Made by a program: the position numbers and the translations under genes. A stretch of DNA of 39,917 nt from Deltaproteobacteria bacterium. GTDB taxonomy: Bacteria > Bdellovibrionota_B > Oligoflexia > Oligoflexales > Bog-1112. Shown one piece after another: positions 1 through 39,917 of the stretch. Where the stretch lies: the NCBI GenBank assembly GCA_023250635.1, contig JAHFAI010000015.1, positions 1 to 39,917 on the forward strand. The letters are read 5' to 3'. Each line of letters opens with the position of its first letter. Positions within the stretch are counted from its first letter, which is position 1. Below the pieces are notes generated by a model that saw nothing but the letters and a program-made list of their open reading frames with translations, made no database searches and was not told the DNA's origin.

Positions 1-89
1 GATATCAAAAATAAATTTTGAATTTCTTATTGATTGCCGAAATTAAGTAGAGTTGTCTCATAATTCAAAAGCATTGCAACGGGTATTAT

Positions 90-1706
90 CTAGCCTTTCG
101 ACTGGCTAAGAGCAGAAGAATCGATCATTACCAGCAACTGGGCTAGGGTAATTCCCTCGCCTAATAGCTGCTGCAGACTACCGATAATTTGGCTAAGTAC
201 CCCCTCTTCTTTTTCCTTAGTAAGGCGGTTGACCAGCACTTCTGCTGCCTCGCTCTTGCTCAAAAAGCGCAGTACCCAGGCCGCTGAAACCCGCATTAGA
301 TTGTTTTCGTCCACAATCATCTTATGGAGATCTTCGAGAGCAGCTTGCTTATCAACGCTCAATAAACCCTTAATTGCATTGGCACGGGCGCGATTATTGC
401 TGTCTTTCAACAGGGGCTTGAGCAGTTCAGCGCGTTCACTGTTACTCGTCACCATTATTTCAAGAGCTTCAATCGCATTTGCCCGCACCCGCCCGTCAGG
501 ATCACTGAGCCCTTTAATTACTAGCTCTTTCAAATCACTGCGCTTCCACCCCGCGATAATAACCAAAATTGTGGCTCGAATTCGCTCGTCTTTATCGCCC
601 GTTTTTTCCACTAAGGCATCTTGCAAAACGCGAGAAATTTGCTCGACCGGAACCCCACGAAAGGCACCAACAGCGAGGAAACGTACCCATTCGTTGTCGT
701 CAGCAAGACCTTTAAGGTAAAAAGTGCAAGCTTCCTCCCTGCCAAAGCTCTTGCAGTATTTGATCACCTCAGCCCGAATCGCCCAATCTTTATGAGCAAA
801 GAGCTCCCGCGCCACATGCAAAGCATCGGGAGTAGCAAGCTGACAAAACAACTGCGGTGCTTCGAGCAGGCATTTATGATCCTCCTTTACCGCTTCGTAA
901 AAACGCTTGAGCTCAGCAAAGTCTGCTTGTGCTCCTTCTTGCTTACTCGCCGCTAAGCCAAGACGCCAAATGTTGTTGACCAAATTTGCGGTGGTTTTGT
1001 CTTCCACCTCATCGAGGGCAAAAATAGGCCGTTGCACCGTTTCATCGCGAACGATGAGACCATCAACCAAGTAAAGAATGCGCTTACCAAAATTACAATG
1101 ATGGAGGGAATGGGTTACCTGCACTACCGTATGCCCAAGAGCATTAAGCTTTTGTATGAGTCCCATTATCTCAATGCCGGTGCGGGAATCAAGGGCGCCA
1201 GTGGGCTCATCAGCAAAGAGAAAAAGCGGATCATTGACCAGCGCCCGAGCCACCGCTACCCGTTGTTTTTGCCCCCCCGAAAGCTGACGAGGGAGGTAGT
1301 TAATGCGATGCCCGAGACCAACTTGGTCTAAGCGTTCGAGAGCTTTTTTTCGCGCCGCACTCCGTCCGATGCCCACATAAAAAAGCGGTAGCATGACGTT
1401 TTCAACAACCGAAATCCCTTCGAGCAAACTGAAGTCTTGAAAGATAAAGCCAATATGCTTATTGCGAATTTTGGCGAGTTTATCGCCCCCGGCTTTACTG
1501 ACGTCTTCACCCATCAGCAAATAACGCCCCGAGCTCGGTGCCGCTAAACAACCTAAAATAGAAGAAAGGGTGGATTTTCCCGAGCCACTCGGACCCATAA
1601 TCGAGACAAATTCGCCCTTTTGAATATTGGTGGAGATGCCCTTCAGCACGCTGATGGTTTTGCCTGCTAAGGGAAACTGCTTGGTGATATTCTCTATGGC
1701 AATCAT
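90..1706 (-). CDS. MacB/LolD-type ABC ATPase with C-terminal HEAT repeats
   Basis: ATP-hydrolysing subunit of an ABC exporter of the MacB/LolD family, expected on the inner face of the inner membrane beside the FtsX-type permease encoded at 4510-5673. With the ATG at 1706 the protein has 538 residues. Visible motifs are Walker A GPSGSGKST (about residues 38-46), the Q-loop IFQDFSLLE, signature LSGGQ (about 142-146), Walker B LFLFADEP (about 161-168) and H-loop His near 199. LolD/MacB ATPase domains are about 220-230 residues. Here another roughly 290 residues follow, rich in helical repeats such as DPDGRVRANAIEAL, typical of HEAT repeats. The frame stays open to 1802 but the chosen ATG begins the family-typical MIAIENITKQF, 4 bases after the preceding stop. 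It is last in a minus-strand operon. The HEAT extension may bind a partner or regulate the pump; that is inference. Confidence 0.9.
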   Translation of the reverse strand: MIAIENITKQFPLAGKTISVLKGISTNIQKGEFVSIMGPSGSGKSTLSSILGCLAAPSSGRYLLMGEDVSKAGGDKLAKIRNKHIGFIFQDFSLLEGISVVENVMLPLFYVGIGRSAARKKALERLDQVGLGHRINYLPRQLSGGQKQRVAVARALVNDPLFLFADEPTGALDSRTGIEIMGLIQKLNALGHTVVQVTHSLHHCNFGKRILYLVDGLIVRDETVQRPIFALDEVEDKTTANLVNNIWRLGLAASKQEGAQADFAELKRFYEAVKEDHKCLLEAPQLFCQLATPDALHVARELFAHKDWAIRAEVIKYCKSFGREEACTFYLKGLADDNEWVRFLAVGAFRGVPVEQISRVLQDALVEKTGDKDERIRATILVIIAGWKRSDLKELVIKGLSDPDGRVRANAIEALEIMVTSNSERAELLKPLLKDSNNRARANAIKGLLSVDKQAALEDLHKMIVDENNLMRVSAAWVLRFLSKSEAAEVLVNRLTKEKEEGVLSQIIGSLQQLLGEGITLAQLLVMIDSSALSQSKG

Positions 1707-1710
1707 CGCT

Positions 1711-3291
1711 TTACTCGGGAAGAGTGATGGTTGACTTTTCGGGCAAGAGCCCCTGAATTTTGCGCAAGTTAGCCAAGGCTTGAAAGATAGCAATACGCCC
1801 ATCGAGATCGGTTTTTTCCTGAGAATTTACTTCTTTTTGAAAATCGATCACGTTTTTGATACTTGACTCACCCAAGCGATAGCGATCAAATTCTGCTTGG
1901 AGTTTTTCGATGGACAACTTCTTTGCTTTGATAACTGAATCGTAGCGTTTGTAAGCATTCGCGACGCTGCTGATGGAAGATTCCACCTCCTTGCGCAGCT
2001 GGTTCTTGGTATTGTCAAAGGCTATCTGCAGTTTGAGACGAGCAGTTAGACTATTTTTATAAGCAGTATTCGCGTCATAGTTGGAAAGATCCTGGCTATA
2101 GGTTAGGGTAATAGTTGATTGCGGGTTGCCAAGAGCAGTTATTTTTCCCAAGCTCGTCGCAATATCTTGATCAACTCGCGAGCGACTATGACTGGCGCTC
2201 AAGGCGAGGCTCGGCCAGGAGCCACTGTAAGATTCCGAGACTGAAAGGTGACCTTGCTCGAGATCCCATTTAGCCTTTAAAAACTCCGAGCGATTGGCCA
2301 TAGCAGCTTCATAAATCTTATCACTGGCCAAACTAGGCTGCTTGGGAATAGCAACCACCTCCTGAGGATCAGGATAGATTATTTCATCCGCGTTCACTAC
2401 CTCGCGAAGCTGCTGCAAGGCGAGTTGATAGGCATCTTGAGAAGAAACCAGCTGGGCCCGACCGTTTTCTAGCTGCAATTCCGCCTGGACCACCTCAAAT
2501 TTAGCTACCTCTCCCAAGCGATAGAGCTCCTTTGACTCGTCAAGTAAGGCTTCCATCGTTTTCAGGGTATATTCATCGATCAAGACCTGTGCCTGAGCAG
2601 TGTATACCTGATAGTACAGGGATTCACTGCTAAAAAGAACGCTCGACACCTGGGTCTTATAGCCTTGTTTTGCACTATCGTAAGCATAACGAGCGCGCTT
2701 GTTTTTATAACCGCCAACAAAATAAGCTGAGCTCCGCAAGAGGTTCAAAGAGACCTGAGCGTCAGCGCTCAGGCGGGCGCTGACTGTTGGCTCATCAATA
2801 CCATCTGTGTTAGATTTGCTCCAGGTAATCTTGGGGAAATTCGCCCCATAGCTTATCCCCCAATCGGTATCACCGCTCATACCTAAAGAACCATCCCGGG
2901 TGGTGCCACGGGTAACGATGCTTTGATTGTAGTTGTATTGAAGACCGGAGTCGGCAGAAAGCCCAAATTTGGGGCGCAAATTTTTGTAGACGATGCGATA
3001 CGAATCCTTGGCGGCGTTGAGATCAAACCCGGCTTGGCGAATATCAAGGTTGTGATCCATAAGCTGTTGATATAAAGCGGAGAGCGGTAGCACTTTTTTG
3101 CTTTTTTCTCCCGCCGTAAAGACATCGATAGGCTTAAGCAAAGTTCGATAGAGCGAGGTTTTTTTTTCGCCACCCGCTTTACTCGCTGGGCTGCTACCCT
3201 TGACCGCTTCAGTCGCCGCCCCCAAACTGCAGCTGATCCCCCAAGCGGCCAACAGCGCGCCTCTCCCACTCCAGGTAACATCAGGCTTCAA
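1711..3291 (-). CDS. TolC-family outer-membrane channel protein
   Basis: Outer membrane efflux protein (TolC/OEP family), the exit duct of the tripartite exporter encoded by this operon. The 526-residue product has the family layout: a signal peptide, then long heptad-rich helices in two related halves, with typical stretches such as ELYRLGEVAKFEVVQAELQL and FDRYRLGESSIKNVIDFQKE. Start choice: the frame is open to a TTG at 3369 inside the upstream adaptor gene. A TTG at 3291 preceded by GGGAGG with 7-base spacing gives an N-terminus with basic residues and a hydrophobic ALLAAWGISCSLGAA core, so it is preferred. The adaptor gene stops 43 bases upstream and the ATPase starts 4 bases downstream, so the order is adaptor, channel, ATPase. 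Substrate is not predictable. A lipoprotein Cys is possible in the leader but there is no clean lipobox. Confidence 0.88.
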   Translation of the reverse strand: MKPDVTWSGRGALLAAWGISCSLGAATEAVKGSSPASKAGGEKKTSLYRTLLKPIDVFTAGEKSKKVLPLSALYQQLMDHNLDIRQAGFDLNAAKDSYRIVYKNLRPKFGLSADSGLQYNYNQSIVTRGTTRDGSLGMSGDTDWGISYGANFPKITWSKSNTDGIDEPTVSARLSADAQVSLNLLRSSAYFVGGYKNKRARYAYDSAKQGYKTQVSSVLFSSESLYYQVYTAQAQVLIDEYTLKTMEALLDESKELYRLGEVAKFEVVQAELQLENGRAQLVSSQDAYQLALQQLREVVNADEIIYPDPQEVVAIPKQPSLASDKIYEAAMANRSEFLKAKWDLEQGHLSVSESYSGSWPSLALSASHSRSRVDQDIATSLGKITALGNPQSTITLTYSQDLSNYDANTAYKNSLTARLKLQIAFDNTKNQLRKEVESSISSVANAYKRYDSVIKAKKLSIEKLQAEFDRYRLGESSIKNVIDFQKEVNSQEKTDLDGRIAIFQALANLRKIQGLLPEKSTITLPE

Positions 3292-3334
3292 ACGCGTATC
3301 CTCCCGGGAATTGCTTAGGTTGACAAAATTGCAG

Positions 3335-4489
3335 CTACTGGGCCTGTTCCTCACGTTCCTTAAAGACAAGCGCCCCCTCGCTTAAACCAGAGATAATCTC
3401 CGCTTCTAAAGCACTGGTAATTCCCACTTCTATCTTGGTTTGCAGGAGAGCGCTGTCGGCTTTATCATTAGCAGCACTAAGTACCATTGAGTCCCCACCA
3501 AGAGAACTGATTGCGGTAAGCGGAATCGTCAAAATTTGTTCTTTATGAGCAAAAACAATTTCTCCCTTACCTGCGAGCTGCTCTTTCAATTCACCAGCCG
3601 GGTCGAGACGAATAACCACTTCATATTTACTCACCATTGAAAAGTCGTTGCCAATTGGCTGCAGTCCTACCTGTGAAACTTTTCCGCTAAATGTTTTTTC
3701 GGGGAAATTATCTAATTTGATCATCGCTGGAGTTCCGACCCCTAGGCGATGAACATAGGTATCTTCGACTTGAAGACGAAAAACAAATTTATCAAGACGA
3801 GAAACCGTCGCCAATTTAGTTTGACTATTGATCTGCTGGCCAACCTGATCGGCTGTAATCAAGCCAGAGATTACCCCATCGATAGGGGCGGTAAAGTCCA
3901 GCTGATTTAAATCTAAGGAAACCGCCGCAATTTGGTTTTTTTGGTTAGCCAGTTCTATTTCTTTGGTTTTTAAGCTATTTTTAGCAATTAAATAAGTGCT
4001 TTTAGCCTGTTCAAAAACTTTTTTAGCAATAATGTTTTTTTCAAGTTCGATCGTTTTATTGTGATAATCAGATTCTTTAAGAGAAAAATCTATTTGCAGA
4101 TTTTTGAAATCAAGACTAGCTAATTCATAGGCAGTATCAAGTTCTGCTTTTTTCTTCTCCGCTGCCCCTTTATCAACTTCGATCAACACATCTCCTTTTT
4201 TAACCTCTTGACCGTCTTTGACTGCTACTTTTTTGATAATCAAATAACTCGAAGCCACTACTTCTTGACGAACTTCGGCTTCGACAATACCTTTCCATGA
4301 ATTTTTAATTTCTAAATCACTCCGTTTAACCGGAAATGATTGAAGCCTCTTGCGATCGAGCTTAACAAGCCCCCCTGGAGGAGGAGAGGCCTGAGGCTCC
4401 CCCTCGCCATAAAGTGAGCTAGCAAGTAGTCCGTACATAAAGAGCACGACCGGGCACCAACGATCAAAGAATATACTGTTGTTTTTCAT
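3335..4489 (-). CDS. Periplasmic adaptor (membrane fusion protein, MacA/HlyD type)
   Basis: Adaptor subunit linking the inner-membrane ABC permease to the TolC-like channel across the periplasm. The ATG at 4489 gives 384 residues. An upstream AAAGGA lies at good spacing, and a signal peptide or anchor is visible (basic/polar start, then PVVLFMYGLLASSLYG). The biotinyl-lipoyl half-motif EAEVRQEVVASSYLIIKKVAVKDGQEVKKGDVLIEV (written here as the segment EAEVRQEVVAS to KGDVLIEV), a coiled-coil hairpin (roughly 120-190), the returning lipoyl half PIDGVISGLITADQVGQQI, a beta-barrel domain and a membrane-proximal domain follow in the usual order. It lies 20 bases after the permease gene. The frame extends upstream to 4714, but that stretch overlaps the permease coding region and lacks family similarity, so it is excluded. 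Confidence 0.88.
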   Translation of the reverse strand: MKNNSIFFDRWCPVVLFMYGLLASSLYGEGEPQASPPPGGLVKLDRKRLQSFPVKRSDLEIKNSWKGIVEAEVRQEVVASSYLIIKKVAVKDGQEVKKGDVLIEVDKGAAEKKKAELDTAYELASLDFKNLQIDFSLKESDYHNKTIELEKNIIAKKVFEQAKSTYLIAKNSLKTKEIELANQKNQIAAVSLDLNQLDFTAPIDGVISGLITADQVGQQINSQTKLATVSRLDKFVFRLQVEDTYVHRLGVGTPAMIKLDNFPEKTFSGKVSQVGLQPIGNDFSMVSKYEVVIRLDPAGELKEQLAGKGEIVFAHKEQILTIPLTAISSLGGDSMVLSAANDKADSALLQTKIEVGITSALEAEIISGLSEGALVFKEREEQAQ

Positions 4490-4509
4490 GGCAACCAGTC
4501 CTTTCAAAA

Positions 4510-5673
4510 TTAGCCGCGCAGTGCTTCGTAAGGATCGAGTCGAGAAGCTTTCAGGGCCGGAAGCAAACCAAAGATTAAACCGATACAGATCGAAAAGGCA
4601 AAGGACACACCCACCACAAACCATGAAACCGCCGCTTCTACCTTCATGATATTTGCGAGTATCTGCCCAGCAGCAATCCCCACTGCCGCACCAATCACCG
4701 TACCGCTTAGACAAATAAGCACCGCTTCCAGAAGAAATTGGGTCATAACCATCCAGCTACTGGCACCTAAGGCCTTACGTAGGCCTATTTCCTTTTTGCG
4801 CTGGGCAATCGAGAGAAGCATCACATTCATAATACCAATGCCACCGGTAATTAAACTGATTATTGCCAGTGAGAGTCCGGCCAAGGTGATGTTCCCCATT
4901 ATTTCCTGAGAAGCTTTCACCTGAGTGGCGGCATCGTAGACGAAGATATTGTCTTTAAATTTTGGCTGAAGAATAAGCTCAATGCTTTTGCGAATTGAAC
5001 TGGTAATATCATCATTAATTGTTTTTACCAGGAAATTTTGCGAACCCCCACCACTCGCACTCGCTATTTTGACATAGGTCGATCGCGGCATAAGTACCGC
5101 TTTGTCCTCATCTGCTCCTTTAGCTTGCAACACCCCTATCACTAGGGTTACATATAATTTCTCATCCTGCTCAACAATAAGCTGTTTACCAAGAGGATTT
5201 TGTTTCTCAAAGAGCTTGTTGCTCGCTTCACTACCAAGGACCGTGTACAGGCGTAAATTGCTAAAGTCATCCTGATTGAAATAGCGACCATGGGCTAGAC
5301 GTAAACGGGAAACGTCAAAATAATTGGGATCAACACCGTACAAGCCCCCGGAATATTCATTAGCTTCATTACGAAAACGCCCGTTACCTTGTTCCTTAAA
5401 GGAGATCGCTTTGATACCGCTAATATATTTTTTTAGCACTTCTTCTTCTTGGGTGCCCAAATGGACATCCTGACCATAACTATTGATCCAAATTAAATCG
5501 GTACCCATCGCCTGCATTTGGGCTTTTATTTGGCGTTTTGATCCCTCAGTGGTACACAAAGTGGCAATAAAAGCGGCACTTCCAAACAGCAAGCCAACCA
5601 TGGTCAGGGCTGAAGATAATTTACGCACCAATAGATTGCTATACGCCAAGCGTAGCAGACCAAAAACAAACAT
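4510..5673 (-). CDS. FtsX/MacB-type ABC transporter permease
   Basis: Membrane subunit of a MacB-like type VII ABC transporter, which couples cytoplasmic ATP hydrolysis to movements of a periplasmic domain. The 387-residue protein has one N-terminal membrane helix (LLVRKLSSALTMVGLLFGSAAF region), a periplasmic MacB_PCD-like domain (about 40-255) containing the typical GVDPNYFDVSRLRLAHGRYF-type segment, and three C-terminal helices. These include IMNVMLLSIAQRKKEIGLRKALGA, the hallmark of FtsX domains (listed as IMNVMLLS to LRKALGA). In E. coli MacB the ATPase and permease are one polypeptide; here they are separate genes at opposite ends of the operon. The start at 5673 follows an AGAGAT-like SD. 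It is the first gene of the operon and lies back to back with the adaptor gene at 5774. Confidence 0.9.
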   Translation of the reverse strand: MFVFGLLRLAYSNLLVRKLSSALTMVGLLFGSAAFIATLCTTEGSKRQIKAQMQAMGTDLIWINSYGQDVHLGTQEEEVLKKYISGIKAISFKEQGNGRFRNEANEYSGGLYGVDPNYFDVSRLRLAHGRYFNQDDFSNLRLYTVLGSEASNKLFEKQNPLGKQLIVEQDEKLYVTLVIGVLQAKGADEDKAVLMPRSTYVKIASASGGGSQNFLVKTINDDITSSIRKSIELILQPKFKDNIFVYDAATQVKASQEIMGNITLAGLSLAIISLITGGIGIMNVMLLSIAQRKKEIGLRKALGASSWMVMTQFLLEAVLICLSGTVIGAAVGIAAGQILANIMKVEAAVSWFVVGVSFAFSICIGLIFGLLPALKASRLDPYEALRG

Positions 5674-5773
5674 AGCGATCTCTTTTTATTTGGAGCTGTG
5701 TTGGTTACAATTATAATATATTAATTGATAAATTTTATATTTTTTTTTTAAAAAAGATGCACAAGAGGCTAAT
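5674..5773. promoter_or_regulatory. AT-rich divergent promoter region
   Basis: This 100-base gap separates the minus-strand exporter operon from the plus-strand adaptor gene and must serve both. It is strikingly AT-rich compared with its surroundings. For the plus strand, TTGGAG (5690-5695) and TATAAT (5712-5717) are 16 bases apart, a plausible sigma-70 pair ending about 57 bases before the TTG start. TATATT-like boxes can also be read on the minus strand. No operator repeat stands out. Assignment is by eye only. Confidence 0.4.
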
Positions 5774-6868
5774 TTGAAAAATTTATTTTTACTAATTGCT
5801 TTTTTTACCACTGCTGAGAGTTGGTCAAGTACCAATGCTCTTGTTTTTTCCTATGGCCTCGCACCGCGCCTGCTCGAGAACTCGATAATTTTGGCCTGCA
5901 GACTCAATCCCCACGAAACTCAAGAAGTCAAAGTCCGCTCGGGATTTGACACCCTCGATCAACTACCGATTAAGCTCGGTCAAAGAGTCGAAAAAGGCGC
6001 ACTGCTAGCCCACGCCGCAACCACTAAAATCGATACTTCTCTACAGGAATTAGAAAAAAAGCTGCATACCTCCAAGGATAATGTCGCCAAAGCGCAACAA
6101 GAACTCGGACTGAAGGAACAGGATCTCGGGCGTGCCAAACATAGCTTTGAGCAAGGTACCACCTCGGGAAATAACTTAACCAGCGAGAATTTGTCCTTAG
6201 AAAGCGCAAAAATCAACCTCGAAAAATCCAACATTGAAGCTCGCCTACAAGAGAGACAATTGGCTATTGAGAAGCAAAAACTCAATCAGGCCAGCTATTT
6301 TGCCAATTTTTCTGGCATGGTTACCGCATTGAACCTTCCCAATCAAGCAGTGCTCAACAAATTTGTTGCCGAAGAAAACAAGGTCCTCATTCAGCTAGCC
6401 ACTATGGGCAGCTACGATCTCGGCTGTTCTGCCCTTGATTTTCAGGCTTTTGCCCTCAAAACTGCTAGCCAGGGCAAAGTAAAGATATGGGGAGAAGATA
6501 AAGACCGAACCTGCATTATTCAGTCGATTGGCATAGCGCGCAGCAAAGACAAGGGCAATACCTATGGCCCTAAGAAAGCTGAAAATACCAGCTTCACCGT
6601 TATCTGCCATTTTGATGATCCCGAGCGGGTCTTTCCTCGTAATCTGATGACAACCGTCTCCTTTGTTCAGGAGAGCAGCCAGGTTGCCCAAACCCTCCCC
6701 TGGGAAGCAATTCGGGTTGATGACGAGGGCAAGGCCTGGGTTAAAAAGGGGAGCGCGGATGCTCCCCTGGGGAGTGATCAGCTGGTCAGCTTAGGAAAAC
6801 GTGATCACCAAGCCGTGGAAATTACCGCTGGGCTGAGTGAGGATGATCTCGTCATGGTGGTGCCTTGA
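5774..6868 (+). CDS. HlyD-like periplasmic adaptor protein
   Basis: Likely a second membrane-fusion (adaptor) protein for export. The 364-residue product starts at a TTG (5774) preceded by AGAGG with 5-base spacing. It has a signal peptide (KNLFLLIAFFTTAESWSS), a lipoyl-type first half (VRSGFDTLDQLPIKLGQRVEKGALLAH), a heptad-rich coiled coil at about 90-175 (ELEKKLHTSKDNVAKAQQEL...), then a beta-barrel region and a C-terminal segment WVKKGS...VEITAGLSEDDLVMVV typical of adaptor ends. It diverges from the MacAB-TolC-like operon, so it may be an alternative adaptor for that pump or serve a pump encoded elsewhere. The residues that normally complete the second lipoyl half are weak (FSGMVTALNLPNQAVLNKFV). 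It meets the oxidoreductase gene tail to tail with 8 bases between stops. Confidence 0.75.
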   Translation: MKNLFLLIAFFTTAESWSSTNALVFSYGLAPRLLENSIILACRLNPHETQEVKVRSGFDTLDQLPIKLGQRVEKGALLAHAATTKIDTSLQELEKKLHTSKDNVAKAQQELGLKEQDLGRAKHSFEQGTTSGNNLTSENLSLESAKINLEKSNIEARLQERQLAIEKQKLNQASYFANFSGMVTALNLPNQAVLNKFVAEENKVLIQLATMGSYDLGCSALDFQAFALKTASQGKVKIWGEDKDRTCIIQSIGIARSKDKGNTYGPKKAENTSFTVICHFDDPERVFPRNLMTTVSFVQESSQVAQTLPWEAIRVDDEGKAWVKKGSADAPLGSDQLVSLGKRDHQAVEITAGLSEDDLVMVVP

Positions 6869-6876
6869 GTAAGGCC

Positions 6877-8037
6877 CTAGCTTGAACGCAAGCGTTCGGG
6901 CCATAAAATCCGCGGTAATGAATGGGCCTCACCCCACGCAATCAACTGTGCTAAGCAGCGTCCGCCGTTAAAGCCTAGGGTCAAGCCCTGCCCCATATAG
7001 CCACTGGCAACGAGAATTCGTCCTTCAGCAAACATCGGCCCGATCACTGGCAATTCGTCCCAGGGACGAATGTCCACTCCCACCCCCCCAAGCTCGCGCA
7101 CCAGCTGCTCGGGCTTGAAAGCAAACTGCTCAGCAATCCAATGCTCAAGATGAACGGCGATGTTTTCCTGCCAGCAGCTTGTTAGTTGGCCAATTCCTGC
7201 AAGGGGACGTAGGTAATTCCCCCCTCCAGCCAGCAAGGCCCGGGGCAAGACACCGCCCCACCGATTTCCGTGAGTCGCCGAAAACACCGACCCCACTCCC
7301 ACATCAAGCTCAGCCATGGTGGCGGGGAAGTCACCGGTCACCGAAAGCTTGAGCCATTGACTTGCCACCGGCACCAGCACTTCGCGAAAAACCGGGAGCA
7401 GCTTACTTATACCTCCGTGGCAAGCAAGCACCACTATCTCTGCGTGAATCTCATGGTTTTCGTCGCCAAGCTGCAAGGCAATCCCGCTACGTTTTAGGCG
7501 AAGGGAGCTTACCTCGTGGCGAATTGTTGGTGCAGCAATGCTCCTTCTCAAAGTGGCAAGGAGTTTGTCTGGCGCAAGCCATCCCCCCCGTCCCCCGTCC
7601 CTCTGTACACCCATTGAGCTAAGGTGCGGGTGGGGTATGGCGAGGCTCAGCTGAGGAGTAAACCCGCAAGCGCTAAGCTGGGAAACCGCCTGGCGAGCCT
7701 CATTTAATTCGTCAGTTTCACTAATTAAGCGCAGGCGATTGTAGACAAGGTGAGGCACTCCCGTTTTTTCTGCAAAAGAAAGTAACAAATCAAAGGATTC
7801 GTCGGCAAAACGCCAGAGAGCGGCGGCTATTTCCTTACCATGGCGATGTGAGCTGCGGGTAAAATTATCAAGGCTACCACCAAAAAATAAACCTGGACAG
7901 GCGAGGGTTTCATTAGCGCCAATGGTAAGCGGATCCAATAAGGCAATTTTTTTTACCCCCAAACGTTCGAGGTGCCATGCCGTTGCCAGGCCGGTAATGC
8001 CTGCTCCGATAATGGCTACATCAAAACGTTTGCCCAT
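6877..8037 (-). CDS. FAD-dependent oxidoreductase, DAO family
   Basis: Flavoprotein of the D-amino-acid oxidase / glycine oxidase / D-amino-acid dehydrogenase superfamily, oxidising an amine or amino acid at an FAD. The 386-residue protein begins with the Rossmann dinucleotide fingerprint VAIIGAGITGLATAWHLE followed by an acidic residue at the end of beta-2 (ALLDPL). It ends with the C-terminal FAD-contact motif IRPWDELPVIGPM...VASGYMGQGLTLGFNGGR (segments), which is typical of the DAO fold. There is no signal peptide, so it is probably cytoplasmic or membrane-associated. Its ATG lies 5 bases after the DUF418 gene stop, so the two form an operon. Substrate cannot be assigned. No covalent-FAD Cys/His could be identified. 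Confidence 0.8.
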   Translation of the reverse strand: MGKRFDVAIIGAGITGLATAWHLERLGVKKIALLDPLTIGANETLACPGLFFGGSLDNFTRSSHRHGKEIAAALWRFADESFDLLLSFAEKTGVPHLVYNRLRLISETDELNEARQAVSQLSACGFTPQLSLAIPHPHLSSMGVQRDGGRGGWLAPDKLLATLRRSIAAPTIRHEVSSLRLKRSGIALQLGDENHEIHAEIVVLACHGGISKLLPVFREVLVPVASQWLKLSVTGDFPATMAELDVGVGSVFSATHGNRWGGVLPRALLAGGGNYLRPLAGIGQLTSCWQENIAVHLEHWIAEQFAFKPEQLVRELGGVGVDIRPWDELPVIGPMFAEGRILVASGYMGQGLTLGFNGGRCLAQLIAWGEAHSLPRILWPERLRSS

Positions 8038-8042
8038 CAGCG

Positions 8043-9308
8043 TTAGTTCCTCTGTGCTGCTCCTCCACCCATAACGGATAGCTCAGGAGCCTGCGTCCTC
8101 ATCCGTAACGCCGGTAGCTTACCATAGGTCACTCCACGCCAGAGCCACTCAAAGGGACCAAAGCGAAATTTTTTCACCCACTGCTGAGCAAACAGCGTGA
8201 TAAACACGGAAAAGATAACTGAGGCAACAATGACCGTCCCCGGTCCCACCTGCCCATAATAGCCAAGACCATAGCCGTACAACAGCAGCGAGGCACAGGT
8301 AGTGTGGGCAAGATAGACGGTCATGGAAATCTTACCAACCGGTATAAATAGTTGCGCAAAGCGCTGAAAACTTGGGTAGCGGTAGGCTTTGATAAAAGAA
8401 AGCACATAAAAACAGGCAATCCATGATTTTAGGGGAAAATAAACAAACTGCCAGAGTTTGGGGTAAACCAGCTGCAGCCCCCCAGCAATAAGCAAGACGG
8501 CAAGAGCAAGGCGCCAGAATTGCTCTAGAGCTCGTTGCTGCTTTGTGCTCTCTCGATACCACGAGTTTTTACCAACGAGCAATCCCAGTAACATTAAAGC
8601 AAAAATCTGGCAAAAATACCCGCCAAGGGTGAAAAAATCATCGAGATCTCCCTTAAAAAACATCAAGGCGTAATCAAAATAATTGGCTATACGCTCTGCG
8701 GTGATCCGCACGAACGAAGAACTTTGATAGATTGCATGAATCGCCGCATCGGGTTCCGAGGACAGACGAAAGAATTTTACATTGCTATCAAGGAATTCAG
8801 GAGAAATCAGATGCAGAACAAAATGCGAAACCGGCATAAGAAAAGAAAGACCGATAATCCATCGAACCAGCGTAGCGGCTGATTTTCTGTAAAAAGCAAG
8901 TACGGCAAGCCCCAAACCGGCGTAGATTAGCAAGATATCACCCCACCACACCAAGCTGAGATGCAGCAAACCTATAAAAAAAAGCGCCCCCAGACGTCGT
9001 CGCATCAGTGCGAACACCTCATGCCCCTTAGCTGCTGCCTGTTGCATAAAAATAGCCATCCCCAAGCCAAAGAGCATGGCAAAAATAGGGTACACCTTGC
9101 CATTTAAAAACATCATATTAGCTTTGGCCATTACCGCGTCAAAGGTGGTGGAAATAAACGAATAACGGGTGGCCTCTTTACCGGGTATGGTATTGATACT
9201 CGGGAAATTAACCATAATAATACCCATCATGGCCATCCCGCGCAGGGCATCAATCCAAGGGATGCGGGAATCCCCCTCACCTGAAATCTTTGAGGAAATA
9301 CCACTCAT
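8043..9308 (-). CDS. DUF418 (YeiB-like) integral membrane protein
   Basis: Polytopic inner-membrane protein of the YeiB/DUF418 group, related to acyltransferase-3-like and heparan-alpha-glucosaminide acetyltransferase-like membrane proteins; its reaction is not known. The 421-residue sequence opens with RIPWIDALRGMAMMGIIMVNF, matching the N-terminal DUF1624/DUF418 'D-LRG-A--GI---N' pattern. It has about ten hydrophobic segments and the C-terminal signature FGPFEWLWRGVTYGKLP. The ATG at 9308 has GGGAG 9 bases upstream; an in-frame GTG at 9314 would be only 3 bases from the SD, so ATG is chosen. It is the first gene of a two-gene operon with the FAD oxidoreductase, which might act on the same metabolite (inference). 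Confidence 0.85.
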   Translation of the reverse strand: MSGISSKISGEGDSRIPWIDALRGMAMMGIIMVNFPSINTIPGKEATRYSFISTTFDAVMAKANMMFLNGKVYPIFAMLFGLGMAIFMQQAAAKGHEVFALMRRRLGALFFIGLLHLSLVWWGDILLIYAGLGLAVLAFYRKSAATLVRWIIGLSFLMPVSHFVLHLISPEFLDSNVKFFRLSSEPDAAIHAIYQSSSFVRITAERIANYFDYALMFFKGDLDDFFTLGGYFCQIFALMLLGLLVGKNSWYRESTKQQRALEQFWRLALAVLLIAGGLQLVYPKLWQFVYFPLKSWIACFYVLSFIKAYRYPSFQRFAQLFIPVGKISMTVYLAHTTCASLLLYGYGLGYYGQVGPGTVIVASVIFSVFITLFAQQWVKKFRFGPFEWLWRGVTYGKLPALRMRTQAPELSVMGGGAAQRN

Positions 9309-9435
9309 GAACACTGTCTCCCACCGAGCTCAGCACAAACACCCGAACAATTACTGCCGATGTTTTGCAAACCCTAAAATTATCTACCGATGATTCTTTG
9401 GGGAAGACATTAACGTAGGAAATGCTTTATGGCAA

Positions 9436-9453
9436 GGGGAGGGAGCCCTCCCC
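9436..9453. terminator. GC-rich hairpin without a U-tract
   Basis: GGGGAGGG (9436-9443) and CCCTCCCC (9446-9453) form a strong short hairpin between the LamG fragment and the DUF418 promoter side. Neither flank has a proper T-run, so it is at most a weak terminator or pause site. Confidence 0.3.
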
Positions 9454-9471
9454 GCACAAGTGATCGGCTGA

Positions 9472-10001
9472 TTAATACGACAAACCAGTACCGCTACTAT
9501 AAAGAGTTGTAACCTCAGATTGACTCAAGGCCCTGCTCCATATACCAACTTGTTCGATCAAGCCGCGGAAATATTGCCCATTGAAATCTGGCTGGCGCCC
9601 AATTTTACAATTCACCGTCGAAGTATTGAGGGTGACTGATCCCGTCGTCGCATCCAGGCTACCATTAATATAAAAACGGACCGTGCCGCCGGTAAGGGTG
9701 TAGACCACATAGGACCAGGTATTGATGACAATACTCGTGGTACTGGTAATATCAGCACCATTGCCGTGAAACTGAATTCTCCCCGTGGTACCGAGTATCA
9801 TTATTTCGCTCAGCAACCCTCCCGAGTCATTGCCCCAGCCTGCTATGGTCATATTGCCTGCACTCAGGGTCGATGGCTTCACCCAGGCGGCAATCGTTCG
9901 ATCCCCATTAGCGGTTTGCAAGGAATTATTCGTGGCTCCGCAATTGATATAGCTGTATCCCGTGGGTTGGGTCTGCACGCTTACCCCATAGGCAGCATTA
10001 T
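9472..10001 (-). pseudogene. 5'-truncated LamG (concanavalin-like) domain gene
   Basis: About 176 residues of a LamG/laminin-G-like-3 (concanavalin A-like) domain. The typical strands are visible: YINCGATNNSLQTANGDRTIAAWVKPS (start of the fold), a WSYVVYTLTGGTVRFYINGSLDA core, and FRGLIEQVGIWSRALSQSEVTTLY at the C-terminus. Such domains normally sit at the end of larger secreted or surface proteins. Here the frame continues upstream only into the inverted repeat at 10002-10167, where a GTG at 10086 gives no signal peptide and merely translates repeat DNA. The gene has therefore lost its 5' part exactly at the repeat boundary. Its missing half is not on the far side of the repeat, which holds a terminator and an unrelated gene. 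Expression is doubtful. Confidence 0.65.
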
Positions 10002-10167
10002 AATTAGGCGCTGGCGCGAAAGCGCCAGCGCCGTGTCCTGACGAACGCAGTGAGGAAGGATCTTTCACATAACATCCGGATATCACGTGACAGATCCTTC
10101 GTTGCTTTGCTCCTCAGGACACGTCGCGGCACAAAATATGCTATTTCGCGCCAGCGACTAGCTAATT
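10002..10167. repeat. MITE-like imperfect inverted repeat
   Basis: The arms run from AATTAGGCGCTGGCGCGAAA (10003 on) to GGATCT (10057-10062), and from AGATCC (10093-10098) to TTTCGCGCCAGCG...CTAATT (10144-10167). Read inward, both arms share CGCTGGCGCGAAA, a GTGTCCTGA box and GAAGGATCT. The left arm itself contains the nested palindrome CTGGCGCGAAAGCGCCAG. The same module, more perfectly preserved, flanks the transposase remnant at 32129-33306. The unit here has both ends but no transposase, as expected of a non-autonomous miniature element. It abuts the truncated LamG gene. Confidence 0.7.
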
Positions 10168-10200
10168 GCGTCACAAAGGGATTATTGCCGTTGCAAGAAG

Positions 10201-10241
10201 ATATAAAAAAATGAAAAACAACCCCCTAAAAAAGCGGGGGA
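10201..10241 (-). terminator. Rho-independent terminator of the lipoprotein/OMP operon
   Basis: On the minus strand, downstream of the FadL-like gene, a CCCCC/GGGGG stem (10222-10226 with 10236-10240) around an A/T-rich loop is followed by a T-rich tract (complement of 10203-10220, AAAAAAATGAAAAACA). This fits the end of the 18407-10285 operon. The stem is only about five G-C pairs, so strength is uncertain. Confidence 0.6.
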
Positions 10242-10284
10242 CAGCCCAATTATTTTTCACAATAATCTCCAATTTTTTCAGTAA

Positions 10285-11625
10285 TCAATTTTTGTTAGAA
10301 GGCGCACATTTGTCGTCACCAAGAATATGAGAAATACCAATAACCAGGGAGAGACGATTGCCGTTTACCTCCTGCAGGGGGGCAGGGCTGCCATCACTCG
10401 ACTGCAGTTTTTGGGCTTTGCCCTTGCCGAACTGATCGATCACCCCGAAACTGTACCTGCTTTTATCGAGGGCATATTCCGCAAACAAGGTCATACCGCG
10501 ATAATCTATATGGTCGTCTTGATTGTTCAAATCAGCACTTAGCTTTGGTCGCGCATCGTTATTGGTAAAAAACCCGCTGCGGAGATTGATTTTTGGAGAA
10601 ATTTTATACTCTCCTCCCAGGCTCACATTTAGCAGCTGACGGCGGTTAAAATCAGTATTGGCGCTCTTCACCGCCGAACGATAACTAAGCTCAAAGGCGG
10701 CAGTGAATCCTCCGTTATTTACAGTGGCGACCCCCACATTAACTCCCCAGGGGAAGCTGCTCACCTGATTTTTTGAAATAACTGCAAGCACCTCTTTTTG
10801 CACTCCCCGGCGGCCCTCGATGGTCAGCACATTATCTTGCTCGTCGAGTGCAAATTGACTGCTATCAAAATCAGAAGAATAGTCTTCAGAAAGCACCAAG
10901 GGTTTACGTATTGCTAAACCAACATTTAAGTTTGGCCTCACCTGGTAAAGCACACCAAGCAGCGGCTCTAAGGCACTGATGGAAATTTTTTGAAAGTAGC
11001 TCTCCAAGGCGACACTACGGGCATTCGCCGCGTTAATTTGGATAATTTCACTATTCTGATAGGACTGAAAAATTTCGTTTACCGTGTATAAACCCAGGGC
11101 TAAACCTGCGGAAAATGTCCCCCAGCGCTTCGCAAGCCCTGCCGATTTCACCGCAGTTTCTGCGGTTGCATGAACGATACGGGAATAACGCTTAATCTTG
11201 CGAGACCCGATAGCTTGATTCTCAATAAGGTTATTTTGTTCTTGATTTAAGGAATCGGTAGTATAGAGGCTAAACCCAGCGACACTGCCTTGGAGATATT
11301 TATTGGTATTGAAGGCTGAGCCCATAAACGGAGAAAAGCCTCCTCCTGAGTTTTCAGAAAAATCGGCATCACCCACCGCTTTTTTATAGTTTTGATTATT
11401 TTGATAGTAGCCCTGCACCGAACCAGAAAGTTCGTTTTCTTCAACAAAGGCTAAACCGGCAGGGTTGAACGCTAACACCGAAGGATCAGCGGAGAGGGCC
11501 GAATAAGCCCCGCCAAACTGAGCTGAATTAACTCCGGGGACGATATTGTTGTAGTGGAAAATATCGGCTTGACTACTCGTCATCAGCGTCAGAAACAAGC
11601 CAGGAAGCAAAGCAAGATAACGCAC
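10285..11625 (-). CDS. FadL/OmpP1-like outer-membrane beta-barrel protein
   Basis: Predicted outer-membrane beta-barrel of the OmpP1/FadL/TodX type, 446 residues. The N-terminal segment after the signal peptide, SAQFGGAYSALSADPSVLAFNPAGLA, matches the family hatch pattern 'GA--A-ADPS--A-NPAGL'. The rest is alternating amphipathic strands ending in an aromatic/hydrophobic strand region (NRLSLVIGISHIL). Start: an open frame reaches TTG at 11637, but GGAGG with 5-base spacing precedes GTG at 11625. That start yields a clean signal peptide (MRYLALLPGLFLTLMTSSQA, cleavage near ADIFHYN). It lies 15 bases after the second giant lipoprotein gene and before a terminator, so it is the last gene of that operon. 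FadL proteins import hydrophobic molecules; here a role as outer-membrane partner of the two secreted proteins is inference. Confidence 0.78.
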   Translation of the reverse strand: MRYLALLPGLFLTLMTSSQADIFHYNNIVPGVNSAQFGGAYSALSADPSVLAFNPAGLAFVEENELSGSVQGYYQNNQNYKKAVGDADFSENSGGGFSPFMGSAFNTNKYLQGSVAGFSLYTTDSLNQEQNNLIENQAIGSRKIKRYSRIVHATAETAVKSAGLAKRWGTFSAGLALGLYTVNEIFQSYQNSEIIQINAANARSVALESYFQKISISALEPLLGVLYQVRPNLNVGLAIRKPLVLSEDYSSDFDSSQFALDEQDNVLTIEGRRGVQKEVLAVISKNQVSSFPWGVNVGVATVNNGGFTAAFELSYRSAVKSANTDFNRRQLLNVSLGGEYKISPKINLRSGFFTNNDARPKLSADLNNQDDHIDYRGMTLFAEYALDKSRYSFGVIDQFGKGKAQKLQSSDGSPAPLQEVNGNRLSLVIGISHILGDDKCAPSNKN

Positions 11626-11640
11626 GATTACCTCCAAAAA

Positions 11641-14600
11641 TTAGTTCTTCCACACCGCAATTCCTCCGCCAAGATTATCCATCATGACTTGGGAGGAGGA
11701 GCTGTAGACTCCAGGACCTCTATTAAGAAGAGCGCTACTTTTATCGCTCGGATGGCTCCACGTGGCCGTACTAATCCGATATTCGCTGGCATAGGCGCGA
11801 TTAGCGGTGCCATTGGAACTTTCCCAGAGAATGACTGCATTGCCTAGCTTATCCATAGCAAGCTGCAGGGAATTAACGCTGCTATCCTGAAACGAAAAGC
11901 TATCATTCACACTGCTGGGATTGGTCCAGGCGCCGCCCCGGTATTCGCTTTTAAAAGCACGGGTCACTGAACTGAAATTTGCTTGAGTCCAGACTATTAT
12001 GGCATTACCAAGATCATCCATACCCACCTTTGGCGCTGAAGCCTCGCTACCATCAGGTGAAATATTGGTGGTTACATTTGCGGGATGAACCCAGGCCCCC
12101 GAACGATATTCGCTTTTAAAAATCTGGGCCGAGGTACCATCGGATTGCGACCAAACGATCACCGCATTGCCATTATTATCCATGGAGAGGGCCGGAGCGG
12201 TAGCACTCTGTCCATCAGGGGAAATGTTATCCTCGCGATTTGCCGGATTACTCCAGACTCCAGCGCGATACTCGCTTTTGAAAATTTGATTGGTCCCCGC
12301 CCCATTAGGCTGATACCAGGTGATAATCCCATTACCCTTGTTGTCCATCGCTACCAGGGGACTGCTCGCCGCTGAGCTTGAAGGAGAAACCTTATCGCTG
12401 AGGCTGCTGGGCTTAGTCCAAACTGCTGAACGGTACTCGCTTTTGTAGACTTGGGCGGTGGCGCTGCCGTCATTTTGCACCCAGGTAATAATAGCGTTAC
12501 CATTACTATCCATAGCGACTTTAGGAGCAGAGGCTGCATTGTTGTTCAACGAAACATGATCGTCTAAATTCGCTGGCCCAGTCCAGGTACCACTACGATA
12601 TTCAGCTTTATAGATCTGATTACGCAACCCATCACTCTGCACCCATACCACCACCGCATTGCCGAGATTATCCATCGCTAGATGGGGAGTGGAGGCGGCA
12701 TTGCTGCTCACAGAAATTTTGCTGCTCAGAGCGGTGGGAAAACTCCAGCTGCCATTGCGGTATTCTCCTTTAAAAAGATAATTCACCGTATTGACCGTCT
12801 GCACCCAGACCACGATAGCTTCTACTGCAGCGCCTTTGCGCATCGCAACCACTGGACCAGGAGCGACAGCAGCTAACGGACAGAACGAGACAGCGACGCA
12901 GCTCGGGACGATGATCCCCTGGCGGGTATAGCTAACCGCAGCATTTGCGGTATTTACCCCGTCGTTAACGCTGAGTTTAAAGGTAAATTTTCCTCCCAGT
13001 AAGGTGTCATCCGTCAAGCCTGGCTTAGCAAGCAAGCGATTAGCAAAGGTGAGGGGGATCCCCTCGGTTTGCTCCCAGTAGTAGGTGAGATCTCCGCCTT
13101 GCAGATCTTTGGAATTGTCTCCTGCCAGGGTGATGGCTTGGTGGTAAGCCAGGTTAGCGTTAGCACCAATGTTGACCACAGGAGCTAGAGTAGAAGCAGC
13201 AACCGCAATGCTTACCTGAGCTTTATCGCTGAGAACGCCATTGCTCACTGTCACCCGAAAAATCAATTCACTTTTATCAAAGAGGGAAGGAGCACTAAAA
13301 GTAGGGCTGACCTTATCCTTGGCACTCAGCACCACGGTGGGACCGCTTATTTGCTCCCACAAATAGCTAAGAGCCCCGCCTTCGGGATCAACCGAGAGAG
13401 AAGCATCAAGGGTAACCGTCGCTGCACCAGCAACGCTCTGCCCACTACCTGCATTGGCGCTCGGGGGTTTGTTTGTAGCGCTCGTATCTGGAGCTGTGGC
13501 AGTTTTGCTCAGCGCTTTTTCAGTAAAAGCATCGAAATCTGCTCTGCTAACCTTGAGATCAGCAGTAGCAGGATCTGAGCTGATATTAGTCACCAGCTTA
13601 TCTTTAAACGAGGTGGTGATGCTGGCTACCTGGGAGCTGGTTAAAGTGCTTCCCTGCCCCACACTAGAGACCGCTGAATAGACCATGGTTTCCATCAGAG
13701 CATCCGTTTCGGCTGCGCCTCGTCCGGCATTTTTTAAGCCAACGGCTGATTTACTAACCACATCAGCGACCAAGCTGCCTTTATCCTTTTCGCTGTAAGG
13801 AAGGCTGGAAAACAAGTAGGAAGTCTGCCCAAGAATCGAGCTAGTAACCGAGCTAAGATTAGTTCCCGGAGCCGCGGCGCTTGCCGCATGGGTAACGGCT
13901 GAACCAAAAACCGCAGAAATAAGCTGACTTTGGCTCTCTTGAGGAAGCCCCAAGCCCACCACTCCTTGAAGAGCTCCCTGCACCATTGCCCCTATGGTAT
14001 TTTGCACGGTGAGGCTGTCCTTTTTCCCAGCTGAAGGATCAGAGATACCAGCAATGCCCCCTTGCATTATCGGATCCATCAACTGACTTATTTGGCTGGG
14101 AGTGAGAGCTTGATTGCCAATGGTGAGTTGACCAACACTGCTCATTGCTGCTTTTACTGAGCTGCTCAGCATGCTGGTTTTGAGTTCATCACTTTGATCG
14201 CTTGCTTTGGCGGCACTGGCGAGACCATAGGAAATACTATTCAGGACATTAAGGTAGCCACTAAGCCCCTGATCGGTGATTGCGGCAACCTGGCTCAGCC
14301 CCGCAACACTCCCCCCGGAGATCGCACCACTGAGATCAGCGGCATTATCAGGTGAAATTAAGGAGCCTCTACTCAGGCCATCCATAGCGCCCCCACTGAG
14401 CGCTTGTAGGGCTTTTCCCTGAGCTGCGGGGCTAATTTGGGCATCAACAATCCCCGCACTCAGAGCAGCTGAAACCGCTTGCAGGAGACTGCTTTGACCA
14501 CTCAGCGCTAAACCGCTCGAACGTCCCCCCATAGACTCAACAGCCCCCCCACTAATGGTAGCAAGAGCCGCATTTACCTTTGAGGCAGTCAAAGAAGCAT

Positions 14601-14970
14601 CGCTATTAATACTGCCGAGCCCCCCCATAAATCCTGAAGCCACATCTCCCAAAAACATATCGATGGAATCATCATACGCGGCACCATCATCACTAAGCCT
14701 GAGTTGCGTTTTTTTTTCTTCAATCACCCGTAAAGCTTCGCTGCTTATCGCTTGCGCTTGTTCTCTGCTTAAATCTGCCCGTTCATGGAGTTTTCCACCT
14801 ATTTCATTAACCACAACCAAAGCCAATGATCCCGGACGAATTTGTGAAAAATTAGTGGCGAGACTTGGTGAAGTACCTGTTTTATCGATTATATCATCGA
14901 CTAATTTATTGCAGCTCGCGAGGATTATTCCTCCGAGAGCAAGCAGCAAAAATTGTAGTTCTCTGTTCAT
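11641..14970 (-). CDS. Large secreted lipoprotein: Ala/Ser-rich domain, two PKD/Ig-like domains, beta-propeller
   Basis: The 1109-residue protein has a lipoprotein signal (hydrophobic LLLALGGIILASC, lipid Cys at 20). Residues about 40-490 are an Ala/Ser/Gly-rich, probably helical region with recurring ~50-residue units. It opens with a conserved segment (IRPGSLALVVVNEIGGKL). About 500-590 and 597-685 are PKD/REJ-like Ig folds (NAGSGQSV...LDASLSVDPEGG...YLWEQISGP). A CVAVSFC linker follows. The last ~400 residues carry eight copies of a 'hAMDN-GNAhhhW-Q' core, seven of them followed by 'K-EYR--W--P', each about 52 residues, as in a 7- or 8-bladed propeller. ATG at 14970 has AAGGAG 5 bases upstream. 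It lies between its paralogue (29 bases upstream) and the FadL-like gene. Probably surface or periplasmic; ligand unknown. The combination is not one I recognise as a named family. Confidence 0.8.
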   Translation of the reverse strand: MNRELQFLLLALGGIILASCNKLVDDIIDKTGTSPSLATNFSQIRPGSLALVVVNEIGGKLHERADLSREQAQAISSEALRVIEEKKTQLRLSDDGAAYDDSIDMFLGDVASGFMGGLGSINSDASLTASKVNAALATISGGAVESMGGRSSGLALSGQSSLLQAVSAALSAGIVDAQISPAAQGKALQALSGGAMDGLSRGSLISPDNAADLSGAISGGSVAGLSQVAAITDQGLSGYLNVLNSISYGLASAAKASDQSDELKTSMLSSSVKAAMSSVGQLTIGNQALTPSQISQLMDPIMQGGIAGISDPSAGKKDSLTVQNTIGAMVQGALQGVVGLGLPQESQSQLISAVFGSAVTHAASAAAPGTNLSSVTSSILGQTSYLFSSLPYSEKDKGSLVADVVSKSAVGLKNAGRGAAETDALMETMVYSAVSSVGQGSTLTSSQVASITTSFKDKLVTNISSDPATADLKVSRADFDAFTEKALSKTATAPDTSATNKPPSANAGSGQSVAGAATVTLDASLSVDPEGGALSYLWEQISGPTVVLSAKDKVSPTFSAPSLFDKSELIFRVTVSNGVLSDKAQVSIAVAASTLAPVVNIGANANLAYHQAITLAGDNSKDLQGGDLTYYWEQTEGIPLTFANRLLAKPGLTDDTLLGGKFTFKLSVNDGVNTANAAVSYTRQGIIVPSCVAVSFCPLAAVAPGPVVAMRKGAAVEAIVVWVQTVNTVNYLFKGEYRNGSWSFPTALSSKISVSSNAASTPHLAMDNLGNAVVVWVQSDGLRNQIYKAEYRSGTWTGPANLDDHVSLNNNAASAPKVAMDSNGNAIITWVQNDGSATAQVYKSEYRSAVWTKPSSLSDKVSPSSSAASSPLVAMDNKGNGIITWYQPNGAGTNQIFKSEYRAGVWSNPANREDNISPDGQSATAPALSMDNNGNAVIVWSQSDGTSAQIFKSEYRSGAWVHPANVTTNISPDGSEASAPKVGMDDLGNAIIVWTQANFSSVTRAFKSEYRGGAWTNPSSVNDSFSFQDSSVNSLQLAMDKLGNAVILWESSNGTANRAYASEYRISTATWSHPSDKSSALLNRGPGVYSSSSQVMMDNLGGGIAVWKN

Positions 14971-14999
14971 CGATGCTCCTTAAAGCAGTGAATCAGGCC

Positions 15000-17900
15000 T
15001 TAATTTGCCCACACCACTATTCCTCCTCCAAGATTATCTAAAGCTGCTCGGGCGCTGCTGCTGACGACATTAGCAGCAGGGCTGCTAAAATAATCACTTG
15101 GAGCAGAGGGATGGCTCCATTTTCCCGTGCTACTACGAAACTCACTCGCATAGGCGCGATTAAGCACTCCGTCGGAGGCTTCCCACAAAATAAAGGCATT
15201 TCCCTGCTTGTCCATACTACTGTTCAACGCCTGCAACGAATTCTCGACCGAGCTGAAGCTATCGTTTAAGCTGCTGGGGTTGGTCCAAACATTGGCGCGA
15301 TACTCACTCTTAAACGCTTTGATCACAGCACTATTATTGGCTTGCAACCAGGCAATGATGCTATTACCAAGATCATCCATAACCACGGTGCTGAGCGAAG
15401 CAGCAGTTCCATCGGGAGAAATATTATCGCTCAGACTAGCAGGATTGGTCCAAGCAGCCGAACGATATTCGCTTTTAAATACCTGAGAAACAGCAGAATT
15501 ATCCCCTTGAATCCAGGTAATCAGCCCATTACCTCTATTATCCATGGCTACTCGTGGCAAAGTAGCATTGCTGCCATCAGGAGAGATATTGTTGGTTATC
15601 CCCGAAGGATTAGTCCAGGCGCCGGCACGATACTCGCTTTTAAATATTTGGCTGTTGGTCCCATCGCTTTGCGACCAAGTAATAATAGCGTTGCCATTGT
15701 TGTCCATGGCTACCTGAGGAGTCGTAGCTCCCTGCCCGTTGGGAGAACCGTTAGGAGAAATATGATTGCTTAGACCAGTGGGATGCGTCCAGGCAGCCGA
15801 GCGATATTCGCTTTTAAATACCTGTCCTTGATTAAAGTTATCGGCTTGTTCCCAGACAATTAAGGCATTGCCATTGTCATCCATGGCAAGCTGTACGGAA
15901 CTCACCGCCCCTACATGGGGAGAAAAGTTATCGTTGATATCAGTGGGCTTGGTCCAAGCCCCTCCCCGATATTCCGCTTTGTAAAGCTGCTTGGTCGCCG
16001 TGGTATCGTTCTGCATCCAAACAATAAGGGCATTACCCGAACTATCCATCGCTATTTTGGGGGAGCTGGCATTGTCACCATACACGTTGGTAGGAGAAAG
16101 TTTATCGCTTAGAACGGCGGGATGGGTCCAAGCATTAGAGCGATATTCGCTTTTAAAAATGTAACTATTTGCGCCGATAGTATGACTCCAAGCAGCCATT
16201 GCCGTAGTGGAGTCCTTCTTCATAGCCACCACCGGATTTGCCCCTCCCCCGGCGAGGGGACACAGATCCACCGTGCTACAATCAGGAACCAGCATACCCT
16301 GACGAGTAAAGCTGATGGTCGAATCACTGGAATTTACGCCATCGCTAACCGTAACTTTAAAAGCAAAAACTCCCCCGAAGAGGTGGTCATCGCTCAGGGT
16401 TGGCGCAGCACTGGTGGGATTAGTAATGGTCAGCTGACTACCACTGGTTTGTTGCCACCAATAGGTGAGGGAACTGCCCTCAGGATCAACCGCGGTTGCC
16501 CTCAAAATCATGGCCTGATGATAGGCGAGGGTACCACCACTGCTTAAGGTAAGCGTTGGCGCCTCATTGCTTGCGGTGACCGCAATAGTTACCGTAGCAG
16601 AACTTGAGGCTATAGCGGAACTCACCGTTACCTTAAACGTCAAGGTGCCGTTGGCGGTTAAATTCGGTGCGGTAAAGGTAGTTTTGGCTTGATTAGCAGC
16701 ACTAAAGCTGACTGCTTTTCCACTAGTCTGTTGCCACAGATAAGTAAGTACCGTCCCCGCAGGGCCGGTAGAATTTGAAGCATCAAGACTTACAAGGGAT
16801 TTTTCGCTTACGGTTTTGTTCAGCCCCGCATTAGCAACCACCGGAATAGTCACCAGCGCTGGCGGCGCAACAATCGGGGTAGCGCTGGCAAGTGTCGCAC
16901 TAATATTGCTAGCCAGCTTAGTGGTATCCAGAGGAAAGCCCAGGCTAGTATCCCTGGTAAAATTGCCTGCTAACTGCTCTTTGAAAGTGCTGGCTATGCT
17001 TGTCACCTGATCACCACTGAAATCACCGCTCTGGTTTGCGCCGCTAAACACCGTCGAAACCATGGTATCGAGGACCGCACTCACAGCGTTACTATCACGA
17101 CCGGAAGTCTTAAGACCAGTAAGGGAGGCACTCACCACATCAGCCATAATTTTGCCGCGATCACCTCCGCCATCTTGACTGGTATAACCAAGGGCGGTGA
17201 GATTTGCGGAAGTTTGTCCAAGAACTACTTGGCTATACTGAGCTAAATCAGCATTAACAATGGGCAGACTCGACACCGCAGCAAGCGCTGAACTGCTTAC
17301 TTGAGAAACCGCCTGACTTTTGACCTCAGCCGGTAAAGCGAGGGTGCTTAGACCTTGAAGAGCACCATTGACGATGGTACCAAGCTGTGCGCTCGTACCC
17401 GCGGTAGAGTTGGTTCCCGATTTATCGGCAATACCGCGCACCCCGCTTTGGATAATTGGGCCAACGAATTTAGCCTGATCACTTGCTCCCAATGTCTGCC
17501 CAGCAATGCTTAACTGACTAAGGGAGCTGACCGTTGCCGTCATGGTGGTGGTCAGCACCTGGGTTTTGAGTGCCTCACCACCATCGGAACTGCTGATGGC
17601 ACTGCTTTGAGCAAAGACCACATCACTGAGGGCTAGTTGATAGGCATCCACCGTCATCGCATTGGTTGCCGCAACCTGAGCTAAGCCAGCGGAACTTCCC
17701 TGGACGAGCGCAGCAGAGAGCTCCTGGGCATTGTCCTCGGTAATCAAGGAACTATTCAGCATACTGGTCATTGCCGCGGACGAAATTGCCTGTAGACAGG
17801 TGCTGAGCTGGGCTGCACTGACCCCCGCCAAGGTAAGCCCTGCGACTAGATCCCTCGAAAGACCCTGCACCAAAGCAGCTAAAGCAGTGCTATCTAAGTC

Positions 17901-18407
17901 ATCAACCCTGCTCTCCATGGCTTCGAAAGCTGCAGCACTCGTCACCTGCACTGCCTTTGTCAACTTTCCACTCCCTAGGGGTGAATCCGCGCTGTTGAGG
18001 CTCCCAACGCCAGCCATAAATCCGCTCGCCATATCACCTAAAAAAGATCCAAGCTTATCCCCATCGCCTGAGTCAAGAAGCCTCAAACTGCTACCGGCTG
18101 GGGGCGGAGCTGCTTGCTTACTATCCAAAGTCGCCATTGCTTGCTGGTTAACGCGGAGCAGATCGGGACCGGTGATATTGGCTTTATCCTGTAGTTTAAT
18201 GCCTATTTCATTGAAAACCACCAAGGCGAGCGAGCCCGGACGTATCCTCGATTTGGCAGTGAGTAAAAAAGGGGTTGTTCCAGCTGGATTTTCCCAGTTG
18301 CCTAGGGGACCTTTACAGCCCTTGCTCAACACCACTGCCATAAGAACGAGGCTCACACGAACAATCATCGTCCTCGCGAGGGGGTATAGGAAGCGCTTAT
18401 TCTGCAT
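15000..18407 (-). CDS. Paralogous large secreted protein: Ala/Ser-rich domain, two PKD/Ig-like domains, beta-propeller
   Basis: Paralogue of the 11641-14970 product with identical architecture, 1135 residues from ATG 18407 (SD-like AAGGGA). The leader has a long basic n-region, hydrophobic IVRVSLVLMAVVL and Cys at SKGC; the lipobox is poor (Ser-Lys-Gly before Cys), so lipidation is uncertain. The mature start repeats the paralogue's block (IRPGSLALVVFNEIGIKL). The Ala/Ser-rich region runs to about 535, two PKD/Ig-like domains to about 715 (second containing AYHQAMILRATAVDPEGSSL), then a DCSTVDLC linker. The last 412 residues hold eight 'AMD--GNA-I-W' cores and seven 'K-EYR' motifs. An upstream in-frame extension to 18545 lacks a signal peptide. 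First gene of the operon that continues with the paralogue and the FadL-like protein. The two linker cysteines (C-x5/6-C) are conserved in both paralogues and may form a disulfide. Confidence 0.8.
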   Translation of the reverse strand: MQNKRFLYPLARTMIVRVSLVLMAVVLSKGCKGPLGNWENPAGTTPFLLTAKSRIRPGSLALVVFNEIGIKLQDKANITGPDLLRVNQQAMATLDSKQAAPPPAGSSLRLLDSGDGDKLGSFLGDMASGFMAGVGSLNSADSPLGSGKLTKAVQVTSAAAFEAMESRVDDLDSTALAALVQGLSRDLVAGLTLAGVSAAQLSTCLQAISSAAMTSMLNSSLITEDNAQELSAALVQGSSAGLAQVAATNAMTVDAYQLALSDVVFAQSSAISSSDGGEALKTQVLTTTMTATVSSLSQLSIAGQTLGASDQAKFVGPIIQSGVRGIADKSGTNSTAGTSAQLGTIVNGALQGLSTLALPAEVKSQAVSQVSSSALAAVSSLPIVNADLAQYSQVVLGQTSANLTALGYTSQDGGGDRGKIMADVVSASLTGLKTSGRDSNAVSAVLDTMVSTVFSGANQSGDFSGDQVTSIASTFKEQLAGNFTRDTSLGFPLDTTKLASNISATLASATPIVAPPALVTIPVVANAGLNKTVSEKSLVSLDASNSTGPAGTVLTYLWQQTSGKAVSFSAANQAKTTFTAPNLTANGTLTFKVTVSSAIASSSATVTIAVTASNEAPTLTLSSGGTLAYHQAMILRATAVDPEGSSLTYWWQQTSGSQLTITNPTSAAPTLSDDHLFGGVFAFKVTVSDGVNSSDSTISFTRQGMLVPDCSTVDLCPLAGGGANPVVAMKKDSTTAMAAWSHTIGANSYIFKSEYRSNAWTHPAVLSDKLSPTNVYGDNASSPKIAMDSSGNALIVWMQNDTTATKQLYKAEYRGGAWTKPTDINDNFSPHVGAVSSVQLAMDDNGNALIVWEQADNFNQGQVFKSEYRSAAWTHPTGLSNHISPNGSPNGQGATTPQVAMDNNGNAIITWSQSDGTNSQIFKSEYRAGAWTNPSGITNNISPDGSNATLPRVAMDNRGNGLITWIQGDNSAVSQVFKSEYRSAAWTNPASLSDNISPDGTAASLSTVVMDDLGNSIIAWLQANNSAVIKAFKSEYRANVWTNPSSLNDSFSSVENSLQALNSSMDKQGNAFILWEASDGVLNRAYASEFRSSTGKWSHPSAPSDYFSSPAANVVSSSARAALDNLGGGIVVWAN

Positions 18408-18549
18408 AGATATTCCCTTTTTTATGGGGAAGTATTCCAAATAACAAGTAAAGTAGCTCTTAAAGTCTTCGGCCGAGCCCTTGCTGAACTTAAGGAGGCA
18501 ATACGGGTAGTGCGAGGGAATTTCCAGAAGAATTGACTCTGACATAACC

Positions 18550-18579
18550 TTGACAAGTCGCTGCCTTCAAGGCTACGGT
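18550..18579 (+). promoter_or_regulatory. Candidate promoter of map
   Basis: A perfect TTGACA lies at 18550-18555, about 75 bases before the GTG of the methionine aminopeptidase gene. The best -10 at suitable distance, TACGGT (18574-18579), matches the consensus poorly (18-base spacing). The region also holds the start of the divergent operon. Confidence 0.3.
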
Positions 18580-18628
18580 GCGGCACTGCTATGGCAGCTC
18601 AGCCGGTCCTCAGCCCTAAGGAATCAAC

Positions 18629-19402
18629 GTGATTGTTATTAAAACCGACCAGGAAATCGACGCTATGCGCGCCGCTGGTCACCTGGCCTTCGAAATGCTC
18701 GAAGCCCTCGAAACATACATCGTTCCCGGAATCAGCACCCTGGACATCAATGACTTTATTCATGCCATGACCGTACGCCGGGGAGCGAGACCTGCTCCCC
18801 TTGGCTACAAAGGCTTTCCCAAATCCGTCTGCACCTCGGTGAATCAGGTGGTTTGTCACGGCATTCCCAATAAACGCCACCTCCTTAAGGATGGGGATAT
18901 GGTCAATGTGGATGTAACCCCAATTGTTGCCGGCTACCATGGCGATTCCTCCCGCACCTTCCTGGTCGGTAAGGGGGTCAGCCCCACAGCCCGCAAATTG
19001 GTTGACTGCGCCCGCGAATGCCTACGCCTCGGTATTGCTGAGCTCTTTGACGGCTGTCGTATCGGCTCCATCGGTCATGCGATCCAAGATTATGCGGAAG
19101 GCCTGGGCTTTAGCGTAGTACGAGAATTCGTAGGTCATGGCATCGGCAAGACCTTTCATGAAGACCCTGAGATCCCCCACTACGGGCAACGCGATCGCGG
19201 CCTACGGCTGACCAAAGGCATGGTTTTTACGATTGAGCCCATGATCAATGAAGGGGATTGGCGCTGTCGGATTTTGCCCGACAAGTGGACAGCGGTAACT
19301 ATGGATAACAAGTTATCAGCGCAGTTCGAACATACCCTCGCCATTCGTGGTGACGGCCGAATCGAGGTTTTAACCGATCCTAACCAAGGGATACTTCGGT
19401 AA
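18629..19402 (+). CDS. map: Type I methionine aminopeptidase
   Basis: Removes the initiator methionine from nascent proteins in the cytoplasm, using two metal ions. The 257-residue length is typical of bacterial type I enzymes. All five metal ligands are visible: D95 (MVNVDVTP), D106 (GDSSRTF), H170 (VGHGIGKTFHE), E203 (FTIEPM) and E234 (QFEHT), plus the catalytic-site H77 (VCHGIPN). The GTG start at 18629 follows AAGGA at normal spacing. There is no N-terminal SEC-C zinc motif, so it is a plain type Ia-like enzyme. The last 23 bases overlap the 3' end of the convergent NifU-like gene. Confidence 0.97.
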   Translation: MIVIKTDQEIDAMRAAGHLAFEMLEALETYIVPGISTLDINDFIHAMTVRRGARPAPLGYKGFPKSVCTSVNQVVCHGIPNKRHLLKDGDMVNVDVTPIVAGYHGDSSRTFLVGKGVSPTARKLVDCARECLRLGIAELFDGCRIGSIGHAIQDYAEGLGFSVVREFVGHGIGKTFHEDPEIPHYGQRDRGLRLTKGMVFTIEPMINEGDWRCRILPDKWTAVTMDNKLSAQFEHTLAIRGDGRIEVLTDPNQGILR

Positions 19403-19631
19403 TCTCAGGGATTTTTTCTTTGAGAATGGGAACGATGCCGTTGAAGAGGGTAATATGACTTGAGGGACAGCCCGAACACCCGCCGAAAAGTCGTAGGGTA
19501 ACACGATAATCTTCCACCTCGATCAACTCACATGAGCCGCCGTGCATGGCCAAATAAGGATTGATATCCTCGTCAATTACCCGGTTAATGTGCTCGATTA
19601 AAACATCTTGGGTTTGCGTTTCTTGATTCAT
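19380..19631 (-). CDS. NifU C-terminal-domain (Nfu-type) Fe-S scaffold
   Basis: Small cytoplasmic iron-sulfur carrier of the NifU-like/NfuA C-terminal domain family, which holds a [4Fe-4S] cluster through a CxxC motif at a dimer interface and passes it to target proteins. The 83-residue protein shows the expected core: VIDEDINPYLAMHGGSCELIEV, then LRLFGGCSGCPSSHITL with the CxxC, then a C-terminal helix and EITEVSLG. There is no NfuA A-type N-terminal domain, so it is the stand-alone form. The ATG at 19631 (GAGAAG upstream) is preferred over an in-frame start at 19676, because the added residues do not match the family. Its stop lies inside the convergent map gene. Confidence 0.9.
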   Translation of the reverse strand: MNQETQTQDVLIEHINRVIDEDINPYLAMHGGSCELIEVEDYRVTLRLFGGCSGCPSSHITLFNGIVPILKEKIPEITEVSLG

Positions 19632-19699
19632 ACTTATGCTTCTCACCGTTAAGGGTATATGCCCCGATACAGCCATGGCCTCGTCTAAAAGTCAATGGC

Positions 19700-20608
19700 T
19701 TAGTGTAAGGCTAGCAGCTGATCGATTGCCAGAGCCGAAAACACCCCGAGGGCGTAGAGACAAGAGTAACGAAAGTAGGCCATTACCAGCAAATTATTGT
19801 GGGAGAAATAAATTACCCCGGCGTCCCAAATAAATTTTGCGGTGAGCAGACAACTAGCGAGCAGATAAACCCAGCCGGCATTGCTGCAAAAATACAAACC
19901 CACCACACAGGGGAGCAAACAGAGGGAATAGAGAAACATGGCATAACGGGTTTTATCGTCCCCATAGACCACCGGGTACATGGGGATCTTTGCCTTGGCA
20001 TAGTCATTTTTATACTTTAAGGCCAGGGACCAAAAATGCGGGGGCGTCCAAAAGAAAATAATCAGAAACAACAGCCAAGCCGGCAAAGCAATGGTGCCAC
20101 TCACCGCAGCCCAACCGATAAGCGGTCCCACCGCTCCTGCAGCTCCGCCAATCACGATATTCTGGGGAGTGCGTTTTTTGAGCCACAGCGTATAGATCAC
20201 CACATAGAACAAATGCCCGGCCAAAGCGGTAAGGGTAGCCAGTAAATTGGTACCCCAATAGAGCAAGGCGAGGGCGGCGATCAGCAAAAAAGAGCCAAAG
20301 AGCAGGGCAGAATTTTTGTCCACTCGTCCCGCAGGCAGGGAGCGTTTTTTGGTGCGATCCATCTGCAGATCGGTGGATGTTTCAATCAGTTGATTAAAAA
20401 CCGCAGCCGAAGCCGAGGCAAACATGGTGCCAATTACCGCGGCAAAAGCCGTGCTCAGTGCTGGAAAAGCACCTGTGGGCAATAATAAACTCGGAATTAC
20501 CGTGATTATTACTAATAAGGTGATGGTTGGTTTGGTAAGATTGAAATAATCACCAAAATTAGCTGCCGGCGCTTCGGACTGGAGAAGATGTGCTGGAAAT
20601 TTGCTCAT
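19700..20608 (-). CDS. ctaB: Protoheme IX farnesyltransferase (heme O synthase)
   Basis: Integral membrane UbiA-family prenyltransferase that adds a farnesyl group to protoheme IX, giving heme O for terminal oxidases. The 302-residue protein has about nine membrane helices. Both aspartate-containing active-site loops are present: ETSTDLQMDRTKKRSLPAGR, with the DxxMDRTKxRPLxxG pattern, and the second FFWTPPHFWSLALKYKNDYA followed by KAKIPMYPVVYG. The N-terminal DYFNLTKPTITLLV also matches. It starts 6 bases after a tiny membrane-protein gene and may be translationally coupled to it. No oxidase subunit genes are in view, so the partner oxidase is elsewhere. Confidence 0.95.
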   Translation of the reverse strand: MSKFPAHLLQSEAPAANFGDYFNLTKPTITLLVIITVIPSLLLPTGAFPALSTAFAAVIGTMFASASAAVFNQLIETSTDLQMDRTKKRSLPAGRVDKNSALLFGSFLLIAALALLYWGTNLLATLTALAGHLFYVVIYTLWLKKRTPQNIVIGGAAGAVGPLIGWAAVSGTIALPAWLLFLIIFFWTPPHFWSLALKYKNDYAKAKIPMYPVVYGDDKTRYAMFLYSLCLLPCVVGLYFCSNAGWVYLLASCLLTAKFIWDAGVIYFSHNNLLVMAYFRYSCLYALGVFSALAIDQLLALH

Positions 20609-20614
20609 TATGTC

Positions 20615-20764
20615 CTAAGGAAAGCGCGGCGTCCATCCCACCAGAATCGGGAAATAAACGCAGGTAAAAAAAAGCACCGGCATCAGCAGAGCAATCGCAA
20701 TCAGTTGCAACCACCCTCTTCTCTCACGCTGACGGTCTCGTTGTGGTGTAAGCGAACGCTCCAT
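20615..20764 (-). CDS. 49-residue single-span membrane protein preceding ctaB
   Basis: Short gene that is easy to miss because a longer in-frame extension masks it. The ATG at 20764 is preceded by GGGGGTG at SD spacing. The product has a very basic first half (about residues 4-16 carry six Arg, QRDRQRERRG) followed by one hydrophobic helix (LQLIAIALLMPVLFFTCVYF), so it should sit N-in in the inner membrane. Its stop lies 6 bases before the ctaB start. Small one-helix proteins are common in oxidase/heme operons, so an oxidase-assembly role is a reasonable guess. I recognise no family. Confidence 0.6.
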   Translation of the reverse strand: MERSLTPQRDRQRERRGWLQLIAIALLMPVLFFTCVYFPILVGWTPRFP

Positions 20765-20944
20765 TTTCACCCCCAAGTGCCAAATAAAATCAACTCGATA
20801 TATGATAGCAGCAGTGGTAACAATGCGAAAAGTGCGCTCGTCAATAGCTTCGCTGCACCCAGCGGCCAGATCAGGGGGCATTTTATCCAGATCAGTTCGG
20901 GGATGCAAGTAGTTGCTGCCGAGATGAAAAAAAGGAAAGCCGCT

Positions 20945-21682
20945 ATGCTCGTAATCGCTCATCGAGGTGCCAATCAGGAGGCCATCGAAAATAGCATGCC
21001 TGCTATGGAGAAAGCCCTGGCTGGAGGAGCCCAACGCATTGAGCTGGACGTGCAGCTCAGCCGCGAGGGGGAGCCCTATATCTTTCACGATGATTCTTTA
21101 ATGCGCCTCTGCGGCCAGCCTCACCCCTTTAATCAGCTCAGCGCGGCGGAAATATCGAGGATGCGCCTTGCCGACGGCAGCCCCATACCTCACGCCAAAG
21201 AAGTACTGGCGACGATGCTGCCGCGGGTCGAACTTAATCTTGAGATCAAAGGGGGCGACCCTAAAACCGCCGAGGCTATTGCCTGCTTAGTAGCTCGCTC
21301 TGCTCTTGCCTCGCGGGTGGTGTTCTCCTGTTTTTATCCTGAGCCGCTACGCTATCTCCACCTCCACTACCCCAAGCTCACCTGTGCGGCACTGTGGGGC
21401 TACGATACCATCAGCATCAATCCCTGCTATTTTTCTGCACCGCAGTTATTCATGGACCATAGCCACTGTGCCATTATTCATCCTGAAGTCGCCTTGGTTA
21501 CCGCCGCATTTATGGATCAAGCAAAACACCGCAGGTGGTTGGTCTACCCGTGGATATCCCTCACCGATGAACCCCTCGGCCAAGCTCCTCATCTCTGGCA
21601 ACAGTTAAAAAATCTCGGCGTCAACGGCCTCTGCACCAATTGGCCTCGTCAATTTGCCCGTTGGCTCAAGGAGCAGCCATGA
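20945..21682 (+). CDS. Glycerophosphodiester phosphodiesterase
   Basis: GDPD-family TIM-barrel enzyme hydrolysing glycerophosphodiesters to glycerol-3-phosphate and an alcohol. The 245-residue protein begins at the barrel's first strand: MLVIAHRGANQEAIENSM with the catalytic His-Arg and metal-binding Glu. RIELDVQLSREGEPYIFHDD follows, with the Glu-x-Asp pair and second catalytic His, then LNLEIKG and the C-terminal VNGLCTNWP typical of the family. The frame is open back to 20588, but AAAGGA lies 8 bases before the ATG at 20945 and the upstream residues are unlike the family. With no signal peptide it should be the cytoplasmic (UgpQ-like) type. The stop overlaps the next gene's ATG as ATGA, so the two are co-translated. 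Confidence 0.9.
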   Translation: MLVIAHRGANQEAIENSMPAMEKALAGGAQRIELDVQLSREGEPYIFHDDSLMRLCGQPHPFNQLSAAEISRMRLADGSPIPHAKEVLATMLPRVELNLEIKGGDPKTAEAIACLVARSALASRVVFSCFYPEPLRYLHLHYPKLTCAALWGYDTISINPCYFSAPQLFMDHSHCAIIHPEVALVTAAFMDQAKHRRWLVYPWISLTDEPLGQAPHLWQQLKNLGVNGLCTNWPRQFARWLKEQP

Positions 21683-22596
21683 GCACTGCCTTACCTCTCC
21701 ATACCCTTACTAATCTTTGGCGCTTTGACACCATTGCCGGGGTAACTGGGGGTGGAGCTACGCCCCCTCACTTGCGCTTCGCCACCTGCTATGGCGAGCC
21801 CAGCCAGGTAAAAGAATTTTTGATTTTTTTTAATGGACGCAATGAATTTATCGAAAAATACACGAGTCTCCCCGAAGATCTCCAGCTCGGTACTGAGCGA
21901 GGTTTTCTTACCTGGGATCATCGTGGCCAGGGAGCTTCCCAGGGGCAGCGATCCCATATCGATAGTTACGAAACTTTTGCCCGAGATGCCCAACGGATTA
22001 TCGACCATCAGGTCTCTTTTACCACCCCCTACACCATCTTAGCCCACTCCATGGGAGGCTTAATTGCGCTCTATGGCATAATGAAGCAGTACTTCCGCCC
22101 CCAACGTTTAATTATTACCTCACCCCTCCTCGGCGTACCTAACCATCCCTTGCCGCGCTTTCTTTCTCGCCCCCTCGCCAGCCTCTTGAGTTCCGTCGGG
22201 ATGAGCAAAAAATATATTAATAGCGATCGTTATCCACGAGATCCCGTAGCGACAAACCCCCTTACCCACGATTTTGCTAAATATCTAGCGCTGCAGAACG
22301 GCATCCATAGCGGACGCAGCATAACCTTTGGTTGGTTACGAGCAACCTTCGCCGCCTTGGAATTTGTTTTTAGTGAGCAAGCTTTGCAGCAATTCGATGT
22401 TCCCGTTTATATGCTGACTGCAGAACACGAAGAAGTCGTTGATCCCCTCGGCGCAGCAAAATTCTCCAGCCGACTTAAACAAATCAAACCTCAGCAGGTT
22501 ATCTGTGAGCAGCTCAACGGGGCCCTCCATGAGCTCTTGTTCGAAGAAAAGCACCTCTACCAAAAAGCCTTAGAGAAGGTCCGTCACTGGCTGTAA
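21679..22596 (+). CDS. Alpha/beta hydrolase, monoacylglycerol lipase / lysophospholipase L2-like
   Basis: Serine hydrolase of the 'hydrolase_4' (PldB/monoglyceride lipase) group, 305 residues. The nucleophile elbow is LAHSMGG (Ser124). The oxyanion-strand region FFNGRNEFIEKY, TWDHRGQGAS with the family's DHRGxGxS motif, the acid near EHEEVVDPLGA and the catalytic His in ALHELLFEE are all visible. It starts inside the GDPD stop codon (ATGA overlap), so both products are probably made together. This suggests sequential removal of acyl chains and head groups from lysophospholipids or monoglycerides. No signal peptide. It ends 3 bases before the convergent small gene. Confidence 0.88.
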   Translation: MSTALPLHTLTNLWRFDTIAGVTGGGATPPHLRFATCYGEPSQVKEFLIFFNGRNEFIEKYTSLPEDLQLGTERGFLTWDHRGQGASQGQRSHIDSYETFARDAQRIIDHQVSFTTPYTILAHSMGGLIALYGIMKQYFRPQRLIITSPLLGVPNHPLPRFLSRPLASLLSSVGMSKKYINSDRYPRDPVATNPLTHDFAKYLALQNGIHSGRSITFGWLRATFAALEFVFSEQALQQFDVPVYMLTAEHEEVVDPLGAAKFSSRLKQIKPQQVICEQLNGALHELLFEEKHLYQKALEKVRHWL

Positions 22597-22599
22597 GCC

Positions 22600-22962
22600 C
22601 TAATCGTAAATATGAGGAAAACTAAGCTGCTGGCAGGTAACCTGACAAGCAATTGCCACTTGGTCTTTTTCCTTTACCTCCACATCGATATTGTAGAGCT
22701 CCTTGATTCCCTGACCAAAACGCTGATCCGTGATCACGGAGCGCTCAAGCGGCACCTTAGTGCGGCGTTTAAAATCCTCATGGGTATGTTTCAGTTTTAT
22801 CCCCGCAATTTTCCACTCGACAATATTGGCTCCCCAAATTTCTTGTTCATCTCGTGTTACGCGTTTTTGGCTATTATGGCAGTTGGTCCAGCCAACCGCA
22901 GCCATTGCCCCGGAGCTACTCCCCCAGCAGACAACGAGAAAAAAACACCTTATGATCTGCAT
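22600..22962 (-). CDS. Small exported protein of unknown function
   Basis: The 120-residue product has a signal peptide (IIRCFFLVVCWGSSSGAMAAVG, cleavage near AMA/AVG) and a polar mature part of about 100 residues containing four Cys in all: one after cleavage (WTNCHN), CQVTC and one in the leader. A KGKREL-like heparin-type motif is not present. The ending QLSFPHIYD shows no family I recognise. The ATG at 22962 has a G-run SD (complement of 22969-22976). The plus-strand frame over the same DNA has no signal or family features. The mature protein's three Cys could form a disulfide in the periplasm. Confidence 0.55.
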   Translation of the reverse strand: MQIIRCFFLVVCWGSSSGAMAAVGWTNCHNSQKRVTRDEQEIWGANIVEWKIAGIKLKHTHEDFKRRTKVPLERSVITDQRFGQGIKELYNIDVEVKEKDQVAIACQVTCQQLSFPHIYD

Positions 22963-22971
22963 AGATTATCC

Positions 22972-23000
22972 CCCCCATGCTACCCCCACCACCATGGGGG
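22972..23000 (-). promoter_or_regulatory. Inverted repeat covering the SD of the 22600-22962 gene
   Basis: CCCCCATG (22972-22979) and CATGGGGG (22993-23000) are perfect 8-base complements separated by 13 bases. In the minus-strand transcript the second arm is the G-rich SD of the small exported protein, so folding would hide the ribosome site. This is a possible translational control hairpin; no ligand motif is recognised. Confidence 0.4.
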
Positions 23001-23057
23001 CTGCGGAAGAAAATAGCTAGAGGCAATTTTTACCTGGAAAAATTCAGGGGAGGTCCT

Positions 23058-26000
23058 TCAACGAGGTTTTCTGCGCAAATAATAAAACTCCAGTGCGGGA
23101 ATAAGATACAAGGTAAAAATCAGCGAAACCCAAAGGCCACCGCACACCGCAATGCCAAGGGGCTGCAGCACTTTACCACCTTCACCAAAGCCGCAGGCAA
23201 GCGGTAACATCCCCATAATGGTGATCAGCGAAGTCATTAAAATAGGCCGAATCCTAGCCTCAGCCGTCAGGGTAATTGCCGAGGCAGGATCTCGCCCACT
23301 GCGCACCAAGCGCAAAATCATTTCCACCAGCAAAATAGAATTCGCCACCGTAATCCCGTTAAGGAGAATTAAACCTAAAGCTGAATTTAAGCTGAGACTT
23401 GAACCGAATACAAACAGAGAGAGCAGCACCCCCAAAAATCCAAAGGGAATAGCCAGCATCACAATGGCCACATGCACCACGTGATTAAACTGTATAAAAA
23501 GCACCAAGAAAATCAAACCCAGAGAAATAGCTATAGCCATAAGCAGTTCGTTCAAAGCTTTTTCTAATTCCACCCGCGGATTGACCCACTCAAAAGAAAC
23601 TCCAGGTCGTTGCCAGCCTCTGGTAAAATTATCCACCACAGAGTGCAGGCGAGCCATCAGGGTATTTTCCCGTTCCTTTTCTTTTTCGCTGAGCTTGCCC
23701 TCCACATAAAAAACCTGTTCGTCGTTCAAACGTTCGATCCCGGAACCAGAATACAGCAGCTCAGCGGAGGCCAAGGCCTTGATCGGCACAATCACCTCCC
23801 CTACGGGTACGGGCAGAGCAATCAATTCAGCAACCTGCGAGGTTTCGCGATGGGGGTAGGTCAGACTTACCGTTTTAAATCTTCCTCCCAGAGGAATACG
23901 CACCACCTCCATGGAGCGTTGAGCAAGGTTGGCAATATCAGCAAGATCACTGGCCTCAAATCCGAGGCCCTCACGTTTTATTGCGGTCATAAATTCTGGA
24001 TAGGGGCTCAGTAGTAGTTTTTTTTCTTGTCGAATATTTACGTTGGTATACACCGAGTCGACGATTGCTGCTTCCTGGAGCTCAGCCTGGAGAAAATCCA
24101 TGGCTTCCACCGCAGCCTGGGACTTATGGGCATGGACCAGCACCCGCCAATCGGGAGGATCGGGGATGGGCAGCTCGGAAGGATTCCAGGGAAAAATATC
24201 GACTTTTAGATCGAGCCTGCCTTTATAGGCGGACTCTAGCTCGGAAAAAGCCCCTTTATAGTCGCGCTTATTGTTAAGTTGAATGGCCACAAAGGCGCCG
24301 CTGATTGAATTAAAATTAGCAAAGGTAAATTTTATTTTTCCGGGAAGACGCTCTTTTATTTCCCGCTCAAATTTTGCTACTGTTTCTTCAAGTTGGCTCA
24401 GTTGGGTAATCTGTTGGGGGGTGACCAACGCTCCTATTATCTGAGTATCTGGCTTACCGATAATTTCTTGCCGTAACCGCGGAGGAATTAGAATAACTGC
24501 GGCAAATAAAGCTACCACCGTACTCAGCAAGAGGCAGAAAACCGCCACCGGCTTATGAATAAAGGCACTGAGGCTCCGCGCATACAAGCGATACAAGGCA
24601 TTGAGCAAGCGCCCCAGCAGGGGGAGCACATGGCGATCATCAAAAACCACCCCTCGGGAAGCAAGATGTAAGCGTACGGTTGGTACCAAGACCAGAGCGA
24701 TAATCAACGACAAACCGTGGGAGTAAATCACTGCTTTAGCTAAGTCTCCGAGAATTGCATAGGTGAGATCGGAGGTGAAGACCAGGGGGAAAAACACGAG
24801 CAGCGAGGTACAGGTGGCGATAAAAACCGGCATCGCTACTTCGCGCACCGCTTCGCTGATCAAACGCGCAATTTCTGGCGGACTCATCCCCTTTGTTCCA
24901 AGCCGCGAAAGTTTCTTCGTGAGGTGATCGATAACCACAATCGAAGCATCCACATTCATCCCTACGGATAAAGCTAAGCCACCCAAAGAAATGAGATTAA
25001 GTTCCACTCCACTGAGCTTCATCAAGATAAAAGCCAGAAGCAAACTCGTGGGAATTTCAATTAAAGCGGTAAAAGTTCCCGCTATATTGCCAATAAAGAG
25101 AAAGAGAATCAGCACCGCAATCAACGAGCAGAGCCATACTTCTTTCATCACATTATTGGTCGCCGCTTCGATTAACTCTGCGGGATTGATGCTTACCGAA
25201 AACTGTATATCTTTTGGGAGCACCCCCGAAGCTGAGGCTGCTTCCACCGCGGCAAGAATTTTATCACTCATCGCTTTGATGTTCTGCCCCGGGGCCGGCT
25301 GGACATACAAACCCACCGAGGATTGACCATCTATTTTGATCAGTTGCTGTTGCTCCTTGGCCACGGCCTCTTTGATCTCAGAGATTTCCGAAAGGCGGAT
25401 CTGCTGCCCATTACGCCGCTCAAGGGTAATCCCCGCAAGAAAATCCAGAGTAATAGCCTGACTGCCTACTTCCACTTTAATGGAAGAGGAGCCGCTTTGC
25501 ATGGTTCCCACCCCAAAATTTTTTACCGCTTTGCTCACCGCCCAGACCACATCACGGGGGAGAAGCTTAAAAGCCGCCATATCTTGGGGACGCAGCTCGA
25601 TTAAGATTTGCTTGTCGTTAGGATTCCAAATTTGGGGATTTTGTGCTTCACGAATTTTAGCCAACTGTGGCTGCAGAGTTTTCTCGAGGAGGTCAAATAT
25701 TTCCTGAGGGCTTCGCCCCGCACTATGAAAACTCCCAAAGAAAAACCCTGTGCCGCTATTATTTAAGTAGGCGTAGGCACCACGACGGATTTCTTCGGGC
25801 CAGGCGCTGGCTTGATTGCTAAGTACCTGCTGGGCTGCATGCAAGCACTTGCGACCTTCATCACCCCAGTGAAATTCCACGCTCAGGGTTAATTCGTCAG
25901 CCCCATAGTGAGCACGGGTTGATTCAGGAGTGCACTGCCGCTCATGAATCTGACGAATATCGTATTCCAAGGATTTACCATACTGATGGAGGAAGCCCTC

Positions 26001-26159
26001 AGCAGTTAACATCCCATAGGAGACATTGATATTAACCTTAGGCTTGGTGGAACTGGGGTACATTGCGACGGGTAAACTAACATAGCTCCAAATGCCCACC
26101 GCAATCAAAATTGCAAAGGCCCCATAGACCCGCAAAGGGTGCAGCAATAGTTTGTCCAT
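23058..26159 (-). CDS. RND-family efflux transporter (inner-membrane pump)
   Basis: AcrB/MexB-superfamily proton-driven pump, 1033 residues, with the standard layout: TM1 near the N-terminus, a large periplasmic loop (about 35-335), TM2-6, a long soluble linker and TM7, a second large periplasmic loop (about 550-860), TM8-12. TM4 reads GMNVDASIVVIDHL, where AcrB has VDDAIVVVEN: one of the two proton-relay Asp residues is kept. TM10 reads GITVANSILLVEM, where AcrB has Lys940. This puts it in the broader RND set lacking the full Asp-Asp-Lys relay. ATG at 26159 shares a base with the stop of the adaptor gene (TGATG). It is the last gene of a glpD-adaptor-pump operon. Substrate unknown; a TolC partner is not encoded next to it. 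Confidence 0.9.
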   Translation of the reverse strand: MDKLLLHPLRVYGAFAILIAVGIWSYVSLPVAMYPSSTKPKVNINVSYGMLTAEGFLHQYGKSLEYDIRQIHERQCTPESTRAHYGADELTLSVEFHWGDEGRKCLHAAQQVLSNQASAWPEEIRRGAYAYLNNSGTGFFFGSFHSAGRSPQEIFDLLEKTLQPQLAKIREAQNPQIWNPNDKQILIELRPQDMAAFKLLPRDVVWAVSKAVKNFGVGTMQSGSSSIKVEVGSQAITLDFLAGITLERRNGQQIRLSEISEIKEAVAKEQQQLIKIDGQSSVGLYVQPAPGQNIKAMSDKILAAVEAASASGVLPKDIQFSVSINPAELIEAATNNVMKEVWLCSLIAVLILFLFIGNIAGTFTALIEIPTSLLLAFILMKLSGVELNLISLGGLALSVGMNVDASIVVIDHLTKKLSRLGTKGMSPPEIARLISEAVREVAMPVFIATCTSLLVFFPLVFTSDLTYAILGDLAKAVIYSHGLSLIIALVLVPTVRLHLASRGVVFDDRHVLPLLGRLLNALYRLYARSLSAFIHKPVAVFCLLLSTVVALFAAVILIPPRLRQEIIGKPDTQIIGALVTPQQITQLSQLEETVAKFEREIKERLPGKIKFTFANFNSISGAFVAIQLNNKRDYKGAFSELESAYKGRLDLKVDIFPWNPSELPIPDPPDWRVLVHAHKSQAAVEAMDFLQAELQEAAIVDSVYTNVNIRQEKKLLLSPYPEFMTAIKREGLGFEASDLADIANLAQRSMEVVRIPLGGRFKTVSLTYPHRETSQVAELIALPVPVGEVIVPIKALASAELLYSGSGIERLNDEQVFYVEGKLSEKEKERENTLMARLHSVVDNFTRGWQRPGVSFEWVNPRVELEKALNELLMAIAISLGLIFLVLFIQFNHVVHVAIVMLAIPFGFLGVLLSLFVFGSSLSLNSALGLILLNGITVANSILLVEMILRLVRSGRDPASAITLTAEARIRPILMTSLITIMGMLPLACGFGEGGKVLQPLGIAVCGGLWVSLIFTLYLIPALEFYYLRRKPR

Positions 26160-27055
26160 CAGTTCTTTTCACCTTCCTGAAGGGTTACTGCTTCATCTTC
26201 CTTTAAATACTTCGAACGATTGACAACCACTACCTCACCGACTTTTAGGCCACTAAGGATTTCTTTGCGATCTCCCGGCAGGTCTTTACCAACCGTCACA
26301 GAACGTTTTTTTATTTTTCCATTTACCACAATTCTGGTGAGGAAAGACTGCTTTTCGAAGCTCAGGGCCTCTTCGGGAACGGTAATCCCCATCCGTTGAG
26401 CAAGTTTAAATTCCACCGTCCCCATCATCCCGGGGAGCAGCTGTTCGCTGATAGCTTGGCGGTCACTCTCGCTTAGTCTGCGCTGATCCCAGCTCAATTC
26501 ACAGCTCGATGTCCCGGTCTGGGAAGAAACCAGGGGAGAAATCCCGCTGATCAGCACTGCTAACTTCTTGGGATCGAGCACCCGAAAGGAGATCTCGCCA
26601 ATGCTGTCGCTACTAAAAGAACGGAGATCTTTTTGAGGAATTTCACCGAGCAGTGCTAGTTTGTTGCGATTCACCACCTGGAGGAGAGAGTCGCCGGCTT
26701 TTACCCGGCTACCCACCTTGGCTTTAACCGCAGCAATTTGGCCATTGATGGGGCTCTTGACTTGAATCGGCGCATGATAGCTTTCGGCTTTTAGCTGGCG
26801 GATTACCGCAAGTAAATCGCCTTTTTTAACCATGCCACCAAGTTTGATCGGCAGCTCTTCGATCACCCCATCGATATCGGCAAGAATTAGACTTTCTTCC
26901 CTTGCTTGCAGAGAAATGGGTAGGTAGTAAAGATCAAAAATTGATTCTTCTTTGATTTTTACTACCCTGACCGCAGGCTTATCCTCGCTATAGGCTTGAA
27001 AAGAAGTCAAAACAAGCAGAAATACTCCTGCGCACCATCTCCCTATGCTGCTCAT
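26159..27055 (-). CDS. RND periplasmic adaptor protein
   Basis: Membrane-fusion subunit for the RND pump encoded immediately downstream. The 298-residue protein has a signal peptide (WCAGVFLLVLTSFQAYS), a lipoyl half (LADIDGVIEELPIKLGGMVKKGDLLAVI), the second half (VKSPINGQIAAVKAKVGSRVKAGDSLLQV), and a barrel plus C-terminal region ending KKRSVTVGKDLPGDRKEILSGLKVGEVVVV, as usual for the family (segments quoted). The two lipoyl halves are almost adjacent, so the coiled-coil hairpin is very short or missing, unlike MexA/AcrA. Such minimal adaptors are known among RND partners. ATG at 27055 overlaps the glpD stop by four bases (ATGA); its own stop overlaps the pump's start. Confidence 0.85.
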   Translation of the reverse strand: MSSIGRWCAGVFLLVLTSFQAYSEDKPAVRVVKIKEESIFDLYYLPISLQAREESLILADIDGVIEELPIKLGGMVKKGDLLAVIRQLKAESYHAPIQVKSPINGQIAAVKAKVGSRVKAGDSLLQVVNRNKLALLGEIPQKDLRSFSSDSIGEISFRVLDPKKLAVLISGISPLVSSQTGTSSCELSWDQRRLSESDRQAISEQLLPGMMGTVEFKLAQRMGITVPEEALSFEKQSFLTRIVVNGKIKKRSVTVGKDLPGDRKEILSGLKVGEVVVVNRSKYLKEDEAVTLQEGEKN

Positions 27056-28797
27056 ATGTTTCCTCTCATAGCTAGCAGTTCAACCTTTGCCACAGATTCT
27101 TCCTTCTCAGTTTCGGTACGATTCCACTGGAGTTTAGCTGCTAAGACTTCCACCACCCGTGGTAGCACACTCAGGGCTGCCTCGGCATCGAGAGTAGCCA
27201 GACGAGTACGACGAGCGAGAATATCTAGGGGTTTCACCGCATACTCGTGCTGGATGGCCCAATGCACCTCGCTCAGCAGCAGGGGATGGTCAGGGTGGAG
27301 AAACTGGTTGAGATTTTCAGCTTTACCAAAAGCCAGCAGATCACCAGCTCGACCTCCGTAGGCAGAGACCAGATGCTCCGTGCACAGCAGGGGTAACTGA
27401 TACTCTGCTGCTAACTGAGCGGCGAGACTTACTGTATAGCCCGAGCTACCGACCAGACACAGCTGGGCCGTACTACCCACATAGCTTACCTCGCGTTCAA
27501 GCAACTCCTCCACCTTGTCCACCGTATCTTGCGCCATTTTACGAAAGGTCGTCCATTTCCCTCCCGTTATGGTCACTAAACCATGATCCGAAACTTCGAG
27601 GTAGTGATCGCGTACCAAACTTGCGGTATCTGCTATCCCTTGCGAACTCACCAGCGGGCGTATCCCTGTCCAAGCGGATTTTACTCGCAGCTGCTCAGAG
27701 GAGACCTCCAGATACTCACTCACATAGGCTAAGAGATAATCCACCTCTTCTTTAGTTGGCAGGGGCTGGTTGCTCAGCTCAACAGGATTATCGGTGGTGC
27801 CGACCAAAGTAGCATTTTGCCAGGGGAGCATAAAAATAACCCGCCCATCCTTGGTTTTGGGAATTAAAATTCCCGCCTTATTGGGCAACAGATCGCCCTG
27901 GAGAATAAGATGGGTCCCCGATGAAGCTGCAATCAAGGGCTTAACAGCAGGATCATCCATCCGCCGAATCGCATCCACATAGGGCCCGGCGGCATTAATC
28001 ACCAGATCGGCATTAATAATATAGCTCTCCCCCGTAAGCCGGTCGATAACTTCGGCCCCGCTTAAACTATCATCACGATGCTGATTGAGCAGACTCGTTA
28101 CTTCGCTGTAGTTGAGAACCGTAGCTCCGCGAGAAATCGCACTCAAAATCAAACTTATATTCAAACGGCTATCGTTAAACTGCCCATCATAAAAGGAGAC
28201 GCCACCGACCAGCCCCTCTTCCTTAAGCTGCGGTAACTGAGCGTGAACTTCTCCAGGGCTAAGATATTGGCTCTGATGAAGACTGGCACTCCCCGCAATC
28301 CAATCGTAAAGCTTAAGACCAGCCCACATATAAGGAACTTCCCAAGGACGGTACAGAGGGGTGATAATTTGGAGTGGCTTAACCAGAAACGGGGCCAGCT
28401 TAAAAAAATTCCCCCGTTCGTGCAATGCTTCCCGCACCAATTTGTACTGATCAAAATCGAGATTTTTCACTGCTTTTTCAAGATAACGCACTCCCCCATG
28501 GGCAAGCTTGGTGCTTTTGGCAGAGGTTCCGGCAGCAAAATCATAACGCTCTACCAAGGCAACTTTCAAGCCCCGATTGGCGGCATCGAGAGCTATGCCC
28601 GCTCCACTGGCTCCGCCTCCGATAATCAGGACTTCAAAGTGTTCGTTACCTAAGCTTGTGCGAATGCTTGGCCGATCGTGGGGCCTGGGGGCTTCGATCT
28701 GCTGAGAGGGAAGCATCGCCTCAGGAGTTGCGGGCAGCATAAGGACGAACAAGCAAGCAAACAAAAAAACCGTAAAGAGTATTTTAATTAGCGACAT
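27052..28797 (-). CDS. glpD: FAD-dependent glycerol-3-phosphate dehydrogenase with N-terminal membrane/signal segment
   Basis: Quinone-linked G3P dehydrogenase converting glycerol-3-phosphate to dihydroxyacetone phosphate. The 581-residue protein shows the FAD fingerprint VLIIGGGASGAGIALDAANRGLKVALVE, the family motif SAKSTKLAHGGVRYLE, GPYVDAIRRMDDP, and GGKWTTFRKMA near 425, followed by the C-terminal helical domain (YAVKPLDILARRTRLA). Unusual for bacteria, the first ~25 residues (LIKILFTVFLFACLFVLMLPATPEA) form a hydrophobic segment before a ~30-residue linker, resembling an export signal or anchor. ATG at 28797 is used; a TTG at 28800 is an alternative. GGAG lies upstream. It heads an overlapping operon with the RND adaptor and pump. 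If the segment exports the enzyme, its catalytic face would be periplasmic as in mitochondria. Confidence 0.92.
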   Translation of the reverse strand: MSLIKILFTVFLFACLFVLMLPATPEAMLPSQQIEAPRPHDRPSIRTSLGNEHFEVLIIGGGASGAGIALDAANRGLKVALVERYDFAAGTSAKSTKLAHGGVRYLEKAVKNLDFDQYKLVREALHERGNFFKLAPFLVKPLQIITPLYRPWEVPYMWAGLKLYDWIAGSASLHQSQYLSPGEVHAQLPQLKEEGLVGGVSFYDGQFNDSRLNISLILSAISRGATVLNYSEVTSLLNQHRDDSLSGAEVIDRLTGESYIINADLVINAAGPYVDAIRRMDDPAVKPLIAASSGTHLILQGDLLPNKAGILIPKTKDGRVIFMLPWQNATLVGTTDNPVELSNQPLPTKEEVDYLLAYVSEYLEVSSEQLRVKSAWTGIRPLVSSQGIADTASLVRDHYLEVSDHGLVTITGGKWTTFRKMAQDTVDKVEELLEREVSYVGSTAQLCLVGSSGYTVSLAAQLAAEYQLPLLCTEHLVSAYGGRAGDLLAFGKAENLNQFLHPDHPLLLSEVHWAIQHEYAVKPLDILARRTRLATLDAEAALSVLPRVVEVLAAKLQWNRTETEKEESVAKVELLAMRGNI

Positions 28798-28846
28798 CAA
28801 ACTTCACTCCGCATAAAAATAGTCATTGCTGCATTCGTCAGCTCGT

Positions 28847-28868
28847 CATCCTGAGCGTAGCGAAGGAC
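28847..28868. repeat. Solitary CCTGAGC-GAAGGA repeat motif
   Basis: The stretch CCTGAGCGTAGCGAAGGACC in the glpD upstream region matches the core of the larger repeats (GTCCTGAGC...GAAGGATCT) at 10030-10062, 32162-32188, 33247-33275 and 39782-39810. It has no flanking IS end or palindrome here, so it may be a decayed remnant or an independent insertion of the common motif. Confidence 0.45.
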
Positions 28869-29035
28869 CTCCCAAGCCTACTTCAACTCTGCAAGCTAGC
28901 AAGCTGCGAGGGGATGTCAATCGACTGCTGCAGCGATCCCGCCAAGGCTACTGAGCATCTTATAGTGGGAGAGATTCGAGGAATATCATAAAAGCTATTG
29001 CGTTTATGTAACTCTCTATTCACAAGGAAAATCAG

Positions 29036-29467
29036 ATGAAGCTTTTTCTAAAATCTCTCCTTCTCGGCACCAGCATTTTAGTAGCAAGCTCCCGCTTACT
29101 TGCCGCAGAACTGCCTACTCCACCTAGCGAGGTTACTGCCCTTGAAGAAGAGGCTGGTTACACTGATGGCAGCCAGCGGCGATATATTGAAATTACTGTT
29201 AAAGAAGGCTTTCAAAGTACCCGCACTGCCCTGCTCGCCTTTAGCAATGGTGAAGAAGCCACTAGGAAAATTCATGGAATCACTTATAAAGTAACTCAGC
29301 TCGTAGGGGAGTATCCCGAAGCCTTCCTTAAGGACGACCAGCAACTCGGACTTCTCGTTAATCGCTCCACCGACACCCAGCTCGAAAACTCACTGCTTTC
29401 AGTTTACGAATACCGAGGTCCGGCAGAAGGGAGCAGCGAGTTTTTTGGCATTCTCTACGAGAAATAA
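29036..29467 (+). CDS. Small exported protein of unknown function
   Basis: The 143-residue product has a clear Sec signal peptide (KLFLKSLLLGTSILVASSRLLAAE, cleavage at LLA/AE) and good SD (AAGGA, 7 bases from ATG). The mature part is acidic with beta-strand-like pieces (YIEITVKEGF, GITYKVTQLVGEY, ENSLLSVYEYRGP) and no cysteine, suggesting a compact periplasmic or outer-membrane-associated domain. I recognise no family. It diverges from glpD and precedes fmt by 100 bases with a possible terminator between them, so it is probably a monocistronic gene. Confidence 0.65.
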   Translation: MKLFLKSLLLGTSILVASSRLLAAELPTPPSEVTALEEEAGYTDGSQRRYIEITVKEGFQSTRTALLAFSNGEEATRKIHGITYKVTQLVGEYPEAFLKDDQQLGLLVNRSTDTQLENSLLSVYEYRGPAEGSSEFFGILYEK

Positions 29468-29475
29468 GTGCGACT

Positions 29476-29505
29476 GTGGGGATTCCCCGCTAAAACTTGT
29501 TTTTT
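29476..29505 (+). terminator. Possible weak terminator between small exported protein and fmt
   Basis: A short hairpin (GTGGGG, loop ATT, CCCCGC; 29476-29490) is followed within 7 bases by TTGTTTTTT (29497-29505). The stem is six pairs with one G-U, so termination would be partial. The fmt gene would then need its own promoter; TATATAT at 29511-29517 could be a -10. Confidence 0.35.
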
Positions 29506-29567
29506 CCGGCTATATATGCCAAATTCCCTAGACTCATTGATCAAAAAACGGAGAATAGACCACCCCT

Positions 29568-30539
29568 ATGCGTCTAATATACCTTGGCACCCCCGCTTGC
29601 GCGGTGTTTCCCCTCGAAGACATCCTTGCTCTTGCCCCTAGCCATCATTGTGAACTCGTGGGCGTAGTGAGCAGAGAGGCGCAGCTGGTCGGGCGGGGCA
29701 AAAAGAAAAACCTCCAAGACCCAGCCGTAGCCCATTTTGCCAAGAACCTCGCCGTTCCAGTGCTCCAACCTGCCTCGGCCCGAGACCCCGATTTCCTCGA
29801 GCAGCTGCGCGCCCTCAAACCCGACCTGCTGATAACCTGCGCCTACGGCCAGATACTCAGCGATGAATTCTTGGCGATCCCGAGCCGCGGAACCATCAAC
29901 ATTCACCCCTCTCTTTTGCCGAAATTTCGTGGTGCGACCCCCGTCCAAACGGCGTTATTGCAGGGCGAACCCTATACCGGGGTGACGATACTCTTTACCG
30001 TAAAGCAACTGGATGCCGGGGCGATCATCAGCCAAAAAATCTTCCCTATTGCCCCTGGAGAAACAGCGGGCGAGCTCCAAGACCGGCTTTTTAAGTCATT
30101 AAAACCCTTGCTCAACGATGCTTTTAACAAACTTAGGGACCCAGACTTTGCGGGAATGCCCCAGGACCCTAGCTTGGTAAGCCTGTGCCGGCGAATAAAG
30201 AAAGAATTTGGTCAAATCGAGTGGAGCCAAGCAGGCGAAACCCTTATTAACGCCTACCGCGCCTACGCTCCCTGGCCGGGAAGTTTTAGTTTTTATCAAG
30301 GTAAACGGGTGGTATTCTCCCAAATATGTTCGCTACCTGAGGAACACAGTTTCCCTGAAGGGCAAGAGCCGGGAAGTTTTTGCTTCGATCAAGCTTCGGG
30401 CCTTTTGGTGGTACAATGCGGCGCAGGCCTGGTGGGAGTGAGCAGCTTACAGCGGGAGGGCGGCTCCCTCGCCAGCGCCGGGGATTTCTGGCACGGATTA
30501 AAATCCCCTAGCGCTCCCTGCTTTTCCATGATGAAATAA
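29568..30539 (+). CDS. fmt: Methionyl-tRNA formyltransferase
   Basis: Transfers formyl from 10-formyltetrahydrofolate to initiator Met-tRNA. The 323 residues match the usual length (E. coli about 315). The N-terminal catalytic domain starts MRLIYLGTPACAVFPLE. It carries the active-site set N111, H113 (INIHPSLLPKFRGATP) and D149 (VKQLDAGAII). The C-terminal OB-like domain begins near residue 205 and contains NAYRAYAPWPGSFSFYQGKR, matching the family's 'RA-NPWPGA----G'. It is in the same orientation as the small Cys-tailed gene 28 bases downstream. Usual fmt neighbours (def, rsmB, priA) are absent here. Confidence 0.96.
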   Translation: MRLIYLGTPACAVFPLEDILALAPSHHCELVGVVSREAQLVGRGKKKNLQDPAVAHFAKNLAVPVLQPASARDPDFLEQLRALKPDLLITCAYGQILSDEFLAIPSRGTINIHPSLLPKFRGATPVQTALLQGEPYTGVTILFTVKQLDAGAIISQKIFPIAPGETAGELQDRLFKSLKPLLNDAFNKLRDPDFAGMPQDPSLVSLCRRIKKEFGQIEWSQAGETLINAYRAYAPWPGSFSFYQGKRVVFSQICSLPEEHSFPEGQEPGSFCFDQASGLLVVQCGAGLVGVSSLQREGGSLASAGDFWHGLKSPSAPCFSMMK

Positions 30540-30567
30540 AGCTAAGAGTTACTGCGAGGAAGCATTA

Positions 30568-30852
30568 ATGGCCCAACAACAGCTAACCGCTGACAATTTT
30601 CAAGAGTCCTATTTTCAGTTTGGCGATCGTCAGGCAGGAATATCCCTCGTCTATAACCCCGAAGAAGAACACTATAGCTACAATGCTTACTGCCTCGAGC
30701 TAAGCTTGTTACAAGAGCTCTTTGCAGTCGAGCACGATTTCCTCGAAGATGCCCTCCACACCGTAAACAGCGAATTTGGCCAGTGGGAACTAAAAAGCCA
30801 CGATTCCGCTGATAAAGGCTGTGGTAGCTGCGTTGCCAAGAAAAGCTGCTAG
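30568..30852 (+). CDS. 94-residue protein with cysteine-rich tail
   Basis: Hypothetical cytoplasmic protein (no signal peptide). It has an acidic N-terminal two-thirds with alternating aromatic residues (FGDRQAGISLVYNPEEEHYS, YNAYCLELSLLQELFAVEHD), a helix EDALHTVNSEFG, and a C-terminal tail GCGSCVAKKSC with three cysteines in CxxC-x4-C spacing. Such a tail could bind a metal or Fe-S cluster or be redox-active. ATG 30568 has GAGGAA at good distance. It follows fmt by 28 bases and is probably cotranscribed. No family recognised. Confidence 0.6.
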   Translation: MAQQQLTADNFQESYFQFGDRQAGISLVYNPEEEHYSYNAYCLELSLLQELFAVEHDFLEDALHTVNSEFGQWELKSHDSADKGCGSCVAKKSC

Positions 30853-31216
30853 AAGCCAGGCGCAGGATTTTATTTTTTACTCTTTCTTTTTTACCCCAAC
30901 CACCTTTTTCGGATAGTCTAGCAATGTCCTTGACATGATCTACCCGAAAATGACATCGTTACTTCATCAGGCGATATCCCTTGCTTCCTCCAATAAAGCG
31001 ACTTCCAACCATTCCTCTTTCCTGCTTTTAATAAGAACAAACAAACCAACGAATTTTGGTCGGTAACTATTTTTCATTGCAAGCCCTTGTTAGACAAGCC
31101 TGCTATCGAGGTCAGCAAATCAGCTAATAATTTCTTTGCTGCAACAATAAATAAGTCCCCTATAAAAGCACTATATTCAGTCCATCCAACGAAATGACTT
31201 CATCCCCGGGGGAGAT
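30853..31216. other. Intergenic region, no gene recognised
   Basis: This 364-base gap is AT-richer than its neighbours. It starts with a T-rich stretch (30867-30890) that could end transcription of the fmt unit, though no strong stem precedes it. TTGACA at 30930-30935 has no good -10 at 16-18 bases. TATATT-like sequence near 31170 could belong to a promoter for the 31217 gene. No tRNA, convincing small ORF or conserved RNA element was seen. Confidence 0.4.
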
Positions 31217-31720
31217 ATGGTACAGTTTCTGAGCAAGCAAGAGAACACTGCAACCTCCATAAGCAGCTCTGCTGGTCCACAGGTTGTCTCACCACACCAT
31301 GACGACCAGCTTAAATCATGGTCGACCTATATTAATGAACATTATGACACTATGACTTCATTAAAAATCATCATCGACGGTCATCGAGTATTTTGTGGAG
31401 ACAAATGCCTTGATCTAACCAAGAAAGTAAAAATGCTCGCCCTGTTCAAGGTCTTTGCCGGTGCAGCGAACTACCGCCTCAGCAAAGAAAAGCTCGTGGA
31501 GAAAATCTATCTCCGCACTCTCGAGCATCAGCCTTCTCTGCGCCAACAGATTTGCCTTGAACACAATATTGTCAAACTGTTGAGTCGCGCAAGAAAAATA
31601 GCCCAATCTAGCCTGGGATTTCCCCACCAAAAGCACATGAGCCTTGATTGGTTTGTCTATGACCCCTACGAGAAAGCCTATCAATTATTTAGACTGCGCA
31701 ACAAAAAACTGTGGTTTTAA
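31217..31720 (+). CDS. Putative winged-helix DNA-binding protein
   Basis: The 167-residue protein has no signal peptide. Residues about 1-45 are polar and His/Ser-rich. About 47-160 read like the OmpR/PhoB-type trans_reg_C wing fold: a short strand pair around a hydrophobic turn (LKIIIDGHRVFCGDKCLDLT), a helix (KKVKMLALFKVFAGAAN), a 'Y-LSKEKLVEKIYL' helix-turn segment, a recognition-like helix (IVKLLSRARKIAQ), and a C-terminal strand hairpin ending WFVYDPYEKAYQLFRLR. There is no receiver domain, so if the fold is right it is an orphan regulator. The start at 31217 has GGAG only 2 bases away, unusually close; the next Met (31352) begins almost at the domain edge. It borders the mobile region. 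Confidence 0.5.
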   Translation: MVQFLSKQENTATSISSSAGPQVVSPHHDDQLKSWSTYINEHYDTMTSLKIIIDGHRVFCGDKCLDLTKKVKMLALFKVFAGAANYRLSKEKLVEKIYLRTLEHQPSLRQQICLEHNIVKLLSRARKIAQSSLGFPHQKHMSLDWFVYDPYEKAYQLFRLRNKKLWF

Positions 31721-31786
31721 CTCTCCTGCGAGTAGCTGTTAGTAGCCATCAAAAAAGGTTTCTCACCATACCACCGCAAAGGCTAG

Positions 31787-32130
31787 GGAGAAGCCCATCA
31801 CCAGCCTTGTGGATTTCGCTCCTCGCCACCCCCAGCATGGCAGGAGGCGGCTCGTCGAAGTCAGGTGCGGAAACGCAAGCTGTTTCTCCTCCATGCCTGC
31901 CACAGCTTGTTCGATTATTGCGTCACCGTTCTTGGGTTTAGCGAGGCAGAAAGCTACCTGCGTTGCCAGGTGGCAGGAATCTGCTCTCGTTTTCCCGCAG
32001 TGCTTGCCGATCTTGCAGCAGGAAAAATCAGCCTCTGCGTCGCGGGTAAGCTTGCTCCTCGTCTCAGCGAGAAAAACCAACACCGTCTCTTGCCAGCTTG
32101 CCACGGTAAAACAAAACAGGAGGCCGAGAT
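31787..32130 (+). pseudogene. HNH-endonuclease-type (DUF222-like) N-terminal domain, frameshifted and truncated
   Basis: From the in-frame GTG at 31865 the frame reads KRKLFLLHACHSLFDYCV, LGFSEAESYLRCQVAGICS, FPAVLADLAAGKISLCVAG, then LSEKNQHRLLPACHGKTKQE. This follows the helical N-terminal region of the large HNH-endonuclease family ('SLF-YC---LGFSE--AY-RI-A-R----P-V---L--G-LSL', '-L---N---LL----GKSK-E'). The preceding coding piece RRLVEVR is in a different frame (frameshift near 31858-31866). The gene is cut at 32129 by the 80-bp inverted repeat, well before where the HNH motif would be. The 3' half is not on the far side of the element. Confidence 0.5.
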
Positions 32131-32208
32131 AATTAGGCCGTGGCGCGAAAGCGCCACGGCCGTGTCCTGAGCCGAAGGCGAAGGATCTTTCGCGGGTTAG
32201 CACGGTCT
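32129..32208 (+). repeat. Left 80-bp terminal inverted repeat
   Basis: Contains AATTAGGCC outer end, nested palindrome, GTGTCCTGAGCC...GAAGGATCT core and TTAGCACGGTCT (32197-32208) at the junction with transposase DNA. Matches the right arm at every position. The outer end coincides with the break in the HNH-type gene. Confidence 0.85.
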
Positions 32209-32258
32209 GTTTTAAACACTTTCTAATTTTTCTAGCAAAGAACGTTCCCGCAATTCAT

Positions 32259-32951
32259 TTACGCAACTCTTTTCTTTTTTTCGATCCGATGGTTGATTAA
32301 TTGCCGTATATTGAAGCCAAAAATAGACGCGTAGCCAGCTGCCAATGTTCCAGAATCCGATTTCATTCTGCTGCGTCCTAATTGTCCCCCATGTTTTACA
32401 TGTCCAATCAAGGGCTCTATACCCGCCCGTCGATTTCTGAGTTGGAGGGCTTCTTGAGCGAGCGCTGTCGATACTTTTCCAGGCTTGTTTGGCTTCTGCA
32501 TGCCGATGGTGGTTATTTTTTTTGCTATCACTTTGTTGCAATTTTTCAAGCTCCAGTATCCTTTGTCGGTAGCAACCGACTTTAATTTTCCGTCCCCCAA
32601 TAATCTTACATGCTCTCCCAAAAGTTCCTGAAAAGAGAGTTTGTCGTTCATTTGCAAATTCAATGACTGTGCTACCATCATGAAATTTCCTTTGATGCGC
32701 CCGAGTTGAAAAACTCCACCGAATTCGTGAGGTTTCCCGGTTTTTCCTTTGCTGACGCAAGCTACTGCCTGCGCATGGAGAGAAAGAATTTTGCCAGCCT
32801 TTATGGCATTTTTTCGGGTGAAGTGCGCTACATCGAGAAGGTAGCGCCAGGCATGAGACTTGATTTGATTTACTCCACGACGAATACTCCATGGCATCCG
32901 CTTTAGGGAATTTGCATCGATCTGGGAACACAATGTGACGATAGGTTTCAT
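32259..32951 (-). pseudogene. IS5-family transposase, 5'-truncated
   Basis: About 230 residues of a DDE transposase C-terminal part. Recognisable pieces are KILSLHAQAVACVSKGKTGKPHEFG (family 'S-HAPEVECI-KGK---P-EFG'), SVATDKGYWSLKN with the second catalytic Asp, and the third-acid region RNRRAGIEPLIGHVKHGGQLGRSRMK, with Glu in IEPLIGH. It ends GYASIFGFNIRQLINHRIEKKK. The N-terminal DNA-binding region and the first catalytic Asp are missing, because the frame ends near 32951 where GIY-YIG sequence begins on the other strand. It cannot be active by itself. A diverged relative lies at the right window edge. Confidence 0.78.
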
Positions 32952-32969
32952 TTGGTTTTTTACACAGCG

Positions 32970-33238
32970 GTGCAGATCTGCATACTGGCAGCACCGGTGA
33001 GCTCAAAAATCGGGTTTATTTGCATAGAAATCGACTTATCGATGGTTTCACGAAAAAATATAATGTATTTCGCTTGGTTTACTTTGAGGGATTCTCCAGT
33101 ATTGAAGAGGCGACTCTTCGAGAGAAGCAAATAAAAGGCTACAATCGAGCGAAGAAAAATGCATTGGTTACTAAAATGAATGAGAATTGGAGAGATTTGT
33201 ACGATGTTTTAAGTGAAAAAGAAACTAGACCGTGCTAA
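32970..33238 (+). pseudogene. GIY-YIG endonuclease-domain gene, damaged at its 5' end
   Basis: The C-terminal two-thirds of a UPF0213/GIY-YIG family protein is clear: ELKNRVYLHRNRLIDGF, TKKYNVFRLVYFEGFSSIEE, ATLREKQIKGYNRAKKNALV, MNENWRDLYDVL. The usual beginning 'YVYILAS--NGTLYIGVT' is reduced to a piece reading CILAAPV in another frame (around 32979-32999), so the GIY and YIG strands and about ten residues are lost and the frame is shifted. The reading frame ends with TAA at 33236-33238 inside the right inverted repeat. It lies head-on to the truncated transposase, so the two fragments were joined by rearrangement or nested insertion. Confidence 0.6.
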
Positions 33239-33306
33239 CCCGCGAAAGATCCTTCGCCTTCGGCTCAGGACACGGCCGTGGCGCTTTCGCGCCACGGCCT
33301 AATTAT
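33227..33306 (-). repeat. Right 80-bp terminal inverted repeat
   Basis: Reverse complement of the left arm without mismatch. The inner AGACCGTGCTAA (33227-33238) supplies the last codons and stop of the GIY-YIG frame. The outer end marks where the small lipoprotein gene loses its own sequence and reads into the repeat. Confidence 0.85.
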
Positions 33307-33540
33307 TTCTGGTTCTCCTGAGCCGGGTATGCCTAAAAGACTCAATACTTCGCTTGAATTGGTAGTAGCATCAAAATCAAGAAAAACTAGCGCATTGTTT
33401 ACCTGGGGCTTGCCGACTGCTTCTGCAGATGCCTGCAAGGGCAGTGGCGAATCAAAATTCGCTCCCCTCTCTTCTTGAGTTCTTGTCTTGCATGCGATTG
33501 TCGCAAAGATTATCAGGGTAAAAACCACCGCCCTTCTCAT
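33265..33540 (-). pseudogene. Small lipoprotein gene, 3' end replaced by repeat
   Basis: From ATG 33540 (GAGG 6 bases upstream) the product begins with a lipoprotein signal (RRAVVFTLIIFATIAC, lipid Cys 17). About 60 residues with no recognised domain follow (SPLPLQASAEAVGKPQVNNA, LVFLDFDATTNSSEVL). After GSGEPE the frame enters the right inverted repeat at 33306 and reads RPWRESATAVS to a stop at 33265. The natural C-terminus is therefore missing. An upstream in-frame GTG (33552) overlaps the EamA stop as GTGA; either way the gene is coupled to the transporter gene before it. It may still yield a short lipoprotein. Confidence 0.5.
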
Positions 33541-33548
33541 CAAAAACC

Positions 33549-34460
33549 TCACTTAAGCGAAGAGATAAGCAGAGCGATAAAAACTACCGCCATCCCTAGG
33601 CCATCCCAAAGAGCAAAATGCTCCCCCAAAAACATGCTTCCCAAAACCGAGGTAGCAATCGCCACAGCCCCGCTAAAAATTGCAGCGCTACTTACCGGTA
33701 CTCGCCGAAGGCCGTAAGCCCACAGGGGATACACCGTCAAGGTGAGCAAGCCGCTTAACAGCAACAAAGGATAGCAATGCCAGGGCCAAGTCATTATTCC
33801 AGCATACTGCTGAGGACTGGGGATTTCGTAAAAAAGAACAAATGAAATACCTACGGAAGTCACTGTTCCTGACACAAGAGCCGTGCCAAGACCAGTGACT
33901 CGACCTGCAATTTTTTTGCTAAATATAGAATATAAAGCGAGGGGGAACATGGCCAAAAAGACGATGCTATCACCGTAGACTGAACCACTGTGGGGGACAC
34001 TCAAAAAGAAGTTGTCAATATTGATTATAAAAATCCCCAGCATCGCCAACAAAATTGCTAACTGCTTAGCCAAACTCAAACGTTCGTGCAGCAAAAGCAC
34101 CGCGAGAACCGCAATTACCACGGGAAGACTGCAGGTCACGATCCCGGCAGAAGTTGCCGTGGTGTACTGGAGACCATGGTAGAAAATAAGATTAAAGAGC
34201 AGGCCAGCACAAAGTACTTGGGCAAGCAAATATCCCCAATCAGTGCCAGTCAGTGCCCCAAGGGGGTGATGTGCCGACACCAAGGTGAACCAGCGTCGAT
34301 AATAAAGAAAACCAGCACAAAGCGCACAGAGGAGAAAGCGGATAAAGACAAAGGTATAAACGGACATATAACCGCTGAGGTATTTGCCTATAACGACATT
34401 AGTACCGTTGAATAACTGGGCCAGGGTCAGGCAAAGCGAACAAAGGAGTAATGCACCCAT
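33549..34460 (-). CDS. EamA/DMT-family transporter
   Basis: Ten-helix drug/metabolite transporter with two EamA repeats, 303 residues. It opens with LAQLFNGTNVVIGKYL and a YTFVFIRFLLCALCAGFL helix. The first repeat ends LAILLAMLGIFIINID; the second begins near YGDSIVFLAMFPLALYSIFSKK and ends GAVAIATSVLGSMFLGEHFALWDGLGMAVVFIALLIS, the standard C-terminal pattern. ATG 34460 has GGGGAGG at 6-base spacing. It diverges from the xdh operon across about 110 bases. A role in exporting a metabolite is the family expectation; a link to purines is only positional inference. Confidence 0.88.
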   Translation of the reverse strand: MGALLLCSLCLTLAQLFNGTNVVIGKYLSGYMSVYTFVFIRFLLCALCAGFLYYRRWFTLVSAHHPLGALTGTDWGYLLAQVLCAGLLFNLIFYHGLQYTTATSAGIVTCSLPVVIAVLAVLLLHERLSLAKQLAILLAMLGIFIINIDNFFLSVPHSGSVYGDSIVFLAMFPLALYSIFSKKIAGRVTGLGTALVSGTVTSVGISFVLFYEIPSPQQYAGIMTWPWHCYPLLLLSGLLTLTVYPLWAYGLRRVPVSSAAIFSGAVAIATSVLGSMFLGEHFALWDGLGMAVVFIALLISSLK

Positions 34461-34471
34461 ACGAGGCCTCC

Positions 34472-34484
34472 CCTTAAATTAAGG
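34472..34484. promoter_or_regulatory. 13-base perfect palindrome between eamA-type gene and xdhA
   Basis: CCTTAA-A-TTAAGG sits in the 111-base divergent gap, just upstream of the SD of the transporter gene and about 90 bases before the xdhA ATG. Its symmetry and location fit a small operator, but it is short and AT-rich, so chance is possible. Confidence 0.3.
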
Positions 34485-34571
34485 ATAGGCTCTAATTCTA
34501 TCATCATTCCTTACGAGGTGAAAACTCTTCTATTTTTTTATACACTCCCCCCACAGGAAAGGGAGGGACTC

Positions 34572-35993
34572 ATGGAATTTGTGGCAAATAACTTAGCAGC
34601 CCATCGCTCTGCAGCTAACGGTGAGGTGCTCGTAGACGTACTGCGTCGTGATCTTGGGCTCAACGGAACCACCGTCGCCTGTCGAGAAGGTGACTGTGGC
34701 GCCTGCACCGTTTTGCTGGGCTCACCTCGCGAAAATATCACCGGGTCTCCTCTACGCTATCGACCGATCACCTCCTGCATCAGTCCCCATGCTAATGCCC
34801 GAGGATGTCACGTGGTGACCATCGAAGGATTAAGTGCCCACGGCAGCAATCCCCTACAAGAACTTCTCTGTCACTATTCGGGCACCCAATGCGGGTTCTG
34901 CACGCCAGGCTTTGTGGTTTCACTTACCGGCTTTTTATTAAATTCACCGAGCCTGAGCTTTGCTGATGCCTCTGCCGCAATCGATGGCAATATTTGCCGA
35001 TGCACAGGCTATAAAGCGATTGAACGGGCAATTCAGCAGCTGATTGCTACCTATGCTCCACGCTTATTAGCAGCACCTTCGCGAATCGCCGCGCTGGTGA
35101 GCGAGGGATTTCTGCCTGACTATTTTTTGCAAGTGCCCCACAAACTACCTTCCTATCAGGCTGCTGCTCATCGCTCCCCAGCTCATCCCTCACCCCTGAT
35201 CGGCGGTGGTAGCGATCTCTTCGTGCAGCGCCCAGGCGAGCTCCGTCCCCAAGAACTTAAGCTGCTGCATCCGGGAAAGGAGACTCGACAAATAGCCGTG
35301 GAGCCTAGCCAGGTAATAATTCCTGCTTCAAGCTCAATTCACGATTTTTGCGAACATCCCCAGCTCAAAAAGCTCCTTCCCTGCCTCGACAAAGTAAAAA
35401 AACTTTTTGCATCCACACAGATTCGTCAACAAGCTACCATTGCCGGCAATATAATTAATGCCTCACCCATCGGCGATATAGCAAATTTCCTCCTTGCCCT
35501 TGATACGACCCTCCTCCTCCGCAGCACCGCTGGCGATCGCCTTGTGGCGCAAAAAGAGCTGTATTTAGGCTATAAAACCCTCTCCCTCCGCCCTGAAGAG
35601 CTGCTCTTCGAACTGCGTTTTGCTCTGCCTACCCCTCGCACTCGGGTAAGCTTTGAAAAAGTTTCGCGACGTACCCACCTGGACATTGCCAGCGTCACCT
35701 CCACCATGGTTCTCACCCTGGAGGGAGCAACTATTGTCGCTGCCGCTATTTCTGCCGGAGGCGTCGCTCCCTTTCCCCTGCGCTTGTCTCATCTCGAGAG
35801 CTGGTTAGTTGGACGCGCGGCAAGCCCACAAACCGCGCGCGAAGCGGCCAACCGAGTTACTGAGGAAATCAAACCCATAAGCGATGTGCGGGGCTCTGCA
35901 GCCTACAAGACCCTCCTCCTCTCCCAGATGATTCTTGCCCATTTTCTCAGCTGCTGTCCTGAAACCATAAGCGAGGAGAGCCTACTCGTATGA
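34572..35993 (+). CDS. xdhA: Xanthine dehydrogenase small subunit (Fe-S and FAD)
   Basis: Electron-transfer subunit of a molybdenum hydroxylase. From ATG 34572 (GGGAGG SD) it has 473 residues. The plant-type [2Fe-2S] domain is at about 1-75 (C37, C42, C45, C69; CREGDCGACTVL). The second [2Fe-2S] domain is at about 76-150 (C107, C110, C142, C144; QCGFCTPGF and NICRCTGY). The FAD domain is at about 190-360 with LIGGGSDLFVQ and TIAGNIINASPIGD. A C-terminal CO_dh_flav_C-like domain is at about 365-470. The XdhA fusion of Fe-S and FAD in one chain, with separate XdhB, is typical of Rhodobacter-type XDH. The frame extends to GTG 34518 but the ATG gives the normal first strand. Its stop overlaps the xdhB start (ATGA). 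Confidence 0.94.
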   Translation: MEFVANNLAAHRSAANGEVLVDVLRRDLGLNGTTVACREGDCGACTVLLGSPRENITGSPLRYRPITSCISPHANARGCHVVTIEGLSAHGSNPLQELLCHYSGTQCGFCTPGFVVSLTGFLLNSPSLSFADASAAIDGNICRCTGYKAIERAIQQLIATYAPRLLAAPSRIAALVSEGFLPDYFLQVPHKLPSYQAAAHRSPAHPSPLIGGGSDLFVQRPGELRPQELKLLHPGKETRQIAVEPSQVIIPASSSIHDFCEHPQLKKLLPCLDKVKKLFASTQIRQQATIAGNIINASPIGDIANFLLALDTTLLLRSTAGDRLVAQKELYLGYKTLSLRPEELLFELRFALPTPRTRVSFEKVSRRTHLDIASVTSTMVLTLEGATIVAAAISAGGVAPFPLRLSHLESWLVGRAASPQTAREAANRVTEEIKPISDVRGSAAYKTLLLSQMILAHFLSCCPETISEESLLV

Positions 35994-38245
35994 TCAACAT
36001 CGATTCCCTCAACCATGTAAGCGGCAAGTCCTGCTATATCGACGATGTCCCTGTCCCCAGCAATACGCTGTACGGTGCAGTGGTCTACGCACGGATCGCC
36101 CACGGGACCCTCAAAGCAATCGACTACCACGCTGCCTTGCAGCTTGCGGGCGTCCATGCGGTGTTAGTGGCTAAGCATATCCCGGGCGAAAACCAAATCG
36201 GCGGAATCATTCCCGACGAGCCCCTTCTCGCCGAGGGTGAAGTGCATTTTTACGGACAGGCCCTAGGGTTGATCTTGGCTGATTCCCTCTATCAGGCTCA
36301 GCAAGCCACGGCCCTGGTCAAGGTTAGCATCGATCCCCTGCCGGCGGTCACCGATCCCCGCGAAGCCGCCCGCAAAAATATGCTGATCATGCCAGCCAAA
36401 CAGCTGAGCCGGGGCTGTGTAAAAAAAGCCCTGAACCAATGCGCCACCGTGGTTCACGGTCGAGCTGACTCGGGCGGTCAGGAGCATCTTTACCTCGAAC
36501 CCCAAGGAGCCATTGCTTTTCCCCAAGAAGGTCAAGCTCTGCGTATCGTCTCCAGTACCCAAGGACCAACAGCAGTGCAACGGGGAGTTTGCCGAGTGCT
36601 CGGCATTGCTCGTCACCTGGTAGAAGTCGAAGTTGGCCGCCTCGGGGGAGCCTTCGGCGGCAAAGAAGACCAGGCGACCCTCTGGGCAGCCCTTGCTGCA
36701 CTCGGTGCTTGGCACAGCGGACGTCCGGTGAAGCTGGTACTCTCCCGTCACGATGATATGCGGATGACGGGCAAGCGCCATCCCTATTCCTCTGACTACC
36801 GCATCGGCATCGACGAACAGGGCTTAATCTTGGCATATTCAGCCACATTTTATCAAAATGCCGGTGCCAGCGCCGATCTTTCACCAGCGGTCTTAGCCCG
36901 CACCCTTTTTCATGCTACCAATAGCTATTTTATTCCTCATGTGGAACTTATTGGCTATTCCTGCCGCACTCACTTGCCCCCCAACACCGCCTTTCGCGGA
37001 TTTGGCGGCCCCCAGGGGATGTTCGTTATAGAATCGGCAATTCGCCATATTGCCGAAGCAGCAGGCATGGATCCCACCGAGATACAACGCTTGAATCTTA
37101 TCAACGAGGCTCATTCGTTTCCTTACGGACAACAGGCCCTTGGCGCCCAAGCAGCCCGCTGTTGGCAGCAATGCACACAAACTTATGCTTTGCCGAAAAT
37201 TCGCGCAAAGGTGGATCGCTATAATGCCAAACATAAGCGCTATAAAAAAGGCATGGCGATGATGCCCATCTGCTTTGGTATTTCCTTTACCAACACCCCG
37301 ATGAATCAAGCTGCTGCCCTGGTACACGTCTATGGAGACGGCAGCGTCGGCATTTCCACTGCTGCTATCGAAATGGGCCAGGGGGTATCGACCAAGATAG
37401 TGCAAGTTGCTGCCACAACCCTCGGTATTCTCCCGCAGCTGATCAGAATTTTTCCAAGCTCCACCCGCACCATCGCCAATACCTCGCCCTCCGCTGCTTC
37501 AGCCACTGCTGATCTCAACGGCAAAGCCTGCCAAATCGCTTGCACGAATATTCGTGAGCGCTTGCTAGCACTCGCTGCCGAGCTGCTCAAGCTCAGCAAA
37601 ACAAACGACCTACGCTTGGTTGCAGGGAGCGTTTATTGCGGCGATCAGCCCCAGGGTCTGACTTGGCAAGAGCTGGTGGGAGCCGCCTATCTGAGAAGAA
37701 TTAGCCTCTCGGAACACGGCTATTACGCAACCCCGGATCTTTATTTTGACGAAAAAACCGGAAGCGGACAGCCCTTTGCGTATCATGTGTACGGTAGCGC
37801 TGTTTGCCAAGTCACCGTCGACACCCTCCTCGGCACCTACCAGATAGATGCGGTCAAAATCGTTCACGATGGGGGAAGCTCAATGAATCCCTCTATCGAC
37901 TTAGGACAGATCGAGGGGGCCTTAGCCCAGGGCATCGGCTGGTTGACGGTAGAAGAGCTGCTTTTTAGTTCTGACGGCCGCCCCCTAACCGATACCTTAT
38001 CAACCTATAAGATCCCCGATATCTATCATGGCCCCAAAGAAATCCAGGTCGCGTTCCTTGAAAATTCCACCCATCCCCAGGCAATTTTTAATTCAAAAGC
38101 GGTGGGGGAACCTCCCTTAATGTATGGTATCGGGGTTTTTTTCGCCCTACGCGATGCCCTGCGTGCGGCAAGGCCCACCTCCCTGCAAGCTTTTACTGCC
38201 CCCCTTACCCCGGAACGAGTACTGATGCAACTGCACGCACCATAA
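35990..38245 (+). CDS. xdhB: Xanthine dehydrogenase molybdopterin-binding subunit
   Basis: Catalytic large subunit holding the molybdenum cofactor, 751 residues. Family landmarks are GLILADSLYQAQQAT in the a/b-hammerhead domain (about 1-120), GGAFGGKED with E226 (matching the substrate-binding Glu of xanthine enzymes), NTAFRGFGGPQG with R336 (the substrate-orienting Arg), and the base catalyst E707 in AVGEPPLMYG. Together these favour a purine (xanthine/hypoxanthine) over aldehyde or CO. It starts in the xdhA stop (ATGA). The xdhC gene follows after 10 bases. No signal peptide, so the dehydrogenase is cytoplasmic and probably NAD-linked. Confidence 0.94.
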   Translation: MINIDSLNHVSGKSCYIDDVPVPSNTLYGAVVYARIAHGTLKAIDYHAALQLAGVHAVLVAKHIPGENQIGGIIPDEPLLAEGEVHFYGQALGLILADSLYQAQQATALVKVSIDPLPAVTDPREAARKNMLIMPAKQLSRGCVKKALNQCATVVHGRADSGGQEHLYLEPQGAIAFPQEGQALRIVSSTQGPTAVQRGVCRVLGIARHLVEVEVGRLGGAFGGKEDQATLWAALAALGAWHSGRPVKLVLSRHDDMRMTGKRHPYSSDYRIGIDEQGLILAYSATFYQNAGASADLSPAVLARTLFHATNSYFIPHVELIGYSCRTHLPPNTAFRGFGGPQGMFVIESAIRHIAEAAGMDPTEIQRLNLINEAHSFPYGQQALGAQAARCWQQCTQTYALPKIRAKVDRYNAKHKRYKKGMAMMPICFGISFTNTPMNQAAALVHVYGDGSVGISTAAIEMGQGVSTKIVQVAATTLGILPQLIRIFPSSTRTIANTSPSAASATADLNGKACQIACTNIRERLLALAAELLKLSKTNDLRLVAGSVYCGDQPQGLTWQELVGAAYLRRISLSEHGYYATPDLYFDEKTGSGQPFAYHVYGSAVCQVTVDTLLGTYQIDAVKIVHDGGSSMNPSIDLGQIEGALAQGIGWLTVEELLFSSDGRPLTDTLSTYKIPDIYHGPKEIQVAFLENSTHPQAIFNSKAVGEPPLMYGIGVFFALRDALRAARPTSLQAFTAPLTPERVLMQLHAP

Positions 38246-38255
38246 AGGAATTCCT

Positions 38256-39245
38256 ATGACTCTCTGGGCAAAACTCCTTACTAGCGTAGCGCAGCAATTG
38301 CCAACAGCATTGCTCGTGGTGGTGGAAAGCACTGCTCACAGCCCTGGACGCCAGGGCTTTACCATGGCTCTAAGCAGCGATCAGGTCCTTGCCGGAACCA
38401 TTGGCGGAGGACCGATGGAATATCGTCTTATAGCCTATGCTCGCCGCCTCTTGGAGGAGAAAAACCAGAGAGTCGAGTTACTCCCCCAGGTGCATCGACG
38501 CTCTGACAAACACAGCTCGGGGATGATCTGCCGTGGAGAACAGCTTATTGCGCTCTGCCCCCTTTATTCCAAGGATTTAGAAGCTTTGAGAATTCTTGCC
38601 GATAACAGCCCCCATGGCCTAAGAGGCAGCTGGGAGCTTTCTGCCAGCGGACTGAGTGTAAATCTGCAGCAGAGCGCTGCTCAGCATCGGCAGTTCCATA
38701 GAGAAACAAAGGAAAATTGGAGCTATCGTGAAAACCTGAGCCCCGAATTTTATTTGTTCATCATCGGGGCGGGCCATGTAGGCCTGGCTATCTCGCGCAT
38801 TGCCGCCACGCTTAATTTTTATACGACAGTCATCGACCATCGTCCCCACTTAAGCCAACTGCACGACAACTGCTTTGCCCAGCAAGTGATCGTAGCTCCT
38901 TACGAGGCTCTCAAGCGCTTAGTGCCAGAAGGCCACAATGTTTTTGCGGTGGTGGTCACCACCAATGCCAAAACCGACGAGCTGGCTTTGCAGCAATTGA
39001 TCAATAAAAATCTGGGATATCTTGGAGTCATGGGCAGCAGTAGCAAAATTGAGCATTTGTTGAGCGTCCTACGAAAGGCAGGAACTGACGAGAGAAATAT
39101 CGCCCGCCTCAAGGCTCCCCTTGGCGCAGCGATTTCCAGTCATACTGCAGAAGAGATAGGGGTAAGTATTGCGGCTGAACTGATCAGTATAAGGAATTCT
39201 CCGCAGCTCTCTCGGGGCTACGAGCAAGAGGCAAGCCGAAACTAA
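38256..39245 (+). CDS. xdhC: Xanthine dehydrogenase accessory protein XdhC
   Basis: Binds the molybdenum cofactor, promotes its sulfuration and delivers it to XdhB. The 329-residue protein has the XdhC N-terminal domain (about 1-110: ALLVVVESTAHSPGRQGFTM, VLAGTIGGGPMEYRL). It also has a C-terminal Rossmann domain beginning LFIIGAGHVGLAISRIAATL near residue 170, with VVVTTNAKTDELAL and LGYLGVMGSSSKIEHL as in the family. ATG 38256 has AAGGA at 6-base spacing. Completes the xdhA-xdhB-xdhC order. The Cys in the 'GGCVE' position of many XdhC proteins is replaced here (GGGPME), which may affect cofactor handling. Confidence 0.92.
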   Translation: MTLWAKLLTSVAQQLPTALLVVVESTAHSPGRQGFTMALSSDQVLAGTIGGGPMEYRLIAYARRLLEEKNQRVELLPQVHRRSDKHSSGMICRGEQLIALCPLYSKDLEALRILADNSPHGLRGSWELSASGLSVNLQQSAAQHRQFHRETKENWSYRENLSPEFYLFIIGAGHVGLAISRIAATLNFYTTVIDHRPHLSQLHDNCFAQQVIVAPYEALKRLVPEGHNVFAVVVTTNAKTDELALQQLINKNLGYLGVMGSSSKIEHLLSVLRKAGTDERNIARLKAPLGAAISSHTAEEIGVSIAAELISIRNSPQLSRGYEQEASRN

Positions 39246-39266
39246 AGCTACGAGAGAAGAACTAAT

Positions 39267-39644
39267 TTAGAATCCATATCCGCTAAGTTTACATGCATGA
39301 ACTTTGCTTGGTTGACCGAAGGCTCCCGTGCGCACCTGCGAAGTTACCTCTAAGACTAGCGTCCCTAGGGCGATATCAATGTCACGGGCAAGTCCGCTGA
39401 AGGTATAAACAATCTTGCCGTTTGGTTCTATTTGCTTTTTAATTTCTCCTAAAGAAAAAAAATGACCTGAATTTTGTAGCTGTTCTACACAGGATTTTAC
39501 CTGATGGCTGAGCAAAAGTTCTGCAACTTCCAAACTCTCTGGAGAGAGTTTCTTACTCGAGATTTTCTGTACATCAGCATTTGCCGTACAGGTTGATCCT
39601 GAAAGCAGAGCAGCTAACGTCACTATACCTAATACTTTTCTCAT
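39267..39644 (-). CDS. Small exported protein of unknown function
   Basis: The 125-residue product from ATG 39644 (AGGA 8 bases upstream) has a signal peptide (RKVLGIVTLAALLSGSTCTANA, cleavage at NA/DVQ). The mature part has two short helical stretches (SPESLEVAELLLSHQVKSCVEQL) and strands (GKIVYTFSGLARDIDIALGTLVLEV), with two Cys (VKSC and VHAC) that could pair. I recognise no family. Open frame upstream to 39872 only translates repeat and transposase DNA. It converges with xdhC, 21 bases between stops, and the repeat module begins about 90 bases upstream of its start. Confidence 0.6.
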   Translation of the reverse strand: MRKVLGIVTLAALLSGSTCTANADVQKISSKKLSPESLEVAELLLSHQVKSCVEQLQNSGHFFSLGEIKKQIEPNGKIVYTFSGLARDIDIALGTLVLEVTSQVRTGAFGQPSKVHACKLSGYGF

Positions 39645-39730
39645 TGGTATTTTCCTGAGGTTACGGGGATTGATGCGATGAAACTGAGAGTAGGCTATGA
39701 TCAAAATTAAAGAAAGTGCTAAGTAGTCGA

Positions 39731-39831
39731 TGGCGCGAAACTGCAAGCCGCCTCGGCGCAGCGGTTTTGCAGCCAGCGGCGTGTCCTGAGCCGCCTCGGC
39801 GAAGGATCTCGCACGGATTAGCACGGTCTGT
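39731..39831 (+). repeat. Diverged copy of the repeat module next to a second IS5-type end
   Basis: TGGCGCGAAA start, a different internal hairpin (CTGCAAGCCGC paired with GCGGTTTTGCAG), then GCGTGTCCTGAGCCG, CGAAGGATCT and the inner end TTAGCACGGTCTG (39819-39831). The last part is identical to the left arm of the 32129-33306 element and is followed by TTTTAA in both. The AATTAGG outer end is not present. Confidence 0.65.
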
Positions 39832-39838
39832 TTTAACT

Positions 39839-39917
39839 TCATGCCGCTTTTTTTATTTTCCCCATCCGACATCTCGTTAATTGCCGCAAATTGAATCCCA
39901 AGACTGACGCGTAGCCA
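39839..39917 (-). CDS. IS5-family transposase C-terminus, runs off the window
   Basis: Reading in from the window edge, the minus strand encodes GYASVLGFNLRQLTRCRMGK then IKKAA and a stop at 39839-39841. This aligns with GYASIFGFNIRQLINHRIEK of the remnant at 32259-32951, with substitutions at many positions and no gap, so it is a diverged relative rather than a recent copy. The 3' end lies 8 bases inside the TTAGCACGGTCTG end. Whether the rest is intact cannot be seen. Confidence 0.7.
   Translation of the reverse strand, partial: GYASVLGFNLRQLTRCRMGKIKKAA

Follow-up and report, generated by a model that had tools for sequence, protein, structure and literature searches.

Perfect inverted repeats that enclose remains of both a transposase and a GIY-YIG nuclease gene raise the question of whether one mobile element or two separate relics are preserved at this locus, which lies in a 39,917-nucleotide stretch of DNA from a Deltaproteobacteria bacterium (the window). 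We put the probability at about 85% that positions 32136-33299 represent an internally deleted, non-autonomous form of a ~2-kb IS5-like DDE transposon with a GIY-YIG gene, an estimate that includes the mechanism and gene capture proposed below. This reading is based on the termini, the target duplication, transposase-less units, an intact homologue and linkage in four genomes.

Architecture of the element

The preliminary description had reported perfect 80-nt inverted arms around half a transposase and a GIY-YIG gene missing its first strands, with the stop codon of the nuclease gene supplied by the arm. Each of these features was recovered. In a search of the window's own genome, 32129-32208 (+) and 33227-33306 (-) were inverted and 100% identical over 80 nt; with their flanks included, the arms were 97% identical over 88 nt. 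The target duplication lies within the outermost 7 nt of each arm (ATAATTA); therefore, the transposon itself runs from 32136 to 33299 and measures 1164 bp. Its features are as follows.

32130..32135, no strand: left target-site duplication TAATTA (9 of 15 full units have exact 6-bp direct repeats)
32136..32161, + strand: outer hairpin of the left arm, GGCCGTGGCGC-GAAA-GCGCCACGGCC, which derives from the IS terminus GTCGCTGGCGCGAAA
32162..32188, + strand: inner palindrome of the left arm, GTGTCCTGAGCCGAAGGCGAAGGATCT, resembling CGTC-tagged REPs
32189..32208, + strand: left arm, innermost common part TTTCGCGGGTTAGCACGGTC, identical in both arms
32209..32258, - strand: transposase 3' flank, common to a second arm copy on contig C93
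32259..32951, - strand: IS5-like DDE transposase, 3' half (59% identity over 222 aa to the G041 transposase)
32972..32990, no strand: internal-deletion joint, containing the palindrome TGCAGATCTGCA; here transposase homology stops at aa 223-224 and GIY-YIG homology begins at about residue 18
32978..33238, + strand: GIY-YIG nuclease without its first strand (Pfam PF01541), stop codon in the right arm
33227..33299, - strand: right arm, identical inverted copy of 32136-32208
33300..33305, no strand: right target-site duplication TAATTA

The outer hairpin folds as DNA into an 11-bp stem and recurs at the ends of dispersed units. The nuclease stop codon is the TAA at 33236-33238, and contig C2 ends within another arm-plus-nuclease copy in which the stop codon also lies in the arm. 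On contig C93, an arm is accompanied by flank from the transposase side; C2 and C93 have near-identical versions of the innermost arm part, and ~60 nt of the transposase 3' flank past the arm are nearly identical in L004.

Two observations concern the surroundings of the element. The final 13 codons of a lipoprotein-like gene (33265-33552) come from the right arm, and its C-terminus may therefore have been altered by the insertion; the gene had no match in the family's seven other genomes, the nearest relatives belonging to other genera. On the left flank (31763-32135), the open reading frames resemble, by eye, a decayed nuclease-type gene and gave no Pfam match.

A single internal deletion

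The transposase fragment corresponds to aa 224-461 of the transposase in G041, a genome from the window's order, with homology reaching to ~32987. It keeps the second D (DKGYW) and the E (GIEP) of the catalytic triad, and the first D is absent. The GIY-YIG fragment begins at about residue 18 and shares 60% identity with the intact G041 nuclease across 65 aa. Its PF01541 score was 35.3 bits, against 52.1 for G041 and 57.1 for a nuclease on contig C22 (cut-off 22.6). The first strand is gone and YTG has become HTG at the joint, leaving the catalytic strands not intact.

Each remnant is an open frame as far as a single joint (~32972-32990), and the two truncations are therefore attributed to one event: a single internal deletion, with its joint near 32980, evidently took the 5' ends of both divergent genes. 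Measured against the divergent layout in G033, the window has lost transposase residues 1-223, the DNA between the genes and ~17 nuclease residues, which amount to ~0.85 kb; added to 1164 bp, this approximates the 2080 bp of the G041 element. The earlier wording of degraded cargo was thus too strong, because both remnants are open frames with a single deletion joint. Nor are they two gene fragments locked up by chance; they form the deletion derivative of one transposon.

The perfect arms might reflect recent mobilization in trans or, alternatively, gene conversion within an old, immobile relic. Conversion would keep the arms equal, and the arms of the G041 element have diverged whereas those in the window have not. 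However, the interior frames are undamaged except at the one joint, as expected if the unit arose recently and no conversion took place, and we judge an old converted relic unlikely.

Dispersed short units and target duplication

The preliminary description had suggested a non-autonomous unit and a search for the arm elsewhere in the genome. A non-autonomous unit is supported, and an 80-nt search returned about 58 arm matches in the window's own genome, around other interiors and with 6-bp duplications. Most of the matches form inverted pairs that make up transposase-less units of 138-160 bp. Fifteen complete units, the window element included, could be delimited. The motif TAnnTA adjoins 26 of their 30 ends, and an exact direct 6-mer flanks 9 of the 15 on both sides, compared with a mean of 2.7 when right flanks were permuted; none of 20,000 such permutations reached nine. 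Among units with a non-palindromic left 6-mer, there were five direct matches and no inverted one. Because the 6-mers match directly and not inverted, they represent a 6-bp target duplication that lies outside the repeat.

With terminal inverted repeats (TIRs), target duplications, no working transposase and many short copies, these units have the properties of MITEs. They differ from known MITEs in that their ends are double hairpins, and the window copy retains parts of two genes. Another complete MITE-type unit of the same family occupies 10007-10160 of the window, with unmatched outer 6-mers (TAATTA and TAGCTA). As for an intact parent transposon or transposase in this genome's assembly, none was found, only contig-end fragments (C2 and C82).

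The dispersed units also resemble REPIN doublets in consisting of two inverted hairpins, and the arms could accordingly be ascribed to a RAYT/REPIN system with the DDE transposase as an incidental neighbor. We consider this very improbable. IS200/IS605 elements make no larger target duplication (PMC2817692), in conflict with the 6-bp duplications observed here, and the same terminus bounds DDE transposases. The element shares with RAYT-REP units (REPtrons) a nuclease-type gene flanked by inverted, genome-abundant palindromes, whereas the gene here is GIY-YIG instead of an HUH tyrosine transposase and the palindromes are of the CGTC type instead of the GTAG type. A search for a Y1 (HUH tyrosine) transposase (PF01797) was negative in this genome and positive in six controls, and a RAYT origin of the arms was rejected for this assembly.

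Related transposons in other genomes

An element with both genes intact was identified in G041, which belongs to another family of the same order. It spans 2080 bp, is bounded by TAGCTA, has homologous arms and encodes an uninterrupted 465-aa transposase and an uninterrupted 115-aa GIY-YIG protein. Its nuclease gene lies in tandem with the transposase gene and not divergently, indicating that the cassette was rearranged. Three partial linked copies were found beyond G041, one in G033 and two in G031. In G033, the two genes are divergent with 123 bp between the apparent start codons, and the transposase has an in-frame internal deletion; in at least two deletion products found in G031, the arm leads straight into the 3' end of the nuclease gene. 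Linkage of transposase and nuclease with composite arms is seen in four genomes from three families of one order. The earlier idea that the arm and the nuclease travel together agrees with the window, C2, several G031 loci and the intact G041 element.

REP-like repeats are dense in this genome, so two of them could flank two unrelated old relics, an IS5 remnant and a GIY-YIG remnant, trapped between them by chance. This is extremely improbable given the recurrence of transposase, nuclease and arm in four genomes and three families and the contradicting intact G041 copy. The matching TAATTA duplication outside the arms and the continuity, at C2 and in G031, of the arm with the 3' end of the nuclease gene also argue against it, and in favor of one internally deleted transposon.

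The G041 transposase contains a DUF772 domain (PF05598, E=1e-12) and, as read by eye, a DDE triad composed of a D, DKGYW and GIEP. NCBIfam scores of the transposase were all below the curated cut-offs: 174 bits for transpos_IS5_1 (cut-off 275), 143 for ISNCY_1 (325) and 66 for IS1182 (270). The element is IS5-like in its DUF772 N-terminal domain, full-length IS5_1 alignment, TIRs and target duplication. It departs from this group in the 6-bp TAnnTA duplication, the ~73-nt ends made of hairpin plus REP, and the GIY-YIG gene. A 6-bp target duplication is unusual for IS5. Plasmid-borne transposase relatives, 25-28% identical among the matches listed, were left out of the analysis.

A composite arm

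Transposase relatives in other groups show the origin of the outer hairpin in a simple terminus. A Legionellaceae relative has GTCGCTGGCGCGAAA ends and a direct TAGTTA duplication, and a Bacteriovoracaceae relative has TAGCTA and the simple terminus GTCGCTGGCGCGAAA or a close variant, with no hairpin. The arm is, by comparison of its parts, composite, with an outer hairpin built on this IS terminus and an inner palindrome like CGTC-tagged REPs. It had been noted that the arms are much longer than typical IS5 ends; this is explained by the addition of a REP-like palindrome to an IS end.

The alignment of GTGTCCTGAGCCGAAGGCGAAGGATCT with the CGTC-tagged repeat CGTCATCCTGAGCGNAGCGAAGGACC gave a local score of 19 (shuffle maximum 13). 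At the tag position, the inner arm has CGTG in the window but CGTA in G041, and the stem resembles the genome's own CGTC REP. This repeat, of the CGTCATCCTGAGCG type found around the C22 nuclease, occurs in 81 CGTC-tagged copies, against 0 for the reversed control; one of the 81 lies in the window at 28844-28873. A REP-like inner arm was present in all six REP-armed transposons of the order (scores 16-20) and in none of four transposons without a nearby GIY-YIG gene (G008, G012, L157 and L163; scores 5-10), an association in a small sample. In two of the six (G011 and G025) the nuclease region is deleted, so a former nuclease is presumed there.

CGTC-tagged REPs were defined in 2013 and apparently lacked a dedicated transposase (Di Nocera et al. 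2013, PMC3733652). The group takes in the Neisseria dRS3 and the Rickettsia RPE-6/RPE-4 repeats and spans at least five phyla. The repeats described here share their CGTC head and short palindromic stem, and the CCA tail is also present at loci outside the window's phylum. Unlike the published CGTC REPs, for which no associated transposase was found (PMC3733652), they enclose a GIY-YIG gene between inverted copies.

GIY-YIG nucleases between inverted REPs

On contig C22 of the window's genome, an intact GIY-YIG gene lies between inverted CGTC REPs (L034, 909-1381), and it is probably the resident REP-linked nuclease. Strong flanking inverted repeats within 300 bp were detected at 6 of 25 GIY-YIG loci of the order, in comparison to 0 of 111 control ORFs; several other loci had weaker or more distant ones. 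Beyond the order, 13 plasmid or chromid loci from cyanobacteria, Bacteroidota and proteobacteria were chosen among tblastn matches blind to their flanks. Inverted palindromes, mostly of the CGTC..GGATCCA type, flank 12 of these 13 loci. Random controls at the same loci reached the score at 63 of 1950 positions, all 63 in one Photobacterium locus, which is the one without flanking repeats.

CGTC-type matches had a median density of 9.1 per Mb in 12 genomes with the nuclease and 1.1 per Mb in 44 without it (one-sided Mann-Whitney p = 6e-4). These 56 genomes include the window's, kinship is uncorrected and the twelve contain the near-identical neighbors G022 and G028. A reversed control pattern showed no difference.

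In a phylogenetic tree built from a short alignment, with most inner branches weak, the transposon-borne nucleases formed one clade (89/83; three of four 96/80) inside the REP-associated family. A single clade suits one capture event. Other single-domain GIY-YIG proteins of about 90-100 aa, presumably of the YhbQ type (a name given here from sequence features), are similar in domain content and size. They form a separate clade (100/100), and these paralogues in the same genomes have no flanking inverted repeats. The nucleases gave no defence-family match.

The GIY-YIG gene may nevertheless be a passive passenger with no role in transposon or REP movement, which we regard as possible but doubtful. 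Related transposases with intact 5' ends in G008 and G012 have no GIY-YIG gene, so the nuclease is not required by every member; its orientation varies between elements, and its catalysis is predicted from sequence. Against a passenger stand the stand-alone relatives between inverted REPs in three other phyla and in the window's own phylum, the way the nuclease tracks REP density among relatives, and the restriction of this palindrome type to arms of elements in which the nuclease is present or probably once was.

Proposed mechanism and significance

In the mechanism that we propose, the DDE transposase would cut at the IS-derived outer hairpins and insert the element at TAnnTA. Gap repair with internal deletion would leave arms around shortened interiors, and transposase made elsewhere could move the shortened units as MITEs. 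The nuclease would have been captured once, palindrome included, from a free-standing unit that lay between CGTC-type REPs, and the captured palindrome would have become the inner half of the arm. The nuclease probably nicks or cleaves this palindrome, and repair of the break would then favor copying of the element. We infer from anatomy and association that the MITEs are moved by the DDE transposase and that action of the nuclease on the palindrome helps the units to spread.

CGTC REPs were described in 2013 as lacking a dedicated transposase, and the GIY-YIG nuclease is a candidate for such an enzyme. We give even odds to the wider proposal that this small family is the missing enzyme of CGTC REPs across phyla, recognizing the palindrome and forming mobile REP-GIY-REP units, and that, in the lineage to which the window belongs, capture by an IS5-like transposon produced a two-nuclease transposon with composite arms and a large number of MITEs. 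Two later papers citing PMC3733652 that were searched for GIY make no mention of it. A literature search that included few subscription papers and no preprints found no work joining GIY-YIG with REPs, apart from one co-mention judged incidental by its title. A GIY-YIG protein between inverted CGTC REPs offers a specific enzyme to purify and test, and its joining, together with the palindrome, to a DDE transposase would give REP-like repeats a new way of originating and spreading.

Occupied and unoccupied sites of the nuclease unit

Comparison of related strains revealed sites with and without the REP-GIY-REP unit. In Azospirillum lipoferum (L213, 1874-2386), the unit lies within the suf operon between sufB and sufC, and three Azospirillum species have no unit between these genes. 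In Sphingobium strains TomTYG74 and TomTYG64, a solitary REP-like palindrome is found where other strains have REP-GIY-REP, and TomTYG72 has neither. These unoccupied sites represent either pre-insertion or post-loss states. The lone palindrome at the Sphingobium loci L220 and L221 is a two-headed CGTC palindrome, as though a single REP were either the insertion site of the unit or what its excision leaves behind. In Rhizobium CIAT894 (L209, 610-1755), an annotated IS4-family transposase adjoins the nuclease.
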